Source: Oligoflexales bacterium (GTDB taxonomy: Bacteria > Bdellovibrionota_B > Oligoflexia > Oligoflexales > RGVZ01). Taken from it: a DNA stretch of 64,000 nucleotides. The notes beneath the pieces are model-generated. The model had not been told where the DNA came from. It ran no database searches and saw only the letters and a program-made list of their open reading frames with translations. The stretch is taken from the NCBI GenBank assembly GCA_947479535.1, contig CANJZQ010000008.1, positions 1-64,000 on the forward strand. The letters are read 5' to 3'. Positions 1-64,000 of this stretch are shown here, in pieces. Each line of letters starts with the position of its first letter. The stretch's first letter is position 1. Position numbers and translations under genes: made by a program.

Positions 1-7
1 AGGATCG

Positions 8-868
8 ATGCGCATGGCAAGAAGCCTGATGTGCGATCTCGAAAAAGGAATCGGGACCATTGAATACACGGCAGCAGGGAAGGTTTACACCAGCGTCGCC
101 ATCACCCCGACCACCGAATGTGGCTGGACTGCCGGGCAAATCAGCGAGGTTGGTTCGAGCAATGTTGCGACCCTGACCGCGACGTCTTATGACTCGGGTG
201 ATTGGCAGAAGAGTATTCACCTCGAAGTCGCCGCCTTTGGCATCGATGTCAAACTCTACATCACAGCAACTGCTGACAAGGCTGCCATCAAGTTTATTGA
301 GGGATGGGATGCAGACGCTCGCGGCGACGGAACAGATGCTGGTCTGAGCGCTGGCGCGAAGGGTACGCGTGGTAACGTGATTTCGATCGACCGCGCCAAT
401 GGAGTCATCCGCGCAGAATACGCTGACACCTACTGGGGTCGCCGCGCACGCATTTACGCCAAGGGGTCTTTTGATGCGACGACGGGCGAATTTGGAACCG
501 TCACTAATATGTCTGGAGCCTTCACTGACGTTGGAGCCAACGCTTCGAACGGCATCTTCGGGAAATATGCGACGGTCAAAGGGACCTCGGCTGATGGCTT
601 CAAATACAATTCTGGCGGGCTGCAGCAATCTGGCACGACCTTGAGCACCGCCGCAACCTTTGGCGATGCCAAGGATTCCTGCCAGCCGACGACGGGCTGC
701 ACGGGCAATGCTGGAATCACGTTCAGCGCCGTGGCAGAAGACCTCAAGTTTCTTTCGGCCGGGGGAGCACTTGATGCTTACAACAGCACTCGCGCAGCCT
801 TTCAGACCTGGTTGGAATCAGCTGGGGACTTGACTTTCACAGAATTCAGCAAGGCCGCATCGCTTTAG
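8..868 (+). CDS. Hypothetical protein, probably 5'-truncated by the window edge
   Basis: An open frame runs from the left edge to a TAG at 868. The first ATG is at 8; a second at 14 sits nine bases after AGGA, so either could be a start. The frame is also open upstream of 8 and the encoded N-terminus has no signal peptide, so the true gene may begin outside the window. The protein is rich in Gly, Ser, Thr and Ala, with alternating polar and hydrophobic stretches that suggest a beta-rich secreted or surface domain. One Cys pair sits close together near residues 225-231. I do not recognise a family. Confidence 0.6.
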   Translation: MRMARSLMCDLEKGIGTIEYTAAGKVYTSVAITPTTECGWTAGQISEVGSSNVATLTATSYDSGDWQKSIHLEVAAFGIDVKLYITATADKAAIKFIEGWDADARGDGTDAGLSAGAKGTRGNVISIDRANGVIRAEYADTYWGRRARIYAKGSFDATTGEFGTVTNMSGAFTDVGANASNGIFGKYATVKGTSADGFKYNSGGLQQSGTTLSTAATFGDAKDSCQPTTGCTGNAGITFSAVAEDLKFLSAGGALDAYNSTRAAFQTWLESAGDLTFTEFSKAASL

Positions 869-913
869 TCTGCATTCATGTTTTTGGTCCCCGTGATTTG
901 ATCGCAGGCCCAG

Positions 914-958
914 CCTGTGCGAAAATTGGTTAAACCCAAATTTCGCGCAGGTTTTTTT
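914..958 (+). terminator. Terminator-like hairpin abutting the next start codon
   Basis: A 16-base arm (914-929) pairs imperfectly (14 of 16) with 936-951 across a 6-base loop and is followed by seven T residues. It has the form of a rho-independent terminator for the gene ending at 868. The T-tract runs directly into the ATG at 959, and the AGG that could serve as ribosome binding site lies in the 3' arm. Confidence 0.7.
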
Positions 959-2602
959 ATGCGTCGACTTTTTAGTGTCCTGACGGTGGCCTGCCTTTTT
1001 CCCCTTGCCGCCTGCTTTCCCCGGCCGAAGGCGCCGGCTTCTGCAATGAAAGCGATCACACCTGAACCCCTCGAGCGTTGTGTCGCCTTGCGCGGCAACG
1101 GCACGCATCTTATGGCCCATACGACATCCCTGGCGAAGATCACAAGCCGCTGGGGCGAGGTTCAGGCCATGGCAGGGGGCAGTTCGGGAACGATCACCAC
1201 GTTCCTGTATGAAAGTATCTTGATGAATCCCGCCGTTAACTTTTTGCAGGGAGAACATCGAGGCAGGGCAATCTCGCTGCTGCTCAAGTCCATCGCTGGA
1301 TACACCCAAGAGGTATTGGATGCACCAGAATGGAAGGCACTGATCGGGGTAGGGACCTTGGCAGGCCGCCTCAAGGGGCAACCAAGCCTGCATTTGCCAC
1401 CGGCAGAATTTCAAAAGGCTGCAGCTGATCTGCTGCAGATTTTCACGAGCGATGGCATCAGAGAACTGATCAATCCGGAAATTATCGCAGCCCTTGATCC
1501 TGCCAATTCTCAAAACGCCGGGGACTATCAAAACAGGGTTGAAGAAGTTAAAAAGGCAGCCATCTCTTTGGTCGATCTCGATGCCTCTGACGCTGATGTT
1601 TTTTTTCGGCCGGGCCTGATCAACTTTCCACACCTGATCGAACTTGTCGGCAGAATAGCCGACTTTTACGCGGGTTACGGCGGTTCGCAGGCAGAAATGG
1701 CTGGATTTATCGCTGCCTGTGGCTCGGGCACCGAGGAAAAAACCTGGAAGGAATTGGCGTCAAAAATGACTTCTCAGGGGACTTGTTCGGTCCGGTTCTC
1801 TGGGCTGGTTCGTGACTGGCGAAAAAATCGCAATACGACAACCAAGTCCAGGTTGATGGATGAGCCTGGATCGCGTCTGAAAAACATCATGATCACTTCG
1901 GTCGTGACCGGCCCCGCAGCGATCAATGCCCTGCGCCGGTACAATACCGACTACCACCGTGGTGCTCCCCGCCACTTGAATTTCAACTTCGACGATGTTG
2001 GATTTGGATACTGGGTGTCGTCTTCAGTGGGTGTCGATCCTGTGAAAACGTGGCGCGAATCCAATGGCGACGGTAAATCAAACAAAGCAATCAACCTTGG
2101 ACACGCAAAGGCATGGCGTGAAATTCTGGAAAAATCGCCACGAGAGCCCTCCCTTGGATCCTATACGGAATTCGCAGATGGCGAGGCAATGGCCGGCGCG
2201 CTTTCGCTTGGTGGATGGGCCGATCTGCATCCGGTGCAGGTATTGAAGGCTGCCGGTTGTGGCAAGGTCATCTATGTCACGCGGCGTGGTCCTGAAACCA
2301 CATTTATTTCAGCGGGCATTCCGTATCAGGGACGCCAAAAATCGGGACTTGCGGAACTTCTGGGCATGAACGAATCCACCTACAACGAAGTGTACAATTT
2401 GGCGTCACCTGACAGTGGGTTCTCCCGTGCGGTGGCTCAAGCCGATGGAGTTTGGTGTACCGACTGGAACAGATTCTCGGCATTCGAACAGGACGAGATT
2501 GCGACATCAGGCTGGTCGGCGCCCCTTTTGACCCGAGATCCATCTTTCAGCCATTGGACTGAAGCCGATGGCAATGCATCAGAAATCACGGGATGCCGGT
2601 GA
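959..2602 (+). CDS. Patatin-like lipoprotein
   Basis: The protein begins with a lipoprotein signal peptide ending in LAAC (lipidated Cys19), so it is probably anchored in an outer-membrane leaflet. Residues 44-80 carry an LRGNG oxyanion-type loop followed by GGSSG (nucleophile Ser75), the usual order in patatin-like serine hydrolases. The catalytic Asp is not obvious; an Asp in GGWADLHP is a candidate. About 547 residues is long for a bare patatin domain. Family members are acyl hydrolases that release fatty acids from lipids, so a phospholipase role is inferred. An open frame extends upstream to 917, but the ATG at 959 is chosen because it directly precedes the signal peptide. Confidence 0.7.
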   Translation: MRRLFSVLTVACLFPLAACFPRPKAPASAMKAITPEPLERCVALRGNGTHLMAHTTSLAKITSRWGEVQAMAGGSSGTITTFLYESILMNPAVNFLQGEHRGRAISLLLKSIAGYTQEVLDAPEWKALIGVGTLAGRLKGQPSLHLPPAEFQKAAADLLQIFTSDGIRELINPEIIAALDPANSQNAGDYQNRVEEVKKAAISLVDLDASDADVFFRPGLINFPHLIELVGRIADFYAGYGGSQAEMAGFIAACGSGTEEKTWKELASKMTSQGTCSVRFSGLVRDWRKNRNTTTKSRLMDEPGSRLKNIMITSVVTGPAAINALRRYNTDYHRGAPRHLNFNFDDVGFGYWVSSSVGVDPVKTWRESNGDGKSNKAINLGHAKAWREILEKSPREPSLGSYTEFADGEAMAGALSLGGWADLHPVQVLKAAGCGKVIYVTRRGPETTFISAGIPYQGRQKSGLAELLGMNESTYNEVYNLASPDSGFSRAVAQADGVWCTDWNRFSAFEQDEIATSGWSAPLLTRDPSFSHWTEADGNASEITGCR

Positions 2603-2625
2603 TACAATGACGGTGGAGGTGCTGT

Positions 2626-3486
2626 ATGTGTCGATTCCTTGCCTACAAAGGCCAGCCGGTTGTTATGGACAAGCTGATTTATCAGCCGTCGAATTCCCTG
2701 GTGAAGCAAAGCATCAATGCCCATGAAATCGAAGAGCCCCTCAATGGCGATGGTTTTGGGATTGGGTGGTACACGCACCACATCGATCCAAGGCCTGCAG
2801 TTTTTGTTTCAGTAAATCCAGCGTGGAGCAATCGAAACCTGCGAAACATCGCCCCGAAGATCGAATCTCACTGTATGTTCGCTCATGTTCGCGCAGCGAG
2901 TTTTGGCGAGACGTCTGAATCTAATTGCCATCCCTTTCACTTTCGCGAATTCATGTTCATGCACAATGGCAGTATCGAGGGATTTGACTCGATCAAGCGC
3001 GAGGTTCGCCACCGCCTGTCAGATGATACCTATGCCTGGGTTCATGGGCAGACGGATTCCGAACATTTTTTTGCCCTTTGCGTCGACCGCCTTCGAAAAA
3101 TACCGATGGGCAAGGCGACGGGAGGAATGATGGCAGACATCGTTCAGGACGTGATTCGGGAGATCAAACAAATCAAGCTATCCAGGAACGTCACTGATGG
3201 GACGTGGCTTAATATGGCGCTAACAAACGGGCATTGGCTGGTGGCGGCCCGCTATGTTTCAGATCCCAAGGAAGAGCCTCTTACACTCTACTATTCGTCG
3301 GGATCCCGCTACGCCGTGGAAAACGGCGAGTGCCGGATGGAGCACGCTGATTCCCATAATGCTTCGGTTCTGGTCGTATCCGAGAAATTGACCAGGGTTG
3401 AAAAGGATTGGACCCTGGTCAAACCAAATCACTTCGTCATCGCAAGTCCCGGTGGAGACGTGGAACTCCGTAAAATTGAGGACTGA
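2626..3486 (+). CDS. Class II glutamine amidotransferase (YafJ/EgtC-like)
   Basis: The protein starts MCRFLAYKG, so processing would expose Cys2 as the N-terminal nucleophile typical of class II (Ntn) glutamine amidotransferases. NGDGFGIGWY, AHVRAAS and MHNGSIEGF further on are the glutamine-binding motifs of the stand-alone YafJ/EgtC group. At 286 residues it is the usual size for that group, with no synthetase domain attached, so the acceptor of the ammonia is unknown. It lies 23 bases after the patatin-like gene and 32 bases before the SRAP gene on the same strand, and may be cotranscribed. Confidence 0.85.
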   Translation: MCRFLAYKGQPVVMDKLIYQPSNSLVKQSINAHEIEEPLNGDGFGIGWYTHHIDPRPAVFVSVNPAWSNRNLRNIAPKIESHCMFAHVRAASFGETSESNCHPFHFREFMFMHNGSIEGFDSIKREVRHRLSDDTYAWVHGQTDSEHFFALCVDRLRKIPMGKATGGMMADIVQDVIREIKQIKLSRNVTDGTWLNMALTNGHWLVAARYVSDPKEEPLTLYYSSGSRYAVENGECRMEHADSHNASVLVVSEKLTRVEKDWTLVKPNHFVIASPGGDVELRKIED

Positions 3487-3518
3487 GGTGTTGCTGAAAC
3501 GTCCTTGGAAAAATCTAA

Positions 3519-4301
3519 ATGTGCTATTCGCCAATGATTCAGAAGTCACTGAAGTTGCTTGAAACGGAATTTGGTGCCGCCGCAGTCCGGGATTCCTTTG
3601 CGGATTACGAAAGGCTGCATCAGGAAGATCCGAAGAAATTCGTAGATTTCAGTCGAGAGCAGATATTTCCAGGACACTTTGCCCCGGTCGTGACGGCGGG
3701 GCACATTGAGCCCATGCGTTACGGCGCCTGGCCCTCACCCGACATAGATCATCCGGAGCGTTATACAACGTATAATGCCAGGCTTGAAAATATCGGATCG
3801 CCATTTTGGTTGGGCTGTCCTGGAATTGCCACTGGTGTCGTTAAAGTGAAGGCGTTTCTTGAGTGGGTTCAAGTCGCAGATCTGCTCAAGGATGGGCAGG
3901 TTAAGTTGAAAGAAATTGAATCGATTTTTGCAGAGAAAATGGCATCGCGTAAAAAGTCTGTCGAGGGAACCGGTAAAAAATTTCGGCCATCTGAGACGGA
4001 AAAAAAACCGGCCGCAGAGCGCAAAGTCACAATCATGATTTCCCCTGAGGGTGCTTCGGAAATATATGTCCCGGTACTTGTTTCCCGCCACGCGCAAGAT
4101 CATGGTTTCAAGGGGCCTGACGGCGGTTTTGCGATCGTGACAGGCCCGGCGCCAGAAGAAATCTTGAATGCCGGTCATGAGCGGTGCCCCCTGCATTTGA
4201 CCCACTCGGCGGCATTGGATTGGCTTAAGGCAACGCCGCTTGAGCGCGAACCGCTCAGGCGGCAGGAGAAGATTCGCTTTGTATACCGGCTTGCGAACTG
4301 A
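3519..4301 (+). CDS. SRAP-family protein (YedK/HMCES-like)
   Basis: MCYSP places Cys2 at the mature N-terminus. YNARLE (residues 85-90) and GHERCPL (219-225) supply the Asn, Glu and His of the SRAP active site. Family members crosslink covalently, through Cys2, to abasic sites in single-stranded DNA and so protect them during replication. MRYGAWPS and ENIGSPFW are additional family-type blocks. The 260-residue length fits. A charged Lys/Glu-rich insert around residues 140-170 looks like a surface loop. It follows the glutamine amidotransferase closely; no SOS-type operator was recognised upstream. Confidence 0.85.
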   Translation: MCYSPMIQKSLKLLETEFGAAAVRDSFADYERLHQEDPKKFVDFSREQIFPGHFAPVVTAGHIEPMRYGAWPSPDIDHPERYTTYNARLENIGSPFWLGCPGIATGVVKVKAFLEWVQVADLLKDGQVKLKEIESIFAEKMASRKKSVEGTGKKFRPSETEKKPAAERKVTIMISPEGASEIYVPVLVSRHAQDHGFKGPDGGFAIVTGPAPEEILNAGHERCPLHLTHSAALDWLKATPLEREPLRRQEKIRFVYRLAN

Positions 4302-4318
4302 TCCTCGAGGCTAAGCGC

Positions 4319-5260
4319 TCAAGCTGCCTGGCGTGGTTCGATGCTCACCGGTGATCCGGATTCGAGAAGATCCTCGCTCGAGATCGCCATCAGGCTCGAT
4401 GGCGGATTTGTATTTAAATTGTCACCGTTCATGTTCATGTCTGACTCTGCGCCTGTTCCAGCCTGGGCATAAGCCTTGCGTGCCAGTGCATTGCGAACCG
4501 TCAGCAAGACTGCCATAAAAACGGTCAGGATTCCTGCGAGCGCTGCGATCTGGATCGGTCCAGCAAAGCGTTGTGGATTTTTGCCAGGAAGCTGGGCGGA
4601 CGTCATCGCCGCCCAAGCAATTCCAAGGGGCGCATCAGCCGCATTTGATTCAAATTTGTCAGACAGGTTCGTATAGGTGACGACAACATGTTGGTTCTCG
4701 CTGCTGAGCATCAAGTGTGCCTGCAGCAGATCAACGCCGTTCATGTTGAATCCAGTATAAACCAAAAGTGCTTCGCGGCCCTCGTCGGTCCTGACGACTT
4801 CAGAGTTTCGAATCGTGAATTCCTTTAAGCTTCCGCCCTCTTTGCCGAGCTTTTCCGTGATTTCTTCCTGGAAATCAGAAATACCGACAGAGTCCAGATA
4901 TCGTGGACCCTGGGCAAGGCGGACCTGAATGGTGCTTCGATACTTACTCAATTTGTCTTCATGTGCCTCAAGGACAAGGGAAAGTCCCGGGACGTTATTT
5001 CTGACCTTCCAATCCGGTGGCGTCATCATGGAAAAACCTGAAGATGCGATGTGGATGCGCCCATCCGTGTTGGTCACGATTTCTTCCGTGACTTCTGCTG
5101 CGCTTGACGCGATCGCAGGGATGCCTTTGACGACGGGGAGTGGGGCTTTCGATTTGTTTGATTCGGCCACCGCTCCAGTGGATATAAAAATCAAAAGGGC
5201 TGCGATCGTTCCGGCTGCAGTCGGAATCCCGAAATTCTGCAAGTTCTTGTTTGCCGTCAT
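4319..5260 (-). CDS. Exported or membrane-anchored hypothetical protein with C-terminal TM helix
   Basis: An N-terminal hydrophobic segment ending near AVA suggests Sec export. The middle (about residues 65-215) resembles small DcrB/PsbP-like periplasmic domains: short beta strands around GFSMMTPPDW and an LLVYTGF segment. A single transmembrane helix at about 230-255 is followed by a polar tail rich in Asn, Met and Ser. Only two bases separate it from the stop of the upstream TPR gene, so the two are very likely one transcript. The domain assignment is by general resemblance only and no function is assigned. Confidence 0.7.
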   Translation of the reverse strand: MTANKNLQNFGIPTAAGTIAALLIFISTGAVAESNKSKAPLPVVKGIPAIASSAAEVTEEIVTNTDGRIHIASSGFSMMTPPDWKVRNNVPGLSLVLEAHEDKLSKYRSTIQVRLAQGPRYLDSVGISDFQEEITEKLGKEGGSLKEFTIRNSEVVRTDEGREALLVYTGFNMNGVDLLQAHLMLSSENQHVVVTYTNLSDKFESNAADAPLGIAWAAMTSAQLPGKNPQRFAGPIQIAALAGILTVFMAVLLTVRNALARKAYAQAGTGAESDMNMNGDNLNTNPPSSLMAISSEDLLESGSPVSIEPRQAA

Positions 5261-5262
5261 GC

Positions 5263-6774
5263 TCAGACCGCCTTGTGGCTTGAGGTTTCTGTGTGAGTTG
5301 TGTTTTTTGAATCACCTTGCTGATGCTGGCGGATGGCCTCCTGTATTAAATCCAGGGCTCCTTCTTCCAACTGAAATACGCCAAACCGGAACGGATGGTT
5401 TTTGGGCATCTTGGCGGCTTTTGACGATTTTTTGCCGTTGCTTGCTTGTGGCTCGTCAACGATCTTGACGTCCACTGAGATCAGTTTTTTCGGCATCGAA
5501 ATCAGCTGCAAGGCAGATTGTTGACGCCAGTAAGGATGCCATACAGGTTGTGAGTCGACCGTATAGATCGCGGCAATCTTCCACGCACCGTCTTCCTTGC
5601 CTTGGGAACCATCGACGGCAAAAAAGCACAGGTCTCCCGGCTGGGCATCCCCGCCAAGAGGCCGGACAAGATGCTCAATAGCCGATTCGCGGCTCATGCG
5701 AAGTTCCTGGTAGCGTCGCGTGGAAAGCTTCACCAGCCAAGCCTTCGTTGGTCTGAAAAGTGACTGTGACTCGGCCGGTGTGGCCGGGGTTTCGCCAAGG
5801 GCCTCATTGATTTCTTGGATCATGAGTTCGGGAGCCATCGGAGTGATGCCCTCACGGCTCAATAGCTTGCTGGCTCTGGTCAGGCTCTTGCGGGCCTTCT
5901 CCAGGATTTTGTGATCTTGTTTTTGCATTCCGATTTGCTTGCAGGCCTGTCCATACAAGAGCGATGCATCTGGGTCCGTCTCGAGACGAATCGACTTGGC
6001 ACCCTCAAGGGTGGCAATCGCCTGATTGAAGCGGTTTAGTTTGAATGCTGCATGGGCTGCATAAAATGCGAAATCGGGATGATCGGAAAAGGTACTTGCC
6101 AAATGTTCAGCATGTTCCAGGGCCGACGTCCAGTCGTTGACTTCACTGGTCCAATGAAAATAGCAGACGTCCCGCATCGGATTGCCTACGAAAATCGAAT
6201 CAACGATATCGAGGCATGGTTCTGCCCGATGGCGCTGGTTCACTGCCACAAAGTTGCGCACGAGGCTTTGCCAGACCACGTAGTCGGCAAAGGGCGTCGT
6301 CATCTGGATCAGTGCCGGAAGTTCAACCGGATTGAGATCCCTGGTCGCGACGGCCTGATTCAGTTCCATCGCATATGGATTGTTTGTATCATTGGAAATC
6401 GCCCTTAACATGAGGCGGGCCGCATGGGTGCGGTCGAGTTCCATGTGGATGAGTCCCCGTAATGCCATGTACGTGACGCGGTCCTCTGGGGCGGCCTCGC
6501 CACGCATGAGGAGGTGTTCCTGCAGGGCATGGAGGGAAAGTTTTTCCCCAGCATCTGCGAGGGCTTCGATCCACAAGCGATAAATTGGAAAGCGCATGTC
6601 GTGGTCAGGGTTTGCGCTGACGATCGCCGACGCCTGTTCGACGACGGTTCCGTTTTGCCCATTCCAAAAAGGAGTCAGGCAAGTGACATAGTCACGAAAG
6701 CCTGGTTTCGCCTGAAGGGAATTTACGGTGGACTGCGAAAACCTGTTGATAAATGATTGCACCAGAGGATTCAT
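5263..6774 (-). CDS. TPR-repeat protein
   Basis: The start at 6774 is preceded by AGGAGA at good spacing; the frame is open to 6849 but without a comparable site. The protein (about 503 residues) is helical, with TPR-like helix pairs such as the DFAFYAAHAAFKLNRFNQA block. A distinct C-terminal region of about 130 residues is rich in Trp and charged residues and contains a run of Lys/Ser (KKSSKAAK). No signal peptide is evident, so it is probably a cytoplasmic scaffold. It is followed after two bases by the membrane-anchored gene, suggesting a shared complex. Confidence 0.75.
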   Translation of the reverse strand: MNPLVQSFINRFSQSTVNSLQAKPGFRDYVTCLTPFWNGQNGTVVEQASAIVSANPDHDMRFPIYRLWIEALADAGEKLSLHALQEHLLMRGEAAPEDRVTYMALRGLIHMELDRTHAARLMLRAISNDTNNPYAMELNQAVATRDLNPVELPALIQMTTPFADYVVWQSLVRNFVAVNQRHRAEPCLDIVDSIFVGNPMRDVCYFHWTSEVNDWTSALEHAEHLASTFSDHPDFAFYAAHAAFKLNRFNQAIATLEGAKSIRLETDPDASLLYGQACKQIGMQKQDHKILEKARKSLTRASKLLSREGITPMAPELMIQEINEALGETPATPAESQSLFRPTKAWLVKLSTRRYQELRMSRESAIEHLVRPLGGDAQPGDLCFFAVDGSQGKEDGAWKIAAIYTVDSQPVWHPYWRQQSALQLISMPKKLISVDVKIVDEPQASNGKKSSKAAKMPKNHPFRFGVFQLEEGALDLIQEAIRQHQQGDSKNTTHTETSSHKAV

Positions 6775-6847
6775 CCAAAATCTCCTGCAGAAAAGACGGA
6801 TGTCCTTCATTCGGAGCCATTTCTGTATAGCCTTAAGCCGGGATGTC

Positions 6848-6880
6848 AAAAAAAAAGACCCGCTTCGCGCGGGTCTTTTG
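6848..6880 (-). terminator. Rho-independent terminator downstream of the 6948-7409 gene
   Basis: An 11-bp stem (6853-6863 with 6869-6879) closes a TTCGC loop. On the minus strand the hairpin is followed by an uninterrupted run of T residues, so it should end transcription of the minus-strand gene at 6948-7409 before the TPR gene. Confidence 0.9.
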
Positions 6881-6947
6881 ATTGATTGGCTAAAATTGCT
6901 TTTTTGTGAATTTCCAAAAACCGGAAATCAATCGCGGGCAGCTCGGA

Positions 6948-7409
6948 TCAGCCGGCTTGCTTCCCTGATTTCTTGGCTTTCCCCGGAGCCACGGCGACAG
7001 GCTTGGCAATACCAGCTTTCACTGCAGCTGGCTTGACGCCCGCTGCGTGATCGCTGAGTGCTGCCTCGATTTCGTCCGTCCGGTCGATCAAGACATAACG
7101 AAGTTCGTTGTAGCATGGTTCGCAGATCGGCTGATCGACCGTTTTGGAATCGATTTCGCCCCAGACCATTAGAACGGTCCAAGTCTGCTCTGAGAAATCC
7201 CGCCGCCTTGCTTTTGTATCTTGCTGGCAGTGCAAGCAGTGATTTGACTGCGTGTTCGTCGATGCATGCTCGGTCTGAGCGCTAAGGTTTTTTTCTGCGG
7301 AGTTGTTACTGGAAGCCCTGTCGAGTGCTTTCAAGGCGATCTCCTGTAGTAAGCGTCCTGACGAAACAAAAGCACTGTTGCCCCTGCCGCGTCTGTTTTG
7401 CGAAGTCAC
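6948..7409 (-). CDS. Hypothetical protein with a four-Cys zinc-binding-like module
   Basis: The frame begins at a GTG (7409). Residues about 58-100 carry a CLHC pair and a CEPC pair separated by a WTVLMVWGEID segment, a spacing that suggests one zinc site. The N-terminus is polar and disordered-looking, and the C-terminal 40 residues are low-complexity Ala/Lys/Pro/Val, a composition common in nucleic-acid-associated proteins. No family was recognised. It is a single-gene unit with its own promoter-like sequence upstream and a strong terminator downstream. Confidence 0.65.
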   Translation of the reverse strand: MTSQNRRGRGNSAFVSSGRLLQEIALKALDRASSNNSAEKNLSAQTEHASTNTQSNHCLHCQQDTKARRRDFSEQTWTVLMVWGEIDSKTVDQPICEPCYNELRYVLIDRTDEIEAALSDHAAGVKPAAVKAGIAKPVAVAPGKAKKSGKQAG

Positions 7410-7459
7410 CGCGCATCCATGCGTGGTTTGATTTTTTAAAATCTATTTTCTGTTTTGAG

Positions 7460-7487
7460 ATTGTAGAGACGGCTTGAAGGAAGTCAA
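7460..7487 (-). promoter_or_regulatory. Sigma-70-type promoter for the 6948-7409 gene
   Basis: On the minus strand TTGACT (-35, 7487-7482) and TACAAT (-10, 7465-7460) are separated by 16 bases, about 50 bases upstream of the GTG start. Each hexamer differs from consensus at one position. Assignment is by sequence match only. Confidence 0.6.
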
Positions 7488-7548
7488 GATCTAATTGGCC
7501 GCGTAGCCAAATATGAACCTTCGCCGCTCAGGATTGCCTAATTATTAA

Positions 7549-9930
7549 TCAGCTCGCGTTCGGCATTCCGTCATTTTTCAGATAGGGCGAACCCTCAAAA
7601 TAATAGCGCAGAATTTCTTGTTTGATGTTGTGAAAGCGCAGGCTTTCGCTGCGCACTGTGATCAGTGGTTTCCAGATTTGATTGGCGTTCTGCCTTGCAC
7701 CGTTTCGGTATTGCAGTAACCCCAGCAAGAACGTGGCCTCGACATCCTTGTCACGGTCGACTTGTTCCAGGTAAGTCTGCGCCTGGCGCATGTTGCCTTG
7801 TTTTAAATAGGCATGAGCCAGAACTGTGATGGCCCGTCCGTTGGCCCGTTCACCCAGTTCGATCGCCAATTTTGCGAATTCAACGGCCTTCTTTAAATTA
7901 ACGTTTCGCCAGATGTAGCAATCAGCCAGTTCCAGCAGGGTCCGACGCCTGGTGATGTCATCAAGTTGTGGGTTAAGGAGTGCTTGTTCCAGCCACATCC
8001 CGGCAGTCTCGAGCTGCCACAGTTCCTTGAACAGCAGGCCGAGTGCCCAATACAGGCTCGGGCTGTCATAGTTAGTGTTCAGCAGGCGGATGATTTCGTA
8101 GGTGGCAATCTCCGGACTGTGGCGGCATGAGGTCCTGATTAATTCGATCAGGCAATCACCACTGCCATTGCTGTAAAGAAAACGCAGCTTCCTCCTGACG
8201 TAAGCCAGATCGTAGCTATGGGATTTTTCTGTCAGTTTGGTCCGGCGATCAAAATCGTTCCAGTCGATCGTGGCTTCTCCGCCCGAACTTAGCGCGATTA
8301 ATGCGGGGTCTCGCGTGGCGTCGTCGCTGGCTTCTTCTGGCGCTTTCTCCCTGACAATCTCTTGCAAATTGATGCTGAGTTGGAGCAGGTAGGAAACGTT
8401 CCACGGGTCCAATGCGATGGCTTTTTGCAGGATGGCAGTCGATGCCTTGAAGTCTGTCTTGCGCGCAAAGTAGTTTGCCTTGAGCCAATAGATCTCTGGC
8501 TTTTCAGCGTTGGCTGCCGATCCTGATCCCGGCCGGTCTTCCGCGACCTCGTTCAGAATCGTCATGGCCTCATCGGGATCGCCGTATTGCATCTTGAAGC
8601 CGGCATACTTGATCGCCGTTGCGCGTGCCTTGCCATCGAGTTCGTACATCCGGTCAAAATATTGGCTGGCCTTTGTGACGTGCCCCATCTTCAAATAAAC
8701 TTCCGCAACGTTGGCAAGGATGTCCGGGTCGTTTTGAAACTTGGCCATCAGGCTGTGGAGCAAAGCCAGGGTTTCGACCTTGTCTCCACTGTTTTCGACT
8801 GCCTGTTTCAATCTTTCACGAGAGATCAGGTATTCCTCGACATTGACCCCTGCCAACTTAAGTCTGCCAACGAGCAAACAGAAACGGATCTCGGGGCTAT
8901 TCGGAAGGGAGTTGTAGGCATCTTCAAAAAGGTCGCAGGCCATCCTGGCTTCGCCTGCAGAAAGAAACTGGCCGCCGATCTTCTGAACCAGTTTAGGGTT
9001 GCAGTCGTTTCGCTTCAGGACGTGCCGATAAACTTCGAATGCCAGTTCAGGCTCGTTGAACTCATCGGCCGACCGGGCGACGAAATACAGGGTATTTTCT
9101 TCGGTTTCAGGTGAGTCCATCATGGTGCGAGCCAGTTGCCTGGCCTCGTTGAGGCGATTTTTAAATTCCTCATTGGCGCCCTGCGCCTGAGCAATCCTGC
9201 CCAATGCAAACGATTCGTAGATCAGGATTTCATCGGCCGTTTTGCCGCGATTTTCCCGCCACCACGCCGAAAGGGACATCACGGACTCAGCCGCCTTGTC
9301 CAATTGTTCCTCGTCGAAAAACTCCATGTAGAGTTTCCGGTGCGTTTCGAAATTGCCGTAGACGTTGTAGGGAGCCGCCTGTTCAAACTGAAAAAAGTAC
9401 TCGTCGCCGCGTTTCTCGTCGCTTTTTTGGTAGTGCAGCTGGCTCAGGGCGAAGTAACTGGGATACCACTCGGGATCAATCTGAATCGATTGCTCATAAT
9501 GCCAGATTGCGCGCTCATTGTTGCCCAAACCTTCGAGCGCGAAAGCCAGGCCATAATGGATTGCCGGGTGTGGTTTGTGGATCTTCAATAAATCTTGAAA
9601 GCGGATCATGGCGTCTGCAGGTGCCACGTTTCCGCTATGTTGATCAGCGAGAGCCATCGTGAGTTCAAAGACAACGTCCGCCTGCTCGCGCGCCTCAGGG
9701 GAAAGTGTTGCCGAAATCCGGGTAAAGTTCTGGAGCATGCTCTGGCGCAGCTCGGGAAGATTTCCCAGCATCTGCGCCAGCTCGATCCTGCGCAAATGGA
9801 TGAGGATGTCGAGACGACCTTTCGGATCGTGCGAAATGCGATCAAGAACCGCTTCCGCCTCGCCATAGGCTTTGACGAAAATCAGCTTGTTCGCATTGAG
9901 CAACTGCTCCCGGACCCGGTCATTAGCCAT
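7549..9930 (-). CDS. Large TPR-repeat protein
   Basis: This 793-residue protein consists almost entirely of TPR-like helix pairs. Clear repeats include the block around PAIHYGLAFALEGLGNNERA and the one around GRAITVLAHAYLKQGNMRQA. No signal peptide or membrane segment is seen, so a cytoplasmic scaffold or partner-recruiting role is likely. An AAGGTG sequence lies before the ATG at 9930. It shares orientation and architecture with the TPR gene at 5263-6774, but the two show no obvious detailed similarity. The partner is unknown. Confidence 0.8.
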   Translation of the reverse strand: MANDRVREQLLNANKLIFVKAYGEAEAVLDRISHDPKGRLDILIHLRRIELAQMLGNLPELRQSMLQNFTRISATLSPEAREQADVVFELTMALADQHSGNVAPADAMIRFQDLLKIHKPHPAIHYGLAFALEGLGNNERAIWHYEQSIQIDPEWYPSYFALSQLHYQKSDEKRGDEYFFQFEQAAPYNVYGNFETHRKLYMEFFDEEQLDKAAESVMSLSAWWRENRGKTADEILIYESFALGRIAQAQGANEEFKNRLNEARQLARTMMDSPETEENTLYFVARSADEFNEPELAFEVYRHVLKRNDCNPKLVQKIGGQFLSAGEARMACDLFEDAYNSLPNSPEIRFCLLVGRLKLAGVNVEEYLISRERLKQAVENSGDKVETLALLHSLMAKFQNDPDILANVAEVYLKMGHVTKASQYFDRMYELDGKARATAIKYAGFKMQYGDPDEAMTILNEVAEDRPGSGSAANAEKPEIYWLKANYFARKTDFKASTAILQKAIALDPWNVSYLLQLSINLQEIVREKAPEEASDDATRDPALIALSSGGEATIDWNDFDRRTKLTEKSHSYDLAYVRRKLRFLYSNGSGDCLIELIRTSCRHSPEIATYEIIRLLNTNYDSPSLYWALGLLFKELWQLETAGMWLEQALLNPQLDDITRRRTLLELADCYIWRNVNLKKAVEFAKLAIELGERANGRAITVLAHAYLKQGNMRQAQTYLEQVDRDKDVEATFLLGLLQYRNGARQNANQIWKPLITVRSESLRFHNIKQEILRYYFEGSPYLKNDGMPNAS

Positions 9931-10027
9931 AGGACACCTTCAATGAAAGGCTTCTACAAAGGCTATCGACCTTCCGGGGTTCATCCTGAGGCGGTGAACT
10001 TCAACGTACCGAAATGATTGTGTTTAA

Positions 10028-10984
10028 TTATAGTGAAATGGCTGGGCCGCGCTGGCTTCCACAGACGGCGCGCAGCGCATCATAGAGGTTCGCAGTTGTG
10101 GCATCGATCCGACCACCGCTGGCACAAGACTCCCACGATGTGGGTGTTCCCCTCATGCGGCATTCCCAGATCACCGCGTTCGCCGGACAGTCCGGCTCCC
10201 GTGCGAGGGAAACAAGGCGTCCGTTTGATTCATCACGTTCAATTTGGGGCATCAGTGGCTGATAGTTGTCAGGAACGCCGTACCACTGAACGCGCAGCAC
10301 CGGACCAGTGAGATCGCCACAACTTGCCTGTGCAAAAAGGGACTGGGAACCGTTGGCCATCAAGTATGCGGGGATCACGCGGCGGCGTTCTTTTGTGTCG
10401 CACAGGGACCAGATGCTGGCAACGGAATCCATGGCACAACGGAGCACAGGATTTTCACAAGGTGGTACCTGGGGAAACGAGAATTTGACTGTGAAATCCC
10501 GGCTGACTGGAACGGGATCGCCGTTGGTGAAATCTAAGTTGGACACTATCAAAGCCAAGGGATGGGCGGTGTCACCTGACCCAATGGTCTGGTTTTCGTT
10601 GGAGCCTGGAACGATGGTGAATTTTGCAATGGCAGAATCGACAATCCTGCCATTGTTGCGAGCTGTCACTGTGATCCGGTGTTCACCAGAAGAGGGGCGG
10701 TCAAAGCGGTCGCCATGACGGCAAGGCGATGGATCGCGATTGTCAAGTTCGCAAAAAACTTCTGAAGCGCTTGGCAGGTTATAAATGCGAAGGGCGAACC
10801 CCGTGTCATCCAGATCGATATAAATTTTCATGAAATTCAGATCGCCGTCGCGACCTTCAACCACGTCGACAATCTCTGGCGCGTGGCGTTTGCCGTTGAT
10901 CAATTCACCGATTTTTTGCTGGCTGCACGAGGCCAGCAGACCCGAAGCAGCAAAGGCAAATGTGATGATCGAACGTGGCTTCAC
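10028..10984 (-). CDS. Lipoprotein of unknown function
   Basis: The N-terminus is a lipoprotein signal peptide ending LLASC (Cys20). The 318-residue protein has several Cys residues in the body, including CELDNRDPSPCRHGDRF and an IWECRMRGTPTSWESCASG stretch, suggesting disulfides in the periplasm. EHRITVTARNNGRIVDSA resembles an Ig-like beta sandwich, and ECRMRGTPTSWESCASG resembles Cys-containing repeats in surface proteins of this type. Its GTG start overlaps the stop of the lytic transglycosylase by four bases (GTGA), so the two are translationally coupled. Confidence 0.7.
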   Translation of the reverse strand: MKPRSIITFAFAASGLLASCSQQKIGELINGKRHAPEIVDVVEGRDGDLNFMKIYIDLDDTGFALRIYNLPSASEVFCELDNRDPSPCRHGDRFDRPSSGEHRITVTARNNGRIVDSAIAKFTIVPGSNENQTIGSGDTAHPLALIVSNLDFTNGDPVPVSRDFTVKFSFPQVPPCENPVLRCAMDSVASIWSLCDTKERRRVIPAYLMANGSQSLFAQASCGDLTGPVLRVQWYGVPDNYQPLMPQIERDESNGRLVSLAREPDCPANAVIWECRMRGTPTSWESCASGGRIDATTANLYDALRAVCGSQRGPAISL

Positions 10985-12465
10985 GGTTTGATGTTCCCCG
11001 TAACTGCCCCAATCGGACTGTTAGAAACAGCTGCAAGTTCAGCCGCGGCTGTCGGTGGAACCTTCAGGCGGTAGCCGCGCGGCAAGAGTCCACCAGATTT
11101 CGCGTAGCTACGCTGGATATCACGATTGAGGGACAGAAGTTCATCCATTGTGGTGGCATTTGTTTTTGCGGCAGCCGCTACGGTCTGGGGTTTGGTCAAT
11201 TTTACCATTTGAAATTTGACAGGTGTGGCAATCGCCACATCAGGAAACAGCTTTTCGCTCTCCTCCAGAGTTGCCAGGATCGCAGCAAATCCGCAAAAGA
11301 AGTTCTTCGAGGCAAATTGGAATTGTGGACTTGAATAATGATGAACCATGTAGCCCAGATCAGTGCTGCCGCTTTTCCGGACGGCCTTTTGCAAACCACC
11401 AACTCCATGATTGTAAGCGGTGACTGCGAGTGGCCAGGAACCGAGGATTTGGTAATTAAGTTTGAGCAGTTTAGCGGCGGCAGTCGCAGCCTTGACGGGT
11501 TCGTTGCGCTCGTCGATTCCTGGGGCCATCCTCAAATACTGACGCCCGGTATCCGGCATGATCTGGTAAACCCCAGAGGCTCCGACCTTGGACAGGGCGA
11601 GAAGATTGAATGACGATTCGATGTAGGCAAGGCGGGAGAGTTCCTTCGGAACACCTTGTTCCTGGAAAACAGCTTCAATGGCCTGCAGGTATTTCGGACC
11701 GACGGTGAGTCCGTTTGCAATGAAATCGCGCTGGCCACGCTGCATTCTTAAAGATCTGGCCGCCTTGGAGTACTTCATGGGATCTTCGATATGATCAAAC
11801 AGGGTGGCAATGCGCTGAAGGGCTGGCGACAGCGACTTCGGATCTTTTTTCCGGTCGCGATGCAATTGCATCAGTTGATTGCGGTAGTTGGACCTGCGCA
11901 TTGACGCAATATTTGAAACGAAGCGTTCGGCTTGGGCTTCGCGACCCAGGAAGTCCGTTTTGTAGACTTTGCTTGCATCAATGATCTCTAAAATCACTTC
12001 CGGGTATTCAGAACTGTGCAGGACATACTGATCTTTAGCCCAGAGGCCGTAGACCCGGCGCCAAAAGTTGAAACGCCGTGCCAGACCCTCGGGGACCGTA
12101 AAGGTTTCTGTGACCTTGCGGGATTTTGAGTCCTCGTTCAGCGCCTCGGCAGAGCAATGCATGTAAAGAATACGAAGCTGGGTGATCTGACGAACGAACA
12201 GCGGGAGGCAGTCGTCTGCGCGGGCGACCGTCTTGCGTTGTAACTCAAATTGCTCAGCATCGTGGATCATGCTGTCCACGCTGAGAGACTGGCGTACTTC
12301 GAGGACTGTTTTTTCATTGAATTTTGGCGTGACCGGATTGACCGAATCATCCGATTCAGAAGCTCCTTTGGCGTAAGCGCTGCCACTCAGGGGTGAGCCT
12401 GACATGGCCAGGCCAAGAGAGAGTCCAAAGGCAGTACACCAAGCAGTTTTCCGGTTCAGCAACAT
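10981..12465 (-). CDS. MltD-like lytic transglycosylase with LysM domain
   Basis: A signal peptide is followed by an SLT domain. AYIESSFN supplies the catalytic Glu, GVYQIMPDTGRQY and AVTAYNHG are the other conserved SLT blocks. A C-terminal LysM-like repeat binds peptidoglycan. The enzyme would cleave the MurNAc-GlcNAc linkage in the periplasm, for wall turnover or remodelling. The start is uncertain: the frame is open to 12525, and 12465 is chosen because it places the signal peptide at the N-terminus, although its ribosome binding site is weak. It is coupled to the lipoprotein that follows. Confidence 0.85.
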   Translation of the reverse strand: MLLNRKTAWCTAFGLSLGLAMSGSPLSGSAYAKGASESDDSVNPVTPKFNEKTVLEVRQSLSVDSMIHDAEQFELQRKTVARADDCLPLFVRQITQLRILYMHCSAEALNEDSKSRKVTETFTVPEGLARRFNFWRRVYGLWAKDQYVLHSSEYPEVILEIIDASKVYKTDFLGREAQAERFVSNIASMRRSNYRNQLMQLHRDRKKDPKSLSPALQRIATLFDHIEDPMKYSKAARSLRMQRGQRDFIANGLTVGPKYLQAIEAVFQEQGVPKELSRLAYIESSFNLLALSKVGASGVYQIMPDTGRQYLRMAPGIDERNEPVKAATAAAKLLKLNYQILGSWPLAVTAYNHGVGGLQKAVRKSGSTDLGYMVHHYSSPQFQFASKNFFCGFAAILATLEESEKLFPDVAIATPVKFQMVKLTKPQTVAAAAKTNATTMDELLSLNRDIQRSYAKSGGLLPRGYRLKVPPTAAAELAAVSNSPIGAVTGNIKP

Positions 12466-12753
12466 CAGGGGGCAGCTCCACAACATCAACAAAAAGATCT
12501 GGGCCATCGAGGCGCGTCTAAGCAAACAGGAGCAAAGCCCGTTCCAGTCCCGCTGGGCATCAGGCGATCGCCGAAAATACTGATAACTAACTGTAATTAT
12601 TGAATTAAATTAATAATGTTAGTTGATGATAAACCTGCAAATACGGGGGCGCTGGTGACAGGTGTCAACCAGTTTGACAGGCGGGAAGCCCCGAAGCACA
12701 CGACTTTGCGCAGGTTCAGGGTAAAATAAAAGAAAACCATTTGGACGGTGCCC

Positions 12754-13755
12754 ATGGCCAATCAGAAGTTTACCGGTGCCCAAAAGGCCGCCATCCTGCT
12801 GCTCTCATTCGGTGAGGAGATTTCAGCCGAAATCTTCAAGAACATGACCGAATTTGAGATCAAGCGTATCGGTGCGGCGATGAGTCGCCTTGGCCGCATG
12901 GAGAACGACATCGTTGAAACCGTGATGGGCGAGTTCTATGCAGTCCTGCAGCAAAACCGCAAATTCTTTTATGGCGGAAATGACTTCACCAAGAAAGTCA
13001 TTGGAAGTGCCTTCAAGGGAAGTGATGGTGACGATCTCATCAATCAACTTGCCCTTGGATCCTCATCGAACCTGGATGCCCTTGAGCTGGTCGATGCCCG
13101 CACGCTGTCCAATTTTATTCGCAACGAACATCCTCAGACCATCGCGCTTATCCTTGCCCATCTTGACGCAAGAAAATGCGGTGACACGATTAAACTTTTG
13201 CCGGAGAGCATCCGGACAGAAATTTTGATCCGCATTGCAAGCCTTGACGCCGTTGCGCCAGAGATCATTGACGAGATTGACGATGTTTTGCGAGCCGAAA
13301 TCAATGCACTTGGTTCCATCTCAACGCAGAAGATTGGCGGCGTGGAGCCAATTGCCGAGATGCTCAATTTGATCGACGGCGCAACGGAGGAAACAATCCT
13401 GGATGGCCTGGAGGAGCGGGATCCTGAATTGGCAGAACGAATCCGGCAGTTGATGTTCACCTTCGATGACCTTGTGAAAATCGATGACCGGGGCATTCAG
13501 GAACTGGTCAAGGCCGTTCAGGTCGATAAATGGAAAATTGCCCTTAAGACTGCTTCCGAGGCGGTTCGAGAACTGGTATTTAAAAACATGTCCGAACGGG
13601 CAGCAAAGATGTTGCGCGAGGACATGGAGGCCATGGCGGCCGTCAAGCTCTCGGATGTTGAGGCGGTTCAGTATGAAATTGTTCAGGTTGCGCGCAAACT
13701 CGAAGAAGAAGGCAAAATCATCATCGCCTCGGGCGGGGATTCGGCTTACGTCTAA
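12754..13755 (+). CDS. fliG: Flagellar motor switch protein FliG
   Basis: The 333-residue protein begins with the FliG N-terminal block (KFTGAQKAAILLLSFGEE). The middle domain contains EHPQTIALILAHLD, and the C-terminal torque-generating domain has the FTFDDLVKIDDRGIQELV segment with conserved charged residues that contact the stator. FliG sits in the cytoplasmic C-ring and links MS-ring to FliM. The ATG at 12754 is preferred over an in-frame GTG at 12748. It stands alone here rather than in a large flagellar operon. The gap upstream (about 290 bases) is AT-rich and holds a short dyad (TGACA-GG-TGTCA near 12657) but no promoter I could assign. Confidence 0.97.
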   Translation: MANQKFTGAQKAAILLLSFGEEISAEIFKNMTEFEIKRIGAAMSRLGRMENDIVETVMGEFYAVLQQNRKFFYGGNDFTKKVIGSAFKGSDGDDLINQLALGSSSNLDALELVDARTLSNFIRNEHPQTIALILAHLDARKCGDTIKLLPESIRTEILIRIASLDAVAPEIIDEIDDVLRAEINALGSISTQKIGGVEPIAEMLNLIDGATEETILDGLEERDPELAERIRQLMFTFDDLVKIDDRGIQELVKAVQVDKWKIALKTASEAVRELVFKNMSERAAKMLREDMEAMAAVKLSDVEAVQYEIVQVARKLEEEGKIIIASGGDSAYV

Positions 13756-14206
13756 AATCACAAGTCTATGTTCCGCGGCGGGGCTGGCCGGTGCAATCGC
13801 ACTGCAGGCCCCGTTTGCTTTTGGCAAGACGGCAGTCGGAATTGACCTGGGTTACCATGGCCTGTCCCTGCGAACCGATTTGGATCCCGAAACTTTCGTC
13901 CAATTCGATTTGGGTTCCGGCTGGTTTTATGGCGGTGTTTCCGTTGGTGCCGATTACTGCAAGATTTATCCGCGTAAAAAAGGTTCCAGCGTGGAACCAG
14001 ATATTTTTTACGGTTTTGGAGCCGAGGTTTATTCTCTTGGTGGTTTGGGCCTCGTGGCCGGAAGGTTGCCCTTTGGGGTTAACTGGCACATCAAGGACAC
14101 CCCGCTTGAAATCGGAGTCGCCGCAGTACCTCACTTGGTCTTTGGCGACTCCGCGACGTTTGTTGCCGTTGGCCTGTCGGTGCCGTTTCGCTGGGTCCTG
14201 AACTAA
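13672..14206 (+). CDS. Small exported protein overlapping the fliG 3' end
   Basis: After fliG a frame encodes a basic N-terminus, a hydrophobic stretch (AAGLAGAIALQAPFAFG) and then a Gly/aromatic-rich beta-type region of about 130 residues, typical of a small outer-membrane barrel or surface protein. Between the fliG stop and the hydrophobic stretch there is no ATG, GTG or TTG in this frame. The nearest start with a GAGG-type site is the ATG at 13672, which would overlap fliG by 84 bases and give a signal peptide with a long basic n-region. The start is therefore uncertain; the reading frame itself looks real. Confidence 0.6.
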
Positions 14207-14217
14207 TAGTTCCCTGC

Positions 14218-15339
14218 CTATTGGATCGTGACCCTTCCGCCCAATTCAGGTCCGATCCCCGGGATGCCGTAGCAGAATGTGGCTTCTTCGGCAGGAGCCT
14301 GTGGATCTTTTTGCCTTTTGATCGTTTGGCACATCAGCGCATGGACTGCGATCTTGGTCTTGTCTTGAATCAGTGACAGCGATGCTTTTGACAAAGCATC
14401 ATAGAAGCTTGCTGATTCAGCTTCGACCATGGCAGTGCCATTCAAAGTGCACTGCTTGTTGATCATGATGCACGACGCAGACCCGTACCGGATCAATGAA
14501 TGGCACTCTGTATTGTCGCGCCTGCACAGTTCAGTCTTTTTTGAGTCGGGCGCATTTTTGAGCAAAATCTGGTTTAGGTTTACCGCAGCCTGTCCCTGGA
14601 ACAGCTGCTTGAGGATCTGCATCCCATGGCGCCGGTCACGCCGGTCGTGCTGATTAACGACCTGACCGCCTGAAGGGGTGTCGAAGGAAACATCCACGAC
14701 AGCATCTGCGCCGGTAGGTACGGGTTTCATTTTCAGGACCAAGTGCAGCGTTTCAATACCATTGAAAGTGAATGGCTCGGTTTGGCCCGAGAACGCCCCG
14801 AGTTGGTTGCCGATGGTTGCTGCAAAAACCAAGTTCTTGCCGACTGGCAAATTTTGCATGCTCAGAACGAAATCAGCACATCGCACCCCACGCTGAAGAG
14901 ACGCAACGACTTTGGTTTCGGTGTCGCTTGCGCCGACGACTTCCAGTAGTTCTGCGTCCACATTGACCTGTCCCATGACCAATGCCCCGTCGCGGGCGTT
15001 TGGCGATTTAGGTACGCATCCCAGAGAAATTTTTGTAGGTGTCGCCTCGTCAGGAAATATCCCAACCTCGCTGGTTTTTCCGGCCATGCCGCCGTTGCTG
15101 CGGTCGCTGGCAATCAGTTCCATCGGTAGAGTGATTTTGGCGGCAGCATTGGTGCCCGGGGGCATCGCCATGGCGTTTGAATTGTCAGAGGCGTTGTACT
15201 CGGAAGAGGCCATAGTGCCCGTGTCGTCGGTGACCGCAACCGAGCAAGCGGTCGAGATCGCGACTAGCCCCGTGAGGGCAATGTTAAGCGCTGCCTTAAG
15301 GGCGACGTCACTGCCAATCGAGCGTTTCAGGACAAGCAT
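14218..15339 (-). CDS. Lipoprotein of unknown function
   Basis: The ATG at 15339 has GGGAG at good spacing; the signal peptide ends AISTAC, a lipobox. The mature region begins with a Ser/Thr/Asn-rich linker and contains six or more Cys residues, so it is probably disulfide-bonded in the periplasm or on the cell surface. Its C-terminal half has a Cys-rich stretch (CRRDNTECHSLIRYGSASC). No family was recognised. It converges with the small exported gene, with only about 12 bases between the stops. Confidence 0.7.
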   Translation of the reverse strand: MLVLKRSIGSDVALKAALNIALTGLVAISTACSVAVTDDTGTMASSEYNASDNSNAMAMPPGTNAAAKITLPMELIASDRSNGGMAGKTSEVGIFPDEATPTKISLGCVPKSPNARDGALVMGQVNVDAELLEVVGASDTETKVVASLQRGVRCADFVLSMQNLPVGKNLVFAATIGNQLGAFSGQTEPFTFNGIETLHLVLKMKPVPTGADAVVDVSFDTPSGGQVVNQHDRRDRRHGMQILKQLFQGQAAVNLNQILLKNAPDSKKTELCRRDNTECHSLIRYGSASCIMINKQCTLNGTAMVEAESASFYDALSKASLSLIQDKTKIAVHALMCQTIKRQKDPQAPAEEATFCYGIPGIGPELGGRVTIQ

Positions 15340-15438
15340 TTGAACTCCCAATAAATTGATCCCAAGTTAACGGCTTTTCCGTCTTGGATCTTGAGGGAGT
15401 CTTTTTCTTGTATTTAAGTGTCCGACATTGCTCTAATT

Positions 15439-16557
<1,119 letters not shown>

Positions 16558-17478
16558 TCAGACAATCGACTTGCCGAGGGCCGACTGCACCAACTCCACC
16601 AGAAGTTCAGCGGTCTTGTGTGCCACGTCGCGCATCGGGTTTAATTCAACGAATTCCATTGAAGTGAGCATGCCAGTGTCCGCAATCATCTCGAGGGCCA
16701 GATGGGCTTCGCGGTAACTCAAACCACCGGTGACTGGAGTGCTGACCCCTGGGGCGTAGAGGGGGTCGATGCCATCAACATCGAATGAAAGGTGAATTCC
16801 AGCCGTTCCCTTTGTCGCAACGGCAAGGGCTTCTTTCATGATGGCTGCCATTCCACGCTCATCGATTTCACGCATGGTGAAGTATCGAATCCCGCTTTCA
16901 CGGCAAATTCTTTTCTCTTCATGGTCAAGAGTCCGGATACCGACCAAGGCCACGTTTTCGGGGCGCAGCTTGCCGGCGAATCCGCCGAGTTCGACGAGTT
17001 GCGTGATTCCTTTTCCAAGCAAAGTCGAAAGGGGCATCCCGTGAAGGTTTCCGGTCGGGGAACTTGCCGGAGTGTTCATGTCGGCATGGGCATCAACCCA
17101 GATCAGGCCGATGCTTTGATTTTTTTTTCGGTAGAACGCACTCGTTCCGCTGATCGTTCCCATGGCAATGGAGTGATCGCCTCCAATCACGATGGGCATC
17201 ATATCGCGGTCCAGCGACATTTCGACTTCCATGCGAAGCAGGTCGCACACATCAGTGATGGTGGTCAGGTATTTTTCTTTCGCGGCACTTTCGGGCAGGG
17301 TCTCCCGGATCGGGACCAGAATGTCACCGGCATCTTCTATTTTGTATCCGAGCACCGAAATTTTATCGTGCAGGCCGGCAATCCGCACTGCAGATGGGCC
17401 AACGTTCGCGCCGCGGATGTTGGCGCCAAGATCCGATGGGACGCCGATGATTCTTACGGAATTGAATTTACGAGGCAC
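16558..17478 (-). CDS. rocF: Arginase
   Basis: A ureohydrolase of 306 residues that would hydrolyse arginine to ornithine and urea. GGDHSIAMG, DAHADMN and SFDVDGIDP provide the His/Asp ligands of the binuclear manganese centre, and the N-terminal GANVGPSAVR segment is arginase- rather than agmatinase-like. It is cotranscribed with tgt by spacing. An ornithine/GABA-type aminotransferase and a P5C-dehydrogenase-like enzyme elsewhere in the window would complete an arginine-to-glutamate route, but they are about 9 kb away and in another operon. Confidence 0.92.
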   Translation of the reverse strand: MPRKFNSVRIIGVPSDLGANIRGANVGPSAVRIAGLHDKISVLGYKIEDAGDILVPIRETLPESAAKEKYLTTITDVCDLLRMEVEMSLDRDMMPIVIGGDHSIAMGTISGTSAFYRKKNQSIGLIWVDAHADMNTPASSPTGNLHGMPLSTLLGKGITQLVELGGFAGKLRPENVALVGIRTLDHEEKRICRESGIRYFTMREIDERGMAAIMKEALAVATKGTAGIHLSFDVDGIDPLYAPGVSTPVTGGLSYREAHLALEMIADTGMLTSMEFVELNPMRDVAHKTAELLVELVQSALGKSIV

Positions 17479-17559
17479 GGAAAAGCTCCTGAAAATCGAG
17501 CCTTTAGACTACTTCCGAAGCAAGGCCTTAAACAATCAATTAAATAAAGCTTAAACAGC

Positions 17560-17630
17560 AAGAAGAAGGCCCCTGTCAGGCCTCCTGAAATTTTGGATTG
17601 GACAAAATTCCAGGATTTTCGACAGGAGCC
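17560..17630 (-). terminator. Extended nested hairpin terminator after flagellin
   Basis: On the minus strand, an outer arm at 17630-17621 pairs with 17577-17568 (nine of ten, one wobble). An inner 13-base arm (17616-17604) pairs with the complementary segment near 17597-17585. The hairpin is followed by TTCTTCTT. It lies just after the flagellin stop and before arginase, so it separates the two transcription units. Confidence 0.75.
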
Positions 17631-17647
17631 ATTGATCATCGAACATT

Positions 17648-18568
17648 TTACAGATTCTGGAGCAATCCCAGAGCCACTGACGGCTGCTGATTCGCCTGAG
17701 CCAACACCGAGGTGCCTGCCTGCTGCAGGATCTTGGACTGGGTGTAGTTTGCCGTCTCTGCAGCGAAATCCGTATCACGCATGCGGCTACGAGCGGTCTC
17801 AAGGTTTTCAACCTGTGAACCCAAGTTGGACACAGTCGTCGTCAAGCGGTTCTGGATGGAACCAAGGTACGACCGGTAGTCGTTGATCTGGGTGATTGCG
17901 GTATCCAGAGTCGAGATCGAGTTCTGAGCGCCAACCTTGGTGTCGATGCGGGCTCCGTCTTCTTGCTTGCCCAAGCCAAGACCACCTTCGCCGTAGCTGG
18001 TGGCATTGAGCTTCTGCAAGTCGATGCGGATGATGTTGACCGGGTTTGCTTCGCCCAGTGCATCTGAACCCTGGTAGTAATCCTTGCTGACCTGCACTTC
18101 GAGTGGGAACGAGTTGCCACCCTTGAGGTCATCATTGATATCGTTCTGGCCAACGAGGAGGCGGGTGCCGTTGAACTCGGTGGACAGGGCGATCCGGTCG
18201 ATTTCGTCTTTCAGGGCGCGGAATTCACGGTCGAGGAAGCCACGCTCGGTGACTCCGATCGTATCACTCGCAGACTGCACTGCCAGTTCACGGAGGCGGG
18301 CCAACATGTTGGTGGTCTCCATCAGGCCGCCTTCTGCGGTCTGAACGAGGGAGATACCATCGTTGGCGTTGCGGCGTGCCTGGGAAAGGGACCGAACATC
18401 GGCACGCAAGTTGTCAGAGATTGCCAAACCGGCGGCATCGTCGGCGGCACGATTGATTCGCTCACCGGAAGCCAGCTTTGACGCTGAGTTTCCCATGGCT
18501 TCGGTCGATGATTCCAAGCGACGCTGGGCGTTCAAGGACGACACGTTTGTACGAATACGCAGACCCAT
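17648..18568 (-). CDS. fliC: Flagellin
   Basis: Residues 1-60 (MGLRIRTNVSSLNAQRRL onward) and the last 45 residues (LETARSRMRDTDFAAETANY, ending SVALGLLQNL) are the D0/D1 coiled-coil ends of bacterial flagellin, secreted through the flagellar export system without a signal peptide. The central variable region is short, giving a 306-residue protein close to Bdellovibrio-type flagellins. An AGGAGG-type site precedes the ATG. The upstream region contains a GGCAT-TTT-ATGCC dyad (18707-18719), but no sigma-28 or sigma-54 promoter I could identify. Confidence 0.97.
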   Translation of the reverse strand: MGLRIRTNVSSLNAQRRLESSTEAMGNSASKLASGERINRAADDAAGLAISDNLRADVRSLSQARRNANDGISLVQTAEGGLMETTNMLARLRELAVQSASDTIGVTERGFLDREFRALKDEIDRIALSTEFNGTRLLVGQNDINDDLKGGNSFPLEVQVSKDYYQGSDALGEANPVNIIRIDLQKLNATSYGEGGLGLGKQEDGARIDTKVGAQNSISTLDTAITQINDYRSYLGSIQNRLTTTVSNLGSQVENLETARSRMRDTDFAAETANYTQSKILQQAGTSVLAQANQQPSVALGLLQNL

Positions 18569-18825
18569 GATTCAGACCTCCTGTCTTGTGACGAGCAACT
18601 CCATGTCGCTCCAATGTCAGGAGTCGTCAGCCTTGTGAGGATGCTTAGCGAGTCGGCGGGGTTAAACAAACAACCGACTGTAATCATTGGTGTTTTATTT
18701 TATGGTCGGCATTTTATGCCCATCAAATCAGGCAAAAAGTGCCGGGGTGGAACCCGTTGGAGGGGATTTCCCGGATCAATGTGGTACAAATTTCGAGTCC
18801 GTTTTTCTCGAACTGGAGTCGCAAC

Positions 18826-19935
18826 GTGAAGAACAATCCGGCACCCAAGCGCCTTCGTGATTTTGGAATCCAGATTGGATCTTTCAAACCGGGTCCATTC
18901 AACGCCATCACAGATGTTAGTGGAGTTCGCATTGGGCATGTGACCCTTGACCACGGCGAGGGCAGGCTGGTTATTGGTGAGGGACCAGTGCGCACCGGAG
19001 TGACGGCAATCATTCCAGCAGATGGGGACTTGTGGAACCAGAAGCTTGCCGCCGGTTCATTCATCCTTAATGGCACGGGCGAGGCTGCAGGGTTGATGTG
19101 GGTTCAAGAGTCCGGGATCTTGGAGAACCCGATCCTGTTCACCAACACTCTCTCCGTGTCGGCTGCCCATATCGGTCTGCTCGAGTGGATGTTGGAACGT
19201 TATCCTGCCCTCGGCATCACGGACGACACGCCGACCCCGATGGTCCTTGAATGCGACGATTCGACGCTAAATGATTCCCGCGGGATGCATGTCAAACCCG
19301 CCCATGTGAAGGAAGCCCTTGCGATTGCGGCATCGGGTCCTGTGGCAGAGGGTGCGGTTGGTGCCGGGACGGGGATGATGACCTATGACTTCAAGGGCGG
19401 TATCGGAACATCGTCACGTTGTGTGCGTGATTATAAAATCGGCGTGATTGTGAATTCCAATCACGGCCGGCGGCACAACCTGCGCATCAAAGGGCACATG
19501 GTGGGCGAGATCATCAGCGATCTGATGCCAACCCGTGGGCAAGAGGGATCGATTACAGTTGTGATCGCCACAGATGCACCGTGTGATGCGCGGCAGTTGT
19601 CGCGGATGGCCAAGAGGGCGATGTTGGGTTTGGCCCGCACAGGCGGCATTGCCTATCACGGCAGTGGCGACATCGCCGTGGCGTTTTCCACGGCCAACCG
19701 GATTCCGCACTATCCGGAACAAGCCGAATACACGGCGCGTGCGATTTCTGACTTTTGGATGAACGATCTATTTGAGGCGGCGGCCGATGCGACTGAAGAG
19801 GCCGTTTTGAACGCGATGCTTGCTGCCAAAACCGTCACCGGACGCGATGGCAACACGGCCCATGCCTTACCCCACGACCGCTTGGCGGCGATCCTGGGCA
19901 AAACCCGTCATCCTGAGCAAAACCCGTCATCCTGA
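18826..19935 (+). CDS. P1/S58-family aminopeptidase (DmpA-like)
   Basis: The fold is the Ntn-type DmpA family: TDVSGVRIGHVTL near the N-terminus, GAVGAGTGMM in the middle, and GGIGTSSR at about residues 191-198. Ser196 there would be the autoproteolytic Ser that becomes the nucleophile of the beta subunit. Members are aminopeptidases that act on D- or beta-linked N-terminal residues. The GTG at 18826 has GGAG at proper spacing; the frame is open from 18739. The last residues (from about 363) read into the 19-bp tandem repeat array, which supplies the sequence PSS and the stop codon. Confidence 0.88.
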   Translation: MKNNPAPKRLRDFGIQIGSFKPGPFNAITDVSGVRIGHVTLDHGEGRLVIGEGPVRTGVTAIIPADGDLWNQKLAAGSFILNGTGEAAGLMWVQESGILENPILFTNTLSVSAAHIGLLEWMLERYPALGITDDTPTPMVLECDDSTLNDSRGMHVKPAHVKEALAIAASGPVAEGAVGAGTGMMTYDFKGGIGTSSRCVRDYKIGVIVNSNHGRRHNLRIKGHMVGEIISDLMPTRGQEGSITVVIATDAPCDARQLSRMAKRAMLGLARTGGIAYHGSGDIAVAFSTANRIPHYPEQAEYTARAISDFWMNDLFEAAADATEEAVLNAMLAAKTVTGRDGNTAHALPHDRLAAILGKTRHPEQNPSS

Positions 19936-20097
19936 GCGAAACCCGTCATCCTGAGCGAAACCCGTCATCCTGAGCGAAACCCGTCATCCTGAGCGAAACC
20001 CGTCATCCTGAGCGGGAGCGAAGGATCCTTTCTTCCCCGCGTCATCCTGACGTAGCCAGTCATCCTGAGCGGGAGCGAAGGATCCTTTCTTTTCATC
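19901..20097. repeat. Tandem 19-bp repeat array plus dispersed repeat units
   Basis: Six consecutive copies of AAACCCGTCATCCTGAGCG (the first with a final A) occupy 19901-20014. They are followed by two longer copies of the same core, each continuing into GGGAGCGAAGGATCCTTTCTT. The core GTCATCCTGAGCG-(N)-GCGAAGGATC is an imperfect palindrome and recurs at 21851-21898 and 25918-26063. This is an REP-like family rather than a CRISPR: the spacers are absent or constant. Confidence 0.9.
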
Positions 20098-20182
20098 CCT
20101 GCCTCCGACCATTTTTTTGCAACTTCAGTTAATATAGAAAACGAACCGAAATTTTTCCCATGAACCACCCCAGGGGGATTCT

Positions 20183-21565
20183 GTGAAGGCTTTTGAGCGT
20201 TTTTTGCCAATCGCAATTGGTTGCATGGCCTCTAGTCTTGGATTTAGCTTTAGCTTTGGCTTTGGCTTTGGCGCAAGTGCCGCTGCGACGCCTGCTGCGT
20301 TTGACTTGCGCGATGTCGCTGGTAAAAATCTGGTGTCTGCCGTGAAAAGTCAAAGCGGCGGCACTTGTTGGACCCATGCCACGGCCGCTGCGCTTGAGAG
20401 CAACCTCATGGTAAGCGGGGAGTGGGAAAATCAGCAGGAGCCTGGTGAAGCCAACTTGGCTGAATACCATTTGGACTGGTGGAATGGCTTCAACTTGCAT
20501 TTCAACGCCGATGCTGCGCCTGAAAAAAATGGCCTCACGGTTCATGAAGGTGGTGATTTTCTGGTCGCAACGGCTTACCTGGCGCGCGGCGGTGCGGTGC
20601 GCGATATTGATGGCCAGAGCTTTAGCAGTGCTCCCGCAGATTCTGCGGCGGGGTATCATCATTACTATCCGCGCCACGCCGAATGGCTGGCCTCTGCAGA
20701 TCGCGCCGATGCGCACAAGCGCATCAAAGAGGCTCTTGTGAGCCACGGGGTTGTTGGCACAGCCTTGTCATGGGCGAGTAAATTTTTCAATCAGACCAAC
20801 GCCACGTTTTACCAGCCGGTGGCAAATACGGACGAGGCAAATCACGCCGTCGCCATCGCGGGTTGGGATGACACCAAGAAAACCCAGGCGGCAAAGCCGG
20901 GCGCATGGCTCATCAAAAACAGCTGGGGCAAAGAGTGGGGCAAGCAAGGCTACTTTTGGATCTCGTATGAAGACAAGGTTGCGGGGCGACACCCTGACAT
21001 GGGTGCTGTTGCATTCCGCGATGTCGAACGCCTCGCTTACGACCGCATTTATTTTCATGATTACCACGGCTGGCGCGACACAAAAAAAGGTGTCCTTCAT
21101 GCCGTAAATTCCTTCACCGCCAAAGGACCTTCCCGGCGCAATCCAATGGGGCTTTCCGCGCAGGAGTATTTGAAGGCGGTGAGTTTCTACACGACCGAGC
21201 ATGACAGCGACTACATGGTTCGCATTTATAAGGTTTTCGATGGAGCGGTGCTTGGCAATGAAGTGGCCTGGGTTGGCGGCAAAGAGGCCAACAAGGGATT
21301 TCATACCGTGGACCTGCCGTGGGAAGTAGCGCTTGAGCCTGGCGAGCAATTTCACGTCAGTGTTGAGCTTGGCAAAGGTGGACACGCTTTTGACCGGACT
21401 TCAGATGTGCCCGTCTTGCTGTGTGGTCCGAAAGTCAAGACGGTCGTGAAGTCCAAGGCATCGGCCGGAGAAAGCCGGTACCTGAAGGCTGGCAAGTGGG
21501 TCGATTTAACCAGGGATGATGCAACGGCCAACTTTGCAATCAAGGCGCTGACGGTGCTACGTTAG
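20183..21565 (+). CDS. Papain-like cysteine protease (C1A), exported
   Basis: A GTG with AGGGGG before it starts a signal peptide whose hydrophobic core is a run of Phe-Ser and Phe-Gly pairs, encoded by a TTTAGC/TTTGGC hexanucleotide repeat. The peptidase domain carries Cys62 (GGTCWTHA), His221 (NHAVAIAGWDD) and Asn246 (IKNSWG), the full C1A triad. After about residue 300 comes a beta-rich C-terminal domain (roughly 145 residues), a layout seen in bacterial C1A proteases with a lectin-like domain. It probably degrades protein in the periplasm or outside the cell. Confidence 0.93.
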   Translation: MKAFERFLPIAIGCMASSLGFSFSFGFGFGASAAATPAAFDLRDVAGKNLVSAVKSQSGGTCWTHATAAALESNLMVSGEWENQQEPGEANLAEYHLDWWNGFNLHFNADAAPEKNGLTVHEGGDFLVATAYLARGGAVRDIDGQSFSSAPADSAAGYHHYYPRHAEWLASADRADAHKRIKEALVSHGVVGTALSWASKFFNQTNATFYQPVANTDEANHAVAIAGWDDTKKTQAAKPGAWLIKNSWGKEWGKQGYFWISYEDKVAGRHPDMGAVAFRDVERLAYDRIYFHDYHGWRDTKKGVLHAVNSFTAKGPSRRNPMGLSAQEYLKAVSFYTTEHDSDYMVRIYKVFDGAVLGNEVAWVGGKEANKGFHTVDLPWEVALEPGEQFHVSVELGKGGHAFDRTSDVPVLLCGPKVKTVVKSKASAGESRYLKAGKWVDLTRDDATANFAIKALTVLR

Positions 21566-21593
21566 GCGAAAGATTCATTGATGGAGCAAAATC

Positions 21594-21833
21594 ATGGACT
21601 CGCCAAAAATTGCGAAAAATGGGCCGTATATCGTGGAAGAAACTGCCGGCAAAAAAGTTTGGTGCAGCTGTGGTGTTTCAAAAAAACAGCCTTACTGCGA
21701 CGGCTCCCATGCCGGTACTGGCTTCTATCCAGAATTTGTTCATCTCGATGAGGCAAAAAAAGTCGCATGGTGTGGATGCAAGCAAAGTGCAAATAAACCA
21801 TATTGTGATGGTTCACATAACAAGCTGAAATGA
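21594..21833 (+). CDS. Dual-CDGSH iron-sulfur protein
   Basis: The 79-residue protein has two CDGSH motifs, each with the full 3Cys-1His ligand set: Cys24, Cys26, Cys35, His39 and Cys60, Cys62, Cys71, His75. Each should bind one labile [2Fe-2S] cluster, as in mitoNEET-type proteins. The bacterial double-motif form is usually cytoplasmic and linked to redox or iron-sulfur trafficking. It has no membrane anchor. It sits 28 bases after the papain-like gene, but no functional link is evident. Confidence 0.92.
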   Translation: MDSPKIAKNGPYIVEETAGKKVWCSCGVSKKQPYCDGSHAGTGFYPEFVHLDEAKKVAWCGCKQSANKPYCDGSHNKLK

Positions 21834-21850
21834 ATGAAGGTCCTGAAGCA

Positions 21851-21898
21851 GCGAAGAAATGATCCTTCGCTGCGCTCAGGATGACATCTGCGCTCATC
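21851..21898. repeat. Dispersed GTCATCCTGAGCG-type repeat
   Basis: A copy in reverse orientation of the repeat family at 19901-20097 (GATCCTTCGCTGCGCTCAGG, then ATGAC), followed by a partial second unit. It lies 18 bases after the CDGSH gene. The rest of the 308-base gap up to 22141 is AT-richer; I see no other gene or signal there except a short low-quality frame at 21920-22105. Confidence 0.85.
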
Positions 21899-22141
21899 TA
21901 ACGAAGCCAGAAAATTTTTATGGCCTTGGCACTGACAGAGTTTCCAGCAGTCATCTCAAAGCTAAACGTCACAATCCGCTCCATGAAAAATCGCGAAATT
22001 TCATCGACGTTCCTCTTAAAAAACCAACAATTTTGTAGACTTAAGTTTCATTCGACGCCGTGCGGATTGTCAATCACCAGGCCTTATCTAAGTTGGTCCC
22101 AATAACGTCCGATACTTAATGCAATCTCGGGGGGATGTTGC

Positions 22142-23260
22142 ATGACGAGTTCTAGACGATTCATGTTTTCAATCGGTCTTGTGGCCCTGGTTCTCGGGAC
22201 ATCGGCCTGCGGCAAATGGTTTAACTGCCTGACCGGCAAGGATTGCGATTCAATCAATGCCATCGAAAATGCAGCCACAAAAGATCTCTTCCTGAGCGTC
22301 GTTAGAAATAGCTTGAGTTCATTGGGAGGTGTCTTGGTCGAACTGGGTCTTTCGGGTACCCAGAAAGATACCGTCATCACTAACGTCCAGACCAAGGCAC
22401 AGACCCAGACATCCCAACTTGGTTTGGCAACCGAAGCGACTTACAGCGGCACGATGCTGGAAAATCTGTCTGCCATGTTTCAGGATTTGATGAATTTCAC
22501 CATCACAACGGTTACCGAGGTAGCCCCGCAAGTCGACAAAACTTCGATCATGAACGTCTGCGCCAATTTCATGAACGACTTGATTGCCAACGCGGGCCTC
22601 GTTGGAATCCTTGAATCGTTACCTGTGGAAGAACAAACAACCCTGGCAAAGGATCCCGAGACGGGGAAACTCGATTGGGAGGTCTTCCGCGCACCGCTGG
22701 AACGAGTAACCGTTGCAGCATTCTCTGATACCGTCTCACCAGAAACGGTCGGTGCTGCCGTCGGACGTTTCAAGCATCGTCCCGGTGAGTCGAAACGACC
22801 GGCACAAGAAATTATTGGATATCGTCCCAACAAGGACGAAATCGAAAGCGGAAAAGATCGAATTCAGGGCCTTTGCTCCGCCAACCGCGGAGATGTGGGG
22901 GTCGGTAACGGCGAGGTCTCTGCCGCAGACAACGACCATGGAATCCCGGTTCCCGGCAAGGCTTGTCGGGGCGTCAGAATCGACAAGAAAGCTTCTTTTT
23001 GCCTGTTTGCGCCAGAAACTTCAGCGAAGTTTTGTAGCAAAACCATTTACGGATTGGATGCAACAAAAGCCAACGCGACAGCAATCACCATTTGGATAGA
23101 GGGAGTAGAGCAATCGTTCAACGGATTCGATGATGGGAAACTCTATGACTGCACGGTGATTGAGGATCGAGCGAAATTGGCTCAACTGCTTTCAGCTGCA
23201 ATTGAAGCAAAAAAACCTGAATGCAAATCTGCACTGACGGCTCGAGGCGCGGGGCATTAA
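22142..23260 (+). CDS. Lipoprotein of unknown function
   Basis: A GGGGG site precedes the ATG at 22142. The N-terminus is a lipoprotein signal (GTSAC, Cys23). Mature residues about 35-170 look helical, with repeated amphipathic segments such as NAIENAATKDLFLSVVRN and NVQTKAQTQTSQLGLA. The C-terminal half has several Cys and a possible pair LCSANRG and GKACRGVR. A predicted 372 residues. I do not recognise a family. It is preceded by 308 bases with a repeat copy and is not obviously part of an operon. Confidence 0.75.
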   Translation: MTSSRRFMFSIGLVALVLGTSACGKWFNCLTGKDCDSINAIENAATKDLFLSVVRNSLSSLGGVLVELGLSGTQKDTVITNVQTKAQTQTSQLGLATEATYSGTMLENLSAMFQDLMNFTITTVTEVAPQVDKTSIMNVCANFMNDLIANAGLVGILESLPVEEQTTLAKDPETGKLDWEVFRAPLERVTVAAFSDTVSPETVGAAVGRFKHRPGESKRPAQEIIGYRPNKDEIESGKDRIQGLCSANRGDVGVGNGEVSAADNDHGIPVPGKACRGVRIDKKASFCLFAPETSAKFCSKTIYGLDATKANATAITIWIEGVEQSFNGFDDGKLYDCTVIEDRAKLAQLLSAAIEAKKPECKSALTARGAGH

Positions 23261-23367
23261 GCCCGCGCCCTGATTCAGATTGTTGCTTATTTTCAGACGC
23301 TTCTAAGGGATCAAGTGCTTCGCGGTACACCGTCGTCAACGCACCAGTCCCAACGATCAAGTGGATC

Positions 23368-23787
23368 TCACCCCACCACATCGTCCAGATCAATCTCGGG
23401 GAAGACTTGCTTGATGCGCACCAAGGTCAACAGTTCGGGGTTGGCAGTCTTTCCGGATTCGAGGCGCTGGTAGCTGTAGAGGTTCTTCATGCCCAGCCGT
23501 TTCGCCGCCTCTTTCTGTGTCATCCCGCGCGCCAACCGCATTGTGCGCAGGTAGTGGGCGAAGGCAATACGCGGGTCTACCGCCACGGCCACGCCACCCG
23601 CCGATCCGCGCGGCATGGGCAGGGGCACCCTGCTGTCCGCCGGCTCATCAAGGTACGCATTTAGCGCCTCGGCCATGTTCCCGTCCAACTTCTCCCGGCT
23701 GCGCGCTTGGGTGACACACCCCTCCAGCTCAATACACCGCGCTAGCCACAGCTGGCCCTCCTTCCTGACTTTGAAGTGGTATTTCAC
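23368..23787 (-). CDS. hicB: HicB-type antitoxin with C-terminal HTH
   Basis: The first 70 residues form the HicB partial RNase-H-like fold (MKYHFKVRKEGQLWLARCIELEGCVTQAR). The C-terminal region from about residue 75 is an HTH (MTQKEAAKRLGMKNLYSYQRLESG) that would bind its own operator. HicB neutralises HicA and represses the operon. The start overlaps the hicA stop by four bases (23784-23787), the hicA-then-hicB order on the minus strand being typical of the family. Composition differs slightly from neighbours, consistent with a mobile toxin-antitoxin pair, but I have not measured it. Confidence 0.9.
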   Translation of the reverse strand: MKYHFKVRKEGQLWLARCIELEGCVTQARSREKLDGNMAEALNAYLDEPADSRVPLPMPRGSAGGVAVAVDPRIAFAHYLRTMRLARGMTQKEAAKRLGMKNLYSYQRLESGKTANPELLTLVRIKQVFPEIDLDDVVG

Positions 23788-24017
23788 TCTTTTGACTCCC
23801 GTGTGCTAACTGACCGGAGGTGCAGTACCCCTTCGTTTTTCGAGTTTCGCAAGGTTTTCAGCAATTCCAGTTCCAGCCCTCGACCAAGTTCCTTGTGCAT
23901 CGGAATGACCGCTCGGCGGATTCCCTTGCCGATCACGACATGGCTTCCGCGCTGGCGCAGAAACTCCCATCCTGCATCGATAAACTTGTCCAGCATCTGC
24001 TTTCCACTGACTGGCAT
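23784..24017 (-). CDS. hicA: HicA-type mRNA interferase toxin
   Basis: The protein (77 residues) contains the double-stranded-RNA-binding-like HicA fold: SGKQMLDKFIDAGWEFLRQRGSH, with the catalytic His26 in the GSH motif. HicA toxins cleave mRNA and are blocked by HicB. The start at 24017 (ATG) begins MPVSGKQML, matching the family's N-terminus; an open frame to 24059 adds 14 unconserved residues. It overlaps the downstream hicB by four bases. Promoter not assigned. Confidence 0.88.
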   Translation of the reverse strand: MPVSGKQMLDKFIDAGWEFLRQRGSHVVIGKGIRRAVIPMHKELGRGLELELLKTLRNSKNEGVLHLRSVSTRESKE

Positions 24018-24194
24018 CGACACCCACCCACTGATACCACTTAAAGTTGGTATTATCAAGGGAGGCTCTTCGACCTAACTCCCTGATTCCGGTGGATGTG
24101 CTTATCCCGCGTAGATTGAGATTTGGAAGTGATATCACATGTCATCCGCCAAACTCCCGGTACCTGTTACAACACTCCGCACCCTCCCTCCACA

Positions 24195-24217
24195 ACATCG
24201 TCCAGATCAATCTCGGG
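24195..24217 (-). pseudogene. Remnant of a second hicB 3' end
   Basis: This 23-base stretch is identical to 23378-23400 within hicB, and on the minus strand reads PEIDLDD plus V, the same C-terminal residues as the intact antitoxin. Translation then continues as a different tail (VEGGCGVL, then stop) in the minus direction. No further antitoxin similarity is seen upstream on that strand. The rest of the 24018-24383 gap contains no gene I can support. Confidence 0.6.
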
Positions 24218-24383
24218 ATCTGATTTTGGTACCCCCGCCGCGGCTGCGATTTATCGATGCATCCACAGCTGCCTCGACCACTCACCGTGCCTTCGAAGTC
24301 AACGATAGAGACACCTATCAAATCGGGCGCCTTTTTGACGGCAATGCTACACTTGCTGAAAAAAATCCCCGGGGGGTGAGGCT

Positions 24384-25139
24384 GTGAGGCGATACAAAAT
24401 AACCGATGACGTTCCTTTTCGGGGGCAATTGTCGTGGTTTAACCTCTCGTTTACTGCAGGCGCGATCAATGCCGGGGGGTTTCTTTCCTGCCAGCGATTT
24501 GTGTCTCATGTCACAGGCTTTGTTACGATTTCCGGATTAAATTTTGGTCAACGTGCGTGGCAAGAGGCATTGAGTGCCTTATCGATTCCCGCCTTTTTTC
24601 TGTTAGGCGCCATCATCAGCGCGGCTTTCACCGAACAAGACACCACCGATCAACGCATTTCAAAAAACTTTGCGTGGACCATGGGGATCGTTGCGGTGGC
24701 CTTGTTGGTCATCGTTATTTTTGGCAATACGGGACACTTTGGTCCATTTGGTGTGACTGAGAACATTCAAGCTGACTATATTCAAATTGCGCTGCTGTGC
24801 ATGATTTGTGGAGTTCAAAATGCCGCAGTTTCATCCTTGACGGGATCTTCTGTTCGTCCAACACACTTGACAGGTACGACAACCGATATTGGTATTGGAT
24901 TTGTGCGAGCGCTTCGTAGCAGATCCAACCTTGATATTCATCGGAAAGAAGTGCGGACAAATTCGCGCCGGATTAACCTTCTTTTAGGCTTTGTTGCGGG
25001 TGTCATGGTGGGCTCAGTATTCTTCTTTAGGTTTAATTACTGGGGTTTTGCCCTGCCACTTCTGACGAGCTTGGCCTCAATGATTGAGAGTATTTTAGAT
25101 GTGCGGTCAGTGCGAAGTTCGTTGCCTGGCGGAAAATAA
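24384..25139 (+). CDS. DUF1275 (YoaK-like) membrane protein
   Basis: A hydrophobic protein of 251 residues with about six membrane segments. The first helix carries the family block FTAGAINAGGFLSCQRFVSHVTGFVT, and ICGVQNAAVSSLTGSSVRPTHLTGTTTD resembles the second conserved half of the DUF1275 fold. The two halves look like an internal duplication. The role of this inner-membrane family is not known to me. The GTG at 24384 has GTGAGG upstream. It ends 18 bases before the RDD gene and may share a transcript with it. Confidence 0.85.
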   Translation: MRRYKITDDVPFRGQLSWFNLSFTAGAINAGGFLSCQRFVSHVTGFVTISGLNFGQRAWQEALSALSIPAFFLLGAIISAAFTEQDTTDQRISKNFAWTMGIVAVALLVIVIFGNTGHFGPFGVTENIQADYIQIALLCMICGVQNAAVSSLTGSSVRPTHLTGTTTDIGIGFVRALRSRSNLDIHRKEVRTNSRRINLLLGFVAGVMVGSVFFFRFNYWGFALPLLTSLASMIESILDVRSVRSSLPGGK

Positions 25140-25157
25140 ATTTAGATGGGAGTTTGG

Positions 25158-25814
25158 ATGACTCAACAGTGGTATTTGCGGCGTAACGGAAAAGAATCCG
25201 GACCTGGCACGGAAGAACAACTTCGCGCCGCATTTAAGAAGCGTGCGATTTCATTGGATACGGAACTTCGCCGGGAAGATAAAACTGAATGGATCAAACT
25301 AAGAGATGCAGGAATCCTTTCTCCCGAGGATTCAAACCCATTCAGCTCCGATCCACTGCCCGCTTCGGAAGCCGCCGCTGGAGCCAAAAAACCTCTGATT
25401 TACCGGGCCATGTTCGATGAGAAACCAGTCTACGGCGAAAAGTTGCGACGCCATTTTCCAAATTTCGCCGAACGTTTCATCGCCATTGCAATTGACGGTG
25501 CTATCTTGTTTTTTGCCAGTCTGATCGGCGTTTTTTTGCCGGTCATCGGACTTCTGGTCCAATTGGTTATTGGGTTTTTCTATTTCGTCTATTTTCAACA
25601 TCAATGGGGCTACACAATCGGTCGCAAGGTCATGCGAATGCATTTGGAGACCCTGGACGGAAAGAAGCCTGCTCGTAGTGTATTTCTGATCCGATACTTT
25701 GCGGGAATGCTTTCAGGTATCCTTTTTGGGACAGGTTTTTTCATGGCACTGTTTGACCCAAAAATGAGAACGCTCCATGACCACATTGCCGGCACTGTCG
25801 TCGTTAGAGACTGA
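25158..25814 (+). CDS. GYF_2-RDD membrane protein
   Basis: Residues 1-50 (MTQQWYLRRNGKESGPGTEEQLRAAF) form a GYF_2-type domain. The rest is an RDD domain with conserved Arg and Asp in FAERFIAIAIDGAILF and a C-terminal DPKMRTLHDHIAGTVVV, and two to three membrane helices. RDD proteins are small inner-membrane proteins, some linked to ion or peptide transport; this one has no assignable substrate. The ATG at 25158 has GGGAG at 8 bases and is preferred over the ATG at 25146. About 240 bases of repeats follow it. Confidence 0.85.
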   Translation: MTQQWYLRRNGKESGPGTEEQLRAAFKKRAISLDTELRREDKTEWIKLRDAGILSPEDSNPFSSDPLPASEAAAGAKKPLIYRAMFDEKPVYGEKLRRHFPNFAERFIAIAIDGAILFFASLIGVFLPVIGLLVQLVIGFFYFVYFQHQWGYTIGRKVMRMHLETLDGKKPARSVFLIRYFAGMLSGILFGTGFFMALFDPKMRTLHDHIAGTVVVRD

Positions 25815-25917
25815 CCGCCATATCGTGTCCGGCATTGAATTCATAAACTCTGAGTCATTGTCCTGCGTCTTCAAGGTCGACATCAGGTGTTACCTTCGTC
25901 ATGTGGGTCGGCACTGA

Positions 25918-26063
25918 AGCGGGGAAGAAAGGATCCTTCCCCTTCGCTTCGCTCAGGGTCAGGATGACGGGTTGAAGAAAGGATCCTTCGCTGCGCTCAG
26001 GATGACGTACGCGCTCAGGATGACGTGCGCGCTCAGGATGACGTGCGCGCTCAGGATGACGGA
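25918..26063. repeat. Dispersed repeat patch with 18-bp tandem units
   Basis: Two full units in the reverse orientation (GGATCCTT...GCTCAGG followed by ATGACG) are followed by a short tandem of about four units GCGCTCAGGATGACGTGC-like, 18 bases each. It belongs to the family at 19901-20097 and 21851-21898. The array reaches the stop codon of the aminotransferase gene at 26051. Confidence 0.85.
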
Positions 26064-27376
26064 GTAAGGCACCGGGCAAGGCATCGGTCCAGGATCTCAA
26101 GGGCGATGGCGATTTCGTGAGGCCCACAAATCAAAGGTGGTGCAAAACGAATGGTCGAGGCGCCGCAGCCCAGGAGCAAAAGACCCTCGCGAAACGCCAT
26201 TTGTTCCAGTTCTGCCATGGCGTTGGGGATCGATTGTTTGGTGACCGGGTCTGCCAATTCCATACCAATCATGAATCCAGGTCCACGCACATCCATGATG
26301 CAGGGGTGACGTTCGGCGAGTTTCCTTAGACCGCTGGTCAGGAGCTCGCCGTTCTGGCGAATCTCTGGCAGGATTTTTTCGACGACTTCCAACGTTGCGA
26401 TCGCCGCCGCACAGCTGACGTTGTTGCCACCGAAAGTGCTGCCGTGACTGCCGCGGGTCCAGTCCATGACTTCCTCGCGGGCGATGATGGCTCCAATTGG
26501 AAGTCCCGATCCCAACCCCTTCGCCGTGAGCAGGATATCCGGAGCAACGTCGAAGAAGTCTGCTGCATACATCTCGCCAGTCCGCCCCACGCCACTTTGA
26601 ACCTCGTCAAATACCAGCATGATGCCGTGACGGTCACAAAGTCCGCGCAGGCCCTTTAGAAAGGATTTTGGCGGGACAACGTATCCGCCCTCGCCCTGAA
26701 TTGGTTCGACAAAAATGGCGGCCAATTCGTCGGGACTGACCACGCGATTGAATAGCTGCTTTTCAATTTTACGGATTGCTTCAAGTCCGCATTCTTCTGG
26801 TGTCATCCCTTCCGGACGGCGCAGGACATCGGGATATTCAGCGTGAACAACGCCGGGCAGGAAGGGGCCAAAGTGCTCACGTTGGCGGATCTTGGAGGCT
26901 GTCAGCGACAAAGCACCCATCGTCCGGCCATGAAATCCGCCGTAAAAAGACATCAGGCCTTTGCGCTTTGTGTGAAAGCGCGCCAGCTTGATCGCGCCTT
27001 CGATCGCCTCGGTTCCCGAGTTGGTCAAAAAAACTCGTTTTTTACCCATACCCGGGACGTAACCAGATAACTTTGTGCAGAGGCGTGAAAAAGATTCCGT
27101 ATAGAAATCAGTGCCGCAAATGTGCCAGACCTTTTCCAGCGATTCCCTTACGGCTCCCATGACGTGTGGATGGGCATAACCGGTGGAGCTGACGGCGATC
27201 CCTGCCATCATGTCCAGGAATCGATTGCCATCGACATCGTCGATGAAACAACCTTGGCCGCGGTCAGCAACCAGCGGGTATTCCTTGATGTAGGAGGGGG
27301 ACGTGCAGGATTCGTCCTGTGCAATGATGGCTTTGCCGCGTGGTCCAGGCAGTGCTGTCTTGATTAAGGGGCGCAT
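26051..27376 (-). CDS. Class III aminotransferase (ornithine/4-aminobutyrate type)
   Basis: A PLP enzyme with the class III blocks LTNSGTEAIEGAIKLAR, FVEPIQGEGG, VFDEVQSGVGRTG and LTAKGLGSGLPIGA; the last contains the PLP Lys. The best family guess is an omega-aminotransferase acting on ornithine or 4-aminobutyrate. With the adjacent P5C-dehydrogenase-like enzyme and the arginase elsewhere, ornithine to glutamate is plausible but not proven. Four bases separate it from the upstream dehydrogenase stop, so it is the last gene of the operon. Its final residues TPSS and stop are provided by the dispersed repeat. Confidence 0.85.
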   Translation of the reverse strand: MRPLIKTALPGPRGKAIIAQDESCTSPSYIKEYPLVADRGQGCFIDDVDGNRFLDMMAGIAVSSTGYAHPHVMGAVRESLEKVWHICGTDFYTESFSRLCTKLSGYVPGMGKKRVFLTNSGTEAIEGAIKLARFHTKRKGLMSFYGGFHGRTMGALSLTASKIRQREHFGPFLPGVVHAEYPDVLRRPEGMTPEECGLEAIRKIEKQLFNRVVSPDELAAIFVEPIQGEGGYVVPPKSFLKGLRGLCDRHGIMLVFDEVQSGVGRTGEMYAADFFDVAPDILLTAKGLGSGLPIGAIIAREEVMDWTRGSHGSTFGGNNVSCAAAIATLEVVEKILPEIRQNGELLTSGLRKLAERHPCIMDVRGPGFMIGMELADPVTKQSIPNAMAELEQMAFREGLLLLGCGASTIRFAPPLICGPHEIAIALEILDRCLARCLTPSS

Positions 27377-27380
27377 GGAT

Positions 27381-28895
27381 TCACCTCATCCTTGTGCGGG
27401 ATTGTTCCCGCATGAATTGCTCTACATAATATGGGCCACATCCACCTTTGCCGCTGGCGCCGCTGGCCTTCCATCCACAAAACGATTGTACGCCAGGCCA
27501 CGCCCCGGTGGTTGCGCCGGTCTTCCGATTGGCATAGAGAACGCCGGCCTCAGCCTCGTCAAAGAATCGTGTGATGTCGCGGTCGTCACGGGAAAAAATT
27601 CCTGCCGTCAGGCCAAAGTCCGTCTGATTTAGGATGGCAAGTGCTTGATCCAGTGAACGGACTTCAGTCAGCCCGGCAAAAGGCAGGAAAAGTTCTTGCT
27701 GCATCAAATCATGATTGGGATCCAGCTCAGCAAAAGTCGGCATCACATAGTGACCGGCCGGCAAACGGTCTGCGCAGTTTTCATGACGGTAAATGATCTT
27801 GCCGCCATTTGTCGACGCCAAGGCGATGGCGCGATCATTGCGCCCAACGCCAGCGGCATTGATTACTGGTCCAAGGCCGCAGTCGGCTGCCGAGGCTTCC
27901 GCGACTTTCCATGTCGCAGCGCGTTCAAGAAGTTTGGTGGTGAATTCTTTCCTGATGTCGGCATGGACCATAATCCGGGAGAGGGCGCTGCACTTTTGCC
28001 CGGTGAGGCCAAAGGCTGATTTGACGCAGCCTTCCGCCGCCTCGTCCAAGTTTGCGCTGGGCATGATGATGGCGCCATTTTTTCCGCCGAGTTCCATCAA
28101 ACAAGGCTTGATCCAACGGCCGCTGCCGCAGGTGCGATGGATTTCCATTCCGGTTTTCACGCTGCCGGTGAAGGCAACGCCGGCGATCCCGCGGTGGGAA
28201 ACGAGGGCTGCGCCAATGGACTGGCCGCGACCCTGGCAAATTTGGAAGACCCCCTCGGGCAGCCCGGAGTCTCGCATCACGCCGAGCAGCAGTTCACCGG
28301 TCCAAGGTGTCTCTTCGCTTGGTTTCAGGATGACAGAGTTGCCACCGAGGATTGCAGCACCGGACATGCCGGCCGCCAGTGCTGCCGGGAAATTGAAGGG
28401 CGAGATTACGGCAAAAACCCCGTAGGGCCTCAGAAAACTTCCGGTTTCCTCGTTGGGCAGCAGGCTCTTTAGCGGGCGAAAATGGCCCCCGGCAGCCACC
28501 ACTTGATCCGCATAGTAATCGAGGAGGTCGGCTGACTCGTCGACATCGCCGAAAGATTCAATGCGATTCTTGCCGGCTTCAAGGCAGACCGCAGCAGAAA
28601 GTTCAATCCTGCGGCTGCGGATGATGGATGCTGCACGACGAACAACCGCAATGCGATCTTCCCACGATTGCGCGGCCCATGATTTTTGAGCTTTTGCCGA
28701 CAGGTCCACCATTTCGTCAAGGGCCGCAAGTGGAAATGCGCCAAAGCGATGCAGGTGCTCGGAAGTGTTTGATGGATTGATCGAATCAATATGATCAACA
28801 GATCCGATTTTTTTTCCGTATCCAATGACTGCGGGAAATTCCATTCCAAGATTTTTGCGTTGGGCAGAAATTGCGGCTTCAAATGCCTTTTCCAT
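27381..28895 (-). CDS. rocA: Aldehyde dehydrogenase, L-glutamate gamma-semialdehyde (P5C) dehydrogenase-like
   Basis: An NAD(P)-dependent ALDH of 504 residues. The catalytic block GLTGQKCSALSR holds the nucleophilic Cys, and MELGGKNGAI the general-base Glu. The C-terminus (SFCGWKASGASGKGGCGPYYVEQFMREQSRT) closely follows the P5C dehydrogenase (PruA/RocA) consensus, so the substrate is probably glutamate semialdehyde. The start at 28895 has GGAGG six bases upstream; it overlaps the thiolase end by 17 bases. The operon context with an aminotransferase fits ornithine or lysine-type catabolism. Confidence 0.87.
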   Translation of the reverse strand: MEKAFEAAISAQRKNLGMEFPAVIGYGKKIGSVDHIDSINPSNTSEHLHRFGAFPLAALDEMVDLSAKAQKSWAAQSWEDRIAVVRRAASIIRSRRIELSAAVCLEAGKNRIESFGDVDESADLLDYYADQVVAAGGHFRPLKSLLPNEETGSFLRPYGVFAVISPFNFPAALAAGMSGAAILGGNSVILKPSEETPWTGELLLGVMRDSGLPEGVFQICQGRGQSIGAALVSHRGIAGVAFTGSVKTGMEIHRTCGSGRWIKPCLMELGGKNGAIIMPSANLDEAAEGCVKSAFGLTGQKCSALSRIMVHADIRKEFTTKLLERAATWKVAEASAADCGLGPVINAAGVGRNDRAIALASTNGGKIIYRHENCADRLPAGHYVMPTFAELDPNHDLMQQELFLPFAGLTEVRSLDQALAILNQTDFGLTAGIFSRDDRDITRFFDEAEAGVLYANRKTGATTGAWPGVQSFCGWKASGASGKGGCGPYYVEQFMREQSRTRMR

Positions 28896-30087
28896 GGGAT
28901 TCCTCCGCTGTGACAAATTCACAAAGCATGGCGATTCCTTGACCGCCGCCAATGCAAAGGGTGGCTAACCCCAGATTTGTTGCGCTGGTTTCCGCTGTCA
29001 GGCGTTTAAGTCGTTCGTGCAGCGACATCAGCAGGCGCAGGCCGCTGGCTCCCAGAGGGTGTCCCAAGGCCAGGGCTCCACCCATGGTGTTCACAATGTG
29101 CGGCGGGAATTTCAGTTCGTCGATGCAGGCCATGGATTGAATGGCAAAGGCTTCGTTCATTTCTACCGCGGCGATTGAGTCGACTGTAATTTTATTTCTT
29201 GCGAATAATTTTTGGACCGCATGCACGGGGCCCATCCCCATGATTTCCGGTGCGACATGGGACGTGACGGTATCGATGATTCTCAAGAAACTTCGAGCTC
29301 CGCTGGCCCGGGCAAACCGTTCTGATGTGACAAGGCCTGCGGCGGCTCCGTCGCTCATTGGCGAACTTGTGGCAGCCGTAATGAGGCCATCAGCCCGAAA
29401 CGCTGGTGGCAGCGACGCCATTTTTTCAAGATTCACTGGAAACCGGATGCTTTCGTCGCGGCGAAGGCCACAAATGGGCAAGACGTGATTGTCGTAAAAC
29501 CCAGCATCCCAGGCCCGATGAGATGCGGCGTGGCTTGCAGCAGTAAATTCTTCTTGAGCGGCGCGGCTGATGCGCGGGAATCGCCGCGCGACATTTTCTG
29601 CGGTTTCTCCCATCGTGACATAAGCCTGAGTCGCCGCGACCTTTACCAGTTCCGATTCAGAGAAATTGGCTCCGCGACGCGGCACACGAGACATGGATTC
29701 TACGCCAGCGACCAACCATGCACTGGTTCTGCCGCAGGAAACGCCGGCTGCCGCAATCGCAGCCGCTTCCAAGGCCGATCCACACAGACGGTTCACAGTC
29801 ATCCCGGGAACTTCAAGGCCGGCACCAAGGCCAGCGATTCGGGCGATGTTGTAGCCCTGTTCCCCTTCTGGGTAGGCGCAGCCCACGACTAAATCCTGTG
29901 GCCCGTCCTCGTGCTGGTATGCGTTAGAAAATTTTTTCCGGTGTTCCTTCATAAGCATCACCAGCAATTCGTCTGGACGGATGCCTTTGAAGGAACCGCG
30001 CTGAGCGACGGCGAAGGGAGTCCTCATGCCAGCCCAGAAAACTGGCTGGATGGATTCACCGGTCATTTCAGTAAGGGGCTGGCGCAT
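28879..30087 (-). CDS. Thiolase (acetyl-CoA acetyltransferase)
   Basis: A 402-residue thiolase with the three catalytic blocks: NRLCGS with the nucleophilic Cys, a NEAFA loop, and GHPLGASG with the His, ending CIGGGQG with the second Cys. It would cleave acetoacetyl-CoA or 3-ketoacyl-CoA with CoA. Next to the 3-oxoacid CoA-transferase pair, a route from acetoacetate (or another 3-oxoacid) to two acetyl-CoA is the natural reading. An ATG with GGAGGA upstream is at 30087, overlapping the scoB 3' end by 20 bases; translational coupling is likely. Confidence 0.9.
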   Translation of the reverse strand: MRQPLTEMTGESIQPVFWAGMRTPFAVAQRGSFKGIRPDELLVMLMKEHRKKFSNAYQHEDGPQDLVVGCAYPEGEQGYNIARIAGLGAGLEVPGMTVNRLCGSALEAAAIAAAGVSCGRTSAWLVAGVESMSRVPRRGANFSESELVKVAATQAYVTMGETAENVARRFPRISRAAQEEFTAASHAASHRAWDAGFYDNHVLPICGLRRDESIRFPVNLEKMASLPPAFRADGLITAATSSPMSDGAAAGLVTSERFARASGARSFLRIIDTVTSHVAPEIMGMGPVHAVQKLFARNKITVDSIAAVEMNEAFAIQSMACIDELKFPPHIVNTMGGALALGHPLGASGLRLLMSLHERLKRLTAETSATNLGLATLCIGGGQGIAMLCEFVTAEESHGKGI

Positions 30088-30739
30088 GCATTTCCTCCAT
30101 ATTGAGCAGACTGGAGGAAAGTTTCAGGTCGTCGATGCTGACTCCCGGTGCCAATTTTTGAACCCGGAAAAGTCCCGCTTTTGGGGCGAAAATACCGAGT
30201 TCCGTGACCACGAGGTTGACGCAATTCATGCCAGTCAGGGGCAGGCTGCATTTTGATCGTAATTTCGGTGCACCGGATTTGTTGAAGTGAGTCATCACGA
30301 CAATCACGTGCTTTGCGCCATGAACGAGGTCCATCGCACCACCCATCCCTGTGACCTTTTGGCCTGGGACAATCCAATTGGCGAGGCTGCCCTCTGAGTC
30401 CACTTCCATGCCGCCAAGGACGCAAAAATCGATGTGGCCACCGCGGATCATGCCAAAGCTCAATGCACTGTCAAAAAAACTGGCCCCGGCGCGAATTGAT
30501 ATGGTTTCCTTGCCAGCGTTGATCAGGGTGGGGGATGCTTGTCCAGCGTCCGGTCGTCCCAAAACACCCAGCACACCATTTTCTGATTGGATAAAAACAT
30601 CAAGGTCGGCCGGAATCCTCTCTGGAATCATGGTGGGTAATCCAATGCCGAGGTTGACACTGCAACCTTGATTGAACAGTCCAATGACCTCGTCCAACAT
30701 CTCTTCTTTTGACCACGGCTGTTTTTGTATGGTCATCAT
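30068..30739 (-). CDS. scoB: 3-oxoacid CoA-transferase subunit B
   Basis: A 223-residue CoA-transferase beta subunit. SENGVLG near residue 54 contains the catalytic Glu that forms the glutamyl-CoA intermediate. The N-terminal NLGIGLPTMIP block and the DFCVLGGMEVDSEG block are typical. With subunit A it transfers CoA from succinyl-CoA to acetoacetate or a related 3-oxoacid. It overlaps the subunit A stop by four bases and the thiolase start by 20, consistent with one polycistronic message. Confidence 0.92.
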   Translation of the reverse strand: MMTIQKQPWSKEEMLDEVIGLFNQGCSVNLGIGLPTMIPERIPADLDVFIQSENGVLGVLGRPDAGQASPTLINAGKETISIRAGASFFDSALSFGMIRGGHIDFCVLGGMEVDSEGSLANWIVPGQKVTGMGGAMDLVHGAKHVIVVMTHFNKSGAPKLRSKCSLPLTGMNCVNLVVTELGIFAPKAGLFRVQKLAPGVSIDDLKLSSSLLNMEEMHAPAPY

Positions 30740-31446
30740 TTTGATTCCTTCAGGATTTCAATGTCGTTGCGGTAATTCTTGCCTTGATAGATGCGCTGAA
30801 CAAAGATCCCTGGCAGATGAACTTCCTCTGGACGAATTTCGCCCATGGGAACGAGTTCCTCGACTTCAACCACCGTGATTTTTGCTGCCATGGCCATCAG
30901 TGGCGAAAAATTTCGCGCAGATTCCTGAAACCAAAGGTTGCCATAAGTGTCACCGCGCTGGGCCTTGATGATCGCGAAATCTGCGTTCAGGGGCAATTCC
31001 ATGACACACGGCTTGTCAAACATCCGGACCTCTTTGCCTTCTGCCACAATCGTCCCGGCGCCGGTTGGGGTAAAAAAAGCCCGGATGCCAAGGCCTGCGG
31101 CGCGGATTCGCTCGCTGAAAGTTCCCTGCGGAACCAATTCGACCTTCACTTCGCCGGCGAGCATTTGTTTTTCAAGGTCCGGATTCCCGCCTACATAAGT
31201 GCAGATCGCATTTTTAATTTGGCGGTTCTGGAGCAATTTTACGAGTCCGCGCCCGGAGTTCCCAATATTGTTTGAAATGACTGTCAGTCCCTCGACTGGC
31301 ATCGTCGCAATGGCATCGATGCTATTTTCAGGGATGCCACAGAGTCCAAAGCCACCGCTCATGACCGTCATGCCGGAGGTGAGCCCCTCAAGAGCCTCGA
31401 GGGCGCTTTCGTAAACTTTGCTTTGGGGCTTTGTTCTGCCGCTCAT
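30736..31446 (-). CDS. scoA: 3-oxoacid CoA-transferase subunit A
   Basis: A 236-residue CoA-transferase alpha subunit: GLTSGMTVMSGGFGLCGIPENSIDAI contains the Gly-rich CoA-binding motif. The pair with scoB is separate in this organism, as in many bacteria, rather than fused. The ATG at 31446 has GGAGG nine bases upstream, and it follows the aminotransferase stop directly. The frame is open to 31488 but without a binding site. Confidence 0.92.
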   Translation of the reverse strand: MSGRTKPQSKVYESALEALEGLTSGMTVMSGGFGLCGIPENSIDAIATMPVEGLTVISNNIGNSGRGLVKLLQNRQIKNAICTYVGGNPDLEKQMLAGEVKVELVPQGTFSERIRAAGLGIRAFFTPTGAGTIVAEGKEVRMFDKPCVMELPLNADFAIIKAQRGDTYGNLWFQESARNFSPLMAMAAKITVVEVEELVPMGEIRPEEVHLPGIFVQRIYQGKNYRNDIEILKESK

Positions 31447-31447
31447 G

Positions 31448-32686
31448 TCAGGATGCCTCCGTGGAAAAATTTTCCAAAAACTTCTCAAGGCCGTGAAACA
31501 AAAGTTGATTGTCTTTGGATGTCATCACAAACGGCGGTGCCAGGATGATCGAATTTTCTTTGATCGCAAAATGAAGTCCGTAATCCAGGCCGCGTTCCCA
31601 CGTGATTTTCGGCCCAACGTCTGATGAACTGCTTTTCAAGTCTATGGCAGCCATGAGGCCCACGTTCCGTATGGCTTTTACCCGGGGATGCCTTTGGAGT
31701 TCCAAAAGCCCGGCGGTGAACTCCCCGGTGAGGGCCACCTTGGCAGATTGAAAGGCCTGGTCTTTGATGAGGTCCAGAACGGCGTCAGCGGCGGCGAGTC
31801 CGAGGGGATGGGCGTATGCAGTCAACCCTGCGGAAAGCATGTTGTGGTCGTAAAACTGAGCGACTTCTTCTTTTACCCACAAGGCCCCGAAAGGGACGTA
31901 TCCGCCGGAGATTGCCTTTGCCATGCAAACAAAGTCAGGTTTTATGCCGTAGTGATGCATGGCGAGATTTTTGCCCGTCCTGCCGAATCCGCAGCTGACC
32001 TCATCGATGATGAGCAAAATTTTGAATTCATGACACAGGGATTCAATTCCGCGCCACCATGACGCGTCAGGGATGATGACTCCGTTCATCCCCGAAATGG
32101 TTTCCAGACACATCGCGGCGATGTTTTTTGATCCGGCGGATTCAATGATGCGGCGCGTCAGGCTCAAATCAGGATCGTCGGCTGGTTCTGGTATTCTCAA
32201 GGTGGCATCCTGAGCACCGAAATGGCCTTGTCCCCGCCAGTCTCCGGTCACCGACATGGCTCCCATCGTCGCGCCGTGATAACTCTTCGCGCGAGCCGCG
32301 ACCAGACTTCGTCCGGTGATTTGACGGGCCATCTTCAAGGCATTTTCAACGGCCTCTGCGCCGGACAGCGTGTAGAAAATACGCCCTGGACCAGCGTCGA
32401 CAAAAGAACACAGCTTGTTGCTTACTCGTGTCTTTAATTCAAACTCGTGCTTTGGGTTGGCCACTGGCATTGCATCCACTTGCATGTGGATTGCATCTTT
32501 GATGGGGGCGCAGGAATGACCGAAGGCAACTTGAAAGTTGGTTGAGATCGCATCCAGGACGTGATGCCCCCCGGAAGTTCTGAAGTAACAGTCGTGGCTC
32601 GCAGTCACGGCAATGCGCGAGGCATGGCTCTGTGTGGTCCACGTCCAAAAGAAGTTGTCAGCGTTTTTGTGATTCATGGTTTTCAT
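31448..32686 (-). CDS. Class III aminotransferase
   Basis: A 412-residue PLP enzyme with LSGAEAVENALKMAR, IIDEVSCGFGRTG and CMAKAISGGYVPFGA (the PLP Lys in AKAISGG). It resembles bacterial omega-aminotransferases of the BioA/lysine or beta-amino acid type; substrate not assignable. It is the first gene of the operon with scoAB, thiolase, RocA-like ALDH and a second aminotransferase. Two in-frame ATGs (32686 and 32677) lack a recognisable ribosome binding site; the first is used. A long open frame extends to 32932 but no family similarity is seen there. Confidence 0.83.
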   Translation of the reverse strand: MKTMNHKNADNFFWTWTTQSHASRIAVTASHDCYFRTSGGHHVLDAISTNFQVAFGHSCAPIKDAIHMQVDAMPVANPKHEFELKTRVSNKLCSFVDAGPGRIFYTLSGAEAVENALKMARQITGRSLVAARAKSYHGATMGAMSVTGDWRGQGHFGAQDATLRIPEPADDPDLSLTRRIIESAGSKNIAAMCLETISGMNGVIIPDASWWRGIESLCHEFKILLIIDEVSCGFGRTGKNLAMHHYGIKPDFVCMAKAISGGYVPFGALWVKEEVAQFYDHNMLSAGLTAYAHPLGLAAADAVLDLIKDQAFQSAKVALTGEFTAGLLELQRHPRVKAIRNVGLMAAIDLKSSSSDVGPKITWERGLDYGLHFAIKENSIILAPPFVMTSKDNQLLFHGLEKFLENFSTEAS

Positions 32687-32762
32687 GTATACTAAATAAT
32701 CAGAATTTTCGCATTGGAGAACGTGTTTTTTAATTTCGGTGCAGAGAGCGAGGGTGTGAATA

Positions 32763-33473
32763 ATGGCTTTGATTCGCGCTCTGATTGGTTCGTATGCAAT
32801 AATCGCCGCCGTGACGACTTCTCCGGTTTTGTCTTTTTGCGCGGGTTTTCTTTGGCCTTCGTGCGCCAATGCGGCAACGGAATCCATGGATCCGCGTGTC
32901 GAAGATGTCCCGGATTTCATCCATATACCCATAACCAGACAGGCAAAAGACTACACTTGCGGTGCGGCAGCGCTGGCATCTGTATTGCACTGGCTGGATC
33001 CCAGGCTGGATTTTACCGAGGACAAGCTGGCCAAACAGCTGAAGTCCAATCGGTCCCATGGAACGACGATTCGCAACATCGAGGCTTTTGCGAAAGGCCT
33101 GGGATTGCATGTCGCGTGGCGTGATGGTTGGACGATCGGTGACTTGGAAGGTTCTTTGGCCAGGGGCATTCCAGTAATCGTTTTGATTCAGGCATACGCA
33201 GATTTTGAATCCGCGAATTCGAATTATGACTGGAAAAATGATTGGAGCAACGGCCATTACGTGGTGGTGAACGGCTTGGACGAAAAAAATATTTATATGA
33301 TGGATCCAAGCTCGCGAGGGACTTACACTTACATTCCTCGCAAAGAGTTCCTTGACCGGTGGCATGACGTGGACATCAACGTTCGCCATTTCAATTTCGG
33401 AATGACGATATTTGATCCAGGCAGATTGAATTTTTCGTCTTACGATCGCGATCGATTCACGAGGTTGCAGTAG
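32763..33473 (+). CDS. Exported C39-like cysteine peptidase
   Basis: A hydrophobic N-terminus with an ANAA-type cleavage site suggests export. The catalytic set of C39-like (papain-fold) peptidases is present: QAKDYTCGAAAL with the Cys, NGHYVVVNG with the His and a following MDPSSRGTYTYI with the Asp. Stand-alone C39 domains occur as exported peptidases in some bacteria; substrate unknown. It is 76 bases divergent from the aminotransferase and four bases before the M28 peptidase, so the two proteases are likely one operon. Confidence 0.83.
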   Translation: MALIRALIGSYAIIAAVTTSPVLSFCAGFLWPSCANAATESMDPRVEDVPDFIHIPITRQAKDYTCGAAALASVLHWLDPRLDFTEDKLAKQLKSNRSHGTTIRNIEAFAKGLGLHVAWRDGWTIGDLEGSLARGIPVIVLIQAYADFESANSNYDWKNDWSNGHYVVVNGLDEKNIYMMDPSSRGTYTYIPRKEFLDRWHDVDINVRHFNFGMTIFDPGRLNFSSYDRDRFTRLQ

Positions 33474-33477
33474 AATC

Positions 33478-35307
33478 ATGGGTCAACTGAGAAAAAAATC
33501 ATTGCTGGCGATTGTTTGTTTCGGAGCTTCGTTGGCCTCTTTGGCTTCTGCGACACGCGGGTACGACCGGCCAGTCGAATGCCCGTCGCCTGACGATCTG
33601 GGGATTTTTCCTGAGGGTCGCTCCGTTTCGACGCAATCTCTTGCCCGTATAGCTCCAGCGTCAACAGGATCTGTGGTCCCGTCTGCAAATTCAGAGCGCA
33701 CACCGCCTTTTGAAACCGGCCCCAAAGTTCTCCCTCACCTTCGCAAGGCAAGTCGTGCGGGATCTTCTCCCAAGCCGGGTTTGCGGCTGGAACAGGTTCG
33801 GCTCGGCGAACAGCAAGTCATCGAAATTGCGAAAAAAAGTGGCCTGTCCGCGGGTGAATTTGAGGGCTGGCCAACGCGAAATGCCCTTGGCGTCGACTCA
33901 TGGACTTGGGCTCGTTACCGGAATGTTCCGGCAGAACCTTGGCGCTGGTTGGTGGTTCCTGAAAATTTAGTCGCCGGTTCCATGCTTGATATTGAAGTGG
34001 ATGACGCAGCCCCGTTGTTGCCAATCGTCCGCAATGCGGCGGGTGTTCCAAGCGACTACGAAGAAATTTTCCGTGATTTTCTGGACTTTCGTTTTCTTAC
34101 CATGAAGCCAATTTTTGGCGACATGATCTGGACAGACCAATTGAACGGGTCGAATGTTTACAGCAGTTGGCTGAATCCAGATTTGCGTCCAATTTACGAA
34201 CAGTGCGCGCCAGAGGCTGCTCGCAGTTTTGGGATTGAATTGCCCCAGCCGGCTCGTTTTAACGACAAGCCAATCACGTTCATCGCATCGCTTCGGGACA
34301 ACTTGATCCGCTGGAGTCCAGAGATTACCGTTGTGCCTTCGATGCCCGCCTCAATCACACCGAAGCGGGCTGCTGTTCAAGTCGGCGAGTGGTTGCCTGA
34401 TTTTCTGGAGATCTATCATCAGGCAATCGGTGTGATCTCTGGCGCGCAGATGGCAAAGTTTCCAATCTCTGGATCGGAAATGTATTTTACCAGAAAAAAT
34501 AACGCACAAATCGATCACCACCTGGAATACCTGAATGACTACCTCCAGGAGCGCTACAAGGAACTTGGAATTGAAACGAGGCGCCTGCCATTTGAATGGA
34601 GGCGCATGACCCACTCGAATCTTGTGGCTGTCATCCCGGGGGAAATGCAGGGTCGGGATCCGAACCCGGTGCTGATGATGGATCACATTGATACGGCTTT
34701 CGCACACGATGTGTTTTATAGCAGCGGGGTAAGGGTTTCAGTTCCGGGAGCTGACGACAACGCAACGGCCGTCGCGGCGTTGATGCTCGCGGCAGAGCAA
34801 TTGCGCGGCCGGAAGCATAAGCACGACATTTGGCTGGTTCACCTGACGGGCGAAGAATTTCCTGCGGACGATCTCGGTGCCCGTCATTTTGTTCAATCGC
34901 TCGATCTGAACCGGATTGAACCAAGTGCGATGATTCAGCTGGATATGATCGGCTATTCAAAAACCTCTGCGACTGAATTTCAGATCAATCCGGGCGATTC
35001 GCCAGGATCTCTTGAGCTGGCCCGCCTGGCGCTTGGTGCGGCCTCCGACGTTGCCCCTGGAATGCGTGGGCTTTACCGTCCATACGCCACGCCTGAAAGT
35101 TATTTGTACAACACCGATGGGATTATTTTTTCTGACTATGGCCTGCCGGTCATTTTGATCAATGAAGTGGTGAACAGGACCAACTATCATCTTCGGGACG
35201 GTGATTACCACCAGATGGCAGACAATATGGATAATGTCGATTTCGACTACGCAAGCGTCATTTCCAAGATCGCAATTGAGACGGCGGCGCGGGCGGCTGC
35301 CGAGTGA
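33478..35307 (+). CDS. M28-family zinc aminopeptidase, exported
   Basis: A signal peptide is followed by about 370 residues with no obvious family match, then an M28 metallopeptidase domain. The co-catalytic zinc ligands are in place: His403 (DHIDT), Asp426-427 (ADDN), Glu459-460 (GEE), Asp489 (LDMIGY) and His571 (DYHQM region). Family members release N-terminal amino acids. It starts four bases after the C39-like gene. The long N-terminal region could be an inhibitory prodomain or a substrate-binding domain, which is inference. Confidence 0.87.
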   Translation: MGQLRKKSLLAIVCFGASLASLASATRGYDRPVECPSPDDLGIFPEGRSVSTQSLARIAPASTGSVVPSANSERTPPFETGPKVLPHLRKASRAGSSPKPGLRLEQVRLGEQQVIEIAKKSGLSAGEFEGWPTRNALGVDSWTWARYRNVPAEPWRWLVVPENLVAGSMLDIEVDDAAPLLPIVRNAAGVPSDYEEIFRDFLDFRFLTMKPIFGDMIWTDQLNGSNVYSSWLNPDLRPIYEQCAPEAARSFGIELPQPARFNDKPITFIASLRDNLIRWSPEITVVPSMPASITPKRAAVQVGEWLPDFLEIYHQAIGVISGAQMAKFPISGSEMYFTRKNNAQIDHHLEYLNDYLQERYKELGIETRRLPFEWRRMTHSNLVAVIPGEMQGRDPNPVLMMDHIDTAFAHDVFYSSGVRVSVPGADDNATAVAALMLAAEQLRGRKHKHDIWLVHLTGEEFPADDLGARHFVQSLDLNRIEPSAMIQLDMIGYSKTSATEFQINPGDSPGSLELARLALGAASDVAPGMRGLYRPYATPESYLYNTDGIIFSDYGLPVILINEVVNRTNYHLRDGDYHQMADNMDNVDFDYASVISKIAIETAARAAAE

Positions 35308-35365
35308 AAATGGCCTGCGGGGGATAAAGGTTGATTCAGCGCGTTCGTTAATCTATGTTTTTACA

Positions 35366-36427
35366 GTGAAACTTAATCGCGACACTTCAACAGTAGACTC
35401 CCGACACGGAAGTCAGCGCCTGCCGATGGTTTCGGATTTGGCAGGACCTCTGGATCTTGGTCGGGCCATCCCTTGGGGCGAAGAGCTCCCTGGAATGCCC
35501 GATCTGGACGACGCCTTACTTGGGCCAGTTCGTGATTTTGCCGGCCGTGATTCAAAGCAGGTTCGGGCCCAGCTCGTTCGGATTGGTTTTGAACTGGCTC
35601 GCGGAAATCAAGACGACCTGCCGTCCGATGGTCCTTTACTAAACTGCTTATACTGTGTCGTCGAGGCTCTGCACGCAGGGTCGCTCGTGATTGACGACAT
35701 TCAGGACGTCAGTGAGGTCAGGCGGGGTCAACCCGCCCTGCACGTTCAGATTGGGGTACCGTTAGCCATCAATGCGGCCAACTGGCTGTACTTCTGGCCG
35801 GCTGACTTGATCCGTCAGCAGGGGATCGCCCCCGAATTGGAACTTGCGATTTACCGCCTGTATCACTCGACAATGATCCGTGCCCACTATGGCCAAGCGC
35901 TGGATCTCGGGCACGACATGGCACAAGTTACCCAAGGCAACGCACACGAGATATCGATGGCATCCATTGAATTGAAGACTGGTGAACTGATGAGCATGTG
36001 CGCGGAGCTTGGTGCCCTGGCAGGCGGTGCGGATGACTTCCGGCGCACGCGTTTGTCGCAATTTGGGCGCCGTTTTGGAGTTGCTTTGCAGATGTTCAAC
36101 GATATTGCTGAGGTCATGGGGGACATGTCCTGCAATGACAACGCCAGATCCTTCAGGCGCCCGTCTTTGATCTGGGCTGTTGCGGCGAGTGAGCTGCAAC
36201 CGGCCGCCTACGAGGAATTCCGGCGTGTTATGTGCGATCCAGACGAAACAACCAATGGCCGAAGCTTGTCGGACCATCCGGTCGTGCTTGAGGCTACCCG
36301 GCGTGCGTGCGAAGAAATGCAGGCGTGTATCGTTGAAGCCACAAGCATGTCGGAAGGCAGTAGAAGCGCAGGCACGGTATCGGCGCTGAATGACCTGGCG
36401 CGGAAAGTGATGAACACTTATGCGTAA
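35366..36427 (+). CDS. crtE: Polyprenyl synthetase, probable GGPP synthase
   Basis: A prenyltransferase of about 353 residues from the GTG at 35366; the frame is open from 35201, and an ATG at 35426 is another candidate, since no site is clearly preceded by a Shine-Dalgarno. The first Asp-rich motif is present as DDIQD (residues 110-114), followed by RRGQPALH. The second motif reads NDIAE (245-249), lacking the first Asp of the usual DDxxD. It is the first gene of crtEIB with crtI overlapping by eight bases. It would make geranylgeranyl diphosphate, the C20 precursor of phytoene. Confidence 0.85.
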   Translation: MKLNRDTSTVDSRHGSQRLPMVSDLAGPLDLGRAIPWGEELPGMPDLDDALLGPVRDFAGRDSKQVRAQLVRIGFELARGNQDDLPSDGPLLNCLYCVVEALHAGSLVIDDIQDVSEVRRGQPALHVQIGVPLAINAANWLYFWPADLIRQQGIAPELELAIYRLYHSTMIRAHYGQALDLGHDMAQVTQGNAHEISMASIELKTGELMSMCAELGALAGGADDFRRTRLSQFGRRFGVALQMFNDIAEVMGDMSCNDNARSFRRPSLIWAVAASELQPAAYEEFRRVMCDPDETTNGRSLSDHPVVLEATRRACEEMQACIVEATSMSEGSRSAGTVSALNDLARKVMNTYA

Positions 36428-37982
36428 AGATACTAAAACGGCAAGGGTTGCTGTCATCGGAAGCGGATTTGGTGGCCTCGCGGCGGCCATTCGATTGCAG
36501 GCGGCTGGGCATACGGTGACGCTTTTTGAAAAGCGGGATGAGCCCGGCGGCAGGGCCTACGTATACCGTGACAAGGGATTCACATTTGATGCTGGTCCCA
36601 CCGTCATCACGGCACCTGATTGCTTGCGTGAACTCTTTGAATGCGCCGGCAAAAAAATGGAAGATTACGTTGAATTGATGCCGGTAACGCCTTTTTATCG
36701 ATTGTTTTGGGAGAATGGTTTTTCGTTTGACTACTCGAATGACGCGGAAAGCACCTTCGAGCAGATTCGCAAGAAATCACCTGCCGACGTGGATGGATAT
36801 AAGCGGTTTTTAGAATACTCGAAGGAAGTTTTTGACGAGGGCTATACCAAACTGGCGCACGTGCCGTTTCTGAACTGGTGGAGCATGATCCGCGTCGCCC
36901 CACAGCTCGTGCGCCTCAGTGCCCACCGCTCCGTTTTTAAAACAGTCGCACGGTTCATCAAAGACCGGGAATTGCGACAGGCCTTCAGTTTTCATACGTT
37001 GCTGGTTGGTGGCAATCCCTTCAAAACCTCATCCATATACACACTGATCCACTATCTTGAGCGCAATTGGGGAGTCTTCTTCCCGCGAGGCGGCACCGGA
37101 GCACTTGTCCGTGCGCTGGTCAGGCTTTTCAAGGAACTCGGGGGTGAGTTGAAAGTTTCGTCCCCGGTCACTGAAATTCTCACCCAGAATGGATGCGTAT
37201 CGGGGGTCAGGACTGCCGGTGGCACGTGGTCCTGTGATGCCGTTGTTTCGAATGCTGATGTTGTGCACAGCTACAGCCACTTGTTGCGCGACGTGCCTGA
37301 AGTCAAACGATCGCGCAAGAAAGCGCTGGGCCAGTCGCAGAGCATGTCCTTGTTCCTCGTCTATTTCGGAACGGACAGGCAGTATCCAAAACTTGCTCAT
37401 CACAACATCCTGTTCGGAAAATCCTATCGAGGACTCCTGAAGAAAATTTTCGGAAAAGTGGACAAGATCCCAGACGACTTCTCTCTTTATTTGCATGCGC
37501 CGACGCGCTCAGACCCAGGGATGGCCCCTGAGGGGTGCGAGGCTTTCTATGTTCTGTCTCCGGTGCCACACTTGGGTCATCTTAAGATCGACTGGGCGAA
37601 GGAAGGTCCGGCTTACGCCGATCGCATCCTTGAATACATCGAGCGTTGTTATGCACCTGGCTTGCGCAAGCACATTGTGACGCAGCGGATTTTCACGCCA
37701 GAGGATTTCAAGGTGGAGTTGAATGCCCACCTTGGTTCCGCATTTTCCAGTGAACCGGTGCTGTGGCAAAGTGCGTTCCTGCGGACTCACAACCGGGACG
37801 ACGACCTGAAGGGAATGTACTTTACGGGCGCTGGAACCCATCCCGGTGCGGGTGTTCCGGGGGTCGTCAATTCAGCCAAGGCGACAGCCACACTTTTGAT
37901 TGAAGACTTGAACACCGGACTGCTGAACACGCACAACGATTTGGGGGCCATGATTGGGCACCTCGCCGTCAATCCAGGGTGA
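36420..37982 (+). CDS. crtI: Phytoene desaturase
   Basis: An FAD-dependent amine-oxidase-fold desaturase of 520 residues. The N-terminal VAVIGSGFGGLAAAIRL is the dinucleotide-binding motif, FTFDAGPTVITAP the adjacent family block, and GAGTHPGAGVPGVV the C-terminal CrtI signature. It would convert phytoene to lycopene. It overlaps crtE by eight bases and crtB by 29. No second CrtI/CrtD-type desaturase is present, so an acyclic 3',4'-desaturation step, needed for salinixanthin itself, would have to come from this enzyme or be encoded elsewhere. Confidence 0.95.
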   Translation: MRKDTKTARVAVIGSGFGGLAAAIRLQAAGHTVTLFEKRDEPGGRAYVYRDKGFTFDAGPTVITAPDCLRELFECAGKKMEDYVELMPVTPFYRLFWENGFSFDYSNDAESTFEQIRKKSPADVDGYKRFLEYSKEVFDEGYTKLAHVPFLNWWSMIRVAPQLVRLSAHRSVFKTVARFIKDRELRQAFSFHTLLVGGNPFKTSSIYTLIHYLERNWGVFFPRGGTGALVRALVRLFKELGGELKVSSPVTEILTQNGCVSGVRTAGGTWSCDAVVSNADVVHSYSHLLRDVPEVKRSRKKALGQSQSMSLFLVYFGTDRQYPKLAHHNILFGKSYRGLLKKIFGKVDKIPDDFSLYLHAPTRSDPGMAPEGCEAFYVLSPVPHLGHLKIDWAKEGPAYADRILEYIERCYAPGLRKHIVTQRIFTPEDFKVELNAHLGSAFSSEPVLWQSAFLRTHNRDDDLKGMYFTGAGTHPGAGVPGVVNSAKATATLLIEDLNTGLLNTHNDLGAMIGHLAVNPG

Positions 37983-38883
37983 ACCATCGCCCGCGGAGGC
38001 GATCAGGCAAGGTTCAAAAAGCTTCGCGTTGGCGTCTGCTTTTCTTCCCATTGGGTCTCGTGAGCCAGCCCTGATCCTGTATCAATGGTGCAGGAATTGT
38101 GATGATTCCATCGATGATGCGCCCGATGCGGAGGCGGCCCGCCTTCGCCTTCGGTCCCTCGAGGACGGTAAGTCCGCTGGGGCCTTGCTGGCTGGACCTG
38201 ACTGGCTCGACCCGTGGCAGAGATCCGAATTCGTCGCCGGGATGCGAATGGACGTTGAAAATCGTCGGTATGCGAACCTGCAGGAACTCGAGCAGTATTG
38301 TTTTCGGGTCGCCGGTGTTGTGGGGCTCATGATGTGTCCCCTGTTGGGGGCGGATCGTGAAATGGGGCCGACACACGCGGTCTCGCTGGGCTGTGCCATG
38401 CAGTTGACGAATATTGCGCGGGATATACAGGCGGATGCGCGTCTGGGCCGGGTTTATGTGCCGCGAGACATGTTGCCAGGGATTGGTCCGGATGTGTTGG
38501 CCATACAACCTGAGTGTGCCATGGCTGCGGTCAAGATTTTACTGAATCGTGCGGATGAGCTCTACGAGCATGGCTTCCGGGGGCTAGCCTGGCTGCCTTG
38601 GCGCGTTGCCTTCGCGATTGCCGTCGCCGGTAAAGTTTATCAGCGCATTGGGCACAAATTGTTACGCAGGGCCGACGCTAACCCGGCAAAGGCCTTTCAA
38701 CGCAGGACCGTGGTTTCGTGGCCTGGCAAAGCAGTTGCCGTGGCGTCTGCCGCGTGGCTGTTCGTCCGGATTAAATGGCTCTCCGTTCAAGGCGACTGGA
38801 TCGACCGGTCCCCGTCGCCATTATTACTGCCCGTCATGCCCGTCAAAAAGCCAGCGATTGCAAACCACCACCAGGTTTCCTGA
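37954..38883 (+). CDS. crtB: Phytoene synthase
   Basis: A head-to-head prenyl synthase of 309 residues. The first Asp-rich region is DDSIDD, followed by YCFRVAGVVG. The second is AMQLTNIARDIQADA (D at each end), with GRVYVP after it, as in CrtB. It condenses two GGPP to phytoene. A TTG at 37954 preceded by GGGGG is the likely start, 29 bases inside crtI. The 3' end overlaps the antisense small membrane protein by about 97 bases. Confidence 0.93.
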   Translation: MGTSPSIQGEPSPAEAIRQGSKSFALASAFLPIGSREPALILYQWCRNCDDSIDDAPDAEAARLRLRSLEDGKSAGALLAGPDWLDPWQRSEFVAGMRMDVENRRYANLQELEQYCFRVAGVVGLMMCPLLGADREMGPTHAVSLGCAMQLTNIARDIQADARLGRVYVPRDMLPGIGPDVLAIQPECAMAAVKILLNRADELYEHGFRGLAWLPWRVAFAIAVAGKVYQRIGHKLLRRADANPAKAFQRRTVVSWPGKAVAVASAAWLFVRIKWLSVQGDWIDRSPSPLLLPVMPVKKPAIANHHQVS

Positions 38884-39008
38884 ATGCCTTGAATGACAGC
38901 CGGGCCGCCCTGGAAGATTGACGCCATCGCGCCGAAAATTGCCCCGAAGGCGGCTCCTGCGACCGTCCATTTTGCGATGGTCCAATTCATGGTGGCGTTT
39001 AGTTTCAT
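38787..39008 (-). CDS. Small membrane protein coupled to crtW
   Basis: An AGGAGAA site precedes the ATG at 39008, which overlaps the crtW stop as ATGA. The 73-residue product is mostly hydrophobic, with two likely membrane helices (about 11-31 and 45-58) separated by GGPAVIQGIQETWWW, and ends in a polar tail. The 3' end overlaps crtB antisense by about 97 bases. The good ribosome binding site and coupling to crtW make a real gene likely. I recognise no family; the context suggests a helper for membrane pigment enzymes. Confidence 0.65.
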   Translation of the reverse strand: MKLNATMNWTIAKWTVAGAAFGAIFGAMASIFQGGPAVIQGIQETWWWFAIAGFLTGMTGSNNGDGDRSIQSP

Positions 39009-39766
39009 GATTTTCTCCTGTTTGCGGGCAGTTGGTGCCAAGGAATTCCCGGCAGCAAATGGTGCGTGTGATGATAACCGAAGTGCCAGCAAGAAATCAG
39101 CGAAATCAGCCACGGGAATTGGGAATCTCGAGCGTGGTGATGATCGGCAAAGGGCTGCAGGCGTGCACGCCGGTGTGGCAACCATGTCCCGAAAAAGAAT
39201 AATTGCAAGCCGCTGAGCAACGCAGGCAGAACCCAGAACTGGATCACATTCCTTTCCGGGATTTTGAGGCCGTGAAAAAAAATCTGGGCAACCGCCATCA
39301 TGAGGACGATCTGGCGAAGTTGTAAGTGTTCCCGGAAGAACCTCCATCCCCATAGAAAAAAGTTGGCGCCGTTCGCGGTATTTTCGTGAAAATCAGGGTC
39401 GCGGGATGTCGCCACATGAATATGGTGCGCCTGGTGTTTGGGGACGAGGCGGTCAAAATCAAACGCAGCATAAAGGGCGGCTGCGATCCGACCCAGGCAT
39501 CGGTTCCCGCGCGCATTCCCGGGATATGCTGTTCCGTGGCAAGCGTCGTGCGTGACGATGAACAGCCCGCAAAAGAGAAACTGGATCCAGAGTATCAATG
39601 CCAGGACCGCGGGTGAGTCAGGGAAGATTCCGGTCCGCATTCGGAAAAACGCGTACCACAGGCTCACGATCCATGCGGAAATAACGAGCACCGCCAACGC
39701 GGGGCTTGCCATGTTGCCTGCCCGATCTGGAAAAATTGGCGATTTTTGTTGTTCAGGGTCGCCCAA
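39005..39766 (-). CDS. crtW: CrtW-type beta-carotene 4-ketolase
   Basis: A membrane di-iron ketolase with the CrtW histidine clusters: HDACH (73-77), HQAHH (111-115) followed by DPDFH, FGTWLPHR, DHHHAR and HFGYHHTHH (228-236). It would add a keto group at C4 of a beta-ionone ring, giving echinenone, canthaxanthin or a 4-keto monocyclic carotenoid. At 253 residues it is the usual length. The TTG at 39766 follows AAAAGGAT; an internal ATG at 39712 is a possible alternative. It lies opposite to the crtEIB and cruF genes. Confidence 0.9.
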   Translation of the reverse strand: MGDPEQQKSPIFPDRAGNMASPALAVLVISAWIVSLWYAFFRMRTGIFPDSPAVLALILWIQFLFCGLFIVTHDACHGTAYPGNARGNRCLGRIAAALYAAFDFDRLVPKHQAHHIHVATSRDPDFHENTANGANFFLWGWRFFREHLQLRQIVLMMAVAQIFFHGLKIPERNVIQFWVLPALLSGLQLFFFGTWLPHRRARLQPFADHHHARDSQFPWLISLISCWHFGYHHTHHLLPGIPWHQLPANRRKS

Positions 39767-40632
39767 GTGTTATCCTTTTCGGCATTATGTGGGCACTTTT
39801 TTTTATCAACGCTGTGTCGATATTCGGATACGCCACCTTTACGCTACATCCGGAATTGTTGGCGCGCTACCCCTGGTCGCTGCCGATTTATGCAGTCTCC
39901 TATCCGCTTTTTGCCCGACTGCAGATCCTGATTGGGTTCTGGCTTTGCGTCAGGGCCTGTCACAAGGCCATGGGATGGCGTTGGCCAGTGTACTTCGCAT
40001 CGGCCTTTCTGATCAGTTTCGCCATGGAGTTCAGTGGAACGAGTTTCGGAATTCCATTTGGCAAATATTCATACACGGGCCTTATGGGTTGGCAGCTTTT
40101 TGACAAGGTTCCCTTGTTGATCCCTGTGAGCTGGTTTTGCATGTCGTTGTGTTGCTATTTGCTCGCGGTGCAATTTACGGGACCCTCAAAACGGAATGTA
40201 TTTCCGGTGGGCGGGCACTGGCAGGATCCTGTTCAGAGGGTCGGGCTCGCCGCTGTGCTGCTCATCGCATGGGATTTCACCTTGGAACCAGCAATGAGCC
40301 AATTGACTCCCTATTGGATCTGGGAAGAGTCTGGCGTGTTCTTTTTCGGAGTCGCCGTGCGCAACTTGCTAGGTTGGCTGGTGACTGGGCTTCTGATCTT
40401 CACCAGCTTTGAGATCCTGCGACTTCGTGCGTACAGCCCTCGTTTCCAATCTTCGTGGCCTCTGCGCTTTTATTTACTGAATTTATTCCTCCCGATCGGT
40501 CTTTCGTTGGCAGGGTCGGTGTGGTCCCCGGTGCTTTTGACAGCAGTGGTCCTTTCTGGCTGCTTTTTGTATGCAACCCGGCGTGGAACCTTGAAGGCGG
40601 CCGGTGTGGTGATTCGTGCCTCCACAGCATAA
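39736..40632 (+). CDS. cruF: CruF-type carotenoid 1',2'-hydratase
   Basis: A polytopic membrane protein of about 299 residues. Family (DUF422) blocks are EFSGTSFGIPFGKYSYT, FDKVPLLIPVSWFCM and AWDFTLEPAM. CruF hydrates the psi end of gamma-carotene-type monocyclic carotenoids, forming a 1'-hydroxyl. The start is unclear: TTGs at 39706 and 39736 and an ATG at 39787 are in frame, and 39736 is used so that TM1 is kept whole. It overlaps the crtW start by up to 31 bases on the other strand. Confidence 0.87.
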   Translation: MAIFVVQGRPSVILFGIMWALFFINAVSIFGYATFTLHPELLARYPWSLPIYAVSYPLFARLQILIGFWLCVRACHKAMGWRWPVYFASAFLISFAMEFSGTSFGIPFGKYSYTGLMGWQLFDKVPLLIPVSWFCMSLCCYLLAVQFTGPSKRNVFPVGGHWQDPVQRVGLAAVLLIAWDFTLEPAMSQLTPYWIWEESGVFFFGVAVRNLLGWLVTGLLIFTSFEILRLRAYSPRFQSSWPLRFYLLNLFLPIGLSLAGSVWSPVLLTAVVLSGCFLYATRRGTLKAAGVVIRASTA

Positions 40633-41281
40633 CCCAGCGATTCGCCGGTTGTGGGACTGGTACCTCAGCCTGAAGTACCGCCGCTCGTTCGCCCGGATCC
40701 ATTTTGACTTGAGCGCATGCGAAGGAAAACTGGACCCGGGGATTCCCGTCATCCTGGTTCCCAATCACATCAGCTGGTGGGATGGTTTTTTTTGTTTTGA
40801 AATCCAAAGGCGTCTGCGGCCCGGATCCGGGATTTACTCCCTGATGCTTGAAAGTGAACTCCAGAAGTTTCCGGTTTTGCGCAAATTGGGCTGCTTTGGC
40901 ATGGAGCCGCGAAATCCTGTGAGTGTGCGACGTGCCTTCGCGCAGTTCCAAGAGCTCGTCACTGCGAATCCGTACCGGACGCTGACGTATTTTCCACAGG
41001 GCAAGATTTCTCCCGTGCGTCAACGTCCGCTTGGCTTTCAGCGCGGCATCGAGCTGCTGTTGCGGATGGCGGGCCCTGCTCAATGTGTACCGGTGGCCTT
41101 GCATATCGAACCACTGACGGCGGAAAAACCGACGGCTTTCGTTATTGCCGGCAATCCAGTGAATAGTGGGCAACACGAACTGACGAGCCGTTTTCTGGAG
41201 ACAGAAGTCACGCGTCTTTTGGAAAAAATCACCATCACGGCCCCCCTTGATTTGCTCGCAGGGGGGCAGCCATGTCCATGA
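40616..41281 (+). CDS. PlsC-like acyltransferase, candidate carotenoid acyltransferase
   Basis: A 221-residue member of the PlsC family. NHISWWD gives the HxxxxD acyltransferase motif and YFPQGKISP stands where other members have FPEGTRS; Gln replaces Glu. The family transfers acyl chains to glycerol-3-phosphate-type acceptors, but the position between cruF and a CruG-like glycosyltransferase suggests acylation of a carotenoid glycoside, as in salinixanthin. The GTG at 40616 overlaps cruF by 17 bases, and its end overlaps the glycosyltransferase start by ten, so it belongs to this message. A housekeeping phospholipid role is not excluded. Confidence 0.8.
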   Translation: MPPQHNPAIRRLWDWYLSLKYRRSFARIHFDLSACEGKLDPGIPVILVPNHISWWDGFFCFEIQRRLRPGSGIYSLMLESELQKFPVLRKLGCFGMEPRNPVSVRRAFAQFQELVTANPYRTLTYFPQGKISPVRQRPLGFQRGIELLLRMAGPAQCVPVALHIEPLTAEKPTAFVIAGNPVNSGQHELTSRFLETEVTRLLEKITITAPLDLLAGGQPCP

Positions 41282-42501
41282 GCATGTTCTCGTGGATGAC
41301 CACGGGGCCGAATATGGTCGCAGCAACTGACGCGCTATGCTGGCTTTGCCTGACAGTTCTGGCAGGCGCCTCTGCGATGACGCTCTTTAACTGGAGGTTT
41401 GCAGCCCGGATGGAGCAATGCCCGTCCGCTGCGCGGGTCCACGCAGACGACGGTGCGGTCATTCAACCGCTCGTCCAACCGCTCGTCAGTCTTTTGATTC
41501 CTGTTCGTAACGAAGCAGAAAACCTTCGCAGCAAATTGACCACGATCCTTCAGTCGACCTATCGACCCCTGGAGGTCATCATCCTGGACGATGAGTCCAC
41601 CGACGGTTCTCATCATATTGCCGGATCCATACTTGCAGGCGCGGCCTTTCCGGCGCGGGTCGTGCGGGGCAGCCCTTGGTCCCCATCGTCTGGCCTTTCG
41701 GGAAAGGCACATGCATGTGCCCAGCTTGCAGATCACGCCCGTGGCGACATCCTGATTTTTTGTGACGCGGATGTGATTTCATCCAGTCTTGCAATCCAGC
41801 GTACCGTGGACTGGCTCACAGTGCCGGCGGGACACCATCGTGCCGCGGGAGTCACCGCCCTGCCGTTTCAGTCCTGCACTGGTTGGCGTGAACGCCTGTT
41901 GATCCCGTGGATCATGCACCTTCCACTGATGATCTCTGTTCCACTTTTTTGCTCGTGGCGTATGCCAGTGGACTCGCTTCAGATGGCAAACGGTCAGTGG
42001 ATCGCGCTGTTTGCGTGCGATTATTTTGCAAGTGGAGGTCACCGGAAACTTGGCGCAACCCCACTGGAAGACGTCGCCTTGGCACGCCTTGTTCGTCGTG
42101 CCACCGGGCGTGGCATCCGGCCTGTCCTTGCCATTCAGGATATCAATGCAGCCATGTATCAAGATTGGCAGGGAATGCTCGCCGGGTTTTCAAAAAATCT
42201 AGTTGCCATTGGTGGTGGAAATCCTTGGTATTTCATTTTTTTACTTTTCCTGATGAACGTCACCTTTTTGTTTCCCTTGTGGGGCTGGCTGGTACGCCCC
42301 GACCTGGCCGCAGTCGGTCTCGCCTTGTGTGCATTGATTCGTTGCGTGACGGCAGTATCATTTAAACTTCCGCTTCGTGACGTCTTGCTGCATCCGGTCA
42401 GTCTCATGCTGTTGAATCTGGCTGGGTGGAAGTCGTTGCGCCATGCGTTTGGTGGCTCGTACGAGTGGAAAGAACGGGTGATGGAATGGTCGTCGACGTG
42501 A
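41272..42501 (+). CDS. cruG: CruG-type family 2 glycosyltransferase
   Basis: A GT2 enzyme of 409 residues: a first membrane segment, the nucleotide-sugar-binding domain (SLLIPVRNEAENL, VIILDDESTDGS, FCDADV with the metal-binding DxD) and C-terminal membrane helices. MANGQWIALFACDYFASGGHRKLG is close to the CruG consensus. CruG attaches a sugar to hydroxylated monocyclic carotenoids next to CruF. The ATG at 41272 follows a GGGGGG site and overlaps the acyltransferase by ten bases. Sugar donor and carbon position cannot be predicted from sequence. Confidence 0.85.
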   Translation: MSMSMFSWMTTGPNMVAATDALCWLCLTVLAGASAMTLFNWRFAARMEQCPSAARVHADDGAVIQPLVQPLVSLLIPVRNEAENLRSKLTTILQSTYRPLEVIILDDESTDGSHHIAGSILAGAAFPARVVRGSPWSPSSGLSGKAHACAQLADHARGDILIFCDADVISSSLAIQRTVDWLTVPAGHHRAAGVTALPFQSCTGWRERLLIPWIMHLPLMISVPLFCSWRMPVDSLQMANGQWIALFACDYFASGGHRKLGATPLEDVALARLVRRATGRGIRPVLAIQDINAAMYQDWQGMLAGFSKNLVAIGGGNPWYFIFLLFLMNVTFLFPLWGWLVRPDLAAVGLALCALIRCVTAVSFKLPLRDVLLHPVSLMLLNLAGWKSLRHAFGGSYEWKERVMEWSST

Positions 42502-44516
42502 TCAACTTCGATGTCGTAATCGTTGGTGGTGGTCTGGCTGGCTTGCTGCACGCAGACATGCTGGCAGATGATCCGTCGACTGATTTGCGCGTTGCAATCA
42601 TCGACCCCGATCCTGATTCCATGGCATCAAAGACTTTTGCGTCATGGCGCCTGAAGTCGTCCCTGCCCCATCGATACTCGAACTGCGTTGAGAACCGGTG
42701 GGCGCGATTTCGGGTCACTTCGTGTGCGGGCGAGCGTATTGTCAGGGATTTTGGTGATTATTGCTACGAGCGGATCCCTGGTGAGCGCCTTCGGGACACG
42801 ATCCGGCTTCGGCTTGATGCAGATTCACGCTTTCAATTTGTGCGGGATTCCGTAGTCGAAATCTCCGACGGGATCGAAACGACCACCGCTGGTCAGACAG
42901 CGAGTGTTGTCGGGGCATCGGGCCGTGTCTTTTCCGCGAGGCGTGTCTTGAGCTCGGTGACTGTTGGCAAGCCAGAAGTCTTGCAATACTTCCTTGGCTT
43001 CGAAGTGGAAACGGGTTCTGATCACTTTGACCCCGAAGTGGTGGACTTGATGGATTTCCGGGTTGCGCAGAACGGGGACGTTCGTTTTGTTTATGTGCTG
43101 CCATTCAGCAGGCGCCATGCGCTTGTGGAGTTCACCGTGTTCTCGCCGGACCGTATGCCCGACATTGAGTGCGAGGCCATCCTTCGCGACTACATCCGCG
43201 ACAACTTGAACTTGCCCCCCTTCACCATCACCAAGGTGGAAACTGGCGCAATTCCCATGACGCTAAACGCAGATCCGCGTTTCCCGGCAATCCGCATGAA
43301 CTCGGTGATCGACGTCATTGGTGGCGCGGCCGGAATGGTCAAGCCAAGCACAGGGTATTCGTTCCAGCGCAATCTTGAGTCCCTGTCCCAACAGGCGGGA
43401 AAATCCTATGGGCATTTCCGGTTTCAAGTCTATGACGCCTTGCTGCTCCGGATCATTCAAGTGAACGGAGGGATGATTTCGAAGCTCTTCCCGGTTTTAT
43501 TTGGGGCAAACACTCCTGCAAAACTCTTTGCTTTCCTGGACGAAAAATCCCAATTCTTCGATGAGATAAAAATATTTTACCGGTTACCTTGGGCTCCTTT
43601 TCTTGGCAGTCTGGTGGCTCTTTATCCTTTTCTGTTCGCGGCGTCCGCCAGTCTGCTCTTGCACCATTTGATTGGCGGAGCTTCAGTCTGGGTGATTCCC
43701 GTGGTGGGGTTGCTCACTGCAGGCATCGGACACGGGAGTCTCGATCACTTGCTGGATTCGTCGTCTGGAAAGCCATCCCGGTTCTACTTGGGCTACTTGG
43801 GTTCGATGCTCGGATTCCTGGCAATCTGGTATTTTTTTCCACCACTCGCCCTTGGCTTTTTTGTTTTTCAGTCTGCGGATCATTTTGGTGAGGCCAACTG
43901 GATTCGCGCCATTCGCAACTCTGGCAACGCAACCTGGACGCGGGTCCTGGCCTGGATATGGGGGCTTTTTGCCGCAATTTTCGGAGTGTTGATCCATTGG
44001 CAGGAGGCCCGTCCGGTTGTCCAATTGATCCTTCAGGGATCGGTGTCTGTGGCTGCTGTGCCAGTTGAAGTTGCCCGGATGGGTGGGATTGCAATTTTTG
44101 TCGCTGCGATTCTAGCCTCTGTCGCACTGGACCGGTATGAGCGTAAGGTCCTTGGAAGGGCAGTGAATGGCCTCCCTGCAACGTTGTTGCTTGGCGTTAG
44201 TGTGATGGCGCTGCCACTTTTGCCAGGATTTTTCTGTTTTTTCGCTTTTTGGCACGCGTGGGATTCGATCGTGGCGCAACGGGCAGGAAAAGGCTGGACG
44301 TCGACAGAATATGCGCAAAGGGCGATTCGTTACACTTTCGCAGGCGTCGTTGGAATCTTTCTGGCGATTCTCATTTTTTCCGCATGGGGTGATTACGACC
44401 GTGTCTGGCAAATACTGTTTGTCATGATTGGTGCATTGACTGCCGCTCATGCCCCAGTGATGAAGCGTTTCCTGAAAATAAAACCGCCCCGCTTTTCTAG
44501 CGGGGCGGTTGGATGA
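42486..44516 (+). CDS. CrtY-Blh fusion: lycopene beta-cyclase and carotene 15,15'-dioxygenase
   Basis: A single frame of 676 residues encodes two complete enzyme domains. Residues 1 to about 365 are CrtY-type lycopene cyclase: VVIVGGGLAGL near residue 10, KTFASWR, and DVIGGAAGMVKPSTGYSF (276-293). From about 370 the protein becomes a polytopic membrane domain of the Brp/Blh family, with HGSLDH (His416), SADHFGE (His466), FWHAWDS (His590) and AHAPV (His655). The first would make beta-carotene (gamma-carotene as intermediate) and the second cleave it to two retinal. The ATG at 42486 overlaps the glycosyltransferase by 16 bases. Ser at position i+4 from His590 replaces a His of characterised Blh. 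Confidence 0.92.
   Translation: MVVDVINFDVVIVGGGLAGLLHADMLADDPSTDLRVAIIDPDPDSMASKTFASWRLKSSLPHRYSNCVENRWARFRVTSCAGERIVRDFGDYCYERIPGERLRDTIRLRLDADSRFQFVRDSVVEISDGIETTTAGQTASVVGASGRVFSARRVLSSVTVGKPEVLQYFLGFEVETGSDHFDPEVVDLMDFRVAQNGDVRFVYVLPFSRRHALVEFTVFSPDRMPDIECEAILRDYIRDNLNLPPFTITKVETGAIPMTLNADPRFPAIRMNSVIDVIGGAAGMVKPSTGYSFQRNLESLSQQAGKSYGHFRFQVYDALLLRIIQVNGGMISKLFPVLFGANTPAKLFAFLDEKSQFFDEIKIFYRLPWAPFLGSLVALYPFLFAASASLLLHHLIGGASVWVIPVVGLLTAGIGHGSLDHLLDSSSGKPSRFYLGYLGSMLGFLAIWYFFPPLALGFFVFQSADHFGEANWIRAIRNSGNATWTRVLAWIWGLFAAIFGVLIHWQEARPVVQLILQGSVSVAAVPVEVARMGGIAIFVAAILASVALDRYERKVLGRAVNGLPATLLLGVSVMALPLLPGFFCFFAFWHAWDSIVAQRAGKGWTSTEYAQRAIRYTFAGVVGIFLAILIFSAWGDYDRVWQILFVMIGALTAAHAPVMKRFLKIKPPRFSSGAVG
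44475..44510 (-). terminator. Rhodopsin terminator inside the crtY-blh 3' end
   Basis: An 11-bp stem (44482-44492 with 44500-44510) of AACCGCCCCGC type with a seven-base loop is followed on the minus strand by TTTTATTTT. It therefore serves the convergent rhodopsin transcript. The hairpin sequence itself encodes the last residues (PPRFSSGAV) of the fusion protein. On the plus strand no T-tract follows. Confidence 0.85.
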
Positions 44517-44561
44517 CCTTTAGATCATTTCCATGAACGATCCGGACGATCCTTCTGGCAA

Positions 44562-45323
44562 CTAGTGGGCAGCAGCGGTGAAACCTTCTGCTTCCGACTT
44601 GGCGCGCGCGATCCAGTAGATCATGACGCCGTAGAAGGCCTTGGCAAGGACGTCAGAGATCGCGTACCCGACCTGAATACCGACCACAGCGGACTGGGGC
44701 TGGATGCCGAACATCGGGAGCATGTACGTGATCGGGTAGAAGCCCCAGGTCAGGATGAGAAGAAGGCGGATGTTGGTCAAGTAGACTTTTGCTTCGCCCG
44801 GCTGGCTTTCGATTGCGGTGCCCAGCTTGCCCCAGAGGATCATCAGGATGTACGCGAACGGAATCGAAGACAGGGTGCCCCAGACGGCGCGGGTTGCATT
44901 GTCCGTGGCGACTTCTCCTGGGTAACCGAGAGCGATCATCAGGAACGCGGCAATTGCGAGTTTGCCAAAGAGGCCTTCACGCTGGTTTTTCGGGAGGGCC
45001 AAGACGGCAACAAGTTCAACGAGAAGCAGGGGCACGGTGAGCAGCCAGTCGACATAACGGTAAGCATCGTTGAACGGTTTACCGGACGGCATGTACATGT
45101 TGCCGTTCATGGTGAACGCTTCCGTCCAGCTGTTGAAGATACGGAAGTAGTGGTAGCAGGCGATTGCGACGACCAGTGACGAAATCAACAGTGCACCACG
45201 ATACTTCGGAGCAACCTGCGAGCGTGCCGCCAAGAAGAAAATGAAGGCAGCTCCCATGCTTGCGATCGTGAACGAGAACACGTTGTAGACCAGGAAAAAT
45301 TGCGAGGCTGTCAACTCTGTCAT
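44562..45323 (-). CDS. Light-driven proton-pump rhodopsin, proteorhodopsin/xanthorhodopsin-like
   Basis: A seven-helix microbial rhodopsin of 253 residues. The retinal Schiff-base Lys is K228 (DVLAKAFYG). The proton pathway is Asp92 acceptor, Thr96 and Glu103 donor (the D-T-E signature of proton pumps), with His58 as the usual counterion partner. Leu100 equals position 105 of green proteorhodopsin, so a green-absorbing form is predicted. Gly149 lies at the helix-E site equivalent to Gly156 of xanthorhodopsin (Phe152 in green proteorhodopsin), which opens the antenna fenestration. The ATG at 45323 follows GAGG by eight bases; a TTG at 45329 is less likely. Confidence 0.95.
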   Translation of the reverse strand: MTELTASQFFLVYNVFSFTIASMGAAFIFFLAARSQVAPKYRGALLISSLVVAIACYHYFRIFNSWTEAFTMNGNMYMPSGKPFNDAYRYVDWLLTVPLLLVELVAVLALPKNQREGLFGKLAIAAFLMIALGYPGEVATDNATRAVWGTLSSIPFAYILMILWGKLGTAIESQPGEAKVYLTNIRLLLILTWGFYPITYMLPMFGIQPQSAVVGIQVGYAISDVLAKAFYGVMIYWIARAKSEAEGFTAAAH

Positions 45324-45386
45324 ATCCAAGACCTCATCTGAACGGGGTTTAAATAAGTCAAAAAAACAAATAGAATTAGGGAACTA

Positions 45387-45400
45387 TGAGAATGGTCTCA
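45387..45400. promoter_or_regulatory. Inverted repeat upstream of the rhodopsin
   Basis: TGAGA-ATGG-TCTCA, a 5-bp perfect dyad around four bases, lies 64 bases upstream of the rhodopsin ATG. It could be an operator for a repressor or activator, but promoter hexamers could not be assigned with confidence here. Confidence 0.35.
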
Positions 45401-45441
45401 CGTTTTTTCTAACGAGGTCAACTTTGGCGAGCAGGGCGATT

Positions 45442-46152
45442 TTAGCGGCAGTGATCCAAAAAGGCTTTGACGAGCAGCCAGCCGTCACGGGTGCGCGCCT
45501 CTGACTCTGGTGTGACAGAGGCTTGGGTGTTTGGCGGGTCGATTTGCTGATTCACCAAAAAACCAGATGTGGCCTCCGGGTGGGTCTGCAGGCTCCATGC
45601 TGGCAGAGATTCGTGTTCCAGGCCATCAACAGCGACTTCAGAGCTTGTTGCCATCACTTTGAATCCCGCGGGAGGTGCAATGACGGCCTCGCGGTGGGAT
45701 CGCAGCAAGGACCGTGAACCCGCAGCAGCCAGGCGGGATTGCTTTAGCTCGACTGGATAAAATCCTTTTAGCTTTTCCTGATCCTGGCGAACAAATCCCA
45801 CTGCTGCCCCGTGCATGTGAGCTAGCAATTGATGGCCGAAACAAAATCCAAAAAAAGGAACTCCCCGCGCGATGTGCGGGTGCAGCCATGACGCCAGTTC
45901 AATCTGCCACGGCAGTTGATCGTGAACGCTCGAGGCGCTGCCTAACACAATGATTCCTGCGATCGTCAAATGTCCTGCAGCGGCGCGCTGATTTGCGTGA
46001 GCGAGGGTTGCCAGGCCGCAAATGCCGGGCAAGTGATAGCTGGCGCGAAGCGGTGAAAGTCGGGAGATATGATTGAAGCAATCAGCCTCCGGGGTGTGCG
46101 CTGCCGGATCCACCACGATCAGCTCGCGGTCGAAGGAATCGGAAACCCTCAC
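45442..46152 (-). CDS. Class I glutamine amidotransferase-like protein
   Basis: A 236-residue stand-alone GATase1 domain. FFGFCFGHQLLAHMHG has the nucleophilic Cys in a G-x-C-x-G elbow and SLQTHPEATSGF the catalytic His-Glu. The usual GMP-synthetase-type GATase has this layout, but no synthetase partner is nearby, so the amination target is unknown. The GTG start at 46152 overlaps the stop of the Cys-rich gene by four bases. Its stop is about 120 bases from the rhodopsin start. The N-terminal 60 residues contain several His and Cys and are atypical. Confidence 0.8.
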   Translation of the reverse strand: MRVSDSFDRELIVVDPAAHTPEADCFNHISRLSPLRASYHLPGICGLATLAHANQRAAAGHLTIAGIIVLGSASSVHDQLPWQIELASWLHPHIARGVPFFGFCFGHQLLAHMHGAAVGFVRQDQEKLKGFYPVELKQSRLAAAGSRSLLRSHREAVIAPPAGFKVMATSSEVAVDGLEHESLPAWSLQTHPEATSGFLVNQQIDPPNTQASVTPESEARTRDGWLLVKAFLDHCR

Positions 46153-46448
46153 GTCAGTTTTACCTCGGAAGAATCTATTGGCTTGGTGGCACTACCGGTT
46201 TTGGTGTTCCGGAATGGGTCTTGGAAATCACACTTTTTGGTCAAGCGCATGGAGAGCGCCGTGGTTTTCGTGAGGTTTTCCTCGCGGGTCAAGGCAGCCT
46301 TGGGATGATTGTCTTCAGCGAAGACCACAATGTTGCAAAAGCTGCAGCGGACTTCGGTGTGAGCAACGGGTGCGGCGTCACTGTCAAAGGTAATGTGAAA
46401 ACGACGGGAGCAAACCGGATTGTCGACGATCAACTTCGTGTACGACAT
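46149..46448 (-). CDS. Small Cys-rich hypothetical protein
   Basis: An ATG at 46448 preceded by AAGGGG starts a protein of 99 residues. It contains VDNPVCSRRFHI and VRCSFCNIVVFAED, a spacing that could form one zinc or iron-sulfur site with two further His or Cys ligands not obvious. A strongly polar C-terminal half follows. No family was recognised. It is coupled to the GATase gene downstream by a GTGA overlap, which suggests joint function. Confidence 0.65.
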   Translation of the reverse strand: MSYTKLIVDNPVCSRRFHITFDSDAAPVAHTEVRCSFCNIVVFAEDNHPKAALTREENLTKTTALSMRLTKKCDFQDPFRNTKTGSATKPIDSSEVKLT

Positions 46449-46502
46449 GAACACCCCTTGCGAAATACGGCGCAAAATTGAACTTCCGGATCATAGACCG
46501 GT

Positions 46503-47624
46503 TCAAGGGGTCACGGCAATATCCAAGGCCGCATGGCTGACCAGTGCGAAATCAGCCCCAAGGTTGCTTTCCAGGGAAGCCGGGAGGGAGGCCCAAGGCA
46601 CAAAGGCCGATTGGCCGGCTGGTACTCTGACGGCACCAAGGTTAAGGCTGCCATCTAGAACAGTGATTGCAGCAAATCCTTGGCCTCCATGGACTTCAAG
46701 GTGGCAAGTTGCACCCGGGAGCATTTGGATGCGGTGCACCGCATAGTTTTCATTGGTGGGAAAGGTCAGAACATTCAGACCTTTACCCGGCTGGCTGCGA
46801 CTGGCCGTCCGCTTGGTTGACTGGGCGAATTCGTGTCCATGTTGTGTTGCAGGGTCAAATATCTTCAGGGCTTCTTCCACATGTAGTTCCCGGGGTGTCC
46901 CCGCGACAGGGTCCTCGTATCCTTGGGCATTGTAGCGGCGGTTCCAATCCCAAACACGATAGGTTTTGCCGCTCTTGCCAAATTTTATGCGCTGCGGCTC
47001 TAACATGGTGATTCCCGGTCCGATGGCATGCAGGATGCCAGGGCTCAATTCAAAATAATCGCCTTCTTGGACTGGAACAAATTGCAGGTCATCCGCAGAA
47101 AATTTGCCAGTGGTCAGGGCCTCACGCAGGGAATCCTTGTCCCAGGGGCGTTTCAGGCCGATGTAGATTCCGGAATTAGGTTCTGCGTGAAGGATGAGCC
47201 AGGATTCGGGTTTACCGCATTCGTGGGGCTTCAAGGCCAGATCATCATCGGTGGGATGGACCTGCACGGAAAGTGGCGATGATGCGTTGACTAATTTTAC
47301 GAGGATGGGACAACTTGCCTGCTCCGCCCATTCACGGGCCAGGAGTGGCGAGATCATCGCTTCCGGGTTGGCGGAAATGGCTTTCTGCAATGTTTGCCCG
47401 GTTGGATTTCCCTTCGCGTCAACAATTTGAGATGGAAAATCAGGGTCACAGGAAATCTCCCAAGATTCTCCGATCCATGTTTCTGTGGAATGGTTTCTCT
47501 TGTACCGCGCATGGATTTCCTGCCCGGCCCAAGGGGTCCGCGAGCGCGGGGTAAAGTTGTCGGGGGCCAAAAGCAACGGCTGTAATTTCGTCTCTGGCGT
47601 CGTATTGGGATTTATCGCGTTCAT
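46503..47624 (-). CDS. manA: Mannose-6-phosphate isomerase, class I
   Basis: The cupin-fold isomerase interconverts fructose-6-phosphate and mannose-6-phosphate, feeding GDP-mannose synthesis. QVHPTDDDL and GKPESW contain zinc-binding His and Glu residues, and SPGILHAIGPGITMLEPQR is the conserved active-site region. At 373 residues it has a typical length for the class I group. The ATG at 47624 has GGAAG upstream and lies one base from the HIT stop, so the two are one transcript. Sugar donors for surface or carotenoid glycosylation may depend on it, which is inference. Confidence 0.9.
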   Translation of the reverse strand: MNAINPNTTPETKLQPLLLAPDNFTPRSRTPWAGQEIHARYKRNHSTETWIGESWEISCDPDFPSQIVDAKGNPTGQTLQKAISANPEAMISPLLAREWAEQASCPILVKLVNASSPLSVQVHPTDDDLALKPHECGKPESWLILHAEPNSGIYIGLKRPWDKDSLREALTTGKFSADDLQFVPVQEGDYFELSPGILHAIGPGITMLEPQRIKFGKSGKTYRVWDWNRRYNAQGYEDPVAGTPRELHVEEALKIFDPATQHGHEFAQSTKRTASRSQPGKGLNVLTFPTNENYAVHRIQMLPGATCHLEVHGGQGFAAITVLDGSLNLGAVRVPAGQSAFVPWASLPASLESNLGADFALVSHAALDIAVTP

Positions 47625-47625
47625 A

Positions 47626-47976
47626 TCAACTTCCAAAAGTCCCAAGGGGTTCCCCGCCTAGAATGTGTGCGTGGACATAAAAAACCGTCTGTCCGGCATC
47701 CCGTCCCGTGTTCAGGACAACCCTGTAGCCACTTTGAAGCAGGCCCAGGTGTTCGGCTGCCTTGCTCACTCCAATCAAAAAGGCACTAATGTTTGATGGC
47801 GATTGATCCTTCAAGTCGCTGAGGCTGGCGGCGCGGCGCTTCGGGATCACGAGCACATGGACCTTGGCCTGCGGCTGGATGTCCTTGAAAGCGAGCACAT
47901 CGTCGTCCTCGTAAACGATCGCGGCAGGAATCTCGCGCGCAAGGATCTTGTCAAAAATGGTGTCCGATCCCTGCAT
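47626..47976 (-). CDS. HIT-family (Hint-like) hydrolase
   Basis: A 116-residue HIT protein: the N-terminal FDKILAREIPAAIVYEDDDVLAF and C-terminal GQTVFYVHAHILGG blocks are those of Hint. The active-site HxHxHxx signature is present except that the first His is Tyr (YVHAHIL); the central His, the nucleophile in Hint, is kept. Hint-type enzymes hydrolyse adenosine phosphoramidates and acyl-adenylates. The start has AAAAGGA upstream. It is divergent from the lipoprotein gene at 48013. Confidence 0.88.
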   Translation of the reverse strand: MQGSDTIFDKILAREIPAAIVYEDDDVLAFKDIQPQAKVHVLVIPKRRAASLSDLKDQSPSNISAFLIGVSKAAEHLGLLQSGYRVVLNTGRDAGQTVFYVHAHILGGEPLGTFGS

Positions 47977-48012
47977 CGTAACGGTCCTTTTGCTACAATA
48001 TTGAAGGTCATC

Positions 48013-49044
48013 ATGAAGATCTTCCCGGAGATCATATCAGCGAGCGGGGTTCCCTTGAAACGGATTAGTTTGAGTTGGATAATCATGGTTGCACTCGCGT
48101 CGGTGGCGGTTACGGCCTGTCGCGATCGTGGAAGTGCGTCTGCCCGGATCAAATCCTATGAGGAAAACGGGGTCGTCTGGGGTTGGGGTGATGTTCGTCT
48201 GGCTGCCGCCCCGGTCACAACGGGCATTTTTCTGGACCGCCTGCCATCTGGGGCGCCCAATGGGCAGACCTTCAAGCTGGTTGGCGCAGATTCCAGCAGT
48301 GCAAGCACCACGGACCTGTTTTACGCGGACTGGCATCCACTTTTGGACTCCTTGCAGCCAGTGGTTTTTGCTTCTCAATTTTACTTGCAAGACCGCTCTG
48401 GTGCCCGCGGCACCATGGATGTCTACGTTAAACTGAAGAAGCCTGGTCGGACCTGGCCCGACGCATTTACCCTGGCGGTTGGTACGGCAGACGTCCGTAA
48501 CGCGAGCGCAGGACGTTACCCGGTCCGCCTGTCGGATGGGCTAAAGGTATCTTTGATTTCTGCAGGGCAACAACATGGTGCCGTTGCTTTTCATTATGCC
48601 GATCTGCCATATGATTCGGGCAATTCAGATATCGGCACCAGCCCACCACCAGAAAACCGCCTCGAGGCGGACGGTTTTGCCACCACCCAACGCGGGGGAC
48701 AAACCCTTTGGTCTCTGGCTGCTGGGGGTCAGGGAAAGCTGACTTTTATTTCGAAGGCCCTTCAAGCCAAGCCTGAAGATCATCCACGCCTTTGTCATGA
48801 CAAGTTCTTTGCCGTCGCGCGCACGGCTGGCAATCAGGTGAATAAAAGTTGCAAGTTGACCCTGGCTCCTGCGGACGGAAGTTCCGGCTGGTTGACCTGT
48901 GCGGTTTTTGTACAGATCGACAATCCCGCAACGAACACTGAAAAAACATGCCGGGTGATCGGTTCATTTTTGGGAGATGCAACTCATGGCGATCCGTCTG
49001 ATCAACTCTCTGCAGTGATTGTGCTGGCGGGAGATTCCCAGTGA
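48013..49044 (+). CDS. Lipoprotein of unknown function
   Basis: An ATG at 48013 with AAGG at eight bases starts a protein with a signal ending AVTAC (lipidated Cys36). The mature region of about 308 residues is mostly beta-strand-like, with Gly/Ser/Asp turns and three Cys close to the C-terminus (CHDK, CKLT, CAVF/CRVI) that may form disulfides. No family was recognised. The frame is open to 47803 but those residues overlap the HIT gene antisense and are not needed. It overlaps the following gene by four bases. Confidence 0.72.
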   Translation: MKIFPEIISASGVPLKRISLSWIIMVALASVAVTACRDRGSASARIKSYEENGVVWGWGDVRLAAAPVTTGIFLDRLPSGAPNGQTFKLVGADSSSASTTDLFYADWHPLLDSLQPVVFASQFYLQDRSGARGTMDVYVKLKKPGRTWPDAFTLAVGTADVRNASAGRYPVRLSDGLKVSLISAGQQHGAVAFHYADLPYDSGNSDIGTSPPPENRLEADGFATTQRGGQTLWSLAAGGQGKLTFISKALQAKPEDHPRLCHDKFFAVARTAGNQVNKSCKLTLAPADGSSGWLTCAVFVQIDNPATNTEKTCRVIGSFLGDATHGDPSDQLSAVIVLAGDSQ

Positions 49045-49577
49045 ATGGCCCAAAAGGTGCACCGCGAAGCAGTGAAAAGCCCCCAGGCGAATTGCGTCCA
49101 CCGCGGCGTTTTTATGGGCTTGCCCTGGCTGTGGCGACATTGCGGGAATTGGACCCGGTGACCCGCCGCAGCATCATGGAAGATTTGCAAGGGCGGATGC
49201 CCCACTTGGCCTTGCTGGCAGACCACTGCGAATTTATTTTTAGTGATTTTCAGCTTTTAGAGGATGCGAGCCTTTTTGACGCCTTTAACCGTTTCGGTGA
49301 CAAGGATTGGGCCGTTGCGTGGAAACTGATGGACGAGCCATTGAAGTTACGGTTGGCCGGCCTGCTTCGAGAGGATCGGCGTAAAGAGTTCCTTGACTTT
49401 GCTGCTGCGCAGCCCAAAATGCCACGCGCACAGGTCGTGGCTGTCCAGTTTCATCTGGCCAGGCGGACGAGAGATTTGTTGCGGTTGGGAAAACTAAGGA
49501 TGCGAAGCCGGACGGTTGCACGCCGTGCCGAATTTCGAAGCAAACATAAACAGCCACCCGGCGGGAGTAAATCGTGA
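49041..49577 (+). CDS. FliG C-terminal-domain-like protein
   Basis: A 178-residue protein in which residues about 44-121 follow the FliG C-terminal torque domain: SIMEDLQGRMPHLALLADHCEFIFSDFQLLEDASLF, then DKDWAVAWKLMDEPLKLRLAGLLREDRR. This matches the position and spacing of FTFDDLVKIDDRG and VDKWKIALKTASE in FliG of this window (12754-13755). The N-terminal FliG domain is absent and a basic C-terminal tail is added. Coupled by a four-base overlap to the preceding lipoprotein and to the gene downstream. The homology is my reading by eye. Confidence 0.6.
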   Translation: MNGPKGAPRSSEKPPGELRPPRRFYGLALAVATLRELDPVTRRSIMEDLQGRMPHLALLADHCEFIFSDFQLLEDASLFDAFNRFGDKDWAVAWKLMDEPLKLRLAGLLREDRRKEFLDFAAAQPKMPRAQVVAVQFHLARRTRDLLRLGKLRMRSRTVARRAEFRSKHKQPPGGSKS

Positions 49578-49783
49578 TGGTGCCTTTTCGTGTGTTCGAT
49601 CGTGAGAAAAAAGAAATGTGGATCGTCCTGAATTATCAGAGTGTGGGAGCGACGGGGAGTTACCTGATGTCCCGCGAGGATGACGGCGATGGCGACGGTG
49701 AAATGCGCGTTGTGCGTCAGGAAGACATCGTAAAGTATCGTCTGGTGGACTTTTTGGAAGAGTCGGACGAATACCAGAGTTAA
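49574..49783 (+). CDS. Small hypothetical protein
   Basis: A 69-residue acidic protein that begins with GTG at 49574 (or ATG at 49577), overlapping the FliG-C-like gene by four bases. MWIVLNYQSVGATGSYLMSRED suggests a small beta domain; a Gly-Asp repeat (DDGDGDG) follows, and the C-terminus is acidic. No family was recognised. Translational coupling to the FliG-C-like gene suggests a joint function. A strong terminator follows. Confidence 0.6.
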   Translation: MMVPFRVFDREKKEMWIVLNYQSVGATGSYLMSREDDGDGDGEMRVVRQEDIVKYRLVDFLEESDEYQS

Positions 49784-49786
49784 AAG

Positions 49787-49827
49787 AAACCCCCGCAAGC
49801 TTGTCGTTTGCGGGGGTTTTCTTTTTC
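49787..49827. terminator. Bidirectional terminator
   Basis: A stem of about 12 bp (AAACCCCCGCAA pairing with TTTGCGGGGGTTT) with an eight-base loop is flanked by A-rich sequence on one side and TTCTTTTTC on the other. It lies between convergent genes, the small protein at 49574 and HU at 49845, and would end both. Confidence 0.9.
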
Positions 49828-49844
49828 AGACCTGTTTCGCTGGA

Positions 49845-50117
49845 CTAGCGAACTGATTCCTTCAGTTCCTTGCCAGGGCGGAAAACCGGAACCTTGCGAG
49901 CCGGGATCTGGATCTCTTCGCCGGTTTGCGGGTTGCGGCCAACGCGAGCCTTGCGGTTCGAGACAGCGAAGGTGCCGAAGCCAACCAGCTTCACGCCGTC
50001 TTTTTTCTTGATGTTTTTCGAGACGGTGTCAACGAAAGCATCGAGCAGACGCTCGGTGTCGGCCTTCGTGGCGCTCGTCATTTTGGAAATTTGCTCGATC
50101 AGATCTGCCTTGTTCAT
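49845..50117 (-). CDS. hup: DNA-binding protein HU
   Basis: A 90-residue HU/IHF family protein: MNKADLIEQISKMTSATKADTERLLDAF, then VKLVGFGTFAVSNRKARVGRNPQTGE with the beta-arm GRNPQTGEEIQIPARKVPVFRPGKEL that inserts into the DNA minor groove. A GGGGGGG site lies before the ATG at 50117; the longer open frame to 50165 is not needed. It is a monocistronic nucleoid protein. Confidence 0.96.
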   Translation of the reverse strand: MNKADLIEQISKMTSATKADTERLLDAFVDTVSKNIKKKDGVKLVGFGTFAVSNRKARVGRNPQTGEEIQIPARKVPVFRPGKELKESVR

Positions 50118-50280
50118 GGACCCCCCCAAGAAACTTGTAACTAATCTTGTGACGCTTGAGTTCACACCTGATTGGGGTGAGACTTACAGGGGGGCGTGAT
50201 CTTGTCAAGAGTTTGTCTTTTGCGGGTTTTGATTTTCTTTGCCCTTTGCGCCTGGAACGTTTTTTTGGGATGTAAAATAC

Positions 50281-50955
50281 ATGAAAAAGCACTTGCCAAG
50301 TGGAACAGATCGGATGCTGATATTACTATTGTTCCTTTTCCCATGGTCACCGGTCAGGGCTGCAGTGCCTGAAATTGCCGATCGTCTCGTCCTTTCCGTC
50401 AGCGGTTCCTCCTATTCCCAGCGGCACGTCGCAGTCTGGTTCGTGGTTCGCGAGTTGTTGCAGGAAGAGGTTGCAACTCAAAAGCAAAAAGACAAGACCC
50501 CACTTCTGAGTGAAATTGCCTCAGGCTGGAAAAGCGTGATTGAGAAGTTTGGAGAGGACATGGTCATCCGACAGGAGGCGGCTCGCTTGGGAAGTTTTCA
50601 ACCATCAGCCAAAGCGCAGATAAAGGCCAACGAACGAATCATGGCGCGACGCAAAGTCGATCGCGATGGTAACGCAGCCCTGTCAGCTCTGGCAGTCACA
50701 GACGATGAAATTTCTAATTTTACCGGCACCATCCTTCAGGTCGAAGGCTTTCGCAAGAGCCGCGACCGCCAGGGTCCCGGGGCCCAAGATTTGTCTAAGA
50801 ACTCGTCGCAGACTTTGTCGGGCGGAAGTTGGCTTGGAGACTTGAAGGCCCGGTCGGTGATCCGAATTTATGGCGGTGGGGAAACATGGGTGCCGTTGGC
50901 ATTTCCAGGCGGACTCACCCCGGCAACGCAGCAGAACAAAGGAGTCCCAGAGTGA
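50281..50955 (+). CDS. Exported protein with SurA-N-like region
   Basis: A signal peptide (MLILLLFLFPWSPVRA) starts at the ATG at 50281. The mature 200 residues, including RLVLSVSGSSYSQRHVAVWFVVRELLQEEV and EKFGEDMVIRQEAARLG, resemble the helical N-terminal chaperone part of SurA/PpiD-type proteins; no PPIase domain follows. The last part is basic and Gly/Ser-rich. A periplasmic chaperone role is a guess. It overlaps the following acetyltransferase by four bases (GTGA). Confidence 0.6.
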   Translation: MKKHLPSGTDRMLILLLFLFPWSPVRAAVPEIADRLVLSVSGSSYSQRHVAVWFVVRELLQEEVATQKQKDKTPLLSEIASGWKSVIEKFGEDMVIRQEAARLGSFQPSAKAQIKANERIMARRKVDRDGNAALSALAVTDDEISNFTGTILQVEGFRKSRDRQGPGAQDLSKNSSQTLSGGSWLGDLKARSVIRIYGGGETWVPLAFPGGLTPATQQNKGVPE

Positions 50956-51445
50956 CTGACACAGTGGCCTTTGAGGTCTACCGTAAAAGTCCGGAACACG
51001 TTGCGGGACTGCGCGAAATTTCCGTGCTGTGGCGGCGCGAACCCGGTGGATTCTGGACTTTCGATCAAGTCATCGAGGCCCTGCAACGCCCTGCCGTTAA
51101 ACTATTTTTTATGTGTGCTCCAGGAGAAAACCGGTGGCAGGCTGCGGTCCTCGTTGATGTCGGGCCGTACTCGGCAGATCTTTTGTATGTGTACGTTCGT
51201 CCCGAACTGAGGCGAAGTGGAATTGGTCGAATCGCCATGGGCAACCTGTTCACCTGGCTTGCCAACAATCCCGGTGACCAGCCTGGATCTGCACCCAAAG
51301 AAGAGCTGCTCCTTGAAGTCCGCCTCTCCAACAAACCTGCCATCGCCATGTACGAATCGCTTGGCATGAGTCGTGTTTGTGTCCGGAAAGTTATTATGCA
51401 GATGGCGAAGATGGTCTTGTCTTTAAGCGCAAGGTCAAACCATGA
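50952..51445 (+). pseudogene. rimI: RimI-like acetyltransferase with a C-terminal frameshift
   Basis: From the GTG at 50952 the frame encodes a GNAT domain: YVYVRPELRRSGIGRIAM binds acetyl-CoA and KPAIAMYESLGM is the RimI block. After VCVRK (51389) the frame changes: restoring one A in the run at 51387-51389 gives S-Y-Y-A-D-G-E-D-G-L-V-F, the usual RimI ending, and the stop at 51443-51445 overlaps the heptosyltransferase ATG (ATGA). The as-read frame instead runs to 51566 through unrelated residues. This is either a true one-base deletion or an assembly error in an A-run. Confidence 0.8.
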
Positions 51446-52563
51446 AACGGTTGCCTCAGCTCGATGGCAAGACGATTACCGATCTGGTCTGGCTGCAGAC
51501 CAGTTTCATTGGCGACATGATCCTGACAACCGCAGCCATGGCGGCGGCCAAAGAAGCCTGGCCTGATGTCCGGCAGTCAGTGATCACAACGGCCACCGGC
51601 GTTGCGATTTTTCATGAACTTTCGTTTGTTGACCGGACGTTTCTCTTCGCCAAGCGAAAAGGATCTTTCTTTGGAGCGATACGGGCAACTTCTGGTGCCG
51701 TTCGCGCATGGCACAAACGCCTGCCTTCCACTGGCAACGCCGTCGTCGTTCAAGCCCATAAAAGTTTCAGATCATCGCTGGTCTCCCGACTCACGGGACT
51801 GGCAGTGGTCACCTACCGCGAATCGTCCCGGCTTCCCTTTATTGGGATGACGCGGCTGCGTCTGGTCGACCGGGTGATTCCGTTTCACGAGGCCGCGCGC
51901 ATTGGGATGCTGCTGGAGCCACTGGGCATGAGTCGCGAAAAAATCCTGGCAGCGCGGCCCCGAATCGCCGAATCGCAAGCTGAATCCGGCTCGGAATCAA
52001 AATCCCAATCGTTACCAGGTTCTCCCAAAGCCCTCCGCATTGCAATTGCGCCGGGCAGTGTTTGGGGTACAAAAAGATGGATGCCCGAAAGGTTTGCGCG
52101 GCTTGGTGTCGAGCTTCTGGCGAGGGTTCCTGATTCACGCATCATCTTGACCGGCAGTCCCGATGAAGCCACCTTGTGCGAGGCGATTGAACGCAAGATT
52201 GGCAATCGCATGAGGGTGGAAAATCTAGCGGGTAAAACAGCCCTGAAAGACTTGCCGGCGCTATTTTCCGGATTTGATCTTGTCGTGACAAACGACAGTT
52301 CACCAGTTCATTACGCCGCGGCGGTAAACACGCCGACGGTCGCAATCTTTGGCGCAACGATTCCCCAATTTGGATTTGCGCCACTCGCGCAAAAAAGCAA
52401 AGTCGTGGATGCCGGAACACTTTCCTGCCGGCCATGCAGCGATCATGGACCCCAAGTTTGTCCCGAGGTTCACTTTCGATGCATGAAAGATATTTCTGTC
52501 GAAATGGTCCTTGAGGCTAGCCTCAGCCTTTTTGATATTCCGCAAACACAGCCCGTGAAATGA
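51442..52563 (+). CDS. waaF: ADP-heptose:LPS heptosyltransferase (GT9)
   Basis: A GT9 enzyme of 373 residues. LVWLQTSFIGDMILTTAAM is the N-terminal block, IAIAPGSVWGTKRWMPERFA the donor-binding segment, and VTNDSSPVHYAAAVNTPTVAIFGAT the C-terminal acceptor/donor loop. It adds heptose to the lipopolysaccharide core in the cytoplasm. The WaaF (second heptose) type fits best; WaaC is a possible alternative. The ATG overlaps the end of the repaired rimI frame. Its 3' end overlaps the acyl-CoA dehydrogenase end by about 40 bases on the other strand. Confidence 0.88.
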   Translation: MKRLPQLDGKTITDLVWLQTSFIGDMILTTAAMAAAKEAWPDVRQSVITTATGVAIFHELSFVDRTFLFAKRKGSFFGAIRATSGAVRAWHKRLPSTGNAVVVQAHKSFRSSLVSRLTGLAVVTYRESSRLPFIGMTRLRLVDRVIPFHEAARIGMLLEPLGMSREKILAARPRIAESQAESGSESKSQSLPGSPKALRIAIAPGSVWGTKRWMPERFARLGVELLARVPDSRIILTGSPDEATLCEAIERKIGNRMRVENLAGKTALKDLPALFSGFDLVVTNDSSPVHYAAAVNTPTVAIFGATIPQFGFAPLAQKSKVVDAGTLSCRPCSDHGPQVCPEVHFRCMKDISVEMVLEASLSLFDIPQTQPVK

Positions 52564-53683
52564 TCAAGCGCTGGATCTGTTGAGTGCCTTCATAGATCTG
52601 CGTGATCTTTGCGTCCCGGTAAAGTTTTTCCACCGGGTACTCGTTGCTGTATCCATAACCGCCAAAAATCTGGACGGCATCCTGCGTGATGCGCACGGCG
52701 ATGTCACCGGCAAAGCACTTGGCAAACGATGCGAATTTCGTGTTGCGTCCGCCGCCATCCAATTCTGAAGCCGACTTCCAGACCAGAAGCCTTGCGGCCT
52801 CAATATCCTTCGCCATGTCGGCAATCATGAAGGCCACAGCCTGATGCTCTGCGATGGGTTTGCCAAAGGTTTTGCGTTCCAGCGCATATTTCACGGCGTG
52901 GTCCATCGCGCACTGCGCAATTCCAACCGCCAGTGCTGCAACGGCAGGTCGCGACAGGTCAAAGGCCTTCATGGCGATCTTGAAGCCGTCGCCTTCATTG
53001 CCTAGCAAATATTTTTTCGAGACTTTGACATTATTGAAGACGATGCCGCGGGTGTCGCTGCAACGCTGCCCCATGTTGATTTCTTTTTTGCCGACTTTAA
53101 TGCCGTCGAGATTCGCGGGAATAACGAAAGCCACCATGGCCTTGTGCCCAGCCGCCGGATCCATCGTGGCCAGGACGAAATACCAGGCCGCCTTTGAACC
53201 ATTGGTGATCCACATTTTCTCGCCGTTCAGCAAGTATCCATCGCCGTCTTTTTTTGCGGTTGTCCGAATCCCTGCGACATCACTGCCAGCGCCAGGTTCA
53301 GTGACGCAATAGGCAGCCATTTGCGGTTCATTGAACATGGGCTTGATGAATTCTTCCACCTGGGCAGGATTTGCGGAAACAAGAACCGGACCCAAGGCCA
53401 GATCATTTGCAGTGATTGCGGTAGCCATGCCGGAACAGCCGTAGGCAAGTTCCTCCACAATCACAGATTGCGTAAGGTGATCCAGGCCAGGTCCACCCAT
53501 GGATTCCGGGACGGAGATGTTCATCAGGCCGGTCTCGTGCGCCTTTTTGATGATGCTGGTCGGGTATTCCATCGACACGTCATGCTTTGCTGCCTGTGGC
53601 ATCATTTCTTTGCGGGCGAATTCACGTGCCGTTTTTTGAATGGCCTGTTGGTCATCACTGAGTCGGAACATGGGCGTCGACAT
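52523..53683 (-). CDS. Acyl-CoA dehydrogenase
   Basis: An FAD enzyme of 386 residues with the family blocks AYCVTEPGAGSDVAGIRTTA, KMWITNG, and QIFGGYGYSNEYPVEKLYRDAKITQIYEGTQQIQR; the last contains the catalytic Glu of the medium/short-chain group. It would catalyse the first step of beta-oxidation with electron-transfer flavoprotein, which is not in this window. The ATG at 53683 follows GAGGGGG. Length and motifs place it near the MCAD group but chain-length preference cannot be read from sequence. Confidence 0.93.
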   Translation of the reverse strand: MSTPMFRLSDDQQAIQKTAREFARKEMMPQAAKHDVSMEYPTSIIKKAHETGLMNISVPESMGGPGLDHLTQSVIVEELAYGCSGMATAITANDLALGPVLVSANPAQVEEFIKPMFNEPQMAAYCVTEPGAGSDVAGIRTTAKKDGDGYLLNGEKMWITNGSKAAWYFVLATMDPAAGHKAMVAFVIPANLDGIKVGKKEINMGQRCSDTRGIVFNNVKVSKKYLLGNEGDGFKIAMKAFDLSRPAVAALAVGIAQCAMDHAVKYALERKTFGKPIAEHQAVAFMIADMAKDIEAARLLVWKSASELDGGGRNTKFASFAKCFAGDIAVRITQDAVQIFGGYGYSNEYPVEKLYRDAKITQIYEGTQQIQRLIISRAVFAEYQKG

Positions 53684-53778
53684 TGCAGATTCCCCCTCAC
53701 TCGAACGCGCGCGGGGCGCGTGAATTGAAATGCTTATGGGAAGGGTATCGGCAGAACCAAAAGACACTTAAATGTCAG

Positions 53779-54987
53779 TTAATAATAGGGTGCAAGGCTA
53801 GGGGCTGGACTTGTCTCCACGTTGAAACTCGTGGAATTCTGATTTTCCTCCTTAGCGACAGCGGTGGCGACGTCCCATATGGTAGCGCTTTGGTTCTCTC
53901 CGTACGCATCATAAACTCCGGAAAGGAATCCGTAAGAAATAAAACCATCAGCGTCGCCGGCCGGTGCGTTATAAATGGTATAGATCTCCCGGATGTTGTG
54001 GTTCACGAATACCTCAAAAATATTGATGATGGCTTTCCAGGCCTGAATGGCCGTGGACTGTGTGTAAATTGTCAAGTTTTCAGCGATAGACCCAGATTTA
54101 ATCAAGGTTCCGTTCATGGAAGTACAAACGGTCGTGTTAAACGATTCCGTGCTTCCATCGAAAATCTCATAAATATTGCCGACGAAAGTGAGCGCGTAGT
54201 CTGATGCTGCATCATCCATTTCGCGTTTACTGCCAGCCACAAAGTGCAGCAGGTCTGGAAGATTAAGATGGAGAAGGGTGGTTCGCGCCTGCCCCAGCGC
54301 CTGCGCCCGCGCCTCCGCCTGCGTCTGCGCGTCGTCGGAATAAATCACCGTTGACGTGGAGTTCGCGATCTTAACCAATTCCAAGATCAAGTTTGCCGCA
54401 CCATTGGTCAAAGCATCAGCCATCATGGTAAAGCGGGCTTGGCTTCCCTGGCATACGTTGCTTATCGGGGGCAAAACGGCCTTTACCGTCGTGGCTAAAT
54501 TCGGCGTGCTGTCCGGCACAACATGAAGTGTTGCAAGATAAAGAGAATCGGCTTCGATGCCGGAGATTTTAAAGTTAAAGCCAGCGGCAGGCGCTGGGAG
54601 TGGCTCGCAGGCGGTCGCCGCACTCGTCAGCACATCTACCATTTGAAACGTACCCCGATCCACCTTGCGGATTGTGACGGTGCACTTGTAGGTCTCTGCG
54701 AGTTTCAATGGAGTTGAAGCCAGGGCAAGGCTCGCTCCCGTAATGGCAGTCGGGGACACAGCCAGCTTGAAATCATCCTCAGCATCGTTTTTCCGATAAG
54801 CATCGATCGTGATTTTTCCATCGCCTGGAATGACGACGTCGGTCGCAGAACTGATCTCCGTAACACCTTCGGTTTCGCCAGTGGGAGTCACGCCGTTTTC
54901 CATCGACCGCCCTGCTGCGCCATTTTTGCACGACAGAAATCCAGCGCCGCAAAGGGAGGCGACGGTGACGGTCATGGAAATGCGCAT
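53779..54987 (-). CDS. Lipoprotein of unknown function
   Basis: The N-terminus is a lipoprotein signal ending GFLSC. The mature 385 residues have a beta-type first part with Cys pairs (AETYKCTVTIRKV, TAACEPLP) and a helical second part with Asn/Thr-rich segments such as DDAQTQAEARAQALGQA. A TTG at 55002 with GGAAG upstream is an alternative start, adding five residues. No family was recognised. It is followed by the SpoIIE-type gene upstream on the same strand, separated by about 130 bases. Confidence 0.7.
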   Translation of the reverse strand: MRISMTVTVASLCGAGFLSCKNGAAGRSMENGVTPTGETEGVTEISSATDVVIPGDGKITIDAYRKNDAEDDFKLAVSPTAITGASLALASTPLKLAETYKCTVTIRKVDRGTFQMVDVLTSAATACEPLPAPAAGFNFKISGIEADSLYLATLHVVPDSTPNLATTVKAVLPPISNVCQGSQARFTMMADALTNGAANLILELVKIANSTSTVIYSDDAQTQAEARAQALGQARTTLLHLNLPDLLHFVAGSKREMDDAASDYALTFVGNIYEIFDGSTESFNTTVCTSMNGTLIKSGSIAENLTIYTQSTAIQAWKAIINIFEVFVNHNIREIYTIYNAPAGDADGFISYGFLSGVYDAYGENQSATIWDVATAVAKEENQNSTSFNVETSPAPSLAPYY

Positions 54988-55119
54988 GCAAAGTCTGCCC
55001 AATTGAAAATCTTCCTTTTGGGAAAATATCGGCGGATCGGGAAAGAATCTTAGTCATTTCTGCCGGTTAAGATAAATACCAGTAGTTACGGTTGGTTGTG
55101 TTGTTGACGAAACCGTCCC

Positions 55120-57192
55120 TCACGCGGGTGGGTTAGATGCGTGCCGTTTCCAATCAATCACAACCAGGGTTGTGTCATCGGCAGGGAGTTCCCCTGCGAT
55201 GTGATCTGCATAGGATTTGATCACGCTGGATAGAAAATCCTTCGCACCCAAATCCCTGTTTGTGATCAAGGCGTCGTAGAGGCGTTTTTTACCGAAAGGA
55301 TTCTTGTTGTTCGCCGAATAATTTTCAATCAAGCCATCGGTATAGATGAACAAGCGATCGCCATCCTTTAACTCTATTTCCTGATCTGTGAAGGTCGAGT
55401 CTGGATCCATTCCAAGGAGGCTACCGGGGGCGCCCAAATTTTTGATCGGCAAGCGTCCTTGGATTCGCGGGTCCTTGCTGGCGAGGGGCAGCAATGCTGG
55501 TGGTAAATGTCCAGCGTTTGAATAGACAAACTTATTTTGTTCCAGATCGAGTAGCCCAACAAAAAAAGTCATGACACCGGTGTGATTGCCAAGATCAAAC
55601 AAGACTTTGTTCAGCATTTTAAGGAGATCGGAGGGCTTGGAGTTCTCTGCATTGCCCTGTGAAATGCTGAACGATTCGATCGCCGAAATGGTTGCAAAAG
55701 AAACCGCGGTAACCAATGCGGCTGCGACTCCGTGGCCGGTGGCATCGCCAATGAAAACGTATTCCTTGCCGGGGCCCGCCGGGCAATGCCCCCACCAGTC
55801 ACCGCCACATTCCCCGGCGGGGAAAAACTTTCCGGTGACCGTCAGGTCAGGGTGGCAGGTTTTCTTGTCCGCAAAAAAAGAGTTCTGGACGATCTGGGCA
55901 GTGGCCAATTCCCCTTCAATTCGGACCTGAGATACCTGGGCTCTTCTGGATCGTTCCCCGAACATGACTCCAGCTGCAATGATAAATGACGCCAAGGGCA
56001 GGGTGAATGGGAGGAGAATGCCCGCCGTGGAAAAAAGAAAAATACACACGACGACACTCATTCCAATAACGGCCAGAGAAATCACACCGATCATCAGGGG
56101 GCTGAAAGCGAATGCAATCCATGCCCCCGAAAATACCCCGGCAAGGATCAATGGAATTCCCGCGTTCCACGAACGGAGCCATTTGCCGGTATGGGTGCTG
56201 TTGACCATGGCCGCAACAAGATACCCACCTGGCATCGATCCATGGGGCGTCTCGCGAAAATCCGTATTACCCGTGTACATCAGCGGCAGGAGGATCACGG
56301 TGTCCCCCTCATCGACGACGGTGATGGGCTTTCCCGAGCGAGCCCGCCGAATCAGTGCGCCCATACCGTAGGATTGTTGTGCGTAGATCGATTGTTTATC
56401 CACATTGACCAGGATTCGACCGTCGCTGCTTGTGGGGACTTCATGATCCCCACTGAAAATCCGCTGATTTTGAATTTTCAAAGGATGGCCCGCAACAAGG
56501 GCAACATGGGGCACAAAGACACGGTCATTGATCCTGTAAATGGATTGTAGATAGCCATCGAGTTCGTAGACGGCATGACCGATCCCTGAAAAAATTCCTA
56601 ACGATGCCGCAGTGAGTGTTTGCGGTGCGCCATAAAAATACTTTGGCTTCATGGACGTGAGCCATTCTGGAACTTGATCCGGACCGCCGGGTGCAATGGT
56701 CCCAATCTGGTGTTCGGGACGGTCTCCCGGAACTTCAGTCCGGTAGGGGACCTTTTCCGATGTCACAAATGAAATGATGTTGATTGGCGTGTGCCAATCG
56801 CGACTCATCTTCTGAAAGGCAACGATCTGGTCAGGTGGGTGCGCCTTGTCGAAAATTTTGTCCACGACAACACTCTGTGGCTTGCGCTCTGCCAGTGCCT
56901 TAAAGACAAGCCCCCAGTCGGTCAACGGAATATCAAAATCGCCCTCGCTGGCAGCGGTTTCGTCGTCATACGCGAAAATTTTTATCTGTTTGGCAAGTCC
57001 CGGACCTTGTCCGATTTTTGAACGGGCCCAAAAAAGAAATCTTTGTTCCAACTGCTTTTCGACGCCGGTGCCTGCGGGCGAAAGATACAATGCGGCTAAA
57101 AAACCAAAAACGGCCAATAGGACCAAGGCTGGCTTGCGGTGTTCTTTCTTGCCGGCGAATCGTTGTCTTAATTGAATGAGCTCAAGGGTCAT
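55120..57192 (-). CDS. CHASE2-SpoIIE membrane phosphatase
   Basis: A 690-residue protein: a first TM helix, an extracytoplasmic CHASE2 sensor domain (about 55-330), three TM helices, and a C-terminal SpoIIE-type PP2C phosphatase. GDATGHGVAAALVT and IYTDGLIE contain the metal-binding Asp residues, with DDTTLVVI at the end. Such proteins dephosphorylate anti-sigma-factor antagonists in partner-switching cascades, so the gene may link an extracellular signal to a sigma factor or related output. No anti-sigma partner is adjacent. It follows upp with a 27-base gap on the same strand. Confidence 0.9.
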   Translation of the reverse strand: MTLELIQLRQRFAGKKEHRKPALVLLAVFGFLAALYLSPAGTGVEKQLEQRFLFWARSKIGQGPGLAKQIKIFAYDDETAASEGDFDIPLTDWGLVFKALAERKPQSVVVDKIFDKAHPPDQIVAFQKMSRDWHTPINIISFVTSEKVPYRTEVPGDRPEHQIGTIAPGGPDQVPEWLTSMKPKYFYGAPQTLTAASLGIFSGIGHAVYELDGYLQSIYRINDRVFVPHVALVAGHPLKIQNQRIFSGDHEVPTSSDGRILVNVDKQSIYAQQSYGMGALIRRARSGKPITVVDEGDTVILLPLMYTGNTDFRETPHGSMPGGYLVAAMVNSTHTGKWLRSWNAGIPLILAGVFSGAWIAFAFSPLMIGVISLAVIGMSVVVCIFLFSTAGILLPFTLPLASFIIAAGVMFGERSRRAQVSQVRIEGELATAQIVQNSFFADKKTCHPDLTVTGKFFPAGECGGDWWGHCPAGPGKEYVFIGDATGHGVAAALVTAVSFATISAIESFSISQGNAENSKPSDLLKMLNKVLFDLGNHTGVMTFFVGLLDLEQNKFVYSNAGHLPPALLPLASKDPRIQGRLPIKNLGAPGSLLGMDPDSTFTDQEIELKDGDRLFIYTDGLIENYSANNKNPFGKKRLYDALITNRDLGAKDFLSSVIKSYADHIAGELPADDTTLVVIDWKRHASNPPA

Positions 57193-57219
57193 GTCGTGAG
57201 TTTAACACGACCCATGCAT

Positions 57220-57852
57220 TCATTGGGTGCCAAACAGGCGGTCGCCGGCGTCGCCGAGGCCCGGTACGATATATTTCTTGTCGTTGAGCTTTTCGTCAAT
57301 GGCGGCGGTGTAGATGGGAACATCTGGATGGAACTCGTGCAGATATTCGATTCCCTCTGGGGCTGCCAGCAAGCAAACGAACTTGATGCTTTTTGGGTTT
57401 GTTTGCTTCAGGCGGTCCAGCGCAGCGACTGCAGAATGGCCCGTCGCCAGCATCGGATCCAAGACGATGGTGTCGCGGTCTTCGATGTCGCGCGGGACTT
57501 TGAAGTAATATTCGACGGCAATATGGGTCTTGGGGTCGCGGTAAAGTCCAATATGGCCAACGCGTGCGGTCGGGACCAGTTTCAGGAAACCATCGAGAAG
57601 GCCATTTCCGGCCCGCAAGATTGAAATGAGCACCATGTCTTTGTCTTTCAAAAACGGGGCATTCATGTGCGCAAGTGGGGTTTCAATCGGACGGTGCTCA
57701 ATGGGCAGGTCCCGGGTCACTTCGTACGCGAGAAGCATCCCGATTTCGGACATCAGCATCCGGAAATCACCAGTCGACGTGTCTTTTTTGCGCATCAAGG
57801 ACAGTTTGTACTGCACCAGAGGATGTTCGATGTGGGTCAATTTTTTGGTCAT
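57220..57852 (-). CDS. upp: Uracil phosphoribosyltransferase
   Basis: A 210-residue type I PRTase: uracil plus PRPP gives [21 protein letters not shown] is the PRPP-binding loop and [12 protein letters not shown] the C-terminal block. The ATG at 57852 follows AGGAA. It lies 53 bases after the DUF1688 gene and forms an operon with it, the RibA-like gene and mmsA, so in this setting it may feed a uracil-degradation route rather than salvage alone. Confidence 0.93.
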
Positions 57853-57905
57853 GTTTCGGTTCCTGGATGGAGATTTAATTTGAATGGGTGGCCTTTGGCC
57901 TGACT

Positions 57906-59204
57906 TTAAAAAACAGTGCCGTCGCTCTCGATTTTCAATGGAGGCGGAGCCAACGGGCCGCGTTTTTCGGCTGCGAGAATCCTTCCGGCTGCCCACGTTC
58001 CGCCTTGCAGGATTTGGGCAAGTTCCAGATCTGGTTGCTCCAATTTCAAGCGAACCAGGTCTGCGATTTCATCGAGCAGCGCCACGGTGAGGGCTCGCCA
58101 TTCCACGATAAGAGGTGAATCGGGGCGATGTGACGTATTTGATGCCTTCGAATCCAGAAGTTCAAGAACTCCCATATCAAGTAAAAGGCCACCGTTGCGG
58201 TATTCAGGGAGGCCAGTCAATTGATCAAGTCCGCTGATTTGGATGCCCGTTGCAACCAGCGGTTCTGCCAAAGAGTAGGTCAACCACTGGGTTAACTTGT
58301 GAAATGGAACAAATTCCGGCGCAGGGGTTCCGGGTCCGGCACCGGCAAAGGACCAGACGTCGCCCAAGGCTGATCCATCGAGTGACGGGCGTCCTGGCCA
58401 CATTGAGCTGAGGCGGTTCAACAGCTGGCTGAAAACATGTGGAATCGAAACCACACCGGCCTTGGATTGATCCAGAGCCACCCTGGCAAGGTCGCCGGGA
58501 CGGACCAGGGGATTCATATCATAATCGGGTCGAAGCAGTTTTTCGCCGAACGAGCGCAGAAGTTTGGCGCGTCCCTCCAGTCCAGCAAGGGGGTTGCTTT
58601 CCGAAACCTGAAACCCTTTGGCGAGTTCGGCGGTGTCGAGGGTTGAAAGGCGCTGCGCATCGACACGGTAAGGGTCAGTAGATGGATTCGCCGAGAACAT
58701 TCCGGATTGGAACATCCGCAGGCTTGCGATCCCAAGCCCTTCGGAACGGCGGAAGGACATTCCTGTTGCATCGTCATGGTAGGTCCATTGATCGCCGGCT
58801 CCGGCATCCAACAGGACGCTAACCATAACCAGATCCCACGCACGGGTTAGCCACTCAAGCCGGGAACCTGCACCAACGGCGCGGCGCGGATCACCAATGA
58901 GTTCATAGGCTAGATTTCTGGGACTTTCGTCGCTTCCAGAGTTGGCTGGCGCTGCGATTTCAAAATGCCGCCAGCGGCTGTGAAAGGGAATTTCAAGGGC
59001 CGGGTAATTGGCTCTGGTGACTTGGGCCACCATGGCGGCGGCTTCCGCGATTTTGCCGTCGTGGACGGTGAAGTTTTTTGACGCCCCACGCCGCGCGTCG
59101 GTGAGGATCTGGCGCGCAGTGCTGCGAATCGTCGCAAGTTCGCGCAGGTGCCGGACCCGCGGCGAGATTTTTCCCATTTGCACACTTTGAGCCATTGGTG
59201 TCAT
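57906..59204 (-). CDS. urc4: DUF1688 / URC4-like protein
   Basis: A 432-residue protein of the DUF1688 family, recognised from [15 protein letters not shown], the [17 protein letters not shown] region, VARVALDQ and the [15 protein letters not shown] segment. URC4 is required for the URC-type uracil catabolism known from the yeast Lachancea kluyveri; its exact reaction is still not clear to me. Its start overlaps the RibA-like gene stop by four bases (ATGA). The next gene in the operon is upp, which fits the pathway's early UMP-forming step. Confidence 0.87.
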
Positions 59205-60460
59205 TCGTTCAAATCCCGACCTTTGACGCGTTTCAATTCTTCTGCAGTGGGTTTTTCATCCTTGCTGAAATAACCTGCAGCAACTTTGGCTTCCATCTCG
59301 ACCTTTGCATCTGCTGGAATCAAGGAGTCCGGAATGCTGACGCGTTCCAAAATCTTGATTCCAGTTTTCACGATGGCGTCATGTTTCATGTTGGACATGG
59401 AAACAAACTTGTCGATCTTCGTGATGCCAAGCCAATGAAGGACATCAGGCATCAAGTCCTGGAATCGCATGTCCTGGACTCCCGCCACGCATTCGGTGCG
59501 GGCGAAATATTGGTCGGCGCGATCGCCGCCCTCTTGGCGTTTTCTTGCATTATAAACCAGGAACTTCGTTACCTCACCAAGGGCGCGGCCTTCCTTGCGG
59601 TAATAGACGATCAGGCCGGCACCGCCTTTTTGGGCAGTTTCAATGCAAACTTCGATGCCGTGGGTCAGGTAAGGCCGGCACGTGCAAATGTCAGAGCCAA
59701 AAACATCGGACCCGTTGCACTCATCGTGCACGCGGACGGCAAGGGGTATTTTCGGGTCAGATGCAGCCCGGATGTCGCCAAAGAAATAAACCGTCATCCC
59801 GCCGATGGGTGGCAATAAAATTTCAAGGTCAGGTCTGGTCACGAGTTCCGGGAACATGCCGGCGGTGTTTTCAAAAAGAACCCGGCGCAGTTCTGCCTCT
59901 TCCACTCCGAATCGTTTTGCCACACCTGGCAAATACCAGACGGGTTCGATGGCTGCCTTGGTGACCACCACGTCGCCATTGGCCAGCAAAAGATGCCCGT
60001 CGGGCTTCAACCGGCCGGCATCCATGGCTTCCTTAATCTCTGGCATGTTGATATGCGCCTTGGTCACGGCAATCGTCGGACGAATGTCGTAACCTTTTGT
60101 GAGATAATCTTTGAAGGCATCGGCAACGATTGCGCCGAACGGATCAAGGGAAACAATTTTCTCCGGGTCAGACCAGGAAGGATAAGGACCAATAGGTTCA
60201 GCGGGCGCCGTATTGGTCAGGTCCGGTTTGTGATCTGGTTTCAAAGAGCCGCTGGCAACCGCCAAAGCCCGGTAAACCGAGTAGGAACCTGAGTGGGTGC
60301 CGATGACGTTTCGTTGGCGGGATTCCGTCACAGTTCCCACGATGGGTCCGCGTATCAAGGGGTCCGTGGCGCCCCATTTTACCGGGACGCAACCCGATCC
60401 AGGCTGGCCTGGATGAGATGTCAAAGTGATATGTTTAACTCGTTTTTTTTCTTCGACCAT
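59201..60460 (-). CDS. urc1: GTP cyclohydrolase II-like protein (URC1-like)
   Basis: A 419-residue protein related to GTP cyclohydrolase II (RibA). VHDECNGSDVFGSDICTCRPYL corresponds to the RibA zinc/substrate block, with Cys residues as metal ligands. The N-terminal 190 residues are longer than in RibA, as in URC1. URC1 opens the ring of the uracil nucleotide/nucleoside in the URC pathway. It lies between mmsA and urc4, with a four-base overlap to the latter. An AGGAG site precedes the ATG at 60460. A riboflavin role is less likely since no rib genes are near. Confidence 0.87.
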   Translation of the reverse strand: MVEEKKRVKHITLTSHPGQPGSGCVPVKWGATDPLIRGPIVGTVTESRQRNVIGTHSGSYSVYRALAVASGSLKPDHKPDLTNTAPAEPIGPYPSWSDPEKIVSLDPFGAIVADAFKDYLTKGYDIRPTIAVTKAHINMPEIKEAMDAGRLKPDGHLLLANGDVVVTKAAIEPVWYLPGVAKRFGVEEAELRRVLFENTAGMFPELVTRPDLEILLPPIGGMTVYFFGDIRAASDPKIPLAVRVHDECNGSDVFGSDICTCRPYLTHGIEVCIETAQKGGAGLIVYYRKEGRALGEVTKFLVYNARKRQEGGDRADQYFARTECVAGVQDMRFQDLMPDVLHWLGITKIDKFVSMSNMKHDAIVKTGIKILERVSIPDSLIPADAKVEMEAKVAAGYFSKDEKPTAEELKRVKGRDLNE

Positions 60461-60485
60461 TTTGCACTACTCCTTGGGACACCGC

Positions 60486-61967
60486 TCAGGAAAGCCACGA
60501 AGCATCGCTTTGCAGCGACCATTTGGTGGTGACTTTTTTCAAATTGCTCCAGAAATCGAGCGAACTTTCGCCCGTGATGTCGCTGTGACCAAACTTGCTT
60601 GTCTTTGTACCGCCGAAGGAAAATGGCTCTCTTGGTACTGGCACACCGATGTTGATTCCGATCATTCCGCTGGTTGCGTGATCCGCGACGTGTCGCGCCA
60701 CGGCTCCGTTCGTTGTGAATACGGACGTCGCATTCCCAAATGGATTTTCGCCTTCCAGTGCCAAGGCGTCCGCCAGATTTTTAACGCGGATGATGGTCAG
60801 CACCGGCCCAAAAATCTCTTCGCGGGCACAGGCCATCTTTGGATTCGCATGGTCGATGATCGTCGGTCCGAACCAAAAGCCTTTCTCGTGGCCCGAAGGG
60901 GCTTTTGATTTACGCCCGTCGACAATGACTTTCGCTCCGTCTTTTTCGGCGGCATCCACGTGGTGGCGGATTCGGTCCATCGCACTTTTGTCGATGATGG
61001 CACCCATGCCTGGGCCAACGGGCAGCTCTGCAGCAGCCTTGCGGATTTTTTCAATCAGGTGGTCAACGTCGCCCACGGCTACCATGACGCTCGCCGCCAT
61101 GCAGCGTTGGCCAGCACAGCCAGTAAAGGAATCCACCACGCCCCGGACCGTGATTGCCTCGTCGGCATCTGGGACAACAATCAGATGGTTTTTCGCGCCG
61201 CCAAGGCACAGCGCGCGTTTTCCAAGGGCCGTCGCGCGGGCATAAACGTCGAGGGCGACTGGACTTGAACCAACGAAGCCGACGGCCTTGACGTTTGGGT
61301 GGTCGATCAGTGCTTCAACCGCCTCTTTTGTGCCGTTGAGCAGCGAGAAAACTCCAGGTGGAAATCCAGCCTCTTTCGTGAGGCGGGCCATGATCTGTGA
61401 TGTCATGGGTACTTTTTCCGAGGGTTTCAGGACGAAGCAGTTTCCGAGCGCAAGGGCGATGGGATACATCCACATCGGGACCATCGCCGGAAAATTAAAT
61501 GGAACGACACCTGCCACAACGCCGAGAGGCTCACGACGGAGCTCGCAGGAAACGCCTCGCGATACGTCCATGATTCCGCCGCTGTCCAGATTTTGCAGGG
61601 ACAGTGCGAACTCGGTCACTTCGACGCCTTTAAGGACTTCTGCCCGGGCCTCGCTGTGGGTCTTGCCAGATTCCGATGCCGCGACGTGTGACAGTTCGTC
61701 CAGATTCGCGAGGACAAGATCCCGGAAACGAAACAGCAATTGGGCGCGTTCTTTCATCGGTGTCGCGCGCCAGGTTGGAAACGCCTTTTGCGCAGCAGCC
61801 ACAACGGCGTCCGCGTCAGCCTTGCCGCCCAAGGCGACTTTTCCGATGGTTGCGCCCGTATATGGGCTGACAACGTCCCGGTACTGGCCGGTTGAAGGCG
61901 CGCGCGTTTCACCTGCGATCCAGTGGTTGCACGTCACCGGATTTGAACTGATTTTAACCAAACTCAT
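60486..61967 (-). CDS. mmsA: CoA-acylating (methyl)malonate-semialdehyde dehydrogenase
   Basis: An ALDH-superfamily enzyme of 493 residues. GCAGQRCMAASV contains the catalytic Cys and GINIGVPVPREPFSFGGTKTSKFGHSDITGE the MmsA-specific C-terminal signature. It oxidatively decarboxylates malonate or methylmalonate semialdehyde to acetyl-CoA or propionyl-CoA. Malonate semialdehyde is a plausible product line of the URC route, and this gene begins that operon, 25 bases before urc1. An alternative role in valine degradation is possible. Confidence 0.9.
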   Translation of the reverse strand: MSLVKISSNPVTCNHWIAGETRAPSTGQYRDVVSPYTGATIGKVALGGKADADAVVAAAQKAFPTWRATPMKERAQLLFRFRDLVLANLDELSHVAASESGKTHSEARAEVLKGVEVTEFALSLQNLDSGGIMDVSRGVSCELRREPLGVVAGVVPFNFPAMVPMWMYPIALALGNCFVLKPSEKVPMTSQIMARLTKEAGFPPGVFSLLNGTKEAVEALIDHPNVKAVGFVGSSPVALDVYARATALGKRALCLGGAKNHLIVVPDADEAITVRGVVDSFTGCAGQRCMAASVMVAVGDVDHLIEKIRKAAAELPVGPGMGAIIDKSAMDRIRHHVDAAEKDGAKVIVDGRKSKAPSGHEKGFWFGPTIIDHANPKMACAREEIFGPVLTIIRVKNLADALALEGENPFGNATSVFTTNGAVARHVADHATSGMIGINIGVPVPREPFSFGGTKTSKFGHSDITGESSLDFWSNLKKVTTKWSLQSDASWLS

Positions 61968-62071
61968 ATTTACGAACCCCGACGCATCAGCTTAAGCTGA
62001 CGCAGTCCTGTGGTGATAAACTTCAAGACCTGATTCTTTCCGCGAGCTTAACACACGGCAGAGGCATGTCC

Positions 62072-62695
62072 ATGCAGAAACCACTTCTTGTTGCGGTCAC
62101 CGGCGGTTCAGGTTCCGGCAAATCGACCATCGTCCGTAAAGTCTGCGAATACAGCCCTGATTTGCGGATTTCAGTGCTTCAGCAAGACCATTATTACCGG
62201 GACCTGTCTCACCTCAAGCCCGCAGAGCGGGATGCGGTCAATTTCGACCACCCAGACTCCCTCGACATGGCCCTGATCCGCACCCATCTGGAGGCGCTGG
62301 CGGCTGGGCATGCAATCGACCGGCCAAGCTACGATTTTGCCAGCCACACCCGGACCAAAGAAATCGTGACGATGGAGGCAACGCCGATCGTCATGTTCGA
62401 CGGGATTCTTGCTCTGTTCGATTCGTCCATCCGGCGCCTGTTTGACGTCAGTGTTTATGTGGACGTGCCGGATGACGTTCGTTTCATCCGCCGCCTGCGT
62501 CGTGACGTGCGGGAACGGGGGCGCAGTGTCGAAGGGGTGATTGAACAATACCTTGGCAGCGTGAAGCCAATGCACGATGAATTTGTCGCGCCGACCCGCC
62601 GTATGGCAGACCTTGTCATTTCGTGGGAGCGGTGGAACGACCGCAGCATTTCAATGCTCGCCAACGCAATGCGTGAGCTGCTGCACAAGGCCTAA
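62072..62695 (+). CDS. udk: Uridine kinase
   Basis: A P-loop kinase of about 207 residues: VTGGSGSGKST is the Walker A, QDHYYRDL the family block, and FDGILAL the acceptor-side region. It phosphorylates uridine or cytidine using ATP or GTP. The ATG at 62072 follows GAGG by seven bases; the ATG at 62066 is too close to that site. It is divergent from mmsA with about 100 bases between, so pyrimidine salvage and catabolism may share regulation. Confidence 0.93.
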   Translation: MQKPLLVAVTGGSGSGKSTIVRKVCEYSPDLRISVLQQDHYYRDLSHLKPAERDAVNFDHPDSLDMALIRTHLEALAAGHAIDRPSYDFASHTRTKEIVTMEATPIVMFDGILALFDSSIRRLFDVSVYVDVPDDVRFIRRLRRDVRERGRSVEGVIEQYLGSVKPMHDEFVAPTRRMADLVISWERWNDRSISMLANAMRELLHKA

Positions 62696-62706
62696 AGATT
62701 AACTGG

Positions 62707-63840
62707 TTACAGTGCCTGCTGTAGATCCGCGATCAGGTCATCGGTGTCTTCGATTCCGCACGAGAGTCGGACCAAGGACGGACCGATGCCAAGTTTTTTT
62801 CGCATCTCTTCCGGCACCGAGGCGTGGGTCATCTTTTCGGGATGGTTGACCAGGGATTCGACCCCTCCAAGGCTTTCGGCTAGCGCAAATATTTTTAACT
62901 TCTTCAGAAATTTAACAACGTCTTCGTAGTTGCCATCAAGGTCGAAGGAAACCATTCCTGAAAATCCCCGCATTTGTTCCGCGGCGATCGAGTGTTGGGG
63001 GTGGCTTTTGAGTCCAGGATACATGACGCGTTTGATGCGTTTGTGGGAGGCTAGGAATTCAGCGACGGCCATTCCGTTTTTGTTGTGCTGCACCATACGA
63101 AGGCCAAGGGTTTTCAGGCTGCGATGCATCAAGTATGCGTCAAAGGCCGAGGGGACGGCGCCTCCCGCGAATTGAATGAATTTCAGCGATTCAAATAAAT
63201 CCTGCCGCGACATCATCAATGCGCCGCCAATCAGGTCGGAATGGCCCCCGATGTATTTCGTTGTGGAATGCAAAACGATGTCTGCGCCCATTTCCAGTGG
63301 CGATTGAAAAATCGGGGAGGCAAAGGTGTTGTCGACCACGAGCAGGGCGCCAGTTTTCATGGCCATCTGCGCCATGGCGCGGATGTCGATCACTTTCATC
63401 ATCGGATTGGTCGGGGTTTCGATCCAGATGAGGTTCGGTTTTAAATTTGCAGCAGACTTCAGCGCTTCGCGATCCGCCATGTCGACAAAATGAAAGTCCA
63501 AGTTGTATTTGGCAAACAGGCGACGGAAGAGGCGCCCTGTTCCGCCGTAGACATCGTCGCAGACGAGGATGCGCGATCCCGGGTCGAGAAGTTGTATGAC
63601 GGCCTGGACCGCGGCCAGACCGCTGGCAAACGACAATCCGTGGCGTGCGCCTTCCAGGGTGGCGAGGGCTTCTTCGTAAGCCTGACGGGTCGGGTTGTCC
63701 GCGCGAGAATAGTCAAAGCCCTTGTGCTTGCCGGGTTCTTCCTGAACGTAGGTCGACGTGGCAAAAATGGGCTGCATGATGGCGCCCGTCGTTGGTTCAA
63801 CGTGAGCGCCGGCATGGACACAAGTGGTGAAGGGCTTCAT
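62707..63840 (-). CDS. Cystathionine gamma-synthase/lyase family PLP enzyme
   Basis: A 377-residue Cys/Met-metabolism PLP enzyme. DNTFASP and HSTTKYIGGHSDLIGG (PLP Lys in STTK) are the active-site blocks; YSRADNPTRQAYE is the adjacent-subunit PLP-phosphate segment. Cystathionine gamma-synthase (metB) and cystathionine beta/gamma-lyase (metC) are hard to tell apart by motif alone. An AGGGGATC site precedes the ATG at 63840. It is preceded by the glutaredoxin gene on the same strand with about 40 bases between. Confidence 0.92.
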   Translation of the reverse strand: MKPFTTCVHAGAHVEPTTGAIMQPIFATSTYVQEEPGKHKGFDYSRADNPTRQAYEEALATLEGARHGLSFASGLAAVQAVIQLLDPGSRILVCDDVYGGTGRLFRRLFAKYNLDFHFVDMADREALKSAANLKPNLIWIETPTNPMMKVIDIRAMAQMAMKTGALLVVDNTFASPIFQSPLEMGADIVLHSTTKYIGGHSDLIGGALMMSRQDLFESLKFIQFAGGAVPSAFDAYLMHRSLKTLGLRMVQHNKNGMAVAEFLASHKRIKRVMYPGLKSHPQHSIAAEQMRGFSGMVSFDLDGNYEDVVKFLKKLKIFALAESLGGVESLVNHPEKMTHASVPEEMRKKLGIGPSLVRLSCGIEDTDDLIADLQQAL

Positions 63841-63880
63841 CCGTGATCCCCTTGAATCATTTAATCATCGGTTTAACTGG

Positions 63881-64000
63881 TTAAACGGCGTCTTTAAGCA
63901 CTTTTGCTAGCTCACCCTTGCGATGCATTTCCATCGTGATGTCGCAGCCGCCGATGAATTTACCTTTGACGTAAATTTGCGGGATGGTCGGCCAGTTGGT
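63881..64000 (-). CDS. grxD: Monothiol glutaredoxin, C-terminal part
   Basis: The window edge cuts the gene; only the last 39 residues and the stop are visible. [20 protein letters not shown] is the C-terminal glutathione-binding segment (cis-Pro TIPQ and GGCD) of monothiol CGFS-type glutaredoxins, which carry and transfer [2Fe-2S] clusters. The CGFS active site itself lies outside the window. A 7-bp perfect dyad (GTTTAAC-TG-GTTAAAC, 63871-63886) overlaps the stop but is AT-rich and weak as a terminator. Confidence 0.85.

Follow-up and report, generated by a model that had tools for sequence, protein, structure and literature searches.

How a peptidase gene and an aminotransferase gene that lie on opposite strands come to finish with the same residues, ...PSS, and with a stop codon read from the same repeat is the question raised by this locus. 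In our study, the window is the whole stretch of 64,000 nucleotides that was analysed; it belongs to contig C8 (CANJZQ010000008.1) of a 2.4-Mb draft, 90.65% complete (G000), the closest named relatives of which are MAGs that carry the label Pseudobacteriovorax antillogorgiicola or Oligoflexales bacterium. Three other genomes of the same genus (G001, G002 and G003) were used for comparison. The first-pass annotation had described three patches with a common core, the first of them a 19-bp tandem array, as the source of both PSS tails and both stops, and our analysis bears this out. The core occurs in the window as 11 exact copies and one with a single mismatch (shuffle mean 0.04), confined to positions 19907-20084 (with a tail to about 20091), 21861-21885 and 25932-26060. 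The first patch is a tandem array with a period of 19 bp and 6.5 copies (19891-20014); the third has a period of 18 bp and 3.8 copies (25993-26061), and it preserves the frame because 18 is a multiple of three. Both genes end on CCGTCATCCTGA, read as CCG TCA TCC TGA, and in both of them the Pfam match finishes ahead of the repeat-derived residues (Table 1).

Table 1. Genes and repeat units at the two gene ends of the window and between them.
Feature	Coordinates	Strand	Remarks
Peptidase family S58 (DmpA-type) gene	18739..19935	+	PF03576 over residues 55-373 of 398; start codon uncertain
Six heads, 19-bp spacing, the first with one mismatch	19907..20014	+	Contains the TGA (19933-19935) that ends the peptidase
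Pair of complete hairpins with heads at 20002 and 20059, separated by a shorter head-like stretch	20002..20091	+	CCTTTCTT after each hairpin
One complete hairpin, downstream of a CDGSH gene	21861..21885	-	G003 alignment stops at 21840
Complete hairpin (head 25994-26006), then nested longer hairpin GTCATCCTGACCCTGAGCGAAGCGAAGGGGAAGGATC	25932..26006	-	
Three head units of 18 bp	26012..26060	-	TGA 26051-26053 is the aminotransferase stop
Class-III aminotransferase gene	26051..27376	-	PF00202 over residues 33-433 of 441; final PSS repeat-derived

The comparison with relatives shows what these ends look like when the repeat is absent. In G003, whose proteins match those of the window at 93% (peptidase) and 98% (aminotransferase), neither gene end carries the repeat, and both ends differ from ours: the peptidase finishes with ...ILG* (TAG) and the aminotransferase with ...LARCI* (TGA). 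Everything after ...ILG in the peptidase of the window is repeat-derived, and it runs 11 residues (KTRHPEQNPSS) beyond the end of the G003 relative because the array is entered in another frame and the stop is the TGA of its second unit. The same peptidase ends as ...ILASGV* in G002, and in G001 a complete hairpin stands directly after ...ILGE, where G000 has its array, and supplies the stop as a TAG in the hairpin loop. Relatives with identical ends and no repeat, which would have spoken for native ends, were sought and not found. Between the two genes, the G003 alignment breaks at 19899/20100, 21840 and 26069, adjoining the three patches, and G003 has different genes in that interval, including a molybdopterin-binding enzyme and a histidine-kinase-like ATPase. 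Elsewhere the DNA beyond the repeat is often alignable with the relative, and we therefore make no claim that the changes in gene content are due to the repeats. A direct repeat of 34 nt (91%) also lies in this interval, on both sides of an HTH gene (23367-23400 and 24184-24217); G001 aligns to both copies without the intervening DNA, a pattern that suggests recombination-mediated loss or gain of the latter.

The repeat is not restricted to the window. The 13-mer that forms the hairpin head, GTCATCCTGAGCG, has 123 exact copies in G000, all of which group into 64 clusters, and its reversed control has none. Within the genus, G001 has 88 exact copies and G002 and G003 have three each; elsewhere in the order, G028 has 94, G024 has 37 and G008 has 15. 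The 13-mer is present in 18 of 56 genomes, G000 included, and a phylum-wide search matched 18 of 58 genomes, nearly the same set. High or moderate copy numbers recur in distant families, near relatives of which have few or none. Two of the G000 sites (L094 and L097) also carry copies in G003; by their shared position, they show that part of the repeat family predates the expansion in G000 and G001. The exact 25-nt hairpin is additionally found in 62 stretches (L195-L256) of a viral collection (IMG/VR contigs), and the hairpin is spread well beyond this genus.

The element follows a common plan: a CGTC tag, the arm ATCCT, GA, a short inner stem, a loop, the inner stem again, GA, the arm AGGAT and, usually, CCTTTCTT. 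A cluster is built of heads truncated on their 3' side and arrayed head to tail. Among the clusters listed, a complete hairpin, GTCATCCTGAGCG-nnn-GCGAAGGATCCTTTCTT, typically comes after one or more heads, each made up of GTCATCCTGA and a spacer particular to the locus, and a sister hairpin, GTCATTCTGAGGCC-GNA-GGCCGAAGAATC, often follows in inverted orientation. Heads within arrays are mostly spaced by 18 (35 cases), 19 (22) or 20 (43) bases, and a second group of spacings, 36-41, corresponds to complete tandem units. The outer arms are perfectly complementary in 131 of 173 candidate single hairpins (ATCCT/AGGAT in 96, ATTCT/AGAAT in 34, ATCCC/GGGAT in 1), and the mixed pair ATCCT/AGAAT occurs once among single hairpins; this tally counts related copies, not de-duplicated, and not independent events. 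The stem consists of 5 bp, a GA/GA mismatch and then mostly 2 or 4 bp. Inner stems also covary (GC/GC, GGCC/GGCC, AC/GT, AGCC/GGCT) in a pattern search that demanded the GA/GA mismatch; when it was not demanded, GA/GA was found beside 145 ATCCT arms and 37 ATTCT arms, with few others, in a tally that also takes in array heads matched to the arm of a neighbour. Among the 131 perfect single hairpins, the base before GTC is C in 126 and T in 4, the stem starts with a complementary AT in all of them (the A and the final T were already demanded by the search pattern), the loop has 3 bases in 81, 4 in 35 and 5 in 6, and the tail is CCT in 114. Generic folding energies are modest, with z from -0.67 to -1.03 for the main family; across five forms, z spans -0.67 to -3.07. 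One hairpin tip among the forms of the element is GCGAAGC, an unusually stable hairpin. It is among the single-stranded DNA hairpins with solved structures, according to the available text of PMC5430850.

The orientation of the clusters relative to genes is polarized. With genes called by a simple method, and with 17 of the 128 cluster sides lacking a gene or a clear end type, the gene end that faces a head side is a 3' end in 59 cases and a 5' end in 7; for tail sides, the corresponding figures are 22 and 23. A single head side and a single tail side are found in 22 of the 25 co-directional gaps, and the head points toward the 3' end in 20 of these and not in 2 (p 1.2e-4). In the 18 convergent gaps of this kind, the head is the side closer to its gene in 14 (p 0.03). 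Heads overlap the stop codon or lie at most 15 bp from it in 33 of 59 cases, tails in 2 of 22. Of the 51 clusters flanked by a called gene on either side, 6 have head-head outer ends, 5 of them in convergent gaps and 1 in a co-directional gap. Two clusters, L091 and L123, start just past a terminator-like G+C-rich inverted repeat with a T-run.

The repeat also supplies stop codons. The annotation had proposed a genome scan for repeat-derived PSS C-termini, and that scan shows the TGA of a head to be the stop of 13 genes in the 64 clusters: the two of the window and those at L067, L073, L075, L077 (right), L078, L079, L080, L081, L084, L100 and L116. For the genes at L090 and L097, the stop falls, as read by eye, within a degenerate unit, which brings the total to about 15 repeat-ended genes. 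The stops are the TGA of a head, a TAG in some loops or a TAA in a spacer, and the tails are SS or PSS. Of the 13 genes with a head TGA, eleven run into the outermost head in the frame of immediate stop; the peptidase and the L079 gene arrive in a different frame and terminate at a later unit. Irrespective of gene calls, open runs of at least 80 codons reach the outermost head (70 heads) in the stop frame 13 times and in the other two frames 4 times each. The heads of the viral collection have no such excess, with open runs of at least 80 codons in frames A, B and C for 20, 24 and 16 of 71 heads.

In order to compare these ends with those of relatives, pieces of 30 further near-head genes were sought in G001, G002 and G003, with 20, 15 and 15 matches, respectively. 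For 11 of the 15 repeat-ended genes (the peptidase, the aminotransferase, L075, L078, L079, L081, L084, L090, L097, L100 and L116), there is a relative that is free of the repeat at its own end, and all 11 of these relatives end differently. At L097 the G003 copy does have the repeat, past its own stop, and at L116 G001 likewise has repeats past a different stop. The remaining four are uninformative: L067 is matched in G001 only, with a shared end; L073 and L080 have no match; and the G002 counterpart of L077 (right) ends on a similar hairpin, TCCTGAGCGCAGCGAAGGATC. The L078 gene ends with YLQN* in G003 and G002 and with YLSS* in G000 and G001; in G001, YLSS* is retained on GTCATCCTGA and no repeat follows within the 110 bases shown, so that a rewritten stop may outlast the repeat that brought it. 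The L075 gene is informative in another way. In G003 it ends ...CTTCTTCGTCGTAA; in G000 it is terminated by a head's TGA, whose last base is 2922, and the counterpart of the former TAA is still found at 3223, past the repeats and 301 bp downstream. That stretch doubles as the coding end of a convergent neighbour, which is perhaps why the old stop survived. The proposal that repeat insertion replaced the original ends is accordingly supported in substance, and for L075 it is better worded as an end overridden in or beside its last codons.

Taken together, we consider it probable (about 0.8) that this is a non-autonomous, CGTC-REP-like hairpin element that is dispersed at gene 3' ends, overrides stop codons and spreads as folded DNA. 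Its dispersal, its head-to-3'-end polarity, its presence or absence among relatives, the takeover of stops and the turnover of arrays are direct observations. The element would spread as a folded single DNA strand, mobilised by a factor that acts in trans or has since been lost, and the arrays of truncated heads would grow by hairpin-provoked slippage. Insertions at gene ends would survive because the domain is already complete there, the last codons being dispensable, and because the head terminates translation at once in one of the three frames. As for the factor, a RAYT-type transposase had been suggested elsewhere in the genome, and PF01797 (Y1/RAYT) gave no match in G000, G001, G024 and G028, the four genomes with most copies (drafts, 90-93% complete), nor in G002 and G003. 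A RAYT acting in cis is likewise unsupported: G008, with its 15 copies, has three PF01797 proteins, none of them with a head in its 1.5-kb flanks. The other candidate that we rejected is a reverse transcriptase; PF00078 had no match in G000, G001, G003 and G024, one in G002 and two partial ones in G028. These negative searches count against the proposed element, as do the modest folding energies of the main family, the lack of a stop-frame excess in the viral collection, the G003 copies at L094 and L097, and the simplicity of the gene calls.

The polarity and the nearness to stops would also be expected if the repeats were 3'-end regulators under selection, which stabilise mRNA, terminate transcription or damp translation, and which sit immediately behind stop codons, so that overlap with stops is a by-product of placement; E. 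coli REPs at most 15 nt from a stop are reported to stall ribosomes (an earlier study cited in the available text of PMC12306157). We regard this as a minor possibility, since regulators under selection would not readily be so patchy within one genus (123, 88, 3 and 3 exact copies) or turn over so rapidly: G000 and G001 have unequal numbers of heads at 18 of the 19 sites compared (12 with more and 6 with fewer in G000), in a mechanical comparison in which the downstream DNA is not alignable at some sites. Terminator-like sites in the region are also at chance level (7 against 8.4 in shuffles), none of those listed being inside a patch; Rfam gives no known RNA family for positions 19000-27000 up to E = 1, and promoter sites in the region are not in excess over shuffles. 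A different reading of the same polarity is that of an all-frame stop cassette without Y1/RAYT, settling at 3' ends in fixed orientation, whose 19- or 20-bp head arrays offer a TGA in every frame within three units and repeatedly rewrite C-termini; to this we give a slim chance.

It is important to consider, too, whether PSS and SS are the genes' own native ends, from or beside which the repeat originated. The G001 copy of L078, with its SS* and no repeat in the bases that follow, fits such an origin, as does the G002 aminotransferase, which ends ...SPSF* on a similar 12-mer, CCGTCATTTTGA. Nevertheless, the different ends of all 11 informative relatives, across unrelated genes, contradict native ends for most genes and make them very improbable. 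In G002, moreover, the 12-mer class CCGTCATYYTGA is overrepresented (15 occurrences, control 0), so CCGTCATTTTGA may be a decayed older head or relic, and the first insertion at the aminotransferase may therefore be old; a stop that outlasted its repeat could also account for SPSF*. Finally, several clusters of G000 lie at contig ends, as an assembly artefact of a fragmented draft might, and overlap by chance could be proposed as well. Both are hardly credible given the reversed control of 0 and the fact that G001, a separate draft, has the same repeat-derived ends for the aminotransferase and at L067, L075 and L081.

Among known repeats, the closest are the CGTC-tagged REPs. According to the available text of Di Nocera, De Gregorio and Rocco 2013 (PMC3733652), these carry CGTC (or TGTC, CCTC) at one end and have stems of 8-9 bp, loops of 4-5 bases and CCA tails, mostly as head-to-head dimers, with clusters rare. 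Our element has in common with them the tag, a stem starting with AT, a dispersed and patchy distribution near gene 3' ends and, as far as that text goes, the lack of a known dedicated transposase (here, no PF01797 in the four high-copy drafts). It differs in its GA/GA-interrupted stem, its mostly 3-base loops, its mostly CCT tail and the frequency of head-to-tail arrays of truncated heads; since stem, loop, tail and rarity of clusters all depart from the description, we describe it as CGTC-REP-like without assigning it to that class. The termini of GTAG REPs, in the same text, often supply the TAG stop of adjoining ORFs; these REPs and REPtrons, which go together with RAYT transposases, share with our element a hairpin tagged at one end, and they differ in that here the tag is CGTC, the stop is TGA and no PF01797 protein was found in the high-copy drafts. 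Rickettsia RPE-4 and RPE-6 are classed there as CGTC repeats. Rickettsia intragenic repeats are, like ours, repeat DNA translated as protein, at variable positions along reading frames, whereas the present element terminates the protein. A literature search found neither the 13-mer nor six related cores, and the 12-mer only in unrelated subjects; within the literature examined, some of it available in part, CGTC repeats were nowhere described as a source of TGA stops, which is not proof of absence.

Our results give a before-and-after view of a non-coding repeat capturing stop codons within one genus, with repeat-free relatives as controls. Two questions become testable: by what means repeats of the CGTC type move when no transposase is known for them, which the available text of PMC3733652 leaves open, and why such repeats keep a fixed polarity beside stop codons. 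The results also carry a warning for the annotation of such genomes, in which a protein's SS or PSS tail can derive from the repeat. With regard to the stem, the GA/GA mismatch recalls the mid-stem mismatch that is required for cleavage of E. coli REPs, as described in the available text of PMC8266576. A nested longer hairpin, found at positions 25932-25970 of the window and elsewhere in G000 (cores CCCTGAGC...GCGAAGGG), reads ATCCT-GA-CCCT-GA-GC-GNA-GC-GA-AGGG-GA-AGGAT, and looks as if a stem-plus-GA module had been inserted inside the element.
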